Of a DNA stretch of 45,464 nucleotides, positions 1 through 45,464 are shown one piece after another. The notes beneath the pieces were generated by a model. That model was not told the DNA's origin and did no database searches. It worked only from the letters and a program-made list of their open reading frames with translations. The position numbers and the translations under genes were made by a program. Numbering within the stretch: the stretch's first letter is position 1; the number at the start of each line of letters is the position of its first letter. The DNA is from a virus. The stretch is taken from positions 1-45,464 of the IMG/VR virus record IMGVR_UViG_3300037245_002570. One strand, 5' to 3'.

Positions 1-66
1 CTATGCTTATTATTTAGGGTATCAAGCTGGAAATTTCCAGCTTGATACCCTAAATAATAAGCATAG
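1..66. repeat. Perfect 66-bp palindrome at the left edge
   Basis: Bases 1-33 are the exact reverse complement of bases 34-66, with no spacer. The other copy of this locus, at the right edge (45339 onward), contains only the second arm; immediately before it stand different bases that continue a reading frame. The first 28 bases are therefore most simply a fold-back assembly or amplification artefact. A real hairpin end or replication intermediate is the alternative. The junction-spanning small terminase gene does not need bases 1-28. Confidence 0.9.
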
Positions 67-154
67 GGAGTGTATCCGTCTTTATGTTAGAGGGACGGAC
101 CCGGCGACTATTGAGCGGGCGGTTGGGCTTAGTCCTGGATATGCCGGAATGATC
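29..154. repeat. Left copy of 126-bp terminal direct repeat
   Basis: This stretch is identical to 45339-45464 (offset 45310). Base 28 (t) differs from base 45338 (a), so identity starts at 29 and runs to the end of the window. An overlap of this size is what a circular or circularly permuted genome gives when assembled with a long k-mer. A genuine short terminal repeat cannot be excluded. Confidence 0.95.
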
Positions 155-544
155 CTTCGAACGGATCTTGCTCAGAGAGAAATTGAGAAGCTACAAAATG
201 ATGCTGATGATAAGATGACATCGAAAATGGCGGAGACTAGGGATATACTTTCAGGTGCATCTCCCGCATTAGCCGCCCGAATGATTAACATCGCGCTTGG
301 GGAAGATATGAAACCTGAAACACAGCTAAGCGCATGTGTTCAAGCCCTTAAAATAGCTGAGGGTGGTGGGGATGGACTCGCGCAAGCAACACAGTTCAAC
401 ATCATAATTCAAGGTAAAAATGGTGAGCCGGATACATCGGTTGACATTTTTGAAGGTGCAGCAAAGTTAGAGGATGAACCAACTGAGACGGGGCGCAAGG
501 CCTTGGACATGGCAAAAGGAGATAATGATGCAGACGAAAGCTAA
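29..544 (+). CDS. terS: Terminase small subunit, 3' portion (gene begins at 45300)
   Basis: Probable small terminase subunit, which recognises packaging sites and hands DNA to the large subunit. The frame is open through the start of the window. It joins exactly, via the terminal repeat, to an ATG at 45300, giving a protein of about 184 residues rather than the 131 read from the internal ATG at 149. The junction part holds a helix-turn-helix-like stretch (TDPATIERAVGLSPGYAG) followed by an acidic, helix-rich middle and tail. The family is inferred from this HTH plus position: the large terminase follows two genes later. The stop overlaps the next gene's start region by 17 bases. Confidence 0.7.
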   Translation, partial: GNFQLDTLNNKHRECIRLYVRGTDPATIERAVGLSPGYAGMILRTDLAQREIEKLQNDADDKMTSKMAETRDILSGASPALAARMINIALGEDMKPETQLSACVQALKIAEGGGDGLAQATQFNIIIQGKNGEPDTSVDIFEGAAKLEDEPTETGRKALDMAKGDNDADES

Positions 545-1043
545 AAAGCGGATGGCACAGGATAGAATGACTGATGAATTTGTAGGAGATGGAAAGGGAG
601 GATGGCAGAGACGACCGAGGACTATCAATGACAATGTTCGCTTTGGTGGTGAGCATTGGACTATGACGAGTATAGAGCATGCAACGGCTGCAGGGTTTAT
701 ATGCTTACTCGCCCGTTGGCCGTATATTAGAACTGCAAATGAGATTGCGGCGAGTCCAGTCGGGCTTAGCCACTCCCCACCGGAGGTGACGAATACTGAT
801 GCAGTGATTGAGCCTGGGATTTCAGTTGAAGATTTAGAAAAGATGAAAGAGATTGCAAAAACGAGATTTCCTTCAGGGACTAATATTGAGGATGAAGTGA
901 AGGGCCTTAAAGATTTGGCAATGGATTCTGAAGATGCTGGACTTTCAATTGAAAATATAGAAAAGCTGAAAAAGTCAGGAGAAAAGAGAGCTCATTCTCC
1001 TAAAACCACCCGCGCCCGTCAGGTCAAGCCACCCGGAGATTAG
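528..1043 (+). CDS. Hypothetical protein between terminase subunits
   Basis: This 171-residue protein is not recognised. I place the start at the second of two adjacent ATGs (528), because AGGAG at 517-521 gives a six-base spacing; an upstream in-frame ATG at 474 lies deep inside the terminase gene and has no ribosome site. The N-terminus is basic. A middle hydrophobic, Trp-containing stretch (residues ~50-65, CLLARWPYIRTA) resembles short modules often found beside phage terminases. The C-terminal third is charged and helical with Lys/Glu-rich segments. Its place in the packaging operon suggests a DNA-packaging or head-completion accessory, but that is inference. Confidence 0.6.
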   Translation: MQTKAKKRMAQDRMTDEFVGDGKGGWQRRPRTINDNVRFGGEHWTMTSIEHATAAGFICLLARWPYIRTANEIAASPVGLSHSPPEVTNTDAVIEPGISVEDLEKMKEIAKTRFPSGTNIEDEVKGLKDLAMDSEDAGLSIENIEKLKKSGEKRAHSPKTTRARQVKPPGD

Positions 1044-1046
1044 CCC

Positions 1047-2531
1047 TTGTCATTACATACCGCAGGGTCAATTAAGAGCATCGTGCCAAATCCTTCCCAG
1101 GTTGAGTTTCTCCATAACTGGGATAGATTCTTGGCTTTCTTCGGTGGGGTAGGGAATGGGAAGACTACCATTGCGGTGTTGAAATGTATTGAGATATGTA
1201 AGACATTTCCAAATTCTAGGGGACTCATTGCTAGGAAGATATGGGCGTCACTAGAATCTACAACTATGGAGGAGTTCTTCTCATTATGCCCGCCCGAACT
1301 TTTAGATGTTAAGGGCACTAGGAAGTCTCCTCCGACTGCGCAGGCTAAGTTCAAGAATGGTTCCACTATCTTATTCTGTCATTTGGATACTAAAGGGAAG
1401 AAGGATTTAGCATACCAGAGACTCTCTAATCTTAACCTCAATTTCGTCTTCATAGATCAGGCGGAAGAGGTTGAGGAAAAATGGCTTGGTCATTTCCGCA
1501 CACGACTTCGCCGTGTTGTGAAAGATGCAGCTGGTCGCATATGTCCTCAGCAACTCATGCTTACTGGAAACATGGCGGGGCGGAATTGGATATACAAAAC
1601 CTTCAAAAAGATCAAGCAACATAATCATCACCTCATAGAGGCATCCACGCTAGAGAATGAGCATAACCTCCCGAAGGAATATATTGCTGATCTTCTAAGT
1701 GCACCAGAAAAATGGAGAGATCGTTATATATATGGTTCCTGGGATGATTTTGAAGGGCTTATCTTCAATGCTAACAAACGTGCCCATCAAATAGCTGCAT
1801 TTGATATTCCTCCTTCCTGGGAGCGTTACCGTTCTATAGATCATGGATTGACTAATCCTGCGGCGTGTTCGTGGTGGGCTGTGGATGAAGAGGGTAATTG
1901 CTATCTCTATCAAACATATTACAAAGCTGGACTTATCCGCTTTCATGTAGAGAATATCATGACTCGAAGTGAAGCTGATATCCCGCATGGCTATATCAAA
2001 AATATCTTCGACCCTGCTATCATGTACAAAACTCACCAAAGTGAGGAACGCGGCAAATTCTCCGACTATGATGATTATATAAGCCACTGTCAACGTTTTA
2101 TAAACAAGTACCCTCACTTTGAATCTGTTGGACTTTGGGGTTATGAAGGAACTAATGATGTACGCGCCGGAATTAATGTCGTCAATGATTATCTCTGGGA
2201 AGACCCGGAGCATACCCATCCTATAACCGGAGAGAAGGGAAGTCCACGATTCTTCATCTTTGATACAGTTGATGAAGATTGGTGGAATGAACAGGGTGAC
2301 TACACTTGGCTAGACGAAAGTTCCGTTGATGATGCAATGAATGTTGTGCATAAAGAGAAACCTGATCCGACTAAGCCCGATCATCTGATGGACATCACCC
2401 GTTATTTCTTTATGGATAGGCCAAAAATAGCTGCCCTTGAAGAGATGAAGAAAGCGGCTAAGAAAGCTGATGTATATAATGAGGGATGGAATCAGATTAA
2501 TGCAAAGCCTAGAGGCTGGATGGTAGCATGA
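1047..2531 (+). CDS. terL: Terminase large subunit
   Basis: ATP-driven DNA packaging motor and headful/site nuclease. The ATPase part shows Walker A GGVGNGKTT (residues 33-41), Walker B with catalytic acid FVFIDQAEE (133-141) and the coupling motif LMLTGN (170-175). The C-terminal RNase H-like nuclease shows the first acidic motif SIDHG (Asp265), a second in IFDPA (Asp322) and a late VDDAMN acidic patch near residue 430. The length (494) is normal for the family. The start is a TTG with GGAG eight bases upstream. It follows the 171-residue gene by three bases and is followed by the dispersed 21-bp repeat before the portal gene. Confidence 0.95.
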   Translation: MSLHTAGSIKSIVPNPSQVEFLHNWDRFLAFFGGVGNGKTTIAVLKCIEICKTFPNSRGLIARKIWASLESTTMEEFFSLCPPELLDVKGTRKSPPTAQAKFKNGSTILFCHLDTKGKKDLAYQRLSNLNLNFVFIDQAEEVEEKWLGHFRTRLRRVVKDAAGRICPQQLMLTGNMAGRNWIYKTFKKIKQHNHHLIEASTLENEHNLPKEYIADLLSAPEKWRDRYIYGSWDDFEGLIFNANKRAHQIAAFDIPPSWERYRSIDHGLTNPAACSWWAVDEEGNCYLYQTYYKAGLIRFHVENIMTRSEADIPHGYIKNIFDPAIMYKTHQSEERGKFSDYDDYISHCQRFINKYPHFESVGLWGYEGTNDVRAGINVVNDYLWEDPEHTHPITGEKGSPRFFIFDTVDEDWWNEQGDYTWLDESSVDDAMNVVHKEKPDPTKPDHLMDITRYFFMDRPKIAALEEMKKAAKKADVYNEGWNQINAKPRGWMVA

Positions 2532-2533
2532 GG

Positions 2534-2554
2534 CTATTCCCAAGCTGCAAATAG
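2534..2554 (+). repeat. Dispersed 21-bp element, copy 1
   Basis: The element lies between the terL stop and the portal start. The core is CTATT-CCCAA-GC-TGCAAATAG, an imperfect dyad with CTATT/AATAG outer arms, preceded by AGG and followed by AGG that feeds the portal Shine-Dalgarno (gaggaatgag). Other copies are at 7118, 22616, 30266 and 39160, all in the same orientation on this strand. The function is unknown; it could be an operator, an RNA hairpin controlling translation, or a processing site. Confidence 0.75.
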
Positions 2555-2568
2555 AGGAATGAGAAACT

Positions 2569-4299
2569 ATGAACTGGAATGATGAATTAGAGCGTATCCA
2601 ACAAATAGCTGAATGGCAGGAACTCTCTAAAGATGAAGATGCTGATTGGTTAGAGAGGGGTAAAGAGAGTTATAGATTCTTCTGGGGAGATACATGGAAC
2701 CCACAGGAGATAGCACTCCTCGCTGAACGTGGTGCGCCTTCCCTTTCTATTAATAAAACTCAACCACGTGTCAATATGCTCTCTGCTATGGCACGCCTTA
2801 ATCGCCATGAAGCTGTTGTGAAAGCTGAAACCGATCCCAACGACGTCCCGACGGCGAAGATCTTAACCCACCTCATGCGACACATCCATAGGAAGAATGA
2901 TCAGGACTTCGTAGAAGCATGGCAATTCTTTGACAGCCTCATATGTGGACGTGGTTACTTTGCAGGTGATATCTCTTATGATAAGAATATGTATGGTGAT
3001 GTGGTTACGAGATATATTCAACCCTTTGCTATTAAATTCGACCCTACATCTCTCCGGCCTGATCTTCAAGATGCTGAATACATCATGGAGGAGCAATGGT
3101 TTACTATAGAGGGACTTGAGAATACTTACGATCTCAAGAAGGGTGCTCGTAAAAAGAAGCTCAACGCTATCATCGCGGCTGGATCTGAGGCCGCTGATTG
3201 GACAGACAATGACTTCGTAACCGCTGAAGCTCGCCGTCGTATGGGTCAGTTCAAAGTTGTTGAGGCTTGGCATAGAAGGTATGAGACTGGATTCTTTATC
3301 GTCGATGGTGCTACTGGTAAGATGTACCCATTAAAGGATAAAGAGGAAGGTATCCAAGCACAGCAATCTGGACAGGAAAATCTCTTTGTGGTGGAAGTTG
3401 TGAAGCCAGAGCTCACTGTAACTTCCACCAGCATGGGACAGGAACTCTTCCATGGTCCTTCTCCATTTAAGTCTGCTATCTTCCCTATATTCACTCACAT
3501 GTGCTACAACGCTGGAAGACGACAGGATGGTATAGTTGAGGCTATGAAAGATCCGCAACTTGAAACTAATAAGCGGCGTAGCCAGATGTTAAATCTCATG
3601 AATCAACACGCTAATTCATGTTGGGTTGTGGATCAAAATGCTCTTGTAAAAGGTATCCCTTGGTTTAAGGAACACGCATCTGATCCTGGCTTAGTTATAG
3701 AAAAGCGTCCAGGATCGAGAGTAGAACGTCAAGTTGCTGGTGATCTTCCTGTAAGTCTTATCCATCTTGAACAATTAGCTGGCCGCGATTTCTTCGAAGT
3801 CAGCGGTTTCTCACCGGAAACTATGCCTACATCTTCTATGGGAGCTGCTGGATCTGGCCGGGCTATAGCCCTTAGACAACAACAAGGTCTTAACATCCTC
3901 AGTCTCCCTATGGATAATCAGAGGCTAACTCGCCGCTCATATGGCCGTTGGCTTCTTAACGTAATACAACAATACTATCAAACTGAGAGAGTTATAAGAA
4001 TCGAAGGAGAGGAGGGTGTAGAGGAATTTTTACGTGTTAACGGTAGAACATCAGGAGGTCTTATTAATGATGTCTCTATCGGAGATTTTGATGTAGTAGT
4101 TTCAGAGGAACCAGTTAGCCCCTCGAATAGGCAAGCTATGCTTAATATGTTGGTTGAGCTTGCGGGTCAAGGAGTTGCAATTCCTCCGGATATTATTTTG
4201 GAGTTTACTGATATTCCAAAACGAGAAGAGGTTATAAAGAGAGTTAGGGATGCACAGGCTGCACAAACAGAGGGAGCGCAAGGCTCTCAGGGAGGTTAG
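2569..4299 (+). CDS. Portal protein (P22-like)
   Basis: Dodecameric head-vertex protein through which DNA enters and leaves. At 576 residues it is close to short-tailed phage portals. The N-terminal DxDWLERGKESYRFFWGDTW stretch, the SINKTQPRVNMLSAMARLNR segment and the long helix around DPQLETNKRRSQMLNLMNQ (residues ~325-345) are typical of the P22-type portal family. The C-terminus becomes helical and Gln/Ala-rich, consistent with a short barrel. It sits directly after the large terminase and before the scaffold-like gene, the canonical order. Ribosome site gaggaatgag lies upstream. Confidence 0.9.
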   Translation: MNWNDELERIQQIAEWQELSKDEDADWLERGKESYRFFWGDTWNPQEIALLAERGAPSLSINKTQPRVNMLSAMARLNRHEAVVKAETDPNDVPTAKILTHLMRHIHRKNDQDFVEAWQFFDSLICGRGYFAGDISYDKNMYGDVVTRYIQPFAIKFDPTSLRPDLQDAEYIMEEQWFTIEGLENTYDLKKGARKKKLNAIIAAGSEAADWTDNDFVTAEARRRMGQFKVVEAWHRRYETGFFIVDGATGKMYPLKDKEEGIQAQQSGQENLFVVEVVKPELTVTSTSMGQELFHGPSPFKSAIFPIFTHMCYNAGRRQDGIVEAMKDPQLETNKRRSQMLNLMNQHANSCWVVDQNALVKGIPWFKEHASDPGLVIEKRPGSRVERQVAGDLPVSLIHLEQLAGRDFFEVSGFSPETMPTSSMGAAGSGRAIALRQQQGLNILSLPMDNQRLTRRSYGRWLLNVIQQYYQTERVIRIEGEEGVEEFLRVNGRTSGGLINDVSIGDFDVVVSEEPVSPSNRQAMLNMLVELAGQGVAIPPDIILEFTDIPKREEVIKRVRDAQAAQTEGAQGSQGG

Positions 4300-4302
4300 A
4301 TC

Positions 4303-5277
4303 ATGGGTGATGATGTTATTAAAACAGATTATGACAAAAATCTAGAGGAACTATCTGGAATGTCAGGTCTTGCTGAATCTGCAGCTTCAAAGGAAGCAGA
4401 TCGTCTGGTTGATAAACTTTCCACTGAGGGGGATGAAGAAGATATGTTCACCCCTAATGAGGAAAGTCTCGGAGAAGATGTTATAATTCCTGAGGAAGTT
4501 GTGGATGAGGAAGAGAAAGTTGAAGTTAAGGTAGAGGATGAAGAGGAAATAGAAATTCCTGATGAACTCCTTGATCATCCTGAAGTTAAGAAGTTACTCA
4601 TCAAAAATAAGCATCTTAATAAATCTAACAAAAAGCTCATTGGAAAGCTTGGTAAGCTGGAAAGAAAGGTTGCGTGGGCTGATCGTGGAGATACAATTGT
4701 TCCTGACACATCAACTGTAGCACCTGTTGATGATGATTTCAGTGACATCTTTGCATCTCTTGGGATCGAAGACCCTGATGAACCTATGACTGCTAGGCAA
4801 ACTCTTGAGTTTAATAAGGAAGTGGCTAAGCGTCAAAAGGCTACTGATGATGTTCAGAGTAAGGCATCTTCTAGTGCAAATGCTGCTGTAGATAGAGTCA
4901 ATAAAATTGAAGCAGAGTTTAAGAAGGATCATCCTGATTATGATGAAGTTGTGAATTCGTTTGTAGAGAGTAAAAAAGATGATGTAGAATTCAGAAACTT
5001 TATTCTAACTAGGGATAATCCTGCAGAAGCTCTATACAGTTTTGCTACGATTGGCTTAGGTGCAGCTGAAGAGGATGAAGCTGATCCTAAAACACTAGAA
5101 GCCTTGAAGTTGAGGGAAGAGAAAGAAGCTACATTAACTATTGGTAAGAGTAAAGCTGCTAAATCAAGAGCTCGTGATGGTTCCGCCGTTTCCCAGGCGC
5201 ATGACATGTTCTCTAGGATGCAGACAGGAAGTGATAAAGAACGTGAAGCGCTACAGGAAAAATACGGAGCCGATTGA
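4303..5277 (+). CDS. Scaffolding-like protein
   Basis: Probable capsid assembly scaffold. This 324-residue protein is extremely acidic in residues ~40-100 (runs of Glu/Asp), then basic and coiled-coil-like (KNKHLNKSNKKLIGKLGKL), then again helical and charged, with a Lys/Arg-containing C-terminal helix. It has no catalytic motif. This composition and the position between portal and major capsid protein are the hallmarks of phage scaffold proteins, which have little sequence conservation. It starts three bases after the portal stop, with GGAGG upstream. Confidence 0.75.
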   Translation: MGDDVIKTDYDKNLEELSGMSGLAESAASKEADRLVDKLSTEGDEEDMFTPNEESLGEDVIIPEEVVDEEEKVEVKVEDEEEIEIPDELLDHPEVKKLLIKNKHLNKSNKKLIGKLGKLERKVAWADRGDTIVPDTSTVAPVDDDFSDIFASLGIEDPDEPMTARQTLEFNKEVAKRQKATDDVQSKASSSANAAVDRVNKIEAEFKKDHPDYDEVVNSFVESKKDDVEFRNFILTRDNPAEALYSFATIGLGAAEEDEADPKTLEALKLREEKEATLTIGKSKAAKSRARDGSAVSQAHDMFSRMQTGSDKEREALQEKYGAD

Positions 5278-5302
5278 GCGCAAATAAGGAAGGAGAAGTA
5301 AG

Positions 5303-6313
5303 TTGCCTGATACTCAGATTGCCGCCAATTTACATGAACAAATATGGGGTGGCACTTTCTGGCGCGCTGTAGTCCATATGATGGGTTGGACTAAGTATAT
5401 TGGTACTGGCGAGAACAATATGGTTGTCGTCCAGAACGAATTTAAGAAAGAAGCTGGAGATAAAATGACCATTCCGCTTAGTTATCCTCTGGAGGGTGAA
5501 GGTATTGATGGTGATGCCCTTCTAGAAGATAATGAAGAAGTGATGGATACATACGATTTTAGCTTCTACGTCGACCAGAAACGTAACGCTGTACGCCTTA
5601 AAGGTAGGATGGATGCGAAGAGAACGAGGCTGAAATTGCGTAGGGAAGCCTCCGACCGTCTTGCTATGTGGATGTCAGAGATTGTAGATAAGGAACTGAC
5701 CCGTAAGGCTGCCGGTGTAACCACCGCAACGTTTGCAAATACACCCACTACTCCAACAACTCTACTTGCTGGTGGAGATGCTGCAAGTGGTGGGGCTGAT
5801 CTCGCAACCGGAGATTGGATTGGGACGGCTGAGATTGATCGGATGAAGTATACCGCTCAAACTCGGTACCCGAAAATCATGCCTCTCACCGTTGAAGGTG
5901 GAAAATGGTATGTGCTTCAGATACATCCCGATCAGACTTATAAACTTCGGAATGACTCGAATTGGAAAAATGCTCAACAGTATGCAATGCCTAGGGGAAG
6001 TGATAATCCTCTATTTACCACCGCGCTTGGGACTTGGAATGGGGTTATCATTCATGAGAATGAGGCTATCCCGAGATTGACTCTCAATTCCCTTGAAGCA
6101 CGTAGAGCCCTTTTCATGGGCCGCCAAGCTATGGTTATGGGTTATGGTGGTGCAGTTGGATGGTATGAGAAGGACTTTGACTATGGTAATAAGCAAGGCT
6201 TTGCAATAACGAGAATCTTTGGCTGTCAAGCCCCGCTTTTCAACTCTCTTGATGTTGGAAGGTTGGCTATGGATTCTTATGCTCCGGTACCGACTGGTGT
6301 AGCCCACTCATAG
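5303..6313 (+). CDS. Major capsid protein (N4-gp56/DUF4043-like)
   Basis: Main shell protein of the head. At 336 residues its N-terminal features (LHEQIWGGTFWRAVVHMMG, GDKMTIPLSYPLEGEGIDG, a helix with KRTRLKLRREASDRLAMWM) resemble the HK97-fold capsid family annotated as DUF4043 or N4-gp56. The start is a TTG with AGGAG seven bases upstream; no in-frame ATG covers the conserved N-terminus. The gene follows the scaffold-like protein and carries its own strong ribosome site, as expected of the most abundant virion protein. Confidence 0.85.
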   Translation: MPDTQIAANLHEQIWGGTFWRAVVHMMGWTKYIGTGENNMVVVQNEFKKEAGDKMTIPLSYPLEGEGIDGDALLEDNEEVMDTYDFSFYVDQKRNAVRLKGRMDAKRTRLKLRREASDRLAMWMSEIVDKELTRKAAGVTTATFANTPTTPTTLLAGGDAASGGADLATGDWIGTAEIDRMKYTAQTRYPKIMPLTVEGGKWYVLQIHPDQTYKLRNDSNWKNAQQYAMPRGSDNPLFTTALGTWNGVIIHENEAIPRLTLNSLEARRALFMGRQAMVMGYGGAVGWYEKDFDYGNKQGFAITRIFGCQAPLFNSLDVGRLAMDSYAPVPTGVAHS

Positions 6314-6328
6314 AAAGGAGGAGCTAAA

Positions 6329-7036
6329 ATGACTATTAATCAGTATCTAAAGTTCCACCTCACTGTGCGTGATCAGGAAAATAAGATCGTTGAGAGTGGT
6401 GTTAGCTGTAAGGTTTATACTGCTGGAACAAACACACTGGCTACTATTTATAGTACTAGTGTAGGGGATGCTAAAACCAATCCAATAACTACGACTGTAT
6501 TTGCGACAGATAGAGGCGTAGAATTTTACGCTATCACCGCTACAGTTGATGTTCTGCTTGAGTATGGAACTCGAAGAGTTCTTGTTACGGCTCTTGCTCC
6601 TGGAACTGAGCATCTAGTTGTAATATCCCCGCAGGAAGCTGATAACATTGTTAGATGTGGTAAGATTTTTGAGTTTGATTGTGCTGTCACAACTCCTGCA
6701 ACTAAGGTGATTATTCCCGCGATTGACAATCCGAGCGGCTTGATCATCACGCACATCTTCGGTATACTCACGGAGACAATGACAGGAACGGAGGATCAGG
6801 GTATTGTAGTTGTTTCTGATGAAAGTAATAATGCACTGGCAACTATTACTCCTACTAATGCTACTGGTGATGCTGTTGGTGATTACTTAACAGGGTATCA
6901 ATCTCAGTCCGCAACTCTTGGTGATGCAGCTTTCGTTGTAGCTGCTGGTGAGTTTGTTGATGCTATTGTTACTCAGCCGACTACTGGTACGAATACTGGT
7001 ATGTATTATGTGATTGTTGAGTATGTCAGACTGTAA
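6329..7036 (+). CDS. Probable capsid-associated/decoration protein
   Basis: This 235-residue, Thr/Val/Gly-rich protein is predicted to be almost entirely beta-strand. It has two parts: an N-terminal module with repeated Val/Thr strands (to residue ~100) and a second from ~105 to the end (PATKVIIPAIDNPSG to the final YYVIVEYVRL). No enzyme motif is visible. Its place immediately after the major capsid gene (15 bases, ribosome site aaaggagg) and before a strong terminator suggests a head decoration or vertex protein made at capsid-like levels. The family is not recognised. Confidence 0.65.
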   Translation: MTINQYLKFHLTVRDQENKIVESGVSCKVYTAGTNTLATIYSTSVGDAKTNPITTTVFATDRGVEFYAITATVDVLLEYGTRRVLVTALAPGTEHLVVISPQEADNIVRCGKIFEFDCAVTTPATKVIIPAIDNPSGLIITHIFGILTETMTGTEDQGIVVVSDESNNALATITPTNATGDAVGDYLTGYQSQSATLGDAAFVVAAGEFVDAIVTQPTTGTNTGMYYVIVEYVRL

Positions 7037-7073
7037 CCCGCGCAGGTCCTCTCCTTGTTGACCTGAACCAACC

Positions 7074-7113
7074 GGAAGGTGGGTGTTGGGGCATCCACCT
7101 TCCACCCTTTTAT
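7074..7113 (+). terminator. Intrinsic terminator after capsid genes
   Basis: A 12-bp stem (7074-7085 with 7092-7103, one G-U pair) closes on a six-base TTGGGG loop and is followed by ACCCTTTTATT. It probably attenuates transcription after the two highly expressed head genes, lowering expression of downstream neck and fibre genes. Confidence 0.85.
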
Positions 7114-7117
7114 TAGG

Positions 7118-7138
7118 CTAGTTGCAACGTGCAAATAG
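7118..7138 (+). repeat. Dispersed 21-bp element, copy 2 (diverged)
   Basis: The left half is altered (CTAGTTGCAA in place of CTATTCCCAA) but the right half TGCAAATAG is intact and the flank is TTAGG. It lies between the terminator and the neck gene, in the same orientation as the other copies. Confidence 0.6.
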
Positions 7139-7150
7139 GGAAATGAAAAA

Positions 7151-7942
7151 ATGAGTCAGATGAATTTTGCTACAATCTTTGCCTCAGCAGAAGCTAGGTG
7201 TAAACGGACTAAATCTGATACATTAATAACGCAGAATATTCAGCTGGCAGTCACCAAATTATCCAACAAATATAACTTCCCACGACTACAGAAAACTGAC
7301 ACTGTTGAGACGACTGCCAGCTCTGCAACTACCTCCATCCCATCAGATTTGAAAGAGATATATGATGAGAGGAGTGTTGTATTATACAGGGATCAAGTAT
7401 TAGATGTAGATGATGAAGATGAAGATGGGGATGTTACAGAGGAAGTAATTTCTCAGATACAAGGGATTCAGCTTAATATTGTGACAGCTGGTGAGTTTTT
7501 TGCTAGGTATCCTAAACCTGAAGATGATAGCAAAGCTCAACCTACAGAGGTTGCAGTTTTTAGTCAAGATCTTCTATGGTATCCTGTTCCAGATGCTGCA
7601 TATACACCTGAAGATACAGATGAGTTAGTGCCTTATAATTATAAGATACAGTTGCGGTATTATCGCTTCCATCCTGATTTTGATGCTGATAGTGGAAACA
7701 CTGAGCACCATCTTGGAGAGGAAGCAGATAGAGCAATTATTGCTGAAACTGTGGCAATGACTTATCAGGATTTTCAAGAATATGAAGATTCTACATATTG
7801 GTATGGTATAGCTGCTGCTCATATGGCGGATGTTATATCTAATGAGATTAGCGGAATTGCGGTTGCGATGAGTAATCGTTTATATGTTAATGCAGGTTTA
7901 GTTTCTACTGACGATAGAACAGACTATGGGAGGCCGAAATGA
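7151..7942 (+). CDS. Head-tail adaptor (P22 gp4-like neck protein)
   Basis: Probable head-completion adaptor that sits under the portal ring. This 263-residue, mainly helical protein has an N-terminal helical region (FASAEARCKRTKSDTLITQN, then TKLSNKYNFPRLQKTDTV) resembling podovirus gp4-type adaptors. The centre is acidic (DVDDEDEDGDVTEE) and the C-terminal part has a long helix with EEADRAIIAETVAMTYQDFQ. Position after the head genes and before tail components agrees. The call is by pattern and context; no catalytic residues are expected. The end overlaps the next start by ATGA. Confidence 0.6.
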   Translation: MSQMNFATIFASAEARCKRTKSDTLITQNIQLAVTKLSNKYNFPRLQKTDTVETTASSATTSIPSDLKEIYDERSVVLYRDQVLDVDDEDEDGDVTEEVISQIQGIQLNIVTAGEFFARYPKPEDDSKAQPTEVAVFSQDLLWYPVPDAAYTPEDTDELVPYNYKIQLRYYRFHPDFDADSGNTEHHLGEEADRAIIAETVAMTYQDFQEYEDSTYWYGIAAAHMADVISNEISGIAVAMSNRLYVNAGLVSTDDRTDYGRPK

Positions 7943-8331
7943 GAAAGTTAATTTTAGGGTTTGCACTTTGTTTTATAGCTGTTATAGCTATTGCTGCTAC
8001 GGATAACTTCGAACGTGTGTTCGTTGTCAGTGGCCCAAGAACTGGGGATGGTTCAGAGGTTAAAGTTTTTGATGGTAGTGGTGGGGATGTTGTATATGCA
8101 GGAGAATGTCTCCTCCGTGCTGTTACACTTCGGAATGAAGAATCTAGCGGTAAGGTAACTTTATATGATAATGCTACTGCTGGAACTGGAACCGCTATAA
8201 TGATTTTTGGTATGGCAACTGATGAAGATGGTGGACAGATTATAGCAAATATCAATTGTGCTAATGGGATATATGCTACTATAACAAATACTGCTGATGT
8301 TACTATAGAATATATCCCGTTACCTAATTAA
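7939..8331 (+). CDS. Small protein with Sec signal peptide in virion module
   Basis: A 130-residue protein. Residues 1-20 form a textbook signal peptide: basic MRK, a hydrophobic core, then an AIA|A or IAA|T cleavage site. The remainder is a beta-rich domain (GEVTL/GKVTLY-like strands, TAGTGTAIMIFG, a final VTIEYIPLP) resembling small jelly-roll-like phage surface or head proteins. It starts within the stop of the neck gene (ATGA). A signal peptide on a protein expected to assemble in the cytoplasm is odd; three further genes in this cluster share it. Function unknown. Confidence 0.7.
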   Translation: MRKLILGFALCFIAVIAIAATDNFERVFVVSGPRTGDGSEVKVFDGSGGDVVYAGECLLRAVTLRNEESSGKVTLYDNATAGTGTAIMIFGMATDEDGGQIIANINCANGIYATITNTADVTIEYIPLPN

Positions 8332-8346
8332 AGGGGAGGCTTTACT

Positions 8347-10068
8347 ATGTGGAAGAAATTTGTATTCGGACTACTTGCTGTATTAATACTAGCCTCTCCT
8401 TTAGCTGTATCAGCTTTCAACGTCGATTGGGATGATGATTTTGAGGCATCCCCTGCGGATAGTGATTTAGCTCTTGAGGGTGCTGAAAGATTTAGAGAGC
8501 TTAAGGAAGCAATTAGAGAACGCTTAGCAGAGGAGCATAATTACTCTGAGGTTGGTGCTGGAACTGATGATGGGACGCATAAGGAAGGCTCAGCCCGAAT
8601 TTGGGTTCAAGATGATGAGCCGGAAGAAACCCCAGGTGGACAGAGTATAGATGATGGAAGCATCTGGCTTGAGACTGATGAGAATATCCTTTGGATATAT
8701 GATGCAGATGATGAAGAAGCTTGGGTTAAGATCATACAATATGATGATAATGTAGACTTGACTAGTGAACAAACTATCTCTGGAACTAAGACCTTCGACC
8801 TTGCAGTTTTTAAGCGTTTAATGCTTAAGCAGATTGCTGTAACGGCTGAGACATATACAGCTGGTGCGGATTATAATTTTTATATTTGTGACACTACTTC
8901 AAACGATATAACCCTAACCCTTCCTGATGGGACATCTTCTGATGGGTCTGAGCTTTACGCTTTCAAACTCATTGATGCTACAAATGCTCTTTATGTAACT
9001 GCAGGAGCTGGCGAGACTATTGAGGGTGCAGCAGACTTCGAAGTCAATGTCGTTAATGATTTTCTTATAATTGCTTCTGATGGTGAGGATTCTGCTGATT
9101 GGCATATCCTCGCGACAGGTTCTCCAATATCTAATACCGTAGGTGCTGATGAACTTAAAGAAAATATCGAAGACATCTTAGAGGAAGTTACTATCTTTGC
9201 TGCCTTTGGTGGTGTAGGAACTAATGATATTACATCCTCAGGAGTTACAACTTGGCTTGATGGTTCAGCGGATGATGATGATGGTACTGCTAATGGAGTA
9301 TTAGTTAAGCAGCTTAGAAATTTAACCATCGCTGATGGACACTCTTTTACCACTGACGCCGCAAGTATGATTCTTGGTATTAGAGGTACTCTTACCATGA
9401 ATGGTACAGGTGCTCTTATTATGGATGGTAAGGGTGCTGCTGGTGGTACAAATAGTGGTGCAGGAGCTCAGGGTGGAGAGTGGCATAATTATGCACTTTA
9501 TACTTACCCAACTACTTCTATAGGTGCTGGTGGTGGAGCAGGAGGAGGAGCTAAAGAAGGTACTGGAGGCGGGGCTGGTGGACATACTGGAGTACTTGGT
9601 GTTGCTAGTGCTAGTGGTAATGGAGGTAACGGTGGAACAGTTCCGGCTGTATTTAAGACCTATCCTTTAAGTTTAAGAAGTAAAGGTGATTGGGTTAGAA
9701 GTGTATTATTCTCTACTGGGGCAGGTGGTGGAGCTGGTGCTAATGCTACATCTTGTACTCCTGGAAATGGTGGAGCTGGTGGAGGTTTTATATATATTGA
9801 AGCAAATTCTACAATCTTTGCAGGAACTCCGTCTATATCTGCTGATGGTACTAATGGCGTGAATGCTAATCCTGCTGCTGGTGATGATTGTGGAGCTGGC
9901 GCCGGCGGCGGTGGTGGTTGTATAATAATACTGTATAAAAATATCACAGATGGAGTAAACCTTACTACTTCTGTAGCAGGAGGTAGTGGGGGTAATGGAG
10001 CAGCTGAAGGATTTGATGGTGGAGACGGTGGCACTGGGTCAGTTATAACTCAAGATGTGGATAGTTAA
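8347..10068 (+). CDS. Fibre/adhesin with signal peptide and polyglycine tip
   Basis: A 573-residue protein, likely a host-binding fibre. Residues 1-24 look like a signal peptide ending VSA|F. Next comes an acidic helical segment (ERFRELKEAIRERLAEEHNY, residues ~46-65), a stretch seen in tail-fibre stalks, then beta-rich domains. From ~365 to the end there are many glycine blocks (GAGGGAGGGA, GTGGGAGG, GNGGNGG, GAGGGAGANA, GAGAGGGGG, GGSGGNGA, GGDGG). Such spacing is known from the polyglycine-II sandwich tips of T-even gp38 adhesins, where variable loops between glycine helices bind the receptor. The next gene starts at the base after this stop. Confidence 0.7.
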   Translation: MWKKFVFGLLAVLILASPLAVSAFNVDWDDDFEASPADSDLALEGAERFRELKEAIRERLAEEHNYSEVGAGTDDGTHKEGSARIWVQDDEPEETPGGQSIDDGSIWLETDENILWIYDADDEEAWVKIIQYDDNVDLTSEQTISGTKTFDLAVFKRLMLKQIAVTAETYTAGADYNFYICDTTSNDITLTLPDGTSSDGSELYAFKLIDATNALYVTAGAGETIEGAADFEVNVVNDFLIIASDGEDSADWHILATGSPISNTVGADELKENIEDILEEVTIFAAFGGVGTNDITSSGVTTWLDGSADDDDGTANGVLVKQLRNLTIADGHSFTTDAASMILGIRGTLTMNGTGALIMDGKGAAGGTNSGAGAQGGEWHNYALYTYPTTSIGAGGGAGGGAKEGTGGGAGGHTGVLGVASASGNGGNGGTVPAVFKTYPLSLRSKGDWVRSVLFSTGAGGGAGANATSCTPGNGGAGGGFIYIEANSTIFAGTPSISADGTNGVNANPAAGDDCGAGAGGGGGCIIILYKNITDGVNLTTSVAGGSGGNGAAEGFDGGDGGTGSVITQDVDS

Positions 10069-11697
10069 ATGACTATAGAACTTATAGAGCGACGAGGGAA
10101 TATAAAACCTACTGTAGAGATTAATCCTATTGGGGGGATTAATACCGATCTTCCTTCTACAGAATTGGAAAACTTTGTCAGCCCGAATTCCCAGAATGTT
10201 ACATTCCATAAGTATACAGTTGATAGCAGGAATGGACTTAAAGTCTTAGGGGATCAGGATAATTTGACTGGAATCCCTACAGGCATTTGGGAATATATCC
10301 GAGCTAATCAGACTAGGTATTTACTTGTTCTTACGACTGATGGGTTCTTCAGATACAAACCTGCAACTGGAACTTGGGAAGATTTGAATGCTGATGATCT
10401 CTTAACTATAAGTTCAAATCCTACAGACTTTGCTACTGGAACCTACTTCCCTCAAGGTGGCGATGATATGTATATCGTTACCAATCAAGTTGATCCTATT
10501 ATGAAATGGGAGGGAAGTGAGAGTTCAGATGCAGAGGTGCTTGGCGGGCTTAGCACTGGTGCTGGAGACCCAATTACTATCAAGGCTGATATAGTCCGTA
10601 CTTATATGGATTATTTAATTTTGCTTAATACAGAGGAAGATGGGACTCGTATAGCCCAAAGAGTTCGATGGTCTGATACAGGAAAACCAGAAGTATTCAC
10701 TGGTGGCACCTCAGGATTTTCTGACATCATATCCAAAGGAGCAGGAATCAAAGCCTCTGAGATGCTTAGGGAAATTCTATACATCTACATGGAAAACTCC
10801 ATAGTTGCGTTTAACTGGATTGGAGGAACAAGTGTATTCCGTTGGACTATTACAGTTCCAGAGACTGGACTTGCGGCTTCAAGGACAGTGGCGGAATTTG
10901 GTGATTTCCACATCTTCCTTGGTTATGATAGTGTATATATGTTTGATGGAACGCAGAGGTTAATGTCTATATCTGATGGTAGGGTTAATGAGGGAATCAT
11001 CAACGCAGTCAATTATGATAACATTGAGAATGCCTTTGCGGTGGTTGATAAGAAGTTTGGCCTTTATTCCCTCTACCTTCCCTCCGGTGGAGCTTATTGG
11101 CCTCTCACCAGATGGACATATGATATCTCCACTCAAACTTGGGCAAAATCTGAATTCGCCTCTACCCTATCTGGAACTAGGGAAGATGCAGATGGGAATA
11201 GATCTGGTATTATTGGAGGAGTTCTTTATAGGGAGTTTACTGGAGAGGCTTGGGAAGATTTAGTCGGAACATGGGAAGCTCAGGATTGGAGATGGGATTC
11301 TAGGGCAATACAAAAAGATGCCCCACGCTTAGCTTTAACTCATTCTGGAGGAACTAAAGGTGGGGTTTTTATAGATTCTCCTCTTACATTTAATGATACC
11401 ACACTTCGAGTTGACTCCTTCATTGAGACTAAGGATTTCCAAATTGGAGATAATACCCGTGTAACGCAGCTTGATTTTGAGGCTGTAGGGTATTCATTAG
11501 ACATTGCATACTCTATTGATGAGGGAAAGAATTGGGTTAATGTGGAGACAGTGGAACTTAATCAAGTGACTATGCAAAGGTATAGTGTATTTTTTGATGT
11601 CCTTTCAGAACGTGTAAGATTCAGATTCCGCAATAACACAATAAGTGAAGGGTTTAGCTTGCGTAAATTCCGCTTCTGGGCTATACCGAGGTTATAG
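10069..11697 (+). CDS. Tail hub/nozzle beta-propeller (P22 gp10-like)
   Basis: A 542-residue protein resembling the P22 gp10 stabilisation (nozzle) family: an N-terminal VEINPIGGINTDLP arm, then repeated blade-like strands with aromatic and Gly/Asp turns (TRYLLVLTTDGFFRYK, DDMYIVTNQVDPIMKWEG, FGDFHIFLGYDSVYMFDG, FGLYSLYLPSGG, WPLTRWTYD). It probably plugs and extends the tail below the adaptor. The C-terminal ~100 residues form a separate beta-sandwich-like module. The start is ATG immediately after the adhesin stop. Similarity is by pattern; the position after the neck gene supports it. Confidence 0.7.
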   Translation: MTIELIERRGNIKPTVEINPIGGINTDLPSTELENFVSPNSQNVTFHKYTVDSRNGLKVLGDQDNLTGIPTGIWEYIRANQTRYLLVLTTDGFFRYKPATGTWEDLNADDLLTISSNPTDFATGTYFPQGGDDMYIVTNQVDPIMKWEGSESSDAEVLGGLSTGAGDPITIKADIVRTYMDYLILLNTEEDGTRIAQRVRWSDTGKPEVFTGGTSGFSDIISKGAGIKASEMLREILYIYMENSIVAFNWIGGTSVFRWTITVPETGLAASRTVAEFGDFHIFLGYDSVYMFDGTQRLMSISDGRVNEGIINAVNYDNIENAFAVVDKKFGLYSLYLPSGGAYWPLTRWTYDISTQTWAKSEFASTLSGTREDADGNRSGIIGGVLYREFTGEAWEDLVGTWEAQDWRWDSRAIQKDAPRLALTHSGGTKGGVFIDSPLTFNDTTLRVDSFIETKDFQIGDNTRVTQLDFEAVGYSLDIAYSIDEGKNWVNVETVELNQVTMQRYSVFFDVLSERVRFRFRNNTISEGFSLRKFRFWAIPRL

Positions 11698-11698
11698 A

Positions 11699-12295
11699 AT
11701 GAGCAGACTTCCATTAAAATTACATTGGCCTACTATTCCTCAAGAATTTACTGAACAGATGCACATATATTTAATGAGATTTCAGAATCAGGCTGAGCAG
11801 TATTTGCGCTACCTGCAAGAGGATTTGGATATTATATCTAATGAGGATGTGTGGTTGGAGGAGAGGTACTCGCCAGTAGATTCAGTGTTTTATGATAAGG
11901 ATGGGAAGCTAAGATTCTATGTGAATGGGGTTCAGGTTTGTTGGTTCGATTGGAGTGGTAATTGGTATCGCGGCGGGAACTTTGATAATAGGACTGTTAA
12001 TCTTTCTAAGACGAATACTCTCCAACTTGCTGCTTTTGATAATCAGACAGGAACTATAGATATCTTCCATGATGGAGAGCAAGTTATTCAATTTAGTGAA
12101 ACAGAAATAACTATAGATAATCAATTTGCAGTTTTAACGGGGCAGAGTTTAGATAGTTCTTCTTCTCTTAACTGGATAGATCAAGGTATAAATGCTGATG
12201 GAGATTTAACTACATTCCTTTGTGCAAGGGAGCATAGAGTTCTTGAGATTGTGGGAACTGATGTTAGGTTGAAAGGAGCGATTAAAGTTGCGTAA
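11699..12295 (+). CDS. Tail-associated beta-rich protein
   Basis: A 198-residue protein. I start it at the ATG two bases after the hub stop (GAGG eight bases upstream), not at an in-frame ATG inside the hub gene. The N-terminus is helical and aromatic (EFTEQMHIYLMRFQNQAEQY), then come repeating WFDWSGNWYRGG and FDNQTGTIDIFHDGEQVI elements suggesting beta-solenoid or triple-beta stalk segments. It is likely a tail appendage component linking the hub to the fibres that follow. No known family is recognised. It overlaps the next start by eight bases. Confidence 0.6.
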   Translation: MSRLPLKLHWPTIPQEFTEQMHIYLMRFQNQAEQYLRYLQEDLDIISNEDVWLEERYSPVDSVFYDKDGKLRFYVNGVQVCWFDWSGNWYRGGNFDNRTVNLSKTNTLQLAAFDNQTGTIDIFHDGEQVIQFSETEITIDNQFAVLTGQSLDSSSSLNWIDQGINADGDLTTFLCAREHRVLEIVGTDVRLKGAIKVA

Positions 12296-14096
12296 AGTAA
12301 TGTTGATAGTGTGCTTGATGTTGATTCCGGTAGCTGTCCTTGCGGCGGATAGGGATGAGTTTAGAAGGACAATTATGGAGGAGTCTACATCGGAAGTTCT
12401 TGTGCTTAAAGGTCAAGTTGGAGCTGGTCATTTAGAGGAAGCCTATGATGGTACAGCTTCTGGAGGGACATTAGTATATAGACTTAGTCTTGTAGGGTCA
12501 ATAGCTCAACTAGAAGCTATACATGCTATATATCTTAATTACACCACTGATGGTGGGGTAGGAGATGGTGATGCTATCTTTGGTCTAACAGAGGTATCTG
12601 ATAATCCTGGGACTCCAGTGGCTAATATGGGTCTTATGTTTGCTAAAGATAATGATGGGGAAACGCAGCTTTATTGGATAAGTGATGCAGGTACAGTATA
12701 TACCATCCTCCTCGGTGGGGTTACGATAGGAACTGTGGTTGATTCTTTATCTATATTCTACACAGCACCTTCAACAGCAGCATCTATTTTTAGTGCTCTT
12801 GACATACAACTAGATGTTACCAGTCTTGTGGCTACGTCCGAGATACACGGAGTCAATGTTGCTGCGGTTGGCTCCACCAGCGGCATAATAACGGGACTAG
12901 GTACACATACTGGTGTTATGCCAATTCATCAGCACATAGGCGCATTCACCACACCGAGCCAGACTGAATATGCGGGTGAGATACCAAGCGGCGGCTCGTG
13001 GTCTGATGGGATAGATGGAAATACAATATTTGAAGCTGACAATGACGAAATATATATAGGCTCAGCAGCTGTATTTGGTGAGCTTGAAGTCATTTTGTCT
13101 ACTCCTTCAAGTCACAATCAGAACCTTGTTTTTGAGTTTTACGATACAACTCCAGCGTGGGTTGCGTTTACGCCCCTAGATGGAACGAACGGGATGCAAC
13201 AAAACGGAATCATAGAATGGACCGCAGCCAACCTCACAAACTGGAAAAGTGATGGCGACCCCGCCGGTGTGGATGGTAGTAGTGGATACTGGATGCGAGC
13301 ACGACGGGAACGCAACAATGTTACTACTGATCCGATAGTGACTACAATAAAGACGCTTGCTCCTACCGAATACGAGTGGGATAAAAATGGAGATGTAGAT
13401 GTTCATAGTGTAAACATTGCAGCAGGAGAGGATTATTCAATCGACGGAACTCCTCTCGATCTTGATGATATAGATGATGGAAGCACATATGAAAGGGTAG
13501 CCGCCGCAGAACTAGCCGCTGGGATTTATAAAGATGGTGATGATGATGGAACTACTAAAGGTATTGCAGCTTATAACAATACTGATTTTGATGTTGATGC
13601 TGGCGTTGTCACACTTGCTACCAAAACATTAAAGCTCCCCTTTGAATTCGTCCTTGGTTCCCATGATGATACAGACGCAAATCTAGGTGATGTAGACCCG
13701 CGTCAAGGTTTCGATGCCACAAACATGCACCATTATCAACGAAGAGCTACAATGACTGGACTTACTAATGAAGTAAGTTATTGGTGGGCTAAGGTACTTC
13801 TCCCAACTAATTTTACTGGTTTTCCGGCGAGTAATAATGCTCATGTAAATGTGCGGGCTAGTGATGAGACTAATAATACCTTAACTATCGCAGCTTATGA
13901 TGATGAAGCTAATCTTGATAGCGGATGTAATTCTGCACATAGCTTTGTTGCTGATGACACCTGGGAACTTTGGGAAGATGAGATTACAGATTCCTACGAC
14001 GCTGGAGATTGGGTTTATTTTAAGTATACTGTAAATCTTGATGGTGATGATACCTTTGATATTGCGGAGGGTTGGATAGATGTTGAAGTGGAATAA
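12288..14096 (+). CDS. Fibre-like protein with signal peptide
   Basis: A 602-residue protein. The start is TTG (GGAG nine bases upstream); ATG at 12300 is the alternative. Residues 1-20 form a signal peptide ending VLA|A. The body is beta-rich and Asp/Thr/Gly-rich, with a fibre-stalk motif (GEDYSIDGTPLDL, residues ~380-395) of the kind preceding phage fibre tips, and a C-terminal domain (~450-602) rich in aromatic residues that could be a carbohydrate-binding or LamG-like sandwich. The stretch from about 12830 to 13400 has visibly higher GC than its flanks, suggesting module exchange. It probably contributes to host attachment. Confidence 0.6.
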   Translation: MRKVMLIVCLMLIPVAVLAADRDEFRRTIMEESTSEVLVLKGQVGAGHLEEAYDGTASGGTLVYRLSLVGSIAQLEAIHAIYLNYTTDGGVGDGDAIFGLTEVSDNPGTPVANMGLMFAKDNDGETQLYWISDAGTVYTILLGGVTIGTVVDSLSIFYTAPSTAASIFSALDIQLDVTSLVATSEIHGVNVAAVGSTSGIITGLGTHTGVMPIHQHIGAFTTPSQTEYAGEIPSGGSWSDGIDGNTIFEADNDEIYIGSAAVFGELEVILSTPSSHNQNLVFEFYDTTPAWVAFTPLDGTNGMQQNGIIEWTAANLTNWKSDGDPAGVDGSSGYWMRARRERNNVTTDPIVTTIKTLAPTEYEWDKNGDVDVHSVNIAAGEDYSIDGTPLDLDDIDDGSTYERVAAAELAAGIYKDGDDDGTTKGIAAYNNTDFDVDAGVVTLATKTLKLPFEFVLGSHDDTDANLGDVDPRQGFDATNMHHYQRRATMTGLTNEVSYWWAKVLLPTNFTGFPASNNAHVNVRASDETNNTLTIAAYDDEANLDSGCNSAHSFVADDTWELWEDEITDSYDAGDWVYFKYTVNLDGDDTFDIAEGWIDVEVE

Positions 14097-15318
14097 GCTT
14101 CTTAGTATATTGATGATTTTTGTATCTACATCTGTGTATGCAGATACAAAGACATTTCAGTTAAACAAACCTGATTTTCCACCTGAAGGCAAAAAGAATT
14201 TCGTACAGGATTTGACAGCTGGCTTTGCGAAGAAGACTGGTGGAGATTTATTTGTGGCTAGAATTGGGGCGAGTAAGTTTAAGTATGAGTATGAAGGGGA
14301 ATGGATAACCTTTGAACCGCAAGGTCATGGACTTGCTTTAGCTACAGGTTTATTTAATGAATTTATTTATTCTAATTACTGGACGGATACCGATCTGCGC
14401 TTCACCGTCCGCGATTACGGCGTCAAGGTGGATATCGTTCTCAAAACCGACAAAGCTCCGGCAGAGTTTTCTTTCCGCATCTCCAAGTCGGCGGGCTGGC
14501 AGGATGAATGGATACGCCCCGCCTATGCCTACATCACAAATCCATACTGCCCTGTCGGGATGGAAGAGTCCGAAGTCGCTGGTCTTCTGGCCTACACGAT
14601 CACGCAAAAAGGATTGACTGCGGATATGTACCCAGTGGTGATCGATCCAACATTCGACCTAGCCCACAGCGTGGATGATACAGTTGGCCTAACAGGATTT
14701 CTAAATGCCAATCTCTTTACTGATACAAACAACGCGTTCGGCAGGCTTCAACCTGGAGCGATAGACACAAAAGATTTCGCATATATCAGATGGATTCTTG
14801 ATATCCCTCGTGCGTCTAAGGTAACAACCGCAAATCAATCATGGAGGGCCTCACTCACTGAGTCTGGCAGCTTTACCTCACAAATATATCTACTCGATCA
14901 GAGCGGAAGTCCAGCATGGAAAACGACAGGTGCGACTGGCGGTTTTCATACGGATCAATATGCAGATGGAACCGCTTTGCTTACAATTGCGAACGATGCT
15001 GTGAGCAGCGTGGCATGGACTCCTGTGGCGTGGACGCCTAACACATGGTACGATTCGCCAGAGATCAAAGCGCTTGTTCAAGCCGCTCTTGACTCATTCG
15101 ATTATGCCCCCCTCAGTGCGACCGACAAGTATGTCGGTTTCCACGTTGACGATGGGGATGGCCCTTATAATCCGCCAACTCGACGAGTAGGCTATTCGTA
15201 TGATTTCGATCCAGCGTTCGCGCCGGAGCTTGATATCACATACGACCCTTGGGGAGAGATTAGAACACCAAATGGATATAAATATAATGGAACTACATTT
15301 AGCTATTATGATTACTAA
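14080..15318 (+). CDS. Exported fibre-like protein with mosaic composition
   Basis: A 412-residue protein with a signal peptide ending VYA|D (residues 1-22). Residues ~25-190 form an unknown beta domain. The later part (AYIRWILDIPRASKVTTANQ and following) resembles surface DNRLRE-type beta-sandwich domains, a weak match. The central two thirds (about 14390-15240) are clearly GC-richer than both gene ends and use different codons, so this segment looks acquired. The start lies inside the previous gene (17-base overlap). It may be a second receptor-binding protein or a secreted surface protein; I cannot separate these. Confidence 0.55.
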   Translation: MLKWNKLLSILMIFVSTSVYADTKTFQLNKPDFPPEGKKNFVQDLTAGFAKKTGGDLFVARIGASKFKYEYEGEWITFEPQGHGLALATGLFNEFIYSNYWTDTDLRFTVRDYGVKVDIVLKTDKAPAEFSFRISKSAGWQDEWIRPAYAYITNPYCPVGMEESEVAGLLAYTITQKGLTADMYPVVIDPTFDLAHSVDDTVGLTGFLNANLFTDTNNAFGRLQPGAIDTKDFAYIRWILDIPRASKVTTANQSWRASLTESGSFTSQIYLLDQSGSPAWKTTGATGGFHTDQYADGTALLTIANDAVSSVAWTPVAWTPNTWYDSPEIKALVQAALDSFDYAPLSATDKYVGFHVDDGDGPYNPPTRRVGYSYDFDPAFAPELDITYDPWGEIRTPNGYKYNGTTFSYYDY

Positions 15319-15332
15319 AGGAAAGGTAAACT

Positions 15333-15590
15333 ATGTGGATTCAACTTGGGGCATCTCTTGCCACGTTCTTAACTATAGGAGGACTTGTGATACTTATGTT
15401 TAGAATACAACAAGGTCAGATTGCTAAGAAAGTTGACAAGGAATTTTATGTACAACAACAGATTAATGCTAATAAGCTTTTTGATGAGTTAAAGGATACT
15501 GCAAAAGAAGGTTCTGAGAAGTTACAAGCTTTACATCTTACAGTCGTAAAAATAGCAACTAAAATGGGTATAATAGAAGGTGGTGAATAG
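15333..15590 (+). CDS. Single-pass membrane protein, coiled coil
   Basis: An 85-residue protein with one N-terminal transmembrane segment (residues ~4-24, LGASLATFLTIGGLVILMF) followed by a charged helical tail likely to form a coiled coil. The N-out/C-in topology and size fit pinholin- or i-spanin-like proteins. However, it sits between fibre and ejection genes rather than in the lysis cassette, so an ejection or membrane-docking role is possible. It ends two bases before the next gene. Confidence 0.6.
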   Translation: MWIQLGASLATFLTIGGLVILMFRIQQGQIAKKVDKEFYVQQQINANKLFDELKDTAKEGSEKLQALHLTVVKIATKMGIIEGGE

Positions 15591-15592
15591 AT

Positions 15593-16516
15593 ATGGGACT
15601 CTTTGGTAGTGATCCTAAGTTAGATTTAGTTGACACTAGAACTCAAGGACAAACACGAATAGGGAATCAACTTGCCCGTTTTCTTAGTGGCGGGATTGGT
15701 AGAGGAACCCAACCTTATCGAGGTGGATTTGTAGCAGGGCAAAGTAAGTTTGAGAAGGGAAGTTTAGGTCTCCTTGGACAGCTTATGCGTGGTGGAGTTA
15801 ATCCCTTATTCGAACAGGCGGAAGGTGCGCTTGGAACTCTTCTCCAAGGAGAGCCTACTACAAATATTGATGAACAGTATACACAAGATTACTTTAAAGG
15901 TATATATGATGAATCTTTTGATAGGTTGCAAACAGATATTCTTCCCTTAGTTGAGGGAGCTTATGCAGGGAATTACTGGAGTTCTCCAAGGGCTGGAGCT
16001 ACGGCGGAAGCGGTGACAGGATTTGGACAAGATATGTCGAGCTTACTCGCGGAGCTTGTTTATGCTGATCAACAGAGTAAGTTGCAGTTATCCGAGTCTG
16101 CTGCGGATAGGCAATTAGCTGCAACTGGGGCAGCGGGGAATCTTGCTACGCAGAAACAGGGATTACAGACTGGGCTTATTCAAGCTGGTCAGCAGTTTGG
16201 TGCGTTGCCTAGGATTTTACAGCAAGCGCAACTCGATGCAAAGTATAAAGATTGGCTTAGGACTCGACCGGAATATAATCCACTGTTGGATAAAGCACTT
16301 GGATATTTAGGGACTCCAGGCTTGACGGGTGTAGTTACTCCAGGTCAGGAAGGAGTTCTGCCTGGAATGTTGCAAGCCCTTATGATGGTAGGTGGGACTG
16401 CACTTCTTGGACCGGGTGGTGCTCCTGCTCTTGCGGGTGCTGGTGCGGGAGGTTATGCTGCTGGTGCTGGTCAACTATCTAAACTGCTTGGTCCAGGATT
16501 TAATTTATTCAACTAA
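15593..16516 (+). CDS. Internal virion/ejection protein A
   Basis: A 307-residue protein. The first of three consecutive genes in the place where P22-like phages encode the DNA-ejection proteins (gp7/gp20/gp16 equivalents). It is rich in Gly, Ala, Leu and Gln, with long helices in the middle (AAGNLATQKQGLQTGLIQAG) and a Gly/Ala-rich hydrophobic C-terminus (GGTALLGPGGAPALAGAGAG) that could insert in a membrane. No enzymatic motif. The role is inferred from order and composition. Confidence 0.6.
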   Translation: MGLFGSDPKLDLVDTRTQGQTRIGNQLARFLSGGIGRGTQPYRGGFVAGQSKFEKGSLGLLGQLMRGGVNPLFEQAEGALGTLLQGEPTTNIDEQYTQDYFKGIYDESFDRLQTDILPLVEGAYAGNYWSSPRAGATAEAVTGFGQDMSSLLAELVYADQQSKLQLSESAADRQLAATGAAGNLATQKQGLQTGLIQAGQQFGALPRILQQAQLDAKYKDWLRTRPEYNPLLDKALGYLGTPGLTGVVTPGQEGVLPGMLQALMMVGGTALLGPGGAPALAGAGAGGYAAGAGQLSKLLGPGFNLFN

Positions 16517-16530
16517 GGAGGTAAAATATA

Positions 16531-17508
16531 ATGGCACTCGGAGGATTGGTACAATTACCAGCAAGATCTCCTAACCCTTATGGGGAGGCTATAAGTGGAG
16601 CAGGGAACTTTCTTGCTCAGATGATAGCAGGGAAGCAGCAAGAGAAGAGGCAGGCAGCGGAGAAGGATAAAGATAGACAATTTACAGAGAAGATGGCAGT
16701 AAGAACCTCTGCGGTTAATATGATGAATGGGTTGCAGAAGGAACTTAAAGATGTTGATGCTGAAAATATGCCTCGTGTGATTAATACAATGGAACAATTA
16801 GCTGGTGTAATTCTACCAAATGTTGACTCAAAAAGTTTGGTAGATTCTATAGTAGCTGGTGCTAGTATTGATCGTATACTTGCTAAGCAAGGTGTTAGAC
16901 TTGGAGAGCAAGCTGTTGAAGCAGGTGCTTTGGATGTGACGAGGAAGGAACGTGAGCTTCCGTCTGAAGGGTTTACACAGAAAGCTGAGACAGCTAAACT
17001 TAAAGCTACCGCTGCATCAACTGATGCTATTCGTGCAGGAATTCCTAGCTCTGAAGCTCAGAAAGCAAAGGTAACTTTAGATATTGCTCGGGCTGGTCAA
17101 GCTGATGCTACAGCAGCATATTACACAGAATTTAAGAGTAAGCTTAAAAGTTCTGAGGAACTTAAGAATATGATTGCAGCACAAGATATCAATTTCAGAA
17201 ATGATTATAAGAGATTGTTTGGTGCTGAATTAGGAATGGAAAAATTTCTAGTTTCTATATCAGAGCAGAAAGATAAACCTCTTAGAGGTTGGACTCAGGA
17301 ACAAGCAGATAGATATAATTATCTGCGAGAAACTTATGGTTTGCAAGGTTTAATTCCTGAAATTGTACCTTCACAGAAGCGTGACTTCTTACCTTTCGGT
17401 GATGAGTTTGGAGGGTATAAATGGGGAAAGGTTGGTTTCCCATCTGCGGTTAATACAGCTGAAGAACTTAATGCAGAAGCTGCAAAGTATATTGGAGGAG
17501 GAAAGTAA
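16531..17508 (+). CDS. Internal virion/ejection protein B
   Basis: A 325-residue, mostly helical protein with Lys/Glu/Ala-rich coiled-coil segments (QEKRQAAEKDKDRQFTEKMA near residue 40) and few Cys or Trp residues. The N-terminus is glycine-rich and hydrophobic. It starts 14 bases after gene A with aaggagg upstream and ends directly against the next gene. Context suggests a DNA-ejection conduit protein. Confidence 0.6.
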   Translation: MALGGLVQLPARSPNPYGEAISGAGNFLAQMIAGKQQEKRQAAEKDKDRQFTEKMAVRTSAVNMMNGLQKELKDVDAENMPRVINTMEQLAGVILPNVDSKSLVDSIVAGASIDRILAKQGVRLGEQAVEAGALDVTRKERELPSEGFTQKAETAKLKATAASTDAIRAGIPSSEAQKAKVTLDIARAGQADATAAYYTEFKSKLKSSEELKNMIAAQDINFRNDYKRLFGAELGMEKFLVSISEQKDKPLRGWTQEQADRYNYLRETYGLQGLIPEIVPSQKRDFLPFGDEFGGYKWGKVGFPSAVNTAEELNAEAAKYIGGGK

Positions 17509-20500
17509 ATGGCTTCCACTTTAAATAAAGATAAGTGGATAGAAGATTCTACTATACTTAGAGACGAGGCTGGTTGGAATGATGATAAGATCATGCGCTT
17601 TTTTGATCTTAATAAGGATAAGTACACATTCACCGGCGAGGCTACACCCAACTTGGGAATAGCGGAAACAGGGATTCAAGAGAGTGGGGAACCACTATAT
17701 GATTCTCTTAATAAACTCCTCAACATCGCACCTAGTGGACTTCCAATCAGTGAGCAGTTTGGACGTTCCGCTCTAGGTGCAGCTCATGGAAGTGGTCTAG
17801 CTAGGTTAGGAGCAGGAGCTGGTAGTTTTCTTCCACATCTATCTGATGAATTCTTAGATCAATACGCTGAATCTTATAGTGGTATTGGAGAGTTTAAGGA
17901 AACCCGCCGCGATAACTTGCAAATCCTTAAACATGAACAGGAGAAGATAGAAGCTCCTCTCCATGAGAAACCTGCTAAGTCTACATTCGAGAGGGTTGTT
18001 AGAGCTGGTGGACATCTTGTAGGTATTATGCCTGATTTCTACGCTGCAGGAGAGATTGCTGCTCCAGTTAAGGGACTTAAATATGTAAAGAATCACCCAC
18101 GAATTGCTAAGATGCTTCATGAATCTACTATGTTTGGACTTGCATCTGCAATGGATGGGCCAGAAGAGATGGGGAAGAATTTTCTTGTAGGTTCTGTATT
18201 TTCCCTAACTGGTTTAGCTCCAACTAGGATAACTCGTAGTGCAGTATCTGGAGTTCTTGGTGGAGCCTTGTCACTTATTCAAGGAGCCGAGGAAGAAGAT
18301 GCTATTGCACAGGCTATTCTATTTGGAACATTAGGGCTTATACATGGAGGAAAGAGTAAAGAAGCAGTAAAGTTGCTGGTGAAGGAAGCTAAGCTCCCGA
18401 AGAATATTGCTGAGGCAAAAGTTGGTGAGATTCAGAAGCTCCTTCAAGGGTTAGAGAAAATTAAGAAAAACAAAGCCACTGAAAATATTCGGTGGTGGGA
18501 GGAAGATCCGATAGTTGCTAGGGATATGTTTAAGGAAGATGCAATTAAAAAGCATGGCTTAATGAATCAAAAGTTTCAAGAGTTGAAACAAGCAGGTCAA
18601 ACTACTCCTCAGATTAGGAAAGATCCAATTTATAGAAAACTTAAGAATGAATGGAGTGATGCTACTAAAGATGTTACAGAGGTTGAGAGAGAGATAGAGT
18701 TTAGAGAAACAGGTAAACCTTCAGAAGTCTCTACCTCCCCCCTCATCCGTTCAGCGGACAAAGTAACTGCTCAATCACAAAGAGCTATTGATGCAGTATC
18801 TAAAGAGCTTGGGCTTTCAGAGGTGGAATATAAAGGGCTCATGAAACAAATCACTGGTCAGGAGTCTACAGAACTCATCACAGATGTCCAAGCCCGGAAG
18901 GTTGTCAAGGAGCTCAACAAACGGGCGGGTAGGGTTGGGGATGGAAGACCGGAGGAGATTAAAGGTTCAACTGTTATCACCGTTCCTCAGGAGGAAGCCC
19001 TTGGGGTTAGGAGAGAGCAAGCCCTCAAGTCTGGCCTTATGACTAATAGAGAATATCTTAACATTGTAGAGAAACATACTGGAAAGAGAGAAGCTCCACG
19101 CTATATCTCTAAGGAAGATTATGTAACTTCCTCCCAAGCAAAGAAGATTATGTCTGATCTTCATACAGAAGTTCGGATTAATAAATCTGTTAAGCCTGGT
19201 GAAAATGCTGCAATGGAGAATCCGGAAATAGCTCCCTTTCATAAGCAAGCTAGGGAACGTCTCAAGATTAAAGAGACAACATCTACTGGACCAGCTAAAA
19301 CTTTAACTGATTCCGCTCGCTACTTCTTCGAAAAGGTTCAAGAAGTCACCGGCGATCCATTCCGAAATGTTTATGATACTATTAGACTTGAACGGAAAGC
19401 TATTGCTAAAGAACGAGATACTCTTTACATAGAAGGATATGGGAAAGCAATAACTGAAGCTGCTCCTGGAGTTAATCCAGTTAAAGAGGTTCGACGGATA
19501 GGTGATCCGATGAACTTAAAGTCCTCAGATAAAATTAGAACCTATCTTAGGAATAAGAAAAGTGGTAAAAAAGTTCCTGATCTAGATCGCTCTGAACTTG
19601 CTGTCGCGAATGAGATCGAGAAGATTTATATAGCCTATGAACCTATAGTCAGATATCGTAAGATCATTGAACTTATTTCTGAGGGTAAAGAGATTCCGGA
19701 AATGTCTAATCCAAAAGTTAAAGAGCAAGTTGATTATGCTTTACGTGTTTATGATCGTGCTGGTCCAGAGGCTATGAGAGCTGTTGTAGAAAAGCAAGAT
19801 TGGGGAGTTATTAAAGGTGGGTATGATCCACATACTAATATTGTACTTAATATTGATAAAGCAACAGCAGCGACAAAAGTAGCAAAGGCTAGTAAAAGGC
19901 ACATCTTACCTAGATTTAGGAAAGAACCTAAAGTTAGACAGCCTAATATTCTTGCTTCTACAGATAATTATATATATAATATGGAAACCGCTATAAGAGT
20001 TATACCAGAAATTAATGGTATCAAGTATATGTTTAAAAAGAATATTGATAAATTTCCACGAACAGAATCAGGTAAAGCAAATTATGTTGATGAGGGAATA
20101 GAGGTTTGGTCTAAGACAATTACGGGTGGGAACTATATGGAACCTGGAATAGAAAGGATGTTGTCTAAAGCTTATGCTCAGATGATGACAGCTACGATTT
20201 TGGCTAAGCCTATTCTCGCGTTTAGAAACATATTCCAGAATGGCACACTCTATGTAGATAAGTTTGATCTTATTGATCCAAGGAATTTGAAGCCTTTACC
20301 TGAAGCTTTCACGGAGCATTTTGATACAGTTACCAGTAATAAAAGAACCATAAATCAATGGACATTTTCACAGCATCTTCCGGATGTACCAGGATTGAGG
20401 AAACTAAATGACTGGGCACACAAGACTACCCTCTATCCTTTCTCAGATGAGTTCAATAGGATCTGGGCTTATTTTAGTAAGGCTAAAAGAGTTATGAGAG

Positions 20501-21369
20501 GAGTAGAAGCTCACAAAAAGGGTGAGATGACATTTGAAGAACTTATGACTTACTCTCGATTTGAGGATATGAGCCTAGTAGAACAAAAGACTGCGTTGGA
20601 GAAGTATGCTAAAGATGGTCCAGAAGCTATGGCAATGCACATTGCGGATACAACGGTTAGTGATATACACTTTTTATATGATAGAGCAGAACGGAGTATT
20701 GCGGAGCAGACTAAGTTAGGTAAATGGGGACTTAATCTTTTCCTGTTCCCTCGGGCTTATGGTGAAAGACTTTCCAAGGCAGCCCGCAAGATGGCTTATG
20801 GTGATAAAGAATATATTAATATTGAGATGAGCCAGGCTCAGCGGCGGGGCTTCAAGATCATGGCCTCAACCATAGTTGGTGGAATGGCTATGGATTATAT
20901 GTATAATAAATCTACTGGAAGAGAAGGACCATATAATCCCTTTAATGTATTTGGATTTTCTTTTGGTGGGTTAGCGTTTGGTGGAGTTAAGACTGGTACA
21001 GATGTTGTCGGTGGGATATTTGAGATACTCAATCCTGCTACTCCAGATGAGTTTAAGAGTTTAGCCTTTACCAGATTATCTACAAATATTCCTAGATCCG
21101 CTGACATCTTCCTTCCCTTCTACACCATGACTATTGATAGTATGGAGTCTGCTATAGGGAAAAAGAATATAGATCGCTTAGCTATTAGAGAGCTTAGATC
21201 TATCCTTGATAATGAATACAAAGTCCGTGGGGGAGCTTATGATGTTGAGCGGACTGCTATCCAATCCCTTCAACATGCTTTCGCAGGGAATAGTATAGAC
21301 AGGGCTATCGCACAGGCTGAAGCAGATAAGAAAAAGCGCATTGAACGGATCAGAAAACTAAGGAGATAG
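17509..21369 (+). CDS. Large internal virion/ejection protein C
   Basis: At 1286 residues this is the largest protein of the genome and probably the main ejection protein carried in the head. It is mostly helical and strongly charged. Hydrophobic segments lie near residues ~170-260 (GLASAMDGPE, GVLGGALSLI) and ~1115-1180 (ASTIVGGMAMDYMY, FSFGGLAFGGV), which could help cross host membranes. I found no transglycosylase (no clear catalytic Glu/SxxG motif) or peptidase motif. The C-terminal tail is very basic (KKKRIERIRKLRR). It starts at the base after protein B. Confidence 0.65.
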   Translation: MASTLNKDKWIEDSTILRDEAGWNDDKIMRFFDLNKDKYTFTGEATPNLGIAETGIQESGEPLYDSLNKLLNIAPSGLPISEQFGRSALGAAHGSGLARLGAGAGSFLPHLSDEFLDQYAESYSGIGEFKETRRDNLQILKHEQEKIEAPLHEKPAKSTFERVVRAGGHLVGIMPDFYAAGEIAAPVKGLKYVKNHPRIAKMLHESTMFGLASAMDGPEEMGKNFLVGSVFSLTGLAPTRITRSAVSGVLGGALSLIQGAEEEDAIAQAILFGTLGLIHGGKSKEAVKLLVKEAKLPKNIAEAKVGEIQKLLQGLEKIKKNKATENIRWWEEDPIVARDMFKEDAIKKHGLMNQKFQELKQAGQTTPQIRKDPIYRKLKNEWSDATKDVTEVEREIEFRETGKPSEVSTSPLIRSADKVTAQSQRAIDAVSKELGLSEVEYKGLMKQITGQESTELITDVQARKVVKELNKRAGRVGDGRPEEIKGSTVITVPQEEALGVRREQALKSGLMTNREYLNIVEKHTGKREAPRYISKEDYVTSSQAKKIMSDLHTEVRINKSVKPGENAAMENPEIAPFHKQARERLKIKETTSTGPAKTLTDSARYFFEKVQEVTGDPFRNVYDTIRLERKAIAKERDTLYIEGYGKAITEAAPGVNPVKEVRRIGDPMNLKSSDKIRTYLRNKKSGKKVPDLDRSELAVANEIEKIYIAYEPIVRYRKIIELISEGKEIPEMSNPKVKEQVDYALRVYDRAGPEAMRAVVEKQDWGVIKGGYDPHTNIVLNIDKATAATKVAKASKRHILPRFRKEPKVRQPNILASTDNYIYNMETAIRVIPEINGIKYMFKKNIDKFPRTESGKANYVDEGIEVWSKTITGGNYMEPGIERMLSKAYAQMMTATILAKPILAFRNIFQNGTLYVDKFDLIDPRNLKPLPEAFTEHFDTVTSNKRTINQWTFSQHLPDVPGLRKLNDWAHKTTLYPFSDEFNRIWAYFSKAKRVMRGVEAHKKGEMTFEELMTYSRFEDMSLVEQKTALEKYAKDGPEAMAMHIADTTVSDIHFLYDRAERSIAEQTKLGKWGLNLFLFPRAYGERLSKAARKMAYGDKEYINIEMSQAQRRGFKIMASTIVGGMAMDYMYNKSTGREGPYNPFNVFGFSFGGLAFGGVKTGTDVVGGIFEILNPATPDEFKSLAFTRLSTNIPRSADIFLPFYTMTIDSMESAIGKKNIDRLAIRELRSILDNEYKVRGGAYDVERTAIQSLQHAFAGNSIDRAIAQAEADKKKRIERIRKLRR

Positions 21370-21371
21370 CA

Positions 21372-21755
21372 ATGACATCAAAGATTTTCATCGACTCTCA
21401 TTGGCTTATGTTTAAGACTGAAGAACTTTGGAAAGAATGGGAAGCCCGAAAGCTTGACCCAAGACTTTATGGTATCATCATGGCTCAGGCTAGGTTTGTT
21501 TATGCCACAATGTATCCTAGCATCATGGAGATCACAAGTATCTACCGGGAGAAGCTTACCAGTGTTCATGGTCATTGGCGTGGGGTTGACTGGCTCATGA
21601 GAGATAGACCACCTACTACCCATATGATGATTGTAGACTGGACGAATAAGTTTTTCCCCTATCAGAAAGCAGGTCATGATACTTGTCTCTATCATAATGC
21701 AGGATCAGGTCTTCATATGCACAACCAAGTCTGTAGTATAGAGGAGGTGAGATAG
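21372..21755 (+). CDS. Peptidase M15-like endolysin
   Basis: Probable cell-wall peptidase for lysis. This 127-residue protein shows the zinc-ligand pattern of the M15/D,D-carboxypeptidase-like group: SxH-x6-D (Ser64, His66, Asp73 within TSVHGHWRGVD) and a C-terminal HxH (GLHMHNQ, His115 and His117). In that family these ligate zinc and activate water to cut peptidoglycan cross-links. No signal peptide is present, so it would depend on a holin; a holin-like gene lies 70 bases downstream. It could instead be virion-borne, as it directly follows the ejection genes. Confidence 0.65.
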   Translation: MTSKIFIDSHWLMFKTEELWKEWEARKLDPRLYGIIMAQARFVYATMYPSIMEITSIYREKLTSVHGHWRGVDWLMRDRPPTTHMMIVDWTNKFFPYQKAGHDTCLYHNAGSGLHMHNQVCSIEEVR

Positions 21756-21824
21756 GTGCCATACGGAAGTGGAGGGAAGAAGATTAAAAGTGGGAAAAAG
21801 AAAACTACAAAGAAAGGAAAATGA
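21756..21824 (+). CDS. Tiny basic protein
   Basis: A 22-residue ORF, GTG start, preceded by a strong GGAGG eight bases upstream (21743-21747) and starting right after the endolysin stop. Nearly half its residues are Lys (MPYGSGGKKIKSGKKKTTKK...). Similar short Lys/Gly-rich ORFs occur in many phage genomes between structural and lysis genes, but their role is unknown. Its stop overlaps the first ATG of the holin-like gene. Confidence 0.6.
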   Translation: MPYGSGGKKIKSGKKKTTKKGK

Positions 21825-21826
21825 TG

Positions 21827-21985
21827 ATGCTAGACGGTTACAAGACTGTGATAATAGGCGTGACAATGATCATTGCTGCTGTGACACTAGCAATGGCAGG
21901 GTTAGTAGACGGCACCGCTGTGTTGACTGTGATAACTACAGTAGGTGTAGGCCTTGGGATTCGGGATGGGATTGCAAAAAAGTGA
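21827..21985 (+). CDS. Holin-like small membrane protein
   Basis: 52 residues from the third of three consecutive ATGs (21821, 21824 and 21827 are all possible; the first gives 54 residues). Two hydrophobic segments (TVIIGVTMIIAAVTLAMAG and AVLTVITTVGVGLGI) are joined by a short LVDGT turn, with a basic C-terminus (RDGIAKK). Size, topology and position between an M15-type endolysin and a lipoprotein fit a class II holin. The three start codons could allow dual-start regulation, as in known holins. Confidence 0.6.
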   Translation: MLDGYKTVIIGVTMIIAAVTLAMAGLVDGTAVLTVITTVGVGLGIRDGIAKK

Positions 21986-21997
21986 GGGAGGTGGAAG

Positions 21998-22312
21998 GTG
22001 AAGAGGGCTCTAGTTTTAATGGCGTGTCTTGTTGGAATGGTAAGTATTGGATGTAGCACGAATACACATAGTATAAAAATAGCGGGAGCAGGTATCCTTT
22101 TACGTACAGGTACAGGATTACTTGCTATTGGTAACTTCGATGGTCATATTGTTACAACAGATTTATCTCAAGAAGCACTTTCTATTGATCACACACAATA
22201 TTATGATGTATCCTATGCAGGTATTAAGAATAATTCTGGTGTTATAGGTGTAAGGAGTGAGTTCAATTTGAATTTGACTCCAGTGGAGAGTGGGACTTGG
22301 GAGGGTCAGTGA
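21998..22312 (+). CDS. Lipoprotein, possible outer-membrane spanin
   Basis: 104 residues from a GTG start (GGGAGG upstream). A lipoprotein-type signal ends in a lipobox-like SIGC (Cys19), then comes a Ser/Thr/Asn-rich exported domain. Directly after a holin-like gene this suggests the outer-membrane spanin or another lysis lipoprotein of a Gram-negative host. No separate inner-membrane spanin is evident. The gene ends tail-to-tail with the leftward operon, overlapping the last leftward gene by 50 bases. Confidence 0.6.
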   Translation: MKRALVLMACLVGMVSIGCSTNTHSIKIAGAGILLRTGTGLLAIGNFDGHIVTTDLSQEALSIDHTQYYDVSYAGIKNNSGVIGVRSEFNLNLTPVESGTWEGQ

Positions 22313-22628
22313 TGCAGGTAATAAGTTCTGAAAGAGGATTAGGTTTAGGTGCAATGGCTTCTGTTGGGATAAAAGAATTAATATCCTCGCGGCTGTAAGC
22401 AATAAGGATTTCACAATATCTTTCTATAGGATACCAAAATGTTTTCACTGAAACCCAAGAGAGGTTAGGGTTATCCTTCCATATGGAACCTAAGATTTGA
22501 ATTGATTTAGTTATCCTCTCTATCTCCCAGTCATAATTATATTGGATGGTGTAGAAATCATTGCACCATCCAGTATTGTCTGTTGTATTCCATTCGTGGT
22601 TAAATACCAACATCCCTATTCCCAACAT
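22263..22628 (-). CDS. Hypothetical protein at end of leftward operon
   Basis: I place the start at ATG 22628 (MLGIGMLVFN...), eight bases after GGAGG; ATG 22613 is possible and would shorten it by five residues. The first codons lie inside copy 3 of the dispersed element. The protein (121 residues) is aromatic-rich (NHEWNTTDNTGWCNDFYTIQ) and has no recognised domain. The C-terminal 16 residues overlap the lipoprotein gene on the other strand, so that tail may not be under selection. Confidence 0.5.
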   Translation of the reverse strand: MLGIGMLVFNHEWNTTDNTGWCNDFYTIQYNYDWEIERITKSIQILGSIWKDNPNLSWVSVKTFWYPIERYCEILIAYSREDINSFIPTEAIAPKPNPLSELITCITDPPKSHSPLESNSN

Positions 22629-22636
22629 GCAAATAG
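22616..22636 (+). repeat. Dispersed 21-bp element, copy 3
   Basis: CTATT-CCCAA-CA-TGCAAATAG followed by CCTCC. It overlaps the translation start of the leftward gene ending at 22263, lying between its Shine-Dalgarno and first codons. It has the same orientation on this strand as all other copies although the local gene is leftward. Confidence 0.75.
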
Positions 22637-22644
22637 CCTCCAAT

Positions 22645-23901
22645 TTACCCATCACCAAATATAATCTTCTTAACCTCTTCATCCTCCACTAGGGTATATG
22701 TGATCACATTTTGTGATATCTTAGCTTCCCTATGTACAATCTCAGCTTCCCTAAGCATTTGCATAACATCTTTAAAACTCTGTGCATTAAATCTTCTATA
22801 CCCTTTTTGCAATAATCTTGAATGTCTCATAGTCCCGCCCGCAAGTTTGAGCTCTTTAATAACCCACTCAATATCCCCTGCGATTGTTGAGGATTGGTTA
22901 AGGAGAGCGTAAACTCCATCCATAGATTTTTCAAGCTGCTGAATCATAAGGATGGAGCCTTTTAATATATTCTCTGTCACAATCATATCATCACTCATGG
23001 AGGCGGATATAATCATAGCGAGTTTAATCGCATGATCGTGCATCCGGCCTCTATAACCATCAAGATTAGCATCAGGAAATTCAGCTATCATTTTCCTTAT
23101 AGAGTTATACCATTCAGTGAAATGTTCCTTAGCCCCTTCACCCCAGATATAATTTCCTTTCATCTTATTTATAATTGCAATATCATGGACTAGCTTTTCT
23201 TTTAACTCTATCATATGAGGGAGATTGTAAAATTCCTCTGGGTGAGGGAAGCTGCGGGTTGTGTTTTTCTTGTATATGAAACTAATGCGGCTAGTAAATC
23301 CTGAGCCTATAACCTCTCTAGGGACTTTATCCTTAAGTTCATCTGGTGTAGTAGCACCGAGGATGTTGAGGAATACATCGTAAAGTTCATCTGTTCCTGC
23401 ACCTTTAGTATCTCTAGTCCAAAGATCAGGACAGTCATATAAATCTGTGAGGTCACTAATGAGATCATTTTGAAAAGCTTTTGTGTTTATGAGAGTTGTG
23501 AGTTCGGGAGCGAAAAGGAGAGCTTCACTTCCCTTGTCAATCCTCATATCTGCAGAGTTGGGGAGAATAACTTCTGCTTCATCACCAAGGATTTTAACTA
23601 GCTTTTCGGGCGTGATGCTATTCTTTATAACCTTAACTTTCCTATTAAGTTCTAAAGATTTCAACATCGAAGTACCCATCCTGACAGCGGTAGACTTACG
23701 GCACGTCGCGCTGCCAGCGATGAGGACGATGTAGGTATTTGGGTAGAGGGTGTAGTGACCTCTGTTGAATTGCACACTTCTACCGAGTGCTGTGCTTAGG
23801 GCTGAGATTCCAGACCAAAGAGCAAACTCCTCCGGCGGTTCACTCTTACTGGTCCATTCGAGGTAGCTTTCCAGCCAGTTGCTGAGTTGTCGTTCAGGCA
23901 T
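22645..23901 (-). CDS. DUF3987-like replicative primase/helicase ATPase
   Basis: A 418-residue P-loop protein. Walker A is AGSATCRKST (residues 62-71), and the N-terminal LESYLEWTSKSEPPEEFALW stretch is typical of DUF3987-type proteins, which are related to phage and plasmid helicase-primases. The C-terminal ~70 residues look like a winged helix (MRHSRLLQKGYRRFNAQSFK). It is probably the DNA unwinding enzyme working with the polymerase encoded 1.2 kb upstream in the same operon. No primase catalytic motif is visible. It starts two bases after the preceding gene's stop. Confidence 0.7.
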   Translation of the reverse strand: MPERQLSNWLESYLEWTSKSEPPEEFALWSGISALSTALGRSVQFNRGHYTLYPNTYIVLIAGSATCRKSTAVRMGTSMLKSLELNRKVKVIKNSITPEKLVKILGDEAEVILPNSADMRIDKGSEALLFAPELTTLINTKAFQNDLISDLTDLYDCPDLWTRDTKGAGTDELYDVFLNILGATTPDELKDKVPREVIGSGFTSRISFIYKKNTTRSFPHPEEFYNLPHMIELKEKLVHDIAIINKMKGNYIWGEGAKEHFTEWYNSIRKMIAEFPDANLDGYRGRMHDHAIKLAMIISASMSDDMIVTENILKGSILMIQQLEKSMDGVYALLNQSSTIAGDIEWVIKELKLAGGTMRHSRLLQKGYRRFNAQSFKDVMQMLREAEIVHREAKISQNVITYTLVEDEEVKKIIFGDG

Positions 23902-23902
23902 A

Positions 23903-24178
23903 TCATGATGACTCCCATTTAGATTTGTATATTTCTAACCAGTCCGGATTTGTAATTCTATCTCTTTCTATAGGTATTAATCTGAATAACACCTTTATTT
24001 TATTATCCTCTCGTACTGTTTGGACAGCTATTCTATTTATCTTTTTACTTTGAAACAGATATTGTAATGTTGTGTGTATACTCAAGAAGCAATCTGACTC
24101 TTCTAGTATATACAATACAGTATGTAAAGTACCCATATCAAATAACGCATGCTTTTTAAATTCTACATACATCTTCAA
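23903..24178 (-). CDS. Hypothetical protein in replication operon
   Basis: A 91-residue alpha/beta protein with no recognised family. Its ATG overlaps the stop of the HD-domain gene (ATGA, 24178-24175), and its stop lies next to the helicase start, so translation is likely coupled. The context suggests a replication accessory; nothing in the sequence proves it. Confidence 0.6.
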   Translation of the reverse strand: MKMYVEFKKHALFDMGTLHTVLYILEESDCFLSIHTTLQYLFQSKKINRIAVQTVREDNKIKVLFRLIPIERDRITNPDWLEIYKSKWESS

Positions 24179-24891
24179 CCTCCCGGTATCTTGAGTAAGT
24201 CAGCTGTTGAGAGCATATCAAGGGTGTGGATGAGGTGAGTTGTTGAGATTAGTGGAGAGTCTATATACACTTTTATATCTGTACTCCATCTACCACTATG
24301 TAGTCTGATTGCTTCCTGTATAACATCAGGGTTAAGATCAAGAGGAACAGACTTTTTATAATCACATTGGTCTACAAACCAATCTCCTATTAACTTATCA
24401 TGATTCTTCACAGTATGAGGTAACTTCCCTGTAGGCCCATACTTCATACCATCATGAAGCGCTATAGCAATATAGAGATTGTCAGAGACATTCCCTTTCT
24501 TCTCCGGCCCGAACATCCGAGCGATTTTGTATGCAGCGTAGAGCATGTCGAATGTATGCTCTGCTGTGGAAGGGACAGAACCATTAGCTCGTCTGTGATA
24601 CTTCCCGCTGGAACTTGTAGGGCGGTCCCATGCGTCAGGGAGAGTTTCGCGGGCGTGTTGCCAGAAACCGTAAGCCCCGATGGATAGGTTCTCCTTGAGG
24701 AGGGAGTCTATTTTTTCTATCCAAGCCTCTCCGTTGACGGTAGGGTTAGAGGGGTGAGAGTTTAATGATTCATCTTTACTCTTATCATAATTAACTGTTC
24801 CCCTACATTCTGGATATGTTGTACACCCATAGAATTTTCCATTCCTACCATCACGAAGGATCATATCGTTTTTACATTTAGGACATTTCAT
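24175..24891 (-). CDS. Topoisomerase-type zinc ribbon fused to HD phosphohydrolase
   Basis: A 238-residue two-domain protein. Residues 1-35 are a zinc finger of the bacterial topoisomerase I C-terminal type (Cys3, Cys6, Cys23, Cys29 with the KFYGCTTYPEC signature). Residues ~105-235 are an HD-type metal phosphohydrolase: EHTFD (His112), LHD (His146-Asp147), NHD (164-165), LHSG (His198) and a final Asp231. HD enzymes of this sort hydrolyse nucleotides or nucleic-acid ends; the ribbon would supply DNA binding. It lies between polymerase and helicase genes, linked by ATGA overlaps, so a role in nucleotide handling at the fork is plausible. Confidence 0.7.
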   Translation of the reverse strand: MKCPKCKNDMILRDGRNGKFYGCTTYPECRGTVNYDKSKDESLNSHPSNPTVNGEAWIEKIDSLLKENLSIGAYGFWQHARETLPDAWDRPTSSSGKYHRRANGSVPSTAEHTFDMLYAAYKIARMFGPEKKGNVSDNLYIAIALHDGMKYGPTGKLPHTVKNHDKLIGDWFVDQCDYKKSVPLDLNPDVIQEAIRLHSGRWSTDIKVYIDSPLISTTHLIHTLDMLSTADLLKIPGG

Positions 24892-25100
24892 TTAGCTTCT
24901 CCTTCATCTTTAACTGCGAATCCAATAAAAGGTCCAAAGCCTTTAAATCTTTCCCATTCAAGTTTAAGAGCTAAGATTTCTCCATATTTGGACTCAAAAC
25001 TGTTCATTACTTTAAGCATATCATTTGGTATCTTCATATAACAGATTTTTATTTTACTAGAATCATAAAAATCACACGAAAAGAACTTTTCATTAACCAT
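24888..25100 (-). CDS. Hypothetical protein next to DNA polymerase
   Basis: A 70-residue protein, coupled by ATGA to the zinc-ribbon/HD gene and starting two bases after the polymerase stop. It is a mixed alpha/beta fold with an aromatic C-terminal third (WERFKGFGPFIGFAVKDEGE). Not recognised. Confidence 0.6.
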   Translation of the reverse strand: MVNEKFFSCDFYDSSKIKICYMKIPNDMLKVMNSFESKYGEILALKLEWERFKGFGPFIGFAVKDEGEAK

Positions 25101-25102
25101 CC

Positions 25103-27451
25103 CTAAACCTCCCCAAAGTTTTTCCCTACTTCAAACTCCACTGGAATTATCATCTCATCTCCATGAATCATAATACCTACCTCCATCCATTTCTTCATAA
25201 CGGATTTAACCTCCTCTATGTCTGCGTCTTTACAGTGGACCACAAGGGAATCATGGACTTGCAGGATTAAGTATGCATCTTTAGGTAAATCTGATGGGAG
25301 ATTTTCCCACTTCATAGCCCGATGGATTATGTCTACTACAGTTGATTGAGGTATAGTTGCATACCCACTTCTGAATAGCTCATCTCCATAAGCCTCCATC
25401 ATAAAGCGGCGACGTCCGAAGGGATTGTAGAGCATACGGTTACGCTTGATCTGGTGTTTAACATCTACATGATAGACTTGTTTGACTAGTGGAGCGTGAG
25501 TATCAAAACGGCTGAACATATCCTTAACCATTTTTACACTAAAACCTTCCGGTAATGGCCGCTCTGCCTTACCATAATCTTTGATAACTCTCCTATGAAA
25601 TAGGATAGGTCCGCCCATGTAATTATACTGATGCTTGGACATCTTCCCCAGATCATAAGCCCAGCCTCTCTTTCCACATTCCTCCTCTGGAAGCCCTGAG
25701 CATATCATAGCATTACGGATGTGGACACTTTTACCTTCTTTATACATCCCTTTCTCAATCATATCATTGCAAAGGAATGTTACGTCTCTTGCTTCGGCTT
25801 GGGCGAGATCTCCAGCAACAAGACTGCAACCATCATCTGCGAGTAGGATACTTCTAAAATCATTCCATATCCTATGTGGATCACCGTGGGATCTAGGCGT
25901 TTGTTGAGGATTGAGTCCCGTATAGAAAGGACATGACGAAGCTGATGATCGTCCAGTGACTGTCCCAACAGGGTTAAAACCAAAACGCATCTTACCATCC
26001 CAATCAAACTTCTTATTGAGAAAAAGCTCAATGAATGTTCTCCTGTTACGTACTCTAATAACATCTTGTAATTCCTCCACTTTAGGGTACTTAGAACTGA
26101 GATACCAAAGAGCGTCTTCACTTAATGTAGGCTTCCCTTTCTTAAGAACAGGAGTAAGTCCTTTCTTTCCATAGAAATATTCCCTCATTTGTGGTGTAGA
26201 TTTTACATTGAGTGGTGCTCCAACTTTATCATCAAGGATTTTCTGGTACATATCACGTTCTTGGATAGTATCTCTCCTCAGTTGTGCCAACTTCCTTTGA
26301 TCAATCTTCATCCCTTTAACACTCATCCCTATATACGGTTTGATAAGCCGCATTACATGATTGTGGAAGAAGTGGGCTAGGTTATGGGATATAAGATCCT
26401 CATGAAGTCCCATCGCAGCTTCAAATGTGACAGCTACATCCTTACAATTATAGATCCATCGGGCTTCATCGTTGTCAGCTTCTCTACCCTCATCTTTATG
26501 ATAAGGTTCATAGGTATATAAAGATTGTATCATCCACAATGCCTTCTTAAACTCGGGATAGATAGTATGTATCGCCACCATTGTATCCATCCAGAGGTTA
26601 TGAAGAGGTAAGCCGTAGAAATAAAAGAAGAACAACTCATACATAGCATTCTGGATTATCTTATAGCTCGGTGCTTCGAGGGTTTCTTTAAGGGCGGTCC
26701 AGATAATCTTCTCCATCTCAGGATCAAAGCGTGGTCCTTTGGAAGTAAGGAATGGAATACAGAGGACAAAGTCTTCACTATCCCCAAGGCCAAAGCAATC
26801 AATGGTATTCCCCCTTCTGGTTTCGATGTCAAGGGATAAAAATTCTGCTCCCTTCATACGGTTGAGATGGTGGAGGATCTCGTCCTCTGTAGGGTCAATG
26901 ATATAGGTGCGGTCGCGGTAGACCTTCTTGACACCGAAAAGATTTTTAGCTTTCTGAATGTCAAATTCTAGGAGGTAGAGATTCTCATGTGCACCCCTTA
27001 CGATATTAGCAGGGTGGATAGAAGGGACCATCTTAATCCCTTCCCACATGTATACTGAGCCGCGATGCTTGGTTATTGGTTTTAAGCCTAGGAAGCAGTC
27101 AAGGGCAGTTGCGCCTAGGAGAAGGCAGACGTCGGGGCGAGCAGCCTTTAATCTCTTCCTAGCTCCAGCATAGTATGCCTCGGCTGATGTACCATACTCA
27201 TCCAGACGGGCCAGCTTATTCCCCGGAGGTTTGATAGGGATTACATTGTCTATGTAGATATCTTTCCTTGAGAGGCCAACGGAGCTTAGGATTTCAGTGA
27301 GCAGCTGTCCCGATCTTCCTACAAAGGGCTTTCTATATCTAACCTCATCATCACCTGGAGCCTCTCCGAAGATAGCTAGAGATGCGTTCTTCGGGCCTAC
27401 TCCGTCTATGATAGGGAGGTCCAGGGAACCGATTGTTGTAGATGTTGACAT
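25103..27451 (-). CDS. DNA polymerase: UDG-like domain + 3'-5' exonuclease + PolA
   Basis: A replicative family A polymerase of 782 residues. Domain 1 (~10-175) is uracil-DNA-glycosylase superfamily (family 4 type): GEAPG (29-33), PFVG (42-45), PSIHP (143-147). Domain 2 is a DnaQ-like proofreading exonuclease: DIET (208-211), IIQNAMYE (265-272), YNCKD (334-338). Domain 3 is the polymerase: motif A GDLAQAEAR (547-555), motif B HQYNYMGGP (607-615), motif C VHDS (732-735). The same fusion is known from SPO1-type phage polymerases. Motif C carries Ser where bacterial Pol I has Glu. It is the core of the leftward replication operon, preceded by GGAGAATAG. Confidence 0.92.
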   Translation of the reverse strand: MSTSTTIGSLDLPIIDGVGPKNASLAIFGEAPGDDEVRYRKPFVGRSGQLLTEILSSVGLSRKDIYIDNVIPIKPPGNKLARLDEYGTSAEAYYAGARKRLKAARPDVCLLLGATALDCFLGLKPITKHRGSVYMWEGIKMVPSIHPANIVRGAHENLYLLEFDIQKAKNLFGVKKVYRDRTYIIDPTEDEILHHLNRMKGAEFLSLDIETRRGNTIDCFGLGDSEDFVLCIPFLTSKGPRFDPEMEKIIWTALKETLEAPSYKIIQNAMYELFFFYFYGLPLHNLWMDTMVAIHTIYPEFKKALWMIQSLYTYEPYHKDEGREADNDEARWIYNCKDVAVTFEAAMGLHEDLISHNLAHFFHNHVMRLIKPYIGMSVKGMKIDQRKLAQLRRDTIQERDMYQKILDDKVGAPLNVKSTPQMREYFYGKKGLTPVLKKGKPTLSEDALWYLSSKYPKVEELQDVIRVRNRRTFIELFLNKKFDWDGKMRFGFNPVGTVTGRSSASSCPFYTGLNPQQTPRSHGDPHRIWNDFRSILLADDGCSLVAGDLAQAEARDVTFLCNDMIEKGMYKEGKSVHIRNAMICSGLPEEECGKRGWAYDLGKMSKHQYNYMGGPILFHRRVIKDYGKAERPLPEGFSVKMVKDMFSRFDTHAPLVKQVYHVDVKHQIKRNRMLYNPFGRRRFMMEAYGDELFRSGYATIPQSTVVDIIHRAMKWENLPSDLPKDAYLILQVHDSLVVHCKDADIEEVKSVMKKWMEVGIMIHGDEMIIPVEFEVGKNFGEV

Positions 27452-27467
27452 TCTATTCTCCAGAGGG

Positions 27468-27878
27468 TTAGTTGTAGATGTCTAGTAAGCCGAAGCCATG
27501 CTCAGAATTTTCAACTACTATTATTCTTTTGTTCATTTCTCTAGCTAATAGTATCTCTGCATCTATAGCCCAAGAAATTGCTGTCTTTTGTAATTCACCA
27601 GAATTCAAATTATCTTCCATGATATACTTTATTTTATATCTTTCTATACCATATATTACTACAGTCGTAGACAACTTTAGCATATTTTTACAGAAGTCAA
27701 GAGCTAAATTATTCTCATCACCATTCTCTGGAGACATAAATTGTGGATAGTAAATATGAGGAGCGAAGAGATTTTTCTTCATGTTTAGAGCAAAGTGTCT
27801 TACAACTACTCTAGCTCGTTCTTTATTCTCCGCAACAGTTTTATCTCCACTCGTCAACGGTGCAATTAGGAACCACAT
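27468..27878 (-). CDS. DUF4406/DUF7768-like, nucleoside deoxyribosyltransferase-fold protein
   Basis: A 136-residue protein. The layout MWFLIAPLTSGD, then NKERAR, then LFAPHIYYPQFMSP, then VVIYG, ending with EMNKRIIVVEN, matches the pattern of phage-encoded DUF4406/DUF7768 proteins, distant relatives of nucleoside 2-deoxyribosyltransferases. These may process nucleotide metabolites; their substrates are mostly unknown. It precedes the polymerase gene by 16 bases. A second protein with a related fold is at 39355. Confidence 0.5.
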   Translation of the reverse strand: MWFLIAPLTSGDKTVAENKERARVVVRHFALNMKKNLFAPHIYYPQFMSPENGDENNLALDFCKNMLKLSTTVVIYGIERYKIKYIMEDNLNSGELQKTAISWAIDAEILLAREMNKRIIVVENSEHGFGLLDIYN

Positions 27879-27890
27879 AGGTTAGTCTCC

Positions 27891-28121
27891 TTAGTTTGAA
27901 TACAGTTCAAGGATTTCAAGGACGTGTTTTAATACATAAACTTTAGTGGTTTCAGCATTAAGTTCAAGACATTTTATTTTAGATTTAATAGCACTTATTA
28001 TTCGATCTTTATATTCTTTTTCTCCTTGTCTCTTTCCATGTGCACGTCCTTCATTATATCCAAGATCATAACTATCTTCAGGGTTACCTTGATCTTTACA
28101 GATTTCATTCTCGTCACTCAT
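27891..28121 (-). CDS. Small charged helical protein
   Basis: 76 residues, acidic N-terminus, then a Gly/Arg/Lys segment (YNEGRAHGKRQGEKEYKDRI) and an amphipathic C-terminal helix. It resembles the next upstream protein (28114-28320) in having a GKxxG...K core before a helix; the two may be diverged duplicates. Their coding ends overlap by eight bases. Function unknown. Confidence 0.5.
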   Translation of the reverse strand: MSDENEICKDQGNPEDSYDLGYNEGRAHGKRQGEKEYKDRIISAIKSKIKCLELNAETTKVYVLKHVLEILELYSN

Positions 28122-28320
28122 TCGGAATCTCCTCTATCAATTCAATAGCATTCTGGAATACAAGGGCTTCAGCTTCACGGGAGGTTAGGTTGAAGTGGTC
28201 TATTTCCTCTCGAAGCTTTTTTAATACAGCTTTCTTCATTTGCTCTTTGCCTTGTGAAATGCCTGACTCTTCTCCTTTAGTGTATAAACTATCTGCATTT
28301 TGTTTAGCCCTCATTCTCAT
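28114..28320 (-). CDS. Small charged helical protein
   Basis: 68 residues, predicted almost fully helical (MKKAVLKKLREEIDHFNLTS). The SGISQGKEQMKKA core resembles GKRQGEKEYKDRI in the downstream neighbour. Start ATG has gaggagg upstream. No family recognised. Confidence 0.5.
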   Translation of the reverse strand: MRMRAKQNADSLYTKGEESGISQGKEQMKKAVLKKLREEIDHFNLTSREAEALVFQNAIELIEEIPNE

Positions 28321-28334
28321 CCTCCTCTCAAATT

Positions 28335-28613
28335 TTACTTGTCTTCTTTTACTGCATCATTACCCCAAACAATGTATCCACCTCTCCAATTAAGTTTGCA
28401 TATTTCTGTGTTAGGAATTGGTGATGCCTCATATATCTTATCCCAAAACTTATCCATCTTTGCAGAAATACGAATATAAATATTATGCACCTCATGTAGT
28501 ACTTCAGTACTATCGGTTCTCATATTTGTTAAAGTAAACTCAGCAGCCCTTAACTCAGCAGCAATCGGGCGGCCTTCCTCTATTAACTCTTTAGGCAATG
28601 TAAATTTAGGCAT
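28335..28613 (-). CDS. Hypothetical protein
   Basis: 92 residues with an N-terminal helical half and an aromatic C-terminal LNWRGGYIVWGND. It is preceded by an AAAGGAGAAAGAAA ribosome site and lies 15 bases after the ParB-methyltransferase stop. Not recognised. Confidence 0.6.
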   Translation of the reverse strand: MPKFTLPKELIEEGRPIAAELRAAEFTLTNMRTDSTEVLHEVHNIYIRISAKMDKFWDKIYEASPIPNTEICKLNWRGGYIVWGNDAVKEDK

Positions 28614-28628
28614 TTTCTTTCTCCTTTT

Positions 28629-29984
28629 TTAACTATGCACATTAACCACCATCGAGTTATAAACCTCTTCCAACTCTTCTATCAAAATACTGTGTATCCC
28701 ATGTTCCATACATGCCTTCCCACTCTCCCCACTACCTGCACAAGGATCAATCATTACCCCTCCTTTCAATCCACTGTTGAGGATGAGGTGCTCGTATAGT
28801 TTTGCGGGCTTATGGGCAGGGTGGACTTTCTGTGTCCCATGATAGACAGGGATGGAAGGAAGGATGTTGCTGTTGCGACGTCTACCCTCATTAAACGGGC
28901 GTTTACCTTTCTTGAGGAAGAATATAGGCTCATAGTTTACAAAATAGTCATGCTCAAATTGTCTCCCACCACCACCACTTGCTCCCTTCGGCCAGATGAG
29001 GGGAAGGGGATCATAATCCCAGGGAGAGTTTTCTAGAATATAAAGCCATTGGGAATGGAGACTTTGAGGGGGTTTGTTATCTAGCTTGAGGACCATCCCG
29101 AAGAATAGGTATGCGTGTGCTCCATCGGTGGCGACATTGTAACATGCCTTAAGGAGTTTGATCATGGTAGCTTTCCATATGAGGCCGGAAGAATCATCAT
29201 AGTGTTTATCACTAGCAACCATAGATTTCTTATGAGCATCTATCCCATATGGAGGGTCGATGAAAAATAGATGAGCGAGGGGTTTCTTGATATTCTCTGG
29301 GAGCCAGAGGATACTGTCGGCGTGGATGCAGGTGGGGTAGGTTTTCTTCTCTGTGATCTCTCCAGGAGCTTGTTCTATCTTCTCAGTCTCAACTGTAAAA
29401 TCCTCCATCCCCTCAAGTGCTTGCCTCCGGGCTTTCTCAGCCATGAGTCTTGCACCTTCTTGTTCTTTATAATACTTCATCGCGGCGGAATAGGATTTAC
29501 ACTCGGTGATGATAATAGGATATTGATCTAGGATATACGCCATTTCGATAGCCCGCGAGACGGTTGAGGTAGATCTCTTTATTTCATTAGCTGTATCTTC
29601 CATCTTCCAACCTTCACTATGACCTCGTTTTGCTTCTCCGTGTTTTGATTGAAATGCTTTATGAAGTTCTCTGATAGCTAAACATTCCTCCCACCAATTA
29701 AAGTTTTCTCTATTAAGATTTTCTCCAAGCTCAAGAACTTTTTCATCGAGAGGAGATAAATCCGTGCGGATGAAGGCCGGAATCTCAGTCTCCTCGTTGA
29801 CGACGTAAGCACGGAGGCGTCGTTCACCACAGATGAGGATATTCTTCCCGTTGATAGTTATAGGATGCAGTAACCCGTTAGCCTTTATATCCGCAGCAAG
29901 CTGGGCTATGGTGGTGTCGTCGAATTCTTTTCTGAATCGGACCTTGGTTGTGATGGATTTGATAGGGATTAGTTTTGAGATCAT
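28629..29984 (-). CDS. ParB-like domain fused to DNA methyltransferase
   Basis: 451 residues. The N-terminal ~100 residues are a ParB/Srx-type domain: LIPIKSI, then FDDTTIAQLAADIKANGLLHPI and the signature GERRLRA (53-59). An HTH-like segment follows (KMEDTANEIKRSTSTVSRAI). The C-terminal domain is an amino-methyltransferase of N4/N6 type with motif IV DPPYG (243-247) and motif I DPCAGSG (413-419); this order with the target-recognition part between fits the beta class. Such fusions are common in phages and probably modify phage DNA against host restriction; the recognition site cannot be read from sequence. Confidence 0.85.
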   Translation of the reverse strand: MISKLIPIKSITTKVRFRKEFDDTTIAQLAADIKANGLLHPITINGKNILICGERRLRAYVVNEETEIPAFIRTDLSPLDEKVLELGENLNRENFNWWEECLAIRELHKAFQSKHGEAKRGHSEGWKMEDTANEIKRSTSTVSRAIEMAYILDQYPIIITECKSYSAAMKYYKEQEGARLMAEKARRQALEGMEDFTVETEKIEQAPGEITEKKTYPTCIHADSILWLPENIKKPLAHLFFIDPPYGIDAHKKSMVASDKHYDDSSGLIWKATMIKLLKACYNVATDGAHAYLFFGMVLKLDNKPPQSLHSQWLYILENSPWDYDPLPLIWPKGASGGGGRQFEHDYFVNYEPIFFLKKGKRPFNEGRRRNSNILPSIPVYHGTQKVHPAHKPAKLYEHLILNSGLKGGVMIDPCAGSGESGKACMEHGIHSILIEELEEVYNSMVVNVHS

Positions 29985-29993
29985 GAGGGCTCC

Positions 29994-30254
29994 TTATAAG
30001 TTTCTACATCTTATTGTTAATATCATTTCATTCTTTACCCAATGTGGTATTGCAGTTATTGTCATTTTTCTACAGTGAAATTTTAGATACTCCCAGAAGT
30101 CTAAAGATTTATTTCCTATTTTTACTTTTACAATATATCTAATTGTATTTGTTACAGGAGTTGATTTTGCCTCATAAAAATCTACAAACTCTAAGTCTGT
30201 TAACCATGTATCATTGTTTATGTGTAACACATCTTTTGTAGCTTCTCTTTTCAT
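29994..30254 (-). CDS. Hypothetical protein
   Basis: 86 residues from ATG 30254, with GAGG (complement of 30263-30266) eight bases upstream; a longer reading from a TTG inside the dispersed repeat is possible but less likely. Mixed strand/helix with aromatic residues (NDTWLTDLEFVDFYEAK). Directly downstream of the structured segment and repeat copy 4, so its expression is the best candidate for control by them. Confidence 0.55.
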   Translation of the reverse strand: MKREATKDVLHINNDTWLTDLEFVDFYEAKSTPVTNTIRYIVKVKIGNKSLDFWEYLKFHCRKMTITAIPHWVKNEMILTIRCRNL

Positions 30255-30265
30255 TTCTAATACCT

Positions 30266-30286
30266 CTATTCCCAAGTTGCAAATAG
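30266..30286 (+). repeat. Dispersed 21-bp element, copy 4
   Basis: CTATT-CCCAA-GT-TGCAAATAG followed by CCTAATTA, the same extension as copy 5 at 39160. It lies between the structured 30287-30490 segment and the start of the leftward gene at 30254. Confidence 0.8.
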
Positions 30287-30490
30287 CCTAATTAGTTCCC
30301 CAAGGAGGGAGGTTACATAATGGGTAACCTCCTACCTTGGAGGGCCAAGCACATTCCCTTTAGGGATAGCCTAGCCTCCATCCAACACAAGCTAGTGGAG
30401 AATAGTAGAGACTAGCTCATGTCGTGACCTTCCTACCTAGCCTCTCGGCAGAACTCCATGAGTTCTTTCAGTAAGAAGGTACCTTTGGTG
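30287..30490 (-). ncRNA. Structured non-coding segment (candidate RNA element)
   Basis: This 204-bp gap in an otherwise gene-packed operon holds no ORF but several hairpins. One is a 16-bp stem with a single A/A mismatch at 30300-30340 (CCAAGG outer, GAGGTTAC inner, seven-base loop). Another is AGCTAGT 30390-30396 with ACTAGCT 30411-30417. A third is AGAACTC 30450-30456 with GAGTTCT 30460-30466 and a CAT loop. There is also the palindrome AAGGTACCTT at 30476-30485. No U-tract marks it as a simple terminator. It could be a small RNA, an mRNA-stability or attenuation element, or a replication signal. Strand is assigned from the surrounding operon only. Confidence 0.5.
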
Positions 30491-30910
30491 TTAAAGGGTT
30501 ATCTTAATACGATTGAACTCCTGATCTTCTCCAGTCTTTTTACTGACCTTCTTAACCAGAGAAACTACACCCTGAAATTGCATTTTAATACACTCTGAAG
30601 AATAACCATCCTCAGTCCAAGCAAACCTTCCTGCTGAAGCTTTAACAAGCATACCTGCCCCGCGAGGATTCAGGCTATAGTTAATCAGCTTCCCGTCGAT
30701 AGACACACCGGAATCTATAACCCTGAATACAACTGAGTCAGGAATATCCGGCCATTCAGCAAGGACTTCATCAGCCGGAGCCTGAATCTTCCAGATCTCT
30801 ACCGTTACATCTGTCCCATCCGGGATGAGTTCCGTTGCATTAACAGCATCATCAACACTTGCATTAATTCGTGCTCTTTGAGGGAGCAAACCTTCCATTT
30901 CGTCTACCAT
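30491..30910 (-). CDS. Possible single-strand DNA-binding/recombination accessory
   Basis: A 139-residue beta-rich protein with an acidic N-terminal half and a C-terminal QGVVSLVKKVSKKTGEDQEF segment suggestive of an OB-type strand pair. No family signature is certain. It is in the same operon as a Sak4-like ATPase and a Cas4/AddB-like nuclease, a setting where phages usually encode an ssDNA-binding protein, hence the tentative call. Ribosome site CAGGAGACTAAAA precedes the ATG. Confidence 0.45.
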   Translation of the reverse strand: MVDEMEGLLPQRARINASVDDAVNATELIPDGTDVTVEIWKIQAPADEVLAEWPDIPDSVVFRVIDSGVSIDGKLINYSLNPRGAGMLVKASAGRFAWTEDGYSSECIKMQFQGVVSLVKKVSKKTGEDQEFNRIKITL

Positions 30911-30971
30911 TTTTAGTCTCCTGTTTTTTGTATTGGTGGATTAATGTTACCAGTTACCATTGATACCAGTT

Positions 30972-31211
30972 TTAGTTCCCTCCTTTCACTGAATAATCAC
31001 CCAATCTGCTCATTAACTCTCTAGCTGCTAAAGATAAACATTTTGAATCTGTTACATATTGTAATTGCATATTTAAAGACATGAAATCATCTTTGACTAA
31101 CTCAGCTAAACTAGATAAAACTTTTGCTTGTGTATCTGCATCTAAACTCCAAAGTTCTTGGGCTAATTCCTCAGGTGATGGATCAACGTTTATTGTTATT
31201 TCTCTTTTCAT
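30972..31211 (-). CDS. Hypothetical protein downstream of Sak4-like ATPase
   Basis: A 79-residue mainly helical acidic protein (SPEELAQELWSLDADTQAKV). It lies directly behind the ATPase gene with an overlapping GGAGGGAAGTAGG ribosome site. Not recognised; the context suggests a partner of the recombination module. Confidence 0.55.
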   Translation of the reverse strand: MKREITINVDPSPEELAQELWSLDADTQAKVLSSLAELVKDDFMSLNMQLQYVTDSKCLSLAARELMSRLGDYSVKGGN

Positions 31212-31212
31212 C

Positions 31213-32100
31213 CTACTTCCCTCCTTTCTTATCAGCTATAAACTTTTCCCTCATATCTAACAAATACTTCATACTCATATCCTTTGCAGGGATGATATCT
31301 GGCAGCGTGTCAATCTGTGTCTTAGCAAACATACGATGATTCCCTCTTGTCATAATCTGCCAGGAGGGCTTACCACCAGAAGTTTGAGAGAGATAATAGG
31401 CTTCCTCATATTCCTTTCCTATATTCCGGCCCGCTTGACCAGTTAAAGAGGGGCAAATTGTAGTTCCAATGACTACCTTATCTCTTAAAATATCCCTTGT
31501 CTTATCATGACAGGTAACAATGGCAGTCTTATTAGCCTTTTTCGCCATTTCCTGTATACCTTGCCCTAATTGAGACATGATATTCCTAACATGCTCACCC
31601 CACTGCTTAATTTCGGGCTGTTCGTTTATAGGGTCTTTGTTAAGTCGTATCATGATCTTATCTAGACACATATCACCTAGTGTGGTGAAGGAATCAACAA
31701 TCACGAAGTCATAATCATACATATCATTGACATGAAGATCCTCAATGATATCAACGAACTTATCAAATGCAGTAGTGTTAACTACTCTTGAAAGTTTTGT
31801 GATTAACTTTTTGGTTATTGAGTCTCGCATAGGGAGCTTAGTTTTAGGGTCAATTTGTTTGACTTCAGCTTCAGTAAAACGGCGTAGGAATATCTTGTGT
31901 ACCTTCCCCTTGAAGCGATTGAGGATTGAGTTTGTGTTTGCATCAGTGATAATCCATAGACACTTTCCGAGGTCCATAGCTGTGGATGCAAGACGAGTTT
32001 TTCCACTTCCAGTCATTCCATAGAAGAAGAACGTCCTCCCACGAAGGTTAATGTCCTCTGTGTCGACGGTAAGGCCACCGATTGTGATTGGGTCTGTCAT
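31213..32100 (-). CDS. Sak4-like RecA-fold ATPase (single-strand annealing/recombination)
   Basis: A 295-residue AAA-type P-loop ATPase as in phage Sak4 proteins (Pfam AAA_24 group): Walker A GMTGSGKT (28-35), Walker B DFVIVDS (131-137), and a later sensor-like VTCHDKTRD. Sak4 proteins are shortened RecA/RadB relatives that anneal ssDNA with help of SSB. The start overlaps the previous gene by ATGA. The neighbouring Cas4/AddB-like nuclease completes a recombination or fork-repair cassette. Confidence 0.75.
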   Translation of the reverse strand: MTDPITIGGLTVDTEDINLRGRTFFFYGMTGSGKTRLASTAMDLGKCLWIITDANTNSILNRFKGKVHKIFLRRFTEAEVKQIDPKTKLPMRDSITKKLITKLSRVVNTTAFDKFVDIIEDLHVNDMYDYDFVIVDSFTTLGDMCLDKIMIRLNKDPINEQPEIKQWGEHVRNIMSQLGQGIQEMAKKANKTAIVTCHDKTRDILRDKVVIGTTICPSLTGQAGRNIGKEYEEAYYLSQTSGGKPSWQIMTRGNHRMFAKTQIDTLPDIIPAKDMSMKYLLDMREKFIADKKGGK

Positions 32101-32351
32101 AAGCTATTCTCCTTTTTTTCTTTATATCTTTCTTCCGCTAAGCATCGAGCAAACTCAGATATCATGCTTGTTAAAAACCAAAAAGGGATTTCTAATGTTT
32201 GATAAGCATTAAAAATATCTTTGGCTTTACTGGTTTTCACTTTGGATATAACAACAATATTCTCTTTGGTGTTAAATGCGGCACTATATGTATTTATTGG
32301 GTCATGACCAAACCACATTTCTGTATCTTTCATCCCTTTTGTCTCTTTCAT
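32097..32351 (-). CDS. Hypothetical protein between nuclease and Sak4-like ATPase
   Basis: 84 residues from ATG 32351, which overlaps the nuclease stop by ATGA; the longer in-frame reading from 32408 would start inside the nuclease gene and lacks a ribosome site. N-terminus charged, then aromatic (EMWFGHDPINTYSAAF) and a C-terminal helix. ATGA links on both sides suggest it works with the recombination enzymes. Confidence 0.6.
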   Translation of the reverse strand: MKETKGMKDTEMWFGHDPINTYSAAFNTKENIVVISKVKTSKAKDIFNAYQTLEIPFWFLTSMISEFARCLAEERYKEKKENSL

Positions 32352-33382
32352 CTCCCTACCCTCCTCTGTTCTTGCAGCACAACTTCCTCCCCTTTCAGCG
32401 GGTCCCAAGCTCGGAGCGGGAAGTAGTATTTAACCTGCTCCAATGCTTGAGGAATACTTAGCTCACACAGATCAAGATACATACAATCCCTTTGATAGTG
32501 GAAGCAATAATTTGTCTGCTCTGGATAGAATCCAGTCCGCCTACACTCATTCCACCAACGGACGTAATAATCTATAGTCTGGAGGAACCTCTCAACTTGA
32601 TGTGGCCTCCTTCTCTGTGGGAGAATCTTAAAGTCACAAGCATCATCATAGGGTTCTCGCCCGTCTGAAAGTTCCGCAGCGCTCCTCCGCTTTGTCCCCT
32701 TGGAAACCTTAATAAGCCAGACATTTATATCATCAAAGCTTTGACCTGTTATCATGCTGGCTATGTGTTGGTATCCTGTGAATTGATGAGACATGTTATA
32801 TGTACGTTCAAAGTTTTCACGTCCAAAGAAGGATGTGGACTTATAGTCTATAACATTCCCATCCACGATGCGATCTATTTTCCCTGAATAGAGCAGCCCA
32901 GGTCTGATTTCTATAGCCCCACTCTTTTCGTTAGCACCTTTAGCTGTCATAAACTGATGATCAGCATATTTCTTCCAGAACTCCCTAAGTATCTTCTCTC
33001 CAAGATCAGGGGTTCGCATACTATCTATGTCAAGGTTGCCTATGAAGTCAAGGCGGAAAAGGTCAATAGCAAGATCAAGGTCTTTGGTATCTTGCAGTTT
33101 ATCCAGCGATTTATGCAAACACGTTCCAAACTTCATGGCTAGGGAACTGATACTCCTTCCAAGCTCTACATTAAACATTGCATATTTAGGACAGTTCATG
33201 AAGTTGGAGACGAGAGACCAGGAGTAGATGAATGGTTCCTTACATATAGTACAGCGGTAATCATCCTTAACTCCTGTTTCATCATCAAAGAACCCATAGA
33301 ATGGGTGACCACATTCAGTGCAGCGGTGGTAGCATTTAGTGTCTGGAGATATTACCTCTCCACAAGTTTGGCAGTTTGACAT
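32348..33382 (-). CDS. Cas4/AddB-like Fe-S PD-(D/E)XK nuclease with N-terminal zinc ribbons
   Basis: A 344-residue nuclease. Catalytic core: His90 (GTCLHK), Asp170 (GKIDR) and the DYKS motif (Asp179, Lys181). One Cys before the core (Cys64 in NCPKY) plus three at the C-terminus (Cys293, Cys300, Cys306) give the 4Fe-4S cluster spacing of AddB/Cas4 enzymes. Residues 1-50 add two CxxC-type zinc-ribbon pairs (Cys4/7 with 21/24, then 44/47). It probably processes DNA ends for the Sak4-like ATPase. No cas1/cas2 or CRISPR array is nearby, so a CRISPR adaptation role is not supported. Confidence 0.8.
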   Translation of the reverse strand: MSNCQTCGEVISPDTKCYHRCTECGHPFYGFFDDETGVKDDYRCTICKEPFIYSWSLVSNFMNCPKYAMFNVELGRSISSLAMKFGTCLHKSLDKLQDTKDLDLAIDLFRLDFIGNLDIDSMRTPDLGEKILREFWKKYADHQFMTAKGANEKSGAIEIRPGLLYSGKIDRIVDGNVIDYKSTSFFGRENFERTYNMSHQFTGYQHIASMITGQSFDDINVWLIKVSKGTKRRSAAELSDGREPYDDACDFKILPQRRRPHQVERFLQTIDYYVRWWNECRRTGFYPEQTNYCFHYQRDCMYLDLCELSIPQALEQVKYYFPLRAWDPLKGEEVVLQEQRRVGR

Positions 33383-33418
33383 TGGTCTATTCTCCTTGGG
33401 TTTTTACATACTCAGATA

Positions 33419-33541
33419 CTATATTAATTGTTGTATTAACGTACAGATTATACTAACCAAAATTATTCCAAGAAGTATGGCAAATTCCACCAAAATTATA
33501 GCCATAGCTCCTTCTATTACACGATCAAATTTAGACTCCAT
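33419..33541 (-). CDS. 40-residue membrane protein
   Basis: A small ORF starting one base after the preceding stop (TAA-A-ATG), with GGAGG eight bases upstream. A charged N-terminus (MESKFDRVIEG) is followed by one long hydrophobic segment (AIILVEFAILLGIILVSIIC). A second 40-residue single-pass protein of similar build lies at 34224. Role unknown; small host-membrane modulators are common in early operons. Confidence 0.6.
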   Translation of the reverse strand: MESKFDRVIEGAMAIILVEFAILLGIILVSIICTLIQQLI

Positions 33542-33542
33542 T

Positions 33543-33710
33543 TTAACTTCCTCCCCCTTTCATTTCCTCAAAATTCTTACACTTAACCCCATCCTCCCAA
33601 TCTACCATGAACCATTTATCACTTTCCATCTCTGTCAGCATATGATTATGACAGACTTGAATAGCTCCTGGGAGAGTAAAGAGGTATATACACTTTTCAC
33701 AAGGTTTCAT
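33543..33710 (-). CDS. Small Cys-containing protein
   Basis: 55 residues with CxxC near the start (MKPCEKCIYLF), CHNH mid-protein and KCKNF near the end, a pattern able to bind one zinc. ATG overlaps the upstream stop by ATGA (33710-33707). Family not recognised. Confidence 0.55.
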   Translation of the reverse strand: MKPCEKCIYLFTLPGAIQVCHNHMLTEMESDKWFMVDWEDGVKCKNFEEMKGGGS

Positions 33711-33949
33711 GGGGAGGTCTCCATTTTATAATTCATAGTAATTTGAAGTACAAAAGAGTTTCTTTTACTATCTAATTGAGTAATCCACATATGACCAAAC
33801 CAAAAGGTTTCTTCTAACAGCCATTTTTCCAGCATATTAAAAACTTCAACATGAAGGCCATGAGGTAAAGGTTTTACAATTATTTCTATTTTTAATCCTC
33901 CAGTTACCTCTGTACAAATAGGTTCTCCTGTAATTGGTAAACAAAACAT
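33707..33949 (-). CDS. Hypothetical protein
   Basis: An 80-residue beta-rich protein with an aromatic middle (LEKWLLEETFWFGHMWITQL). The GGGAGAATAGGGAAG leader fits the conserved leftward ribosome-site motif. The segment FWFGHMWI is similar to EMWFGHDP in the 32097 protein and to DTWL in 29994; these short proteins could be loosely related, but this is weak. Confidence 0.55.
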   Translation of the reverse strand: MFCLPITGEPICTEVTGGLKIEIIVKPLPHGLHVEVFNMLEKWLLEETFWFGHMWITQLDSKRNSFVLQITMNYKMETSP

Positions 33950-33975
33950 CTTCCCTATTCTCCCTTCTATTCCCT

Positions 33976-34221
33976 CTACCCTTGTGGAATATCCTCACAA
34001 TGAGGACAATATTTAGCTCTTCTACTTTGAGAGATTTCTACAACATACAACTTAGCTCCACATTCTATGTTGCAACAATGTGTTAGAAATGGTGATCTAT
34101 TAGCTGTTGCAAGCGTATTCCTGTATGTCTGAGTGTTAGAATGTTTAGGCTCCTTAAAAGTATGTAATCTTGCTTGACGAATTTGTGGGATTAATTGTCG
34201 TGAGCTTATTAATTCTGGCAT
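33976..34221 (-). CDS. Small zinc-finger protein
   Basis: 81 residues, basic and polar N-terminal half, then a C-terminal finger with a CNIEC pair and a CPHC pair separated by about 17 residues, containing AKLYVVEISQSRRAKY. It is likely a single zinc ribbon for nucleic-acid or protein binding. Starts two bases after the stop of the small membrane gene at 34224. Confidence 0.6.
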   Translation of the reverse strand: MPELISSRQLIPQIRQARLHTFKEPKHSNTQTYRNTLATANRSPFLTHCCNIECGAKLYVVEISQSRRAKYCPHCEDIPQG

Positions 34222-34223
34222 AA

Positions 34224-34346
34224 TTATTCACCCTTGAAGACTGTAGCAATTAAGTTAGCTATAACAATTACACCTATTACAACTTGTAATGTAATTATTG
34301 TACTTAGAACAGAAGCTAAACCCTTAAGATCTAAATTCTCTATCAT
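34224..34346 (-). CDS. 40-residue membrane protein
   Basis: A small ORF with GGAGACTAAAA before the ATG. The N-terminus is polar (MIENLDLKGLAS), followed by a hydrophobic segment (TIITLQVVIGVIVIANLIAT) and a short basic tail. It sits between the secreted glycosidase-like gene and a zinc-finger gene, and resembles the 33419 protein only in size and topology. Confidence 0.6.
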   Translation of the reverse strand: MIENLDLKGLASVLSTIITLQVVIGVIVIANLIATVFKGE

Positions 34347-34356
34347 TTTTAGTCTC

Positions 34357-35559
34357 CTATTCCGCTATCAAATCTTTATAACTCTGAAATGAGAAGTAGA
34401 TATTCTCATCAAAATCCTGTAACCCCATATGAAACCACCGACTGCCGGGGTTTTCTCTGCTCGGATCATCAAACGGGCCAATACGGAGGACGCAGATTGG
34501 GGTTACGCCGAGGGAATACAGATTCCTCAGCCGGAGATCTAGTGCATCCGCTTGAACCTGCTTCTCCTCATAAGTTATAGTCTCCGCTCCGCTATACTCT
34601 GCATATAAATCACAATCAGTGTCTAGCTCCCCCATCTCTAAGACTACAATATCTTGATCATAGCTGCCAGCAGTCATAAGGGCTTGAAGTTGTGTAACCT
34701 TAGCTGTGTCGAAACTTTGACACTCGTACATATGGAAATCGACTTTAGTGACATAAATATCACAGCCCGCGATAACAGTAGCAAGGGTTGCAGGGAATAC
34801 TCCGGCCCACGGTTCTACAGTTAGCCCTGCCATGACTATTTCGGTAGTAGCATTTGCGGCTTGTACCCCTGCATACCCTTTCTTAACCAGTTCTATATAT
34901 TCATCCATAGTCCCTAGCCAGTTAGCACTAAGAGTCGGGACTGGCTCCGGGAGAAGTTGGGATATGCTATATATCTCGCTCTCAAATTGTACCGCCCATA
35001 GACCTTGATCTTCATACCTATCAACCATTACAGTTATAAAGTCTCGGAAATGGGTTGCATGGGTTGGGGTACTAGAGGGTGGACCATTCTTTACATTACG
35101 TTTTACTCCTCTTGCATCTACTACAGCTTGTATTTGTGGTAGGTATTCGGTGTGCTCTCTGTCCCAATCTGCGGTACTATAGACGGATATGATTACTCTG
35201 ATGTCGTCTCCATCAGGAAGGGCAGCTTTTGCGGCGAAGAATTCATCTGGGCGAGACCAGTCATAGTCTCCTGCAGCAAGTTCACACAGAGAACGGTGAA
35301 GATCATATCTAACTGTCCCGGTGCCGAGTTTCTCAACTCCTCTCCAATACTTCGCCATAGCTATGGAGTCATGTCCTGGAAGCATATCATGCCAGAGGAA
35401 ACAGGCTCCCCAGTCTTCATCATATGTGACTGTAGCAGGTGGAGGTGTAGGTTGACATGCGGGTGTAAAGCGTGACCACCATGCGGCGTCAGTGCTTCCT
35501 GTGAATATTAGGATTAAGAGGATGGTTAATGCGATGGTGAAGAGTTTTTTAGTTTTCAT
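34357..35559 (-). CDS. Secreted glycoside-hydrolase-like TIM-barrel protein
   Basis: A 400-residue protein with a clear signal peptide (residues 1-25, cleavage near TDA|A). The mature part shows clan GH-A style features: GVEKLGTGTVRYDLHRS near strand 2, a candidate acid/base in WAVQFESE (Glu193 or Glu195) and a candidate nucleophile in DIVVLEMGE (Glu308). This resembles GH5/GH39-type barrels but no family is certain. It lies in the early leftward operon, far from the fibre genes, so an early-secreted enzyme acting on host capsule or matrix is more likely than a virion depolymerase. AAAGGAGATTCAAA precedes the ATG. Confidence 0.6.
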   Translation of the reverse strand: MKTKKLFTIALTILLILIFTGSTDAAWWSRFTPACQPTPPPATVTYDEDWGACFLWHDMLPGHDSIAMAKYWRGVEKLGTGTVRYDLHRSLCELAAGDYDWSRPDEFFAAKAALPDGDDIRVIISVYSTADWDREHTEYLPQIQAVVDARGVKRNVKNGPPSSTPTHATHFRDFITVMVDRYEDQGLWAVQFESEIYSISQLLPEPVPTLSANWLGTMDEYIELVKKGYAGVQAANATTEIVMAGLTVEPWAGVFPATLATVIAGCDIYVTKVDFHMYECQSFDTAKVTQLQALMTAGSYDQDIVVLEMGELDTDCDLYAEYSGAETITYEEKQVQADALDLRLRNLYSLGVTPICVLRIGPFDDPSRENPGSRWFHMGLQDFDENIYFSFQSYKDLIAE

Positions 35560-35695
35560 TTTGAATCTCCTTTAGGTTTTCCGTCAATAATTTATCCAGT
35601 TTGCCATTAATTTCCATAAGTTGTGATCGTAGTTCAATCTCGACCATTTCCGCTATACTCTTGATTTGTTTAAATGAGATAAATACTTCAGGCAT
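35549..35695 (-). CDS. Small coiled-coil protein
   Basis: 48 residues, helical, with a heptad-like core (SIAEMVEIELRSQLMEINGK). It starts within the upstream stop (TAATG) and its end overlaps the start of the secreted glycosidase-like gene by 11 bases, so translation of the two is likely coupled. Confidence 0.55.
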   Translation of the reverse strand: MPEVFISFKQIKSIAEMVEIELRSQLMEINGKLDKLLTENLKEIQNEN

Positions 35696-36009
35696 TATTT
35701 CTCTCCTTCTTGGTTGATTCTATTCTCTTGTGCTTTCGCCCATGCCCATGCGGCTTTGGCGGCTTCGAGCTCTGTGTGAAAATTAGCACATATGTGTGTA
35801 TGCTTTTGAATGCCAACAGTTATCATTGCCCCATCTTTTCGAAGGTAAGCTCGATAGTGGCTGTGTTCATCCACTATTTGTGATTCGTACCCCATCTTCT
35901 CAAGCTCCGCCTCGATCTCGGTGAGGGCTGCTTTGTGTCTTTCGTAGCTTGAGTTGGCCTTATAAGTGGTTGCTATAAACCCCTTGCGCAGATCACTTTC
36001 GCTTTTCAC
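35695..36009 (-). CDS. Hypothetical protein
   Basis: 104 residues, an alpha-beta-beta-alpha pattern (ALTEIEAELEKMGYESQIVD, then strands, then FHTELEAAKAAWAWAKAQE) reminiscent of small dsRBD- or Swiss-army-like folds, but no family is certain. ATGA overlap with the upstream Cys-rich gene. Confidence 0.55.
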   Translation of the reverse strand: MKSESDLRKGFIATTYKANSSYERHKAALTEIEAELEKMGYESQIVDEHSHYRAYLRKDGAMITVGIQKHTHICANFHTELEAAKAAWAWAKAQENRINQEGEK

Positions 36010-37241
36010 CTTGGGCTCCCTTCCTCGCCGGACAGATCGTGCAGCTTGACAAGCGCGTCGGCGGGGTCGGTGATGGGGAGGATATTATCTAAGCTGTGAT
36101 CCTCTCCACAAGAATCTGTTACCGTGTTTGGGATGCTACTACATCCAACGATTTGTACCAATGCACCCCTTAAATGACTTTTTGCTCCACCCCTACACCC
36201 TTTTATCCTCACCGCCACATACGGCTTGAACGCTTCTTTCTTCCGTTGCAACACTCCTTTATGTGAACAACCCACACAGCTATACTCCTTGAAATCATGA
36301 GGGCAAGGTGCGTTACAGTTGTATGGACACAGCCTTAACTCTTCCTTCGGCCCAAGCGCCAAGATTTTGTCGATGATGGCGAGGACGGCTTCGGAGCCAT
36401 ATTTTTTGCATGGGCAGCGCCCCCCACGATCATGAAATATTGGGTCACACATTTTTAGGCAGTCTTGAGGTTGTTGCACTCTGTTCCACACAAGGAAGTG
36501 CGGACAACTGTGTTCAGGTGTTTTACAATTCGCCCACTTTCCCCAAGCCTCATACTCTGCCTTCTCAAGCTGCACCACATTATGAGGCGGCAGGAGAGGC
36601 TTTTGCGCTTTGAGGACTTCTTTGAGGATGGGGAGAGCTTCGGACTTGGATGAGCCCTCGTTAGAGTAAGGGCATTTGTCGAACTCGCTGCTACCCTCGA
36701 ATATCCTGTGGCATAGCCGATCACATTTGGAGGCTGTATCGTTGCAATATCGGTCCTTGTTTTCAAGGCCCTTGATTATCAGGGCAAGGCATCCCCTCTC
36801 CTCCTTCTCCAACTCCGGCACGTTGTATTTCATCTCGTCGGGGATTGTGAGCGCGAGAATCTTCCACGCTTCTTTGTCGAGATTGTTCTTGACATACAGC
36901 AGAAGCTCTCGCCTTGCGGGTGTGAGGGATTCGCGGATGTATTCGAGGAGGAGGATGTGGGCTTTGGAGCCTTTAACAAGACGAATCATATCTCCTACAA
37001 TTCCTCCAGCCCATTCTCCCCAACCCCAAGCACTAACTAAATGTGGGGTTATTTCACCTCGTCCAACACATCCATACTCTTCCCGCTTCGCCTCCAGCAG
37101 TTCCCTCAGTTCTTCGTTAAATTTCAGATTGTTGCTTGGCATATCTATTCTCCTTTTTTGAATTTTATACTGTTGTATTGGTGTCCATTCTGTTCCTTGG
37201 AAGAATTCTTTTCTTTCATGATAATCACTAAACCATCCCAT
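36006..37241 (-). CDS. Cysteine-rich hypothetical protein, possible metal clusters
   Basis: 411 residues from ATG 37241 (TAATG coupling, GGAGG close upstream). A second in-frame ATG at 37142 has an even better GGAGAATAG site and would give 378 residues. Residues ~55-85 contain a conserved-looking GCVGRGEITPHLVSAWGWGE. The C-terminal half has many Cys pairs and clusters (CNDTASKCDRLC, CKTPEHSCPH, CLKMCDP, CPCKKYG, CPYNCNAPCPHD, CVGCSH), enough for several zinc or Fe-S sites. Function unknown. The base composition is less AT-rich than its neighbours. Confidence 0.65.
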   Translation of the reverse strand: MGWFSDYHERKEFFQGTEWTPIQQYKIQKRRIDMPSNNLKFNEELRELLEAKREEYGCVGRGEITPHLVSAWGWGEWAGGIVGDMIRLVKGSKAHILLLEYIRESLTPARRELLLYVKNNLDKEAWKILALTIPDEMKYNVPELEKEERGCLALIIKGLENKDRYCNDTASKCDRLCHRIFEGSSEFDKCPYSNEGSSKSEALPILKEVLKAQKPLLPPHNVVQLEKAEYEAWGKWANCKTPEHSCPHFLVWNRVQQPQDCLKMCDPIFHDRGGRCPCKKYGSEAVLAIIDKILALGPKEELRLCPYNCNAPCPHDFKEYSCVGCSHKGVLQRKKEAFKPYVAVRIKGCRGGAKSHLRGALVQIVGCSSIPNTVTDSCGEDHSLDNILPITDPADALVKLHDLSGEEGSPR

Positions 37242-37603
37242 TATCCTCCATCCCTCACAATCCTATCACCCATCTTTTCCGCCCAGGGACCTACAATTAT
37301 CTTCCCTTTCTCCTCTTCTCTCCCCTTAATAACCGCATACGCCATTCGGACAGCTTCCTCAATGACATCTGCAAAATGCTTAGGTTCTAGGCCAGAGTCG
37401 ATGAAGATTCGGGCTTGGGCGTATATGCTCATGGCCATGCAGCAGGTCATATCCTCAACACTTATCCCACGAGCATTAGAGCTGAATTTGGCATCCTTCC
37501 CTATGGAATAGGTATAGGTAAGGCCATGATCAGTGTCTGTGAGAAGATCGTCTAGAGCTTTGAATAGACGAAGTGCTTTTTGTTGGGTTTCTGCTTGGGT
37601 CAT
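37241..37603 (-). CDS. Hypothetical helical protein
   Basis: 120 residues from ATG 37603, chosen because it overlaps the zinc-ribbon gene's stop by ATGA; the in-frame ATG at 37621 lies six codons upstream inside that gene. Mostly helical with a LFKALDDLLTD motif and an AQARIFIDSGLEPKHFADVI segment. Not recognised. Confidence 0.6.
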   Translation of the reverse strand: MTQAETQQKALRLFKALDDLLTDTDHGLTYTYSIGKDAKFSSNARGISVEDMTCCMAMSIYAQARIFIDSGLEPKHFADVIEEAVRMAYAVIKGREEEKGKIIVGPWAEKMGDRIVRDGG

Positions 37604-38319
37604 GGTGTATACTCCTGACATTCTTTGTTTATACAGATTGGAGCAAGTCTATCATCTTCAGGTTGATGTAAATGGTCTTGACAGCGATAACAATGTTCTT
37701 CAACTGCTCTAATAGTTGGAGTGAAACATTGTGTTTCAACCTCTACTGGAAGATCTCTTCTTTGCCCAAAAGATTTACATACTTCATTAGGGCAAGCATT
37801 ATTAACTAGAAAATGACCACATATCCCACAAGGTATTTCTAAAGGTGCTCCTTCACAATCATTATTTGCACAAGCCCCTTCAAAATCAAGCTTCATTCCA
37901 CATTCAGTACAGTAAGGTATCTTTGATACCAACTCTTTACAATTAAAACAATACCCATCACTATCTAAACCTTGTCTACACACAGGACAATTACTATGAA
38001 TACCATCTTTATGACTAACTTCTATCGGAATATCCTTCAAATTAGTTCCTGCTTCCTTTTTTCCTCTTTTAACATCCTCATAAGAGGGGAATTTCACCTC
38101 ATATGGTTTAGGAAACATCATCACAAACCCATCCACAAGCTTATTCGCAAGGTGGATCTGCTTTTGAGCTAAGTCCCATTGGCGAGCGCTTTGTGCTTCC
38201 ATGAGGGCGAATTTGGCTTTGAGAGCTTCAATTTCCTTCTTAAGCTGATCTCTGGTTCTTAGGAGTAACTGGTTCTCCGCGAGGAGGGTTTCGAATGCTG
38301 CTGTTGTGATTCTGGTCAT
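37600..38319 (-). CDS. Coiled coil plus four tandem zinc ribbons
   Basis: A 239-residue protein. Residues ~10-65 form a coiled coil (LLRTRDQLKKEIEALKAKFA). From ~108 come four successive zinc-ribbon modules, each CxxC-x(7-12)-Cx(2-4)C: CPVC..CFNC, CTEC..CANNDC, CGIC..CPNEVC, CYRC..CINKEC. Tandem ribbons behind a coiled coil suggest an oligomeric adaptor that binds nucleic acid or proteins. No enzyme domain is present. ATGA overlaps on both ends put it firmly in the operon. Confidence 0.65.
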   Translation of the reverse strand: MTRITTAAFETLLAENQLLLRTRDQLKKEIEALKAKFALMEAQSARQWDLAQKQIHLANKLVDGFVMMFPKPYEVKFPSYEDVKRGKKEAGTNLKDIPIEVSHKDGIHSNCPVCRQGLDSDGYCFNCKELVSKIPYCTECGMKLDFEGACANNDCEGAPLEIPCGICGHFLVNNACPNEVCKSFGQRRDLPVEVETQCFTPTIRAVEEHCYRCQDHLHQPEDDRLAPICINKECQEYTP

Positions 38320-38489
38320 GAGGAATTCTCCTTTTTTACAAGTTCAGCCCAATGTTCAATATTTGGGAAGTCTTTATTAGCATCTTCAACAAGTTGATCA
38401 CACATTTTTTTAGGGTAGGATAAAGTTCCTTGTCCTTCATAATCTGTAAGTTTACTCTTCCATTTTAAGATATACATATCCTCACTCAT
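38316..38489 (-). CDS. Small hypothetical protein
   Basis: 57 residues, ATGA-coupled to both neighbours (38489-38486 and 38319-38316). Its last codons carry the GGAGAATTC ribosome site of the zinc-ribbon gene. A strand-rich N-terminus and helical middle (KKMCDQLVEDANKDFPNI). Not recognised. Confidence 0.6.
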   Translation of the reverse strand: MSEDMYILKWKSKLTDYEGQGTLSYPKKMCDQLVEDANKDFPNIEHWAELVKKENSS

Positions 38490-38989
38490 TCCACCACCTC
38501 TCCTCTCTTAATCCTCTCCATCATCGCCACAAGATCATCAAGATCACTTACCTTAACCTGTCCAGTCTTTATAGCCTTCCTTGTCGTATCCGCGATGGAG
38601 CCTTTTTTAGTTATAGCCCTTGCGGATGATGCCTTCGCTTTCCTCTTCTTAGCTTCCACCGGGATGTAATTAGCCCCATGAAGGCGAGCGATTCTTTCAT
38701 CGAGGGTTTCGTCTGATATTTGTGTTATATCCTCCGGCCGGTAGAGGACGGTAGCTATCGGGTGGATTTCAAAGGAATTTTTGTTCTTTCCTCGTAAAGC
38801 TTTAACTACCAAACGAGATATTTCGTTAGGTTTATTTTTATAATATAATACCTGTTGAATGGTTACAATTTCTTCGACTGTTTTACTTTTTCCTATATTA
38901 AAATTAGTGCGTCGGATAGAAATCATATCCCCAATTTGGAATCCTTCTGGTTCAGGAACAAGGTGTGGATTAGGGTCTGTGGGGAGCAT
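38486..38989 (-). CDS. Hypothetical protein with basic DNA-binding-like region
   Basis: 167 residues. The first half is beta-rich with an SH3-like flavour (FQIGDMISIRRTNF). The second half is strongly basic (EAKKRKAKASSARAITKKGS) followed by helices (VSDLDDLVAMMERIKRGEV). It could bind nucleic acid; no named family. Confidence 0.55.
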   Translation of the reverse strand: MLPTDPNPHLVPEPEGFQIGDMISIRRTNFNIGKSKTVEEIVTIQQVLYYKNKPNEISRLVVKALRGKNKNSFEIHPIATVLYRPEDITQISDETLDERIARLHGANYIPVEAKKRKAKASSARAITKKGSIADTTRKAIKTGQVKVSDLDDLVAMMERIKRGEVVE

Positions 38990-38992
38990 GGC

Positions 38993-39142
38993 TTAGAATT
39001 CTCCTTCAACGAAGCCTATCATTTTTAAGAAGGTTGTTATAATTGCAGTAGTTTCACTAGTAGCATTTTCTCTAACTAAAACTACATCATCAACTTGCCA
39101 TTCTTCTTGACTTCTAATAGTAACTTCAAGTTTATCTAACAT
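38993..39142 (-). CDS. Small hypothetical protein
   Basis: 49 residues from ATG 39142 preceded by GGAGAATAGAAAG. The N-terminus reads as strands (LDKLEVTIRSQEEWQVDDVV) and the C-terminus as a helix with TTAIITTFLK. It is the first gene after repeat copy 5. Confidence 0.55.
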   Translation of the reverse strand: MLDKLEVTIRSQEEWQVDDVVLVRENATSETTAIITTFLKMIGFVEGEF

Positions 39143-39159
39143 CTTTCTATTCTCCTAGG

Positions 39160-39180
39160 CTATTCCCAACTTGCAATTAG
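39160..39180 (+). repeat. Dispersed 21-bp element, copy 5
   Basis: CTATT-CCCAA-CT-TGCAATTAG, flanked by AGG and CCT so that the dyad extends (AGGCTA / TAGCCT), followed by CCTAATTA as in copy 4. It is immediately downstream of the ribbon-helix-helix-like gene and upstream of the 49-residue gene. Confidence 0.8.
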
Positions 39181-39181
39181 C

Positions 39182-39352
39182 CTAATTATCTTCCTTAACC
39201 AAAAACGCATCAAATGCTTGGAGGGCAAATGTGGTCTTTCCCATAAACCTCCCTTCCATGAACTTATGAATCCTCTTCGCAAGAGGTAAGGGGACATTAA
39301 TCTGGAACATCTCGACGTCTTTTTCATCTTTGATGTTAATTCCTTCAGCCAT
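39182..39352 (-). CDS. Ribbon-helix-helix-like small protein
   Basis: 56 residues. The segment VEMFQINVPLPLAKRIHKFM then a turn and TTFALQAFDAFL follows the strand-helix-helix order of Arc/MetJ-type DNA-binding proteins, which act as dimers on palindromic operators. It is the only clear candidate transcription regulator in the leftward operon. The start ATG lies two bases beyond the upstream stop. The call is from pattern only. Confidence 0.5.
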   Translation of the reverse strand: MAEGINIKDEKDVEMFQINVPLPLAKRIHKFMEGRFMGKTTFALQAFDAFLVKEDN

Positions 39353-39354
39353 GT

Positions 39355-39771
39355 TTATTCACCACCTTTATTATCTTGTAGCACTCTATCAATCTCATTC
39401 AATAAATCTGTTGTTGTATCACACCATGAATACATCATTCTGTGCATTAAACCAAGTTTTTCATTCTTTGCTCTAAATCCTATTATAGGAACATTAGAAG
39501 CATATGCTGCTCCAATTTCAGCCCAAGCATCATTTCCAGATGAACCTATATAGATAACAAGATTACTTTTAGTTGCTCCATTAAGATCAAAGTGAAACTT
39601 TTTTAGACCTAAATTAGACCAAATCCAAGTTTTTATGTCTAAATTGTGTTCAGCGTCTTGAGCTTCTCTAATGAAAGATATAATTTCATAATTTTTCCTT
39701 TCAAGAGTTGTTGTTAGCAATTCAACAGCTAATCTATGTCTCCAGGATGCTGTAATATATATCTTTTTCAT
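39355..39771 (-). CDS. Nucleoside 2-deoxyribosyltransferase-like protein
   Basis: 138 residues. Features of the NDT superfamily: N-terminal KIYITASW strand, helix, then ATKSNLVIYIGSSGNDAWAE (the D/N-x-W-x-E region that holds the catalytic Glu), IGAAYASNVPIIGF. These enzymes move or hydrolyse deoxyribose from nucleosides. With the 27468 protein it suggests nucleotide-pool remodelling. ATGA overlap with the upstream gene. Substrate unknown. Confidence 0.65.
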   Translation of the reverse strand: MKKIYITASWRHRLAVELLTTTLERKNYEIISFIREAQDAEHNLDIKTWIWSNLGLKKFHFDLNGATKSNLVIYIGSSGNDAWAEIGAAYASNVPIIGFRAKNEKLGLMHRMMYSWCDTTTDLLNEIDRVLQDNKGGE

Positions 39772-39989
39772 TCTTTATCCTCCATATCCTCATCCGTCGG
39801 GCCATACACGGCTTGAAGGTAAGCTTGATAGAATGTTTCTATTCCAATTTCACCATCAAGAGCTAACATTAATTCAAGAGGTGTAAAATTGTTTTCTATC
39901 CAGCCAAGAAAATTTATTCTGACTGGTAATGTTACATATTTTTCTTTCCACGCAGCAAGTTCACCCTTCAACTTCTCTAGTTTGGTCAT
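39768..39989 (-). CDS. Small hypothetical protein
   Basis: 73 residues, N-terminal coiled-coil helix (TKLEKLKGELAAWKEKYVTL), an acidic C-terminus. Overlaps the upstream stop as TAATG. Not recognised. Confidence 0.55.
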   Translation of the reverse strand: MTKLEKLKGELAAWKEKYVTLPVRINFLGWIENNFTPLELMLALDGEIGIETFYQAYLQAVYGPTDEDMEDKE

Positions 39990-40141
39990 TATTTATATCT
40001 CCAATTATGAACAAAGCCAAAGGCGCAAATAGTAAATATTATAAGGAATAGAAGATTTAATATTGTTTCCCCTTCACCTAAATTTTGTATATTTATCATA
40101 ATCATAATCATCAATATCCCAAATCCTATCATATTTTTCAT
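39989..40141 (-). CDS. Tandem two-segment membrane protein B
   Basis: 50 residues from ATG 40141 (ATGA overlap with membrane protein A; GGAGGGG upstream); the longer in-frame reading would start inside that gene. Two hydrophobic segments (IGFGILMIMIMI and ILNLLFLIIFTICAFGFV), ending HNWRYK. It aligns with the upstream-encoded protein A over most of its length: N-x-IG-[WF]-G-[VI]-L in segment 1 and FT-I-x-x-FGF-[IV]-x-x-WR in segment 2. Confidence 0.6.
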   Translation of the reverse strand: MKNMIGFGILMIMIMINIQNLGEGETILNLLFLIIFTICAFGFVHNWRYK

Positions 40142-40302
40142 GATACTCCCCTCCAAGACCAGATAAAGCCAAATACAATAATTGTAAAGAATATCATTTG
40201 AATCCCTTTGACAAGGCCAATACTTGTTGGGGCATTGAGATCCATATTTATCATCAACAACAAAACTCCCCAACCTATCAGATTTCTAGTAGCTTTATCC
40301 AT
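40138..40302 (-). CDS. Tandem two-segment membrane protein A
   Basis: 54 residues: MDKATRNLIGWGVLLLMINM, a short loop, then IFFTIIVFGFIWSWRG. A paralogue of the next gene, with which it shares an ATGA overlap. Start ATG 40302 is preceded by GGGAGAATGG. Size and two-helix layout resemble holin/antiholin or small toxin-like membrane proteins, but the early-operon position argues against late lysis; superinfection exclusion or host-membrane modification are alternatives. Confidence 0.6.
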   Translation of the reverse strand: MDKATRNLIGWGVLLLMINMDLNAPTSIGLVKGIQMIFFTIIVFGFIWSWRGVS

Positions 40303-40780
40303 TCTCCCTCTCCATCCTCTTCAGCACCCCTACAACCTTCCCCAACGTCATCAACACAACCTCATTCTTAAGTTGGGGATACACCCTAAGTTCCGCTCCA
40401 CCAAGCACATAACTCGCATCCATGTTGGAGAAGATTTCTATAGCCTCTGCAAGTGTGGTGGGTGCCTTAAATGTTTTCGGTGGATAGTCTCCAGCTGCAA
40501 TCTTAGCTCCCTTCGGGAGGAGAATATCAAGCTCGGAAGGAATTGGGGAGAAGAAGTCTACACTAAATATGTTCTCGATTGGGTTTTCTCTCCCAACTTC
40601 AATGCAGACCACTTCAATCTGTTCCCTCGGCCATGCAATCCGAAGGGAACGACAGAGGTATTTCTTCTCCTCCCCATTTACTGATATATTAAAGAAATCC
40701 CCTTTCTCAATTCCAAGGGTGGTTATGAGAATATCCTTAACTCCTGCTTTCCCATCTTTGTCGAGATCAGATAATTTCAT
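40295..40780 (-). CDS. Hypothetical protein
   Basis: 161 residues with an EF-hand-like acidic start (SDLDKDGKAGVKD) and beta-rich middle (LCRSLRIAWPREQIEVVCIE). The C-terminus is helical and basic. No known family. The DxDxDG-like loop could bind calcium, but a single loop is weak evidence. Confidence 0.55.
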   Translation of the reverse strand: MKLSDLDKDGKAGVKDILITTLGIEKGDFFNISVNGEEKKYLCRSLRIAWPREQIEVVCIEVGRENPIENIFSVDFFSPIPSELDILLPKGAKIAAGDYPPKTFKAPTTLAEAIEIFSNMDASYVLGGAELRVYPQLKNEVVLMTLGKVVGVLKRMERENG

Positions 40781-40785
40781 GTGAG

Positions 40786-41262
40786 CTATTCTCCTCCATT
40801 TCTGCAGATGACTGTTGTTCTAGTATTAGTGTAATATGATTTTTGAGGGATATGATTTTCCCTCTCAACTATCATACAGCTATCTCCAATAGCATCTTCG
40901 AGGACTGTAGTTTGGCTATTAAGATCAAAACGAATACGCTTTAGACCTTCCCATCTTTTTGATTCTACATATTTTTCATTGTATATATGTCTTTCATCTG
41001 CTTCACCTACATCAAAGGTCTTAAACTCGTGTTGCTGTAAATGATAGATAAGATATTCCAATCCTGCGGCTGTTGTAGGATAGAAAGTTACATATGTATC
41101 ATTCTTATCCCAAGCTGTTACTTCAACTTCAATTCTGTTCTTTCCATTAAGAAGTTCAAAACCTATGTCCTCAAGATAGTCGATAGTCTCTAATTTATAC
41201 TGCATCTTTTTTATTTCTTTTGCAAAATCTTTCTTTACATCTTTCCTCATTGCAGATAGCAT
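40786..41262 (-). CDS. Hypothetical protein
   Basis: 158 residues; basic N-terminal helix (MRKDVKKDFAKEIKKMQYKL) then beta-rich segments (RIEVEVTAWDKNDTYVTFYP, YLIYHLQQHEFKTFDVGEAD). Preceded by the GGAGAATAG motif. Not recognised. Confidence 0.6.
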   Translation of the reverse strand: MLSAMRKDVKKDFAKEIKKMQYKLETIDYLEDIGFELLNGKNRIEVEVTAWDKNDTYVTFYPTTAAGLEYLIYHLQQHEFKTFDVGEADERHIYNEKYVESKRWEGLKRIRFDLNSQTTVLEDAIGDSCMIVERENHIPQKSYYTNTRTTVICRNGGE

Positions 41263-41265
41263 TCT

Positions 41266-41778
41266 CTATTCTCCTTTTAGGAATTTGTTAGCGGCGGTTG
41301 CTTGGGTTTCTGTTTTGTTTGCTATTCTATTTGCAATAGGTGAACCTGTCATTTTTGTTATAGCATTCACTGCATGACTTGTTAAACCTTGAATAATAAT
41401 ATACTCATCATTTTTTATATTCGCCAATAACCCTCCACCAGAGAGAGCTCCAATTTTTCCTGTTTTCTTCGAGAGGGCAAGAACAGGTCCCTTAAATGTT
41501 CTTTGCTTCGGATTTGATATTCCGGCTTGAGACAATACATTTTTCATGTTTGCCCAAGCGAGTTCTTTTGTCTCTTGGGAGAGTTTATTCCAAAACCCTT
41601 CAAATTTTATTCTCCAACTTTGAGATTGGTAGGAAGCACTAATTATATTCCCAATTCCTGACCAACATAAATCTTCTAGTTGATTTTCAGTGAATGGATA
41701 ATCCTCCCAATTCATACAATCAATTACTTTTAACACATCCTGTCTTGCTGCATTATTCTGTCCTTGTGTAGGTATCAT
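41266..41778 (-). CDS. Hypothetical protein
   Basis: 170 residues. The N-terminal half is helical with several Trp residues (CMNWEDYPFTENQLEDLCWS, WRIKFEGFWNKLS). The C-terminal half is Gly/Ala/Lys-rich (LSKKTGKIGALSGGGLLANI). No named family. Its start is preceded by GGAGAATAAA and is overlapped by the end of the upstream small basic gene. Confidence 0.55.
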   Translation of the reverse strand: MIPTQGQNNAARQDVLKVIDCMNWEDYPFTENQLEDLCWSGIGNIISASYQSQSWRIKFEGFWNKLSQETKELAWANMKNVLSQAGISNPKQRTFKGPVLALSKKTGKIGALSGGGLLANIKNDEYIIIQGLTSHAVNAITKMTGSPIANRIANKTETQATAANKFLKGE

Positions 41779-41932
41779 CTTTTATTCTCCTTCTCCCTTT
41801 CCCAATCCGTCGGGCGGGTGGTTTGTCGGGCTGAATTTCCACTTTATCCTTATCATCCATCATAAGCATGTCAAAGAGTTTAATCTGGGCGAATTTCTCA
41901 GCTTCAGATTTGGGGGAGGGTTTGGATTTCAT
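41753..41932 (-). CDS. Small basic-tailed protein
   Basis: 59 residues; ATGA overlap with the upstream gene (41932-41929), and its last nine codons overlap the start of the next gene. Lys/Pro-rich N-terminus, acidic middle (MLMMDDKDKVEI), basic C-terminus (PPARRIGKGRRRIKDD). Codons around the tail also carry the ribosome site of the next gene. Confidence 0.5.
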   Translation of the reverse strand: MKSKPSPKSEAEKFAQIKLFDMLMMDDKDKVEIQPDKPPARRIGKGRRRIKDDTYTRTE

Positions 41933-42225
41933 CTTCCTATCTTACTCACAACACCATCCCAAGTAGCAATCGGTGTAAGTTTTGCAACGGGAATTTCATC
42001 AATGTGAGTTCCTATCCAACCACCTTCGTGGTCTACATCAGGCCGAATAGGATACTTAAAGCAGACTTTAACGTGATTATGTTCAGCCCCAAGATTAAGC
42101 TCAAGCACGATTGCAGGTTCTTCGCGATAAGTGTCATTATCATCAAATGTTCCATCAGGGAGAAAACCGCTATATTCCCCTTTATACATTACAAGTATTC
42201 CTTCTTTACAATTTTGTATATCCAT
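41929..42225 (-). CDS. Hypothetical protein
   Basis: 98 residues, beta-rich, with acidic turns (PDGTFDDNDTYREEPAIVLE) and a GGWIGTHIDEIPVAKLTPI segment. Preceded by GGAGAATGGGAC. Possibly a small beta-barrel. Family not recognised. Confidence 0.55.
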   Translation of the reverse strand: MDIQNCKEGILVMYKGEYSGFLPDGTFDDNDTYREEPAIVLELNLGAEHNHVKVCFKYPIRPDVDHEGGWIGTHIDEIPVAKLTPIATWDGVVSKIGR

Positions 42226-42248
42226 GTCCCATTCTCCTTATCATTCCA

Positions 42249-42266
42249 GTTGACCCTATTGTCAAC
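42249..42266. other. Short hairpin between early genes
   Basis: GTTGAC/GTCAAC six-base stem with a CCTATT loop and a T-run on this strand's 3' side. It would act as a terminator only for rightward transcription, and no rightward gene ends here. In the leftward direction it lies between two genes and contains a TTGACA-like box. Confidence 0.4.
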
Positions 42267-42278
42267 CTTTTTCCCTCA

Positions 42279-42590
42279 TCAAGTGCAACTAGCAATAACA
42301 CTATAAAGCCTACAGAAGTCAATATGCTGTATTAACGGAAAATAAGACTTGAAATAATCATCAAGGGGAACGGAGAAGTCAAAATCTGTCAAGGCTCTCT
42401 CAAACTTGCCTGATATATCTTCGCAATATTCTGTAATGCGCGGGGGATTTGTTATTCCTGTCGTTTTCAATCCCTTATACCTTTTTAACAGAAAGCGTAT
42501 ATCTGTATCCGATTGGTTAGATATATCCCTACTCGATCGGCTAACGCCGGGAAGGGATGTCTTGTCTGTTATTCGGGCGGATTGGTTCAT
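42279..42590 (-). CDS. Unknown early protein with faint microvirus VP3-like pattern
   Basis: 103 residues, ATGA-coupled to the gene before it. It contains QSDTDIRFLLKRYKGLKTTG then ITEYCEDISGKFERAL and a final helical stretch. The order recalls the internal scaffolding protein (VP3) of gokushovirus-type Microviridae (DIN-I-x-x-Y-x-x-TG ... Y-x-D-S ... A). The match is by eye and weak; a plain unknown early protein is equally possible. Confidence 0.5.
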   Translation of the reverse strand: MNQSARITDKTSLPGVSRSSRDISNQSDTDIRFLLKRYKGLKTTGITNPPRITEYCEDISGKFERALTDFDFSVPLDDYFKSYFPLIQHIDFCRLYSVIASCT

Positions 42591-42748
42591 TCGCTTTCTG
42601 CTATTTTCAAATTTGCTATCGCAGATTCTATTAGATTAACTTGAAATCTATAACTATCAAGTCCACCTTCTCTTATCCCGACCAAAACTCTTTCTGCATT
42701 ATCTGCGAGAAGATGGAGAGTAGCAAGATATAGTTGTTCTCTGTTCAT
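42587..42748 (-). CDS. Small helical early protein
   Basis: 53 residues (MNREQLYLATLHLLADNAER ...), likely two helices. GGAGAATAAAC precedes the ATG. Coupled downstream by ATGA. Not recognised. Confidence 0.55.
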   Translation of the reverse strand: MNREQLYLATLHLLADNAERVLVGIREGGLDSYRFQVNLIESAIANLKIAESE

Positions 42749-42784
42749 GTTTATTCTCCTATCTTTCGGGCGGATAGTTTCATT

Positions 42785-42955
42785 CTATATAACTTCCATT
42801 TCTCTTGCAATCCTGCGCCAGTAGTAGCAGACGGTTCTTTGATATGTCGCTTCGTTAGTGTGATGCCCAAGTGCGTCAAGTCTATGTGCTTCGGTTTGGT
42901 GTTCCTCGGCTTTTTTTGAGATGTCTGTGATTGTCTTGCGTATGTGTTCTTGCAT
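42785..42955 (-). CDS. First gene of leftward operon, small helical protein
   Basis: 56 residues: MQEHIRKTITDISKKAEEHQ, a His-rich turn (LDALGHHTNE) and a Tyr/Arg-rich C-terminus (RTVCYYWRRIAREMEV). GGAGG lies eight bases upstream, overlapping the end of the leader mini-ORF at 42960-43016. As the first gene behind the leftward promoter it should be made earliest. Role unknown. Confidence 0.6.
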   Translation of the reverse strand: MQEHIRKTITDISKKAEEHQTEAHRLDALGHHTNEATYQRTVCYYWRRIAREMEVI

Positions 42956-42959
42956 TAGG

Positions 42960-43016
42960 CTATCCTCCTAATTTTTGAGAATTATAATATTGTAATTTGC
43001 ATGTTATCTTTCCCAT
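42960..43016 (-). CDS. Leader mini-ORF of leftward operon (18 residues, predicted leaderless)
   Basis: ATG at 43016-43014 lies exactly six bases after the -10 box (43028-43023), where transcription should start, so the transcript would begin with AUG. The frame reads MGKITCKLQYYNSQKLGG and stops with TAG directly behind GGAGGA, the Shine-Dalgarno of the 42955 gene. Translation of the leader would bring ribosomes to that site. A direct repeat CATGTTA (43000-43006 and 43014-43020) overlaps the start. Inferred from spacing; no homologue known. Confidence 0.5.
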   Translation of the reverse strand: MGKITCKLQYYNSQKLGG

Positions 43017-43022
43017 GTTAAT

Positions 43023-43051
43023 ATTATACCATACTTTTCCATAATTGTCAA
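43023..43051 (-). promoter_or_regulatory. Leftward sigma70 promoter
   Basis: Perfect consensus on the minus strand: TTGACA (complement of 43046-43051), 17-base spacer, TATAAT (complement of 43023-43028). It faces the early operon. A degenerate operator-like palindrome lies about 30 bases upstream. Confidence 0.9.
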
Positions 43052-43079
43052 GTGATTTGTCGTATAAATATATATTACT

Positions 43080-43095
43080 ATAACGAAAATGTCAT
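43080..43095 (-). promoter_or_regulatory. Degenerate operator upstream of leftward promoter
   Basis: ATAACGAAAATGTCAT; its reverse complement ATGACATTTTCGTTAT matches the operator ATTACATTTTCGTAAT at 44764 in 14 of 16 positions. It is a candidate site for the same regulator. Confidence 0.5.
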
Positions 43096-43508
43096 ACCAT
43101 ATCATTATATCCTATATCTCCATCAACAATAGTTCCTAACAAGTTATCAACATTATACCCTCTTATCATACCTAACCCCAATGATACCAACCCTTTCCGA
43201 CATCCTTTACACATTCTAGGGGGGGGGCCTCGCCTATATATAAATATCTACTCTCCCGCATTCTTTTTCCACATCAGTATCAACCAACTTTGTTTACTTA
43301 TAATAATATATATATAATATAACTATATATATGTTAAAAAACCATCCCTAGTAGTAAAAATAGTTTATACCACTAAGGTAGGCGAGGGGTACCCCCCAAA
43401 ATGCGTAAAGATATTCATAACTCCAATCCCCACAACATCTTATCCCCCATAAGACCCCTAAAATGCCCCATAATCAACAAACTCCACCCTCCCTCAAAAC
43501 CCTTTCAA
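43096..43508. other. AT-rich non-coding control segment with long inverted repeat
   Basis: I see no gene here. The segment contains C-rich, G-poor stretches, a run of nine G at 43219-43227, an alternating TA tract near 43305-43332, and an inverted pair CCTCGCCTA (43228-43236) / TAGGCGAGG (43379-43387), followed after a few bases by a C-run. The arms enclose about 142 AT-rich bases. It lies between divergent promoters and could hold a replication origin or a long-leader regulatory structure. Confidence 0.5.
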
Positions 43509-43524
43509 ATTACATTATCGTAAT
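43509..43524 (+). promoter_or_regulatory. Operator-like palindrome upstream of rightward promoter
   Basis: ATTACATTATCGTAAT: perfect ATTAC/GTAAT arms with a six-base centre ending TC, identical in plan to the 44726-44827 cluster. It is 45 bases before the -35 box at 43570. Confidence 0.7.
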
Positions 43525-43569
43525 AAATCCCATCAGAGAAAATAAATCAAAAATACTTTCCCCTAGCTA

Positions 43570-43598
43570 TTGACTTTTTACAGACTTTGTGATATACT
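43570..43598 (+). promoter_or_regulatory. Rightward sigma70 promoter
   Basis: TTGACT (43570-43575), 17-base spacer, TATACT (43593-43598). It drives the 43660 gene. The leader contains a small GGGGA-CTT-TCCCC hairpin (43615-43627 region) before the ribosome site. Confidence 0.8.
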
Positions 43599-43659
43599 TA
43601 TTATAAGAGGTTAGGGGACTTTCCCCAAACCAAAAACCAAAGCAAGGAGAAAAATCATC

Positions 43660-44166
43660 ATGGCTACAAAATCCAAACTCGCCGAAGGTCAAACAGTCAA
43701 AACCGTTAACACGGAAAAGGAGCAGTCCAGCGTTGAGGGAAACAAATTCAGTGTTACCAAAAAGGGGGAAAGATGGACGAAAGACGAAAGCGGAAAAAAG
43801 GTTTCCGCCGGAATCTTTGAAGCATCTAGCTCTCGGCAGATTCTTACAGAGGATGCAATCGTGGCGATGGAAACTGCGATGGAGAATGTGGACGGTTTCT
43901 CTCTGCGCGAGATCGCTCTGGTCTTTAACCAAGTCCAGCGTGAGGATGCCATAAACTCCTGCAATTCCGAAATCGCCGGAGCTTCCAGCGCCGACCCAGA
44001 AGCAAAGAAAATTCGCGGCCTTGCGCGTACCATCGAAGCTTTCATAGAAGATGGTAATGCTGTCATGGTCAAAGCTCTGATCAAGGGTGCCAAGACTGGC
44101 GACAAGCTCGACATTCTCGAAAGAGTGCTTGGGCCTGAGAAGTATGCCGCTGCGCTTGCGATGTAG
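43660..44166 (+). CDS. Hypothetical early protein under its own promoter
   Basis: 168 residues: a Lys/Thr/Glu-rich disordered N-terminus (to ~55), then a helical domain (ILTEDAIVAMETAMENVDGF, ADPEAKKIRGLARTIEAFIE, TGDKLDILERVLGPEKYAAA). A single-gene unit with its own promoter, AAGGAG ribosome site and terminator. Its GC content and codon use are clearly higher than the surrounding AT-rich sequence, suggesting horizontal origin or strong expression selection. No named family. A long open frame on the opposite strand (43567-44238) has no ribosome site and is considered a shadow. Confidence 0.7.
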   Translation: MATKSKLAEGQTVKTVNTEKEQSSVEGNKFSVTKKGERWTKDESGKKVSAGIFEASSSRQILTEDAIVAMETAMENVDGFSLREIALVFNQVQREDAINSCNSEIAGASSADPEAKKIRGLARTIEAFIEDGNAVMVKALIKGAKTGDKLDILERVLGPEKYAAALAM

Positions 44167-44181
44167 ATAACTGAAAGGGCT

Positions 44182-44220
44182 GAGGGCTGAGAGATTAATT
44201 TCTTTCAGCCCTCTTTTTTT
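44182..44220 (+). terminator. Strong intrinsic terminator
   Basis: Stem GAGGGCTGA (44182-44190) with TCAGCCCTC (44205-44213), extended by AGA/TCT, followed by seven T (44214-44220). It ends the 43660 unit. Confidence 0.95.
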
Positions 44221-44231
44221 GCTCAAAAGGC

Positions 44232-44260
44232 TTGACAAATTTTGCAGCGTGTGGTATAAT
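44232..44260 (+). promoter_or_regulatory. Rightward sigma70 promoter
   Basis: Perfect consensus TTGACA (44232-44237), 17-base spacer, TATAAT (44255-44260), directly behind the terminator. The ATG at 44267 is six bases beyond the -10 box. Confidence 0.9.
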
Positions 44261-44266
44261 TAGAGT

Positions 44267-44299
44267 ATGGGAAACTATAACAGAGAGAATAGGAGATAG
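44267..44299 (+). CDS. Leader mini-ORF (10 residues, predicted leaderless)
   Basis: The frame reads MGNYNRENRR and stops with TAG at 44297-44299, embedded in the AGGAG-ATAG-AGGG ribosome site of the 44305 gene. The ATG is placed where the transcript should begin. It has the same architecture as the leftward leader at 42960-43016. Inferred from spacing only. Confidence 0.45.
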   Translation: MGNYNRENRR

Positions 44300-44304
44300 A
44301 GGGA

Positions 44305-44457
44305 ATGGAAAAGACATATCAAATTAATATTCAAGTCAGGTATCCGGGCGAACAGAAGCTTCTAATAGGTCATGTAATTATGATCAAAGCCTCTAGCTCT
44401 CTTGACGCATATCAAAAGGCTATAGCACAAGCAAGTCAAGAGCTTAACAAAGCCTAG
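44305..44457 (+). CDS. Small hypothetical protein
   Basis: 50 residues: a strand-rich start (EKTYQINIQVRYPGEQKLLI) and a C-terminal helix (DAYQKAIAQASQELNKA). Ribosome site AGGAG at 44291-44295. It is followed by a hairpin and then the operator cluster. Not recognised. Confidence 0.6.
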   Translation: MEKTYQINIQVRYPGEQKLLIGHVIMIKASSSLDAYQKAIAQASQELNKA

Positions 44458-44464
44458 CAAACTC

Positions 44465-44500
44465 AAAGCCTATCATTCCACGCAAAGAGTGGTAGGCTTT
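44465..44500 (+). other. Hairpin downstream of small gene
   Basis: AAAGCCTA (44465-44472) pairs with TAGGCTTT (44493-44500), with an inner CCAC/GTGG stem. There is no T-run on the 3' side beyond the stem's own TTT, so it may be a weak terminator or an mRNA-end stabiliser. Confidence 0.55.
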
Positions 44501-44725
44501 CAAAGGCTTAGTGATCAGACTAAAAGAGTATTTTGGTCCGAATGTCCTGTCTCGACAGTAAGCTCCACATTTGCTTTTTTAGGTTGTATCCTATACCTCT
44601 AGACACCCCCCCATACCTCTTGAGCCCCTCCATACATATATATACTTTCGTCTCAAATACCGGCTCTCACATTTCATTATTAGGCTATGGGATATAGTTT
44701 GATTTGGTTATATATTTTAGTTAAT
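44501..44725. other. Non-coding AT-rich segment
   Basis: No ORF of credible coding quality and no promoter is seen. It contains a short C-run, a TA-alternating stretch (44635-44645) and an AGGCTATGGGATATAG tract reminiscent of, but not matching, the dispersed 21-bp element. Confidence 0.4.
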
Positions 44726-44827
44726 ATTACGTTTTCGTAATTTATTACAATATCGTAATTGGGATTACATTTTCGTAATTTCCCCAACTAAATTACAATA
44801 TCGTTAGATTTATTACAATATCGTATT
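44726..44827 (+). promoter_or_regulatory. Cluster of five 16-bp operator/iteron-like palindromes
   Basis: Sites start at 44726 (ATTACGTTTTCGTAAT), 44744 (ATTACAATATCGTAAT), 44764 (ATTACATTTTCGTAAT), 44792 (ATTACAATATCGTTAG) and 44812 (ATTACAATATCGTATT). Start-to-start spacing is 18, 20, 28 and 20 bases, near two helical turns. The last site overlaps the -35 box of the 44826 promoter, and a degraded sixth half-site (ATTACGAAAG) lies in its spacer. The arrangement fits cooperative repression, or iterons of an origin. Confidence 0.8.
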
Positions 44828-44854
44828 GACAAAATTACGAAAGTGTGATATAAT
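44826..44854 (+). promoter_or_regulatory. Rightward sigma70 promoter overlapped by operators
   Basis: Perfect TTGACA (44826-44831), 17-base spacer, TATAAT (44849-44854). It is the nearest promoter to the terminase operon and, by position, may begin late transcription. The operator cluster would cover its -35 box. Confidence 0.9.
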
Positions 44855-44860
44855 CATAAT

Positions 44861-45028
44861 ATGGAAAGTACCTTAAAACGTGGTCGTGATATTATTATGA
44901 AGGTCTTTCAAGAATTAATCCATGCAGAACTTATGCACCATGTAGAAAATAATGCAGAGTCTTATCAAAGACTTAGAGATGCTAAGAAGACGATGAATAA
45001 AGTGAATAGACTATTTTCAGATGATTAG
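44861..45028 (+). CDS. Small helical protein from a predicted leaderless transcript
   Basis: 55 residues, highly charged and helical (MESTLKRGRDIIMKVFQELI ... YQRLRDAKKTMNKVNRLF). The ATG is six bases after the -10 box and there is no room for a Shine-Dalgarno sequence, so the mRNA probably starts at the AUG, as lambda cI from PRM does. By analogy it could be a regulator binding the adjacent operators, but I see no helix-turn-helix. A second ATG at codon 13 has only weak upstream purines. Confidence 0.55.
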   Translation: MESTLKRGRDIIMKVFQELIHAELMHHVENNAESYQRLRDAKKTMNKVNRLFSDD

Positions 45029-45054
45029 TGAGAATATTTGGGAATAGAGGAACA

Positions 45055-45294
45055 ATGACAAGGTATGCACATAAACCGGATGTTGTAGAAGCGGAAAGGT
45101 TTTGGCAGGATACCGCCCGAAAGCCGGATGGAGTTTGGATTGATAAGGATGGATGGTATATAAAGGGTGTTGATGGTAATAGGGTTCCTATAAATAATGG
45201 GGATTGGATAGTTCGGGCGGATGGGGAAGATAGAGTCTTCCATGTCGAGCCAGAAGTGTTTAAGCATAATTATATAGAGATAGTAAAGGGGTAA
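45055..45294 (+). CDS. Small phage protein with GDWI motif
   Basis: 79 residues from ATG 45055 (AGAGGA just upstream). The pattern KPDVVEAERF ... PDGVWIDKDGWYIKG ... NNGDWIVRADGE ... VFHVEPEVFKHNY matches a common small phage protein type (KPxxxEAxxF/W ... GDWIxxG ... F...Y) of unknown function, often placed near structural or packaging genes. It ends five bases before the small terminase start. Confidence 0.65.
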   Translation: MTRYAHKPDVVEAERFWQDTARKPDGVWIDKDGWYIKGVDGNRVPINNGDWIVRADGEDRVFHVEPEVFKHNYIEIVKG

Positions 45295-45299
45295 GTATC

Positions 45300-45464
45300 A
45301 TGGGTGGGAATGGTAGTGGTACAGGACATAATGGAGAAGGAAATTTCCAGCTTGATACCCTAAATAATAAGCATAGGGAGTGTATCCGTCTTTATGTTAG
45401 AGGGACGGACCCGGCGACTATTGAGCGGGCGGTTGGGCTTAGTCCTGGATATGCCGGAATGATC
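45300..45464 (+). CDS. terS: Terminase small subunit, 5' portion
   Basis: ATG at 45300 with AAAGGGG upstream (45285-45291 region). The first 55 codons begin MGGNGSGTGHNGEGNFQLDT and continue with the helix-turn-helix-like stretch; the frame is open to the window end and continues at position 155 of the left end through the terminal repeat. The full gene ends at 544. It shows that the two ends join without a frameshift. Confidence 0.75.
   Translation, partial: MGGNGSGTGHNGEGNFQLDTLNNKHRECIRLYVRGTDPATIERAVGLSPGYAGMI
45339..45464. repeat. Right copy of 126-bp terminal direct repeat
   Basis: Identical to 29-154. Here it is preceded by a normal coding context, not by the inverted arm seen at the left end. 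Confidence 0.95.

Follow-up and report, generated by a model that had tools for sequence, protein, structure and literature searches.

Three consensus promoters of an uncultured tailed phage carry an ATG at the predicted transcription start

Three host sigma-70-type promoters in the control region of the phage described here probably start transcription at an ATG, giving rise to one leaderless gene and two 5'-uAUGs on leadered mRNAs. Judged from the predicted start sites, the transcripts from these consensus promoters would begin at the A of the ATG or no more than one base from it. At 44861 the ATG would start a real leaderless gene, while those at 43016 and 44267 would each be a 5'-uAUG on an otherwise ordinary leadered mRNA, where the real gene is begun by a Shine-Dalgarno (SD) sequence about 38-61 nt downstream of the uAUG. 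Binding of 70S ribosomes at the 5' AUGs is probable, as is the synthesis of some short peptide; most likely neither the sequence of this peptide nor the precise place of its stop is under selection, and any effect on the real gene would be modest. We infer the start sites, the ribosome binding, and the size of the downstream effect from the DNA.

Nearly all other genes of this phage are SD-led. If transcription starts as predicted, an SD-using phage turns leaderless at its strongest promoters, including one that reads into the replication genes. Initiation factors and kasugamycin act differently on leaderless mRNAs, and given such starts the phage could thus keep its first genes translated when SD-dependent initiation is impaired.

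Organization of the Control Region

The window, i.e., the whole stretch of DNA that was analyzed, is an entire IMG/VR virus record of 45,464 bases from a tailed phage. The structural genes (TerL, portal, capsid) are found to the right of the window start, while the replication genes (DNA polymerase, primase/helicase, ParB-methyltransferase) are encoded on the minus strand. From a control region at about 42.95-45.03 kb the two blocks run in opposite directions. N6 denotes six bases between the -10 box and the ATG, and the features are:

42785..42955, minus strand: 56-codon ORF with SD GGAGG and ATG at 42955, heading the leftward unit
42960..43016, minus strand: mini-ORF 1, 18 codons (MGKITCKLQYYNSQKLGG, then stop), from the predicted +1 ATG
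42981..42996: one-mismatch copy of ATTAC-N6-GTAAT, within mini-ORF 1
43023..43051, minus strand: promoter 1, TTGACA-N17-TATAAT, 12/12 consensus, TG before the -10 box
43509..43524: exact copy of ATTAC-N6-GTAAT, upstream of the fourth promoter
43570..43598, plus strand: fourth promoter, TTGACT-N17-TATACT, 10/12, without an ATG at N6
43660..44166, plus strand: ORF of 168 codons, SD-led and under the control of the fourth promoter
44182..44213, plus strand: intrinsic terminator-like hairpin (13 pairs) and seven T residues, between the 43660 gene and promoter 2
44232..44260, plus strand: promoter 2, TTGACA-N17-TATAAT, 12/12 consensus
44267..44299, plus strand: mini-ORF 2, 10 codons (MGNYNRENRR, then stop), from the predicted +1 ATG
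44305..44457, plus strand: 50-codon ORF with an SD, following mini-ORF 2
44726..44849: cluster of five palindromes ATTAC-N6-GTAAT (44726, 44744, 44764, 44812, 44834), probable operators
44826..44854, plus strand: promoter 3, TTGACA-N17-TATAAT, 12/12 consensus, overlapped by two operator-like palindromes
44861..45028, plus strand: 55-codon ORF starting at the predicted +1, without an SD, probable leaderless gene
45055..45294, plus strand: SD-led ATG gene matching phrog_419 (function unknown), in the frame of the ORF 45028-45294

Reading leftward, promoter 1 leads into the 42785 gene and the block of replication genes. Neither the 42785 ORF nor the 168-codon ORF at 43660..44166 gave a family match. 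When one mismatch at most is allowed, ATTAC-N6-GTAAT is found at seven sites in the window, all of them in the control region, while 1.8 are expected. A repressor binding this palindrome could explain why the 42785 gene lies about 60 nt from its promoter, as the operator fills the leader. This would be an alternative reason for the length of leader 1.

An ATG Six Bases Downstream of the -10 Box

The original prediction placed TATAAT, six bases, and ATG at 43016 (minus), 44267 (plus), and 44861 (plus). All three are exact matches at these coordinates, and the longer pattern TTGACA-N17-TATAAT-N6-ATG is matched exactly at 43051-43014 (minus), 44232-44269 (plus), and 44826-44863 (plus), while no match occurred in 100 shuffles. 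The fourth promoter was said to lack the ATG, and it does: it has a leader of about 55 nt before the SD-led gene at 43660. A scan of the whole window at 11/12 or better listed only the three promoters, which are the only 12/12 promoters found there and all carry TG before the -10 box.

The frequency of ATG in the non-coding DNA of the control region is 0.0165. The chance that three of three promoters have an ATG at one given offset is then about 5e-6, or 7e-5 if any shared offset from 0 to 15 is allowed; against the rate of N6 ATGs at sampled viral promoters (about 7%) it is about 3e-4. The placement of the ATG at N6 is far beyond chance. The discriminators (ATTAAC, TAGAGT, and CATAAT) differ between the three promoters, which shows that they do not stem from a recent duplication of one module. 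Duplication inside the window was rejected: the 17-base spacers agree at 9-10 positions, mostly in a GTRTGR by the -10 box, and the discriminators are unlike.

A pyrimidine-purine pair is usual at the start of a transcript, and the bases preceding the A of the three ATGs are C, T, and T. With a start site seven bases past the -10 box the predicted mRNAs would start with AUG. A start shifted downstream by one or two bases would remove the AUG.

The Probable Leaderless Gene at 44861

In leaderless genes the -10 box has its first T about 12 bp ahead of the start (Zheng et al. 2011, PMC3160421), and in leaderless genes of Deinococcus(-Thermus) the motif lies 6-7 bp before the ORF (PMC12340547). 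The 44861 ORF displays the same arrangement of TATAAT, six bases, and ATG without an SD: its -10 box occupies 44849-44854, so that the first T lies about 12 bp before the start. It differs from the genes of those studies in belonging to a phage whose other genes are nearly all SD-led. The SD-led gene at 45055 begins 26 nt after the end of this ORF. No homologue of the 55-codon ORF was found, and its codon usage fits weakly (z of 2.9 against shuffles that may contain stops). It is probably a real gene, for which leaderless initiation is the simplest reading of the sequence. The cI mRNA of phage lambda, which was used as a control in PMC4965119, is likewise a leaderless phage transcript that starts at the AUG; it does, however, encode a single repressor and lacks the arrangement of a uAUG followed by an SD.

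The Predicted Upstream AUGs and Their Mini-ORFs

By their predicted start sites, the transcripts beginning at 43016 and 44267 have an AUG at the 5' end, then a leader and an SD. Similar 5'-terminal AUGs on SD-led mRNAs of E. coli have been shown to bind 70S ribosomes (Beck, Fleming and Janssen 2016, PMC4965119). The E. coli class comprises short uORFs of 5-26 codons, a range that includes the mini-ORFs of the window, and the uORF stop may overlap the next start or precede it by up to tens of bases. Translation of the uORFs ranged from 0.09% to 99.7% of that of the downstream gene; mutating the uAUG made expression of the downstream gene go up, down, or left it unchanged, and for ptrB the effect of the uAUG was independent of uORF translation (PMC4965119). 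While the E. coli study mapped the transcripts and employed lacZ fusions and toeprinting in a host that is known, the features of the window are predicted from the sequence of an uncultured phage.

In mycobacteria a 5' ATG or GTG is sufficient for initiation, and delivery of ribosomes by uORFs has been discussed as a possibility (Shell et al. 2015, PMC4633059). The idea of ribosome delivery in the original prediction is thus a known hypothesis, for which the leaders of the window are candidates. The mini-ORFs resemble the leaderless mycobacterial uORFs in being the first frame of the transcript ahead of a real gene. The short mycobacterial uORFs include, according to the citation in PMC9031893, polycysteine attenuators (Canestrari et al. 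2020); no codon run, amino-acid signal, or terminator/antiterminator was found in the leaders of the window. An amino-acid attenuator was rejected, since neither MGKITCKLQYYNSQKLGG nor MGNYNRENRR has a run of codons for one amino acid and no terminator-like site is listed inside the leaders.

As open frames the mini-ORFs of 18 and 10 codons are real, and each has its TAG shortly before the next start, 4 nt before the ATG at 42955 for mini-ORF 1 and 5 nt before the ATG at 44305 for mini-ORF 2. Beyond being open, the two display no coding signal, and no homologues of them were found. Given the in-frame TAG, 15% of the shuffles of leader 1 and 50% of those of leader 2 stay open, before a factor of 1/3 for the frame. 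Most genes of this phage have a stop triplet 0-8 nt before their start, often without a gene ending there, and the SD is commonly followed by such a triplet (GGAGAATAG and similar). A mini-ORF stop 4-5 nt before a start is therefore not evidence by itself. Neither leader folds better than its shuffles, though leader 1 has a weak predicted hairpin (AUUAGG...CCUAAU) that pairs part of the SD and the start and holds the mini-ORF stop in its loop.

ATGs at Other Viral Promoters

Among viral promoters sampled regardless of N6, 14/145 and 13/244 in two sets (together about 7%) have an ATG at N6. In the same sets ORFs of 40 or more codons open at N6 in 5/145 and 6/244, while offsets 0 to 5 have 0-3 long ORFs each per set. 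Such ORFs are in excess at N6-N8 in viral contigs and scarce at the neighboring offsets, becoming common again beyond about 20 nt, where SD-led genes start. One contig set had been chosen for carrying an N6 promoter and was, being biased, counted apart from the rest. In it 33 of the 201 other promoters open long ORFs at N6, which indicates that the leaderless habit clusters by phage. Short ATG frames in the viral sample show an excess at N4 and N0 as well; an N6 excess of mini-ORFs alone is thus not unique to this offset, and only the excess of long ORFs is clear-cut.

For 27 viral N6 mini-ORFs with an SD-led gene downstream, it was recorded whether the stop lies near the SD-led start, i.e., within -5 to 20 nt of it. 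This is the case for frame 0 in 8/27, and equally for the first stops of frames 1 and 2 (8/27 and 8/27), while ATGs at other offsets gave 29/97. The placement of the N6 mini-ORF stop is at the level expected from short leaders, and does not mark these frames as coupled leader peptides.

Three related contigs (L028, L039, and L092) have 7-14 small genes each, every one starting at an N6 ATG behind a perfect promoter of its own; no description of such arrays of promoter and ATG cassettes, one per small gene, was found in the literature searched. L028 and L092 contain a T4-like terminase.

The phage record G360 (102,928 bp, locus L016) contains 12 copies of a module consisting of a nearly identical promoter, an ATG, a leader of usually 34-46 nt with an SD, and then a real gene. 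The ATG is at N6 in nine copies and one base later in one, while two copies have ATA. The leader lengths differ by non-multiples of three, and the mini-ORF stops are spread from 53 nt past the start of the gene to 14 nt before it. The A at +1 and the T following it are kept in 11 of the 12 leaders, while the G is changed to A in two, so the first two transcribed bases are better kept than the start codon. This argues against selection of the mini-ORF as such, while the 5'-terminal AUG may have a role.

Relatives and Host

Close relatives were found neither by scans with single proteins (the 168-aa ORF, the DNA polymerase, and the portal) nor by DNA searches of known phages. Alignment-based scans with the polymerase and the primase/helicase gave only distant relatives of about 25-33% identity, and no relative carrying the control region was found by protein, DNA, or alignment-based searches. 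Most of the polymerase relatives are without consensus N6 promoters, and almost none have a perfect consensus promoter. Pattern hits in genomes suggested a Saccharibacteria/CPR host, but that the polymerase was not found in 287 genomes of this group shows nothing, since there was no positive control. Pattern hits in Ruminococcus were rejected, as the promoters listed display no obvious N6 preference by eye and look like chance.

Two of the distant relatives, G030 and G031, encode zinc-ribbon proteins of 67 and 65 aa that are 42% identical. The aligned N-terminus falls on a promoter-N6-ATG without an SD in both, though the G031 gene could also start at an in-frame ATG at N0. The family members L493, L494, and L496 are SD-led. 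This points to a wider lineage in which leaderless starts are used and interchanged with SD starts; it bears on the zinc-ribbon genes and not on the leaders of the window.

Alternative Explanations

The original prediction viewed the mini-ORFs as leaderless leader peptides that end at the next SD and deliver ribosomes to the real start. Delivery would then be by termination and reinitiation, which the location of the stop in the SD region would serve. Both stops do lie as close to the next ATG as those between real adjacent cistrons of this phage, such as at 40295 and 40786, the hairpin of leader 1 has the stop in its loop, and rcnR and ptrB of E. coli are examples of a 5'-uAUG with a downstream effect (PMC4965119). 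However, stops near starts are frequent in this phage irrespective of the upstream sequence, the viral N6 frames behave as the other frames and offsets, the stop wanders in G360, where a quarter of the copies lack the ATG at N6, and the folds of the leaders are no stronger than those of shuffles. With a base rate of about 0.3, two of two gives p of about 0.09. A device of this kind is quite improbable, and the two mini-peptides look like by-products. What holds of the leaderless reading is the position of the ATG, which matches the known leaderless spacing and marks leaderless genes of other phages, distant relatives among them; the mini-ORFs as a device do not.

It is very unlikely that the ATG plays no part in translation and is a by-product of a constraint on the DNA, where a pyrimidine-A initiator is followed by a purine-rich start (ATGGGAAA, ATGGGAAA, and ATGGAAAG). 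The first transcribed bases are indeed alike in all three promoters, the conservation of A and T over G in G360 fits, and so does the excess of short frames at N4 and N0. By itself, however, a bare preference for an initiator does not call for TG after the A, and one of the three ATGs, as well as the N6 peak of long ORFs elsewhere, opens apparently real genes. The uAUGs might also be leftover start codons, from cassettes of promoter and ATG that belonged to leaderless genes and were later joined to SD-led genes. The zinc-ribbon family switches between the two kinds of start, and such cassettes are reused many times within single phages. This origin is nevertheless quite improbable, as no leaderless-start homologue of the 42785 or the 44305 gene was found and the discriminators of the three promoters are unlike.

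Beyond the preferred reading of one leaderless gene and two 5'-uAUGs, 5'-terminal AUGs might recur under selection at strong promoters of unrelated phages, where a pre-loaded 70S ribosome would protect the mRNA and raise the local supply of ribosomes. This is a tentative and rather unlikely generalization. Such pre-loading would be independent of both the peptide and its stop, and the examples are the two leaders of the window and nine of the 12 module copies of G360.

Palindromes and Repeats in the Control Region

The palindrome ATTAC-N6-GTAAT occurs seven times in the window, always inside the control region, and two of the seven copies overlap promoter 3. These palindromes are probably operators for a repressor. 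An imperfect inverted repeat in the same region is possibly a replication origin or a packaging element. Its arms surround an AT-rich stretch, and a run of nine G goes with it. A hairpin without a T run lies directly 3' of the 50-codon ORF.

42981, 43509, 44726, 44744, 44764, 44812, 44834: palindrome ATTAC-N6-GTAAT
43205-43236 and 43379-43410: imperfect inverted repeat, 32 nt, 78%
44465-44500, plus: hairpin AAAGCCTA...TAGGCTTT

Other Genes and Gene Starts in the Window

An ORF joining a ParB-like domain to a DNA methyltransferase domain (28629-29984, minus) has a homologue retained near the polymerase in relatives. At many gene starts a stop triplet follows the Shine-Dalgarno (SD) sequence (GGAGAATAG or similar), also where no gene ends at that point.

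Promoter-ATG Layouts in Other Viruses

Three viral contigs carry arrays of small genes, each gene with its own promoter; a perfect TTGACA-N17-TATAAT-N6-ATG is present at every one, mostly with ACACAC or ATACAC as discriminator.

L039:722-6604, minus: 14 with 12/12 promoters
L028:514-3182, minus: seven with 12/12 promoters
L092:6234-11629, plus: nine with 12/12 promoters

L028 and L092 encode a T4-like terminase. The four promoter-N6-ATG genes of contig L079 are of a different make. A 12-codon mini-ORF with the N6 spacing, MKRESFCCCCWA (L039:5579, minus), resembles the mycobacterial polycysteine leaderless uORFs.

In another phage (IMGVR_UViG_3300033145_001595, G360:C1) the promoter module TTGACAAATGACCTGTAGTATGGTATAATGCAGGC-ATG is found in 12 copies, all on the same strand (L498:430-15070), followed by a leader of 34-46 nt with an SD and by different genes.

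Zinc-ribbon protein genes (L492:1492, L497:2980, L493:2983, L494:2977, L496:1124; motif RTCQECG...KCRKCGSE.LDYG) have leaderless-looking starts in two phages and SD-led starts in three. In two viral promoter samples, short ATG frames are in excess four bases past the -10 box.
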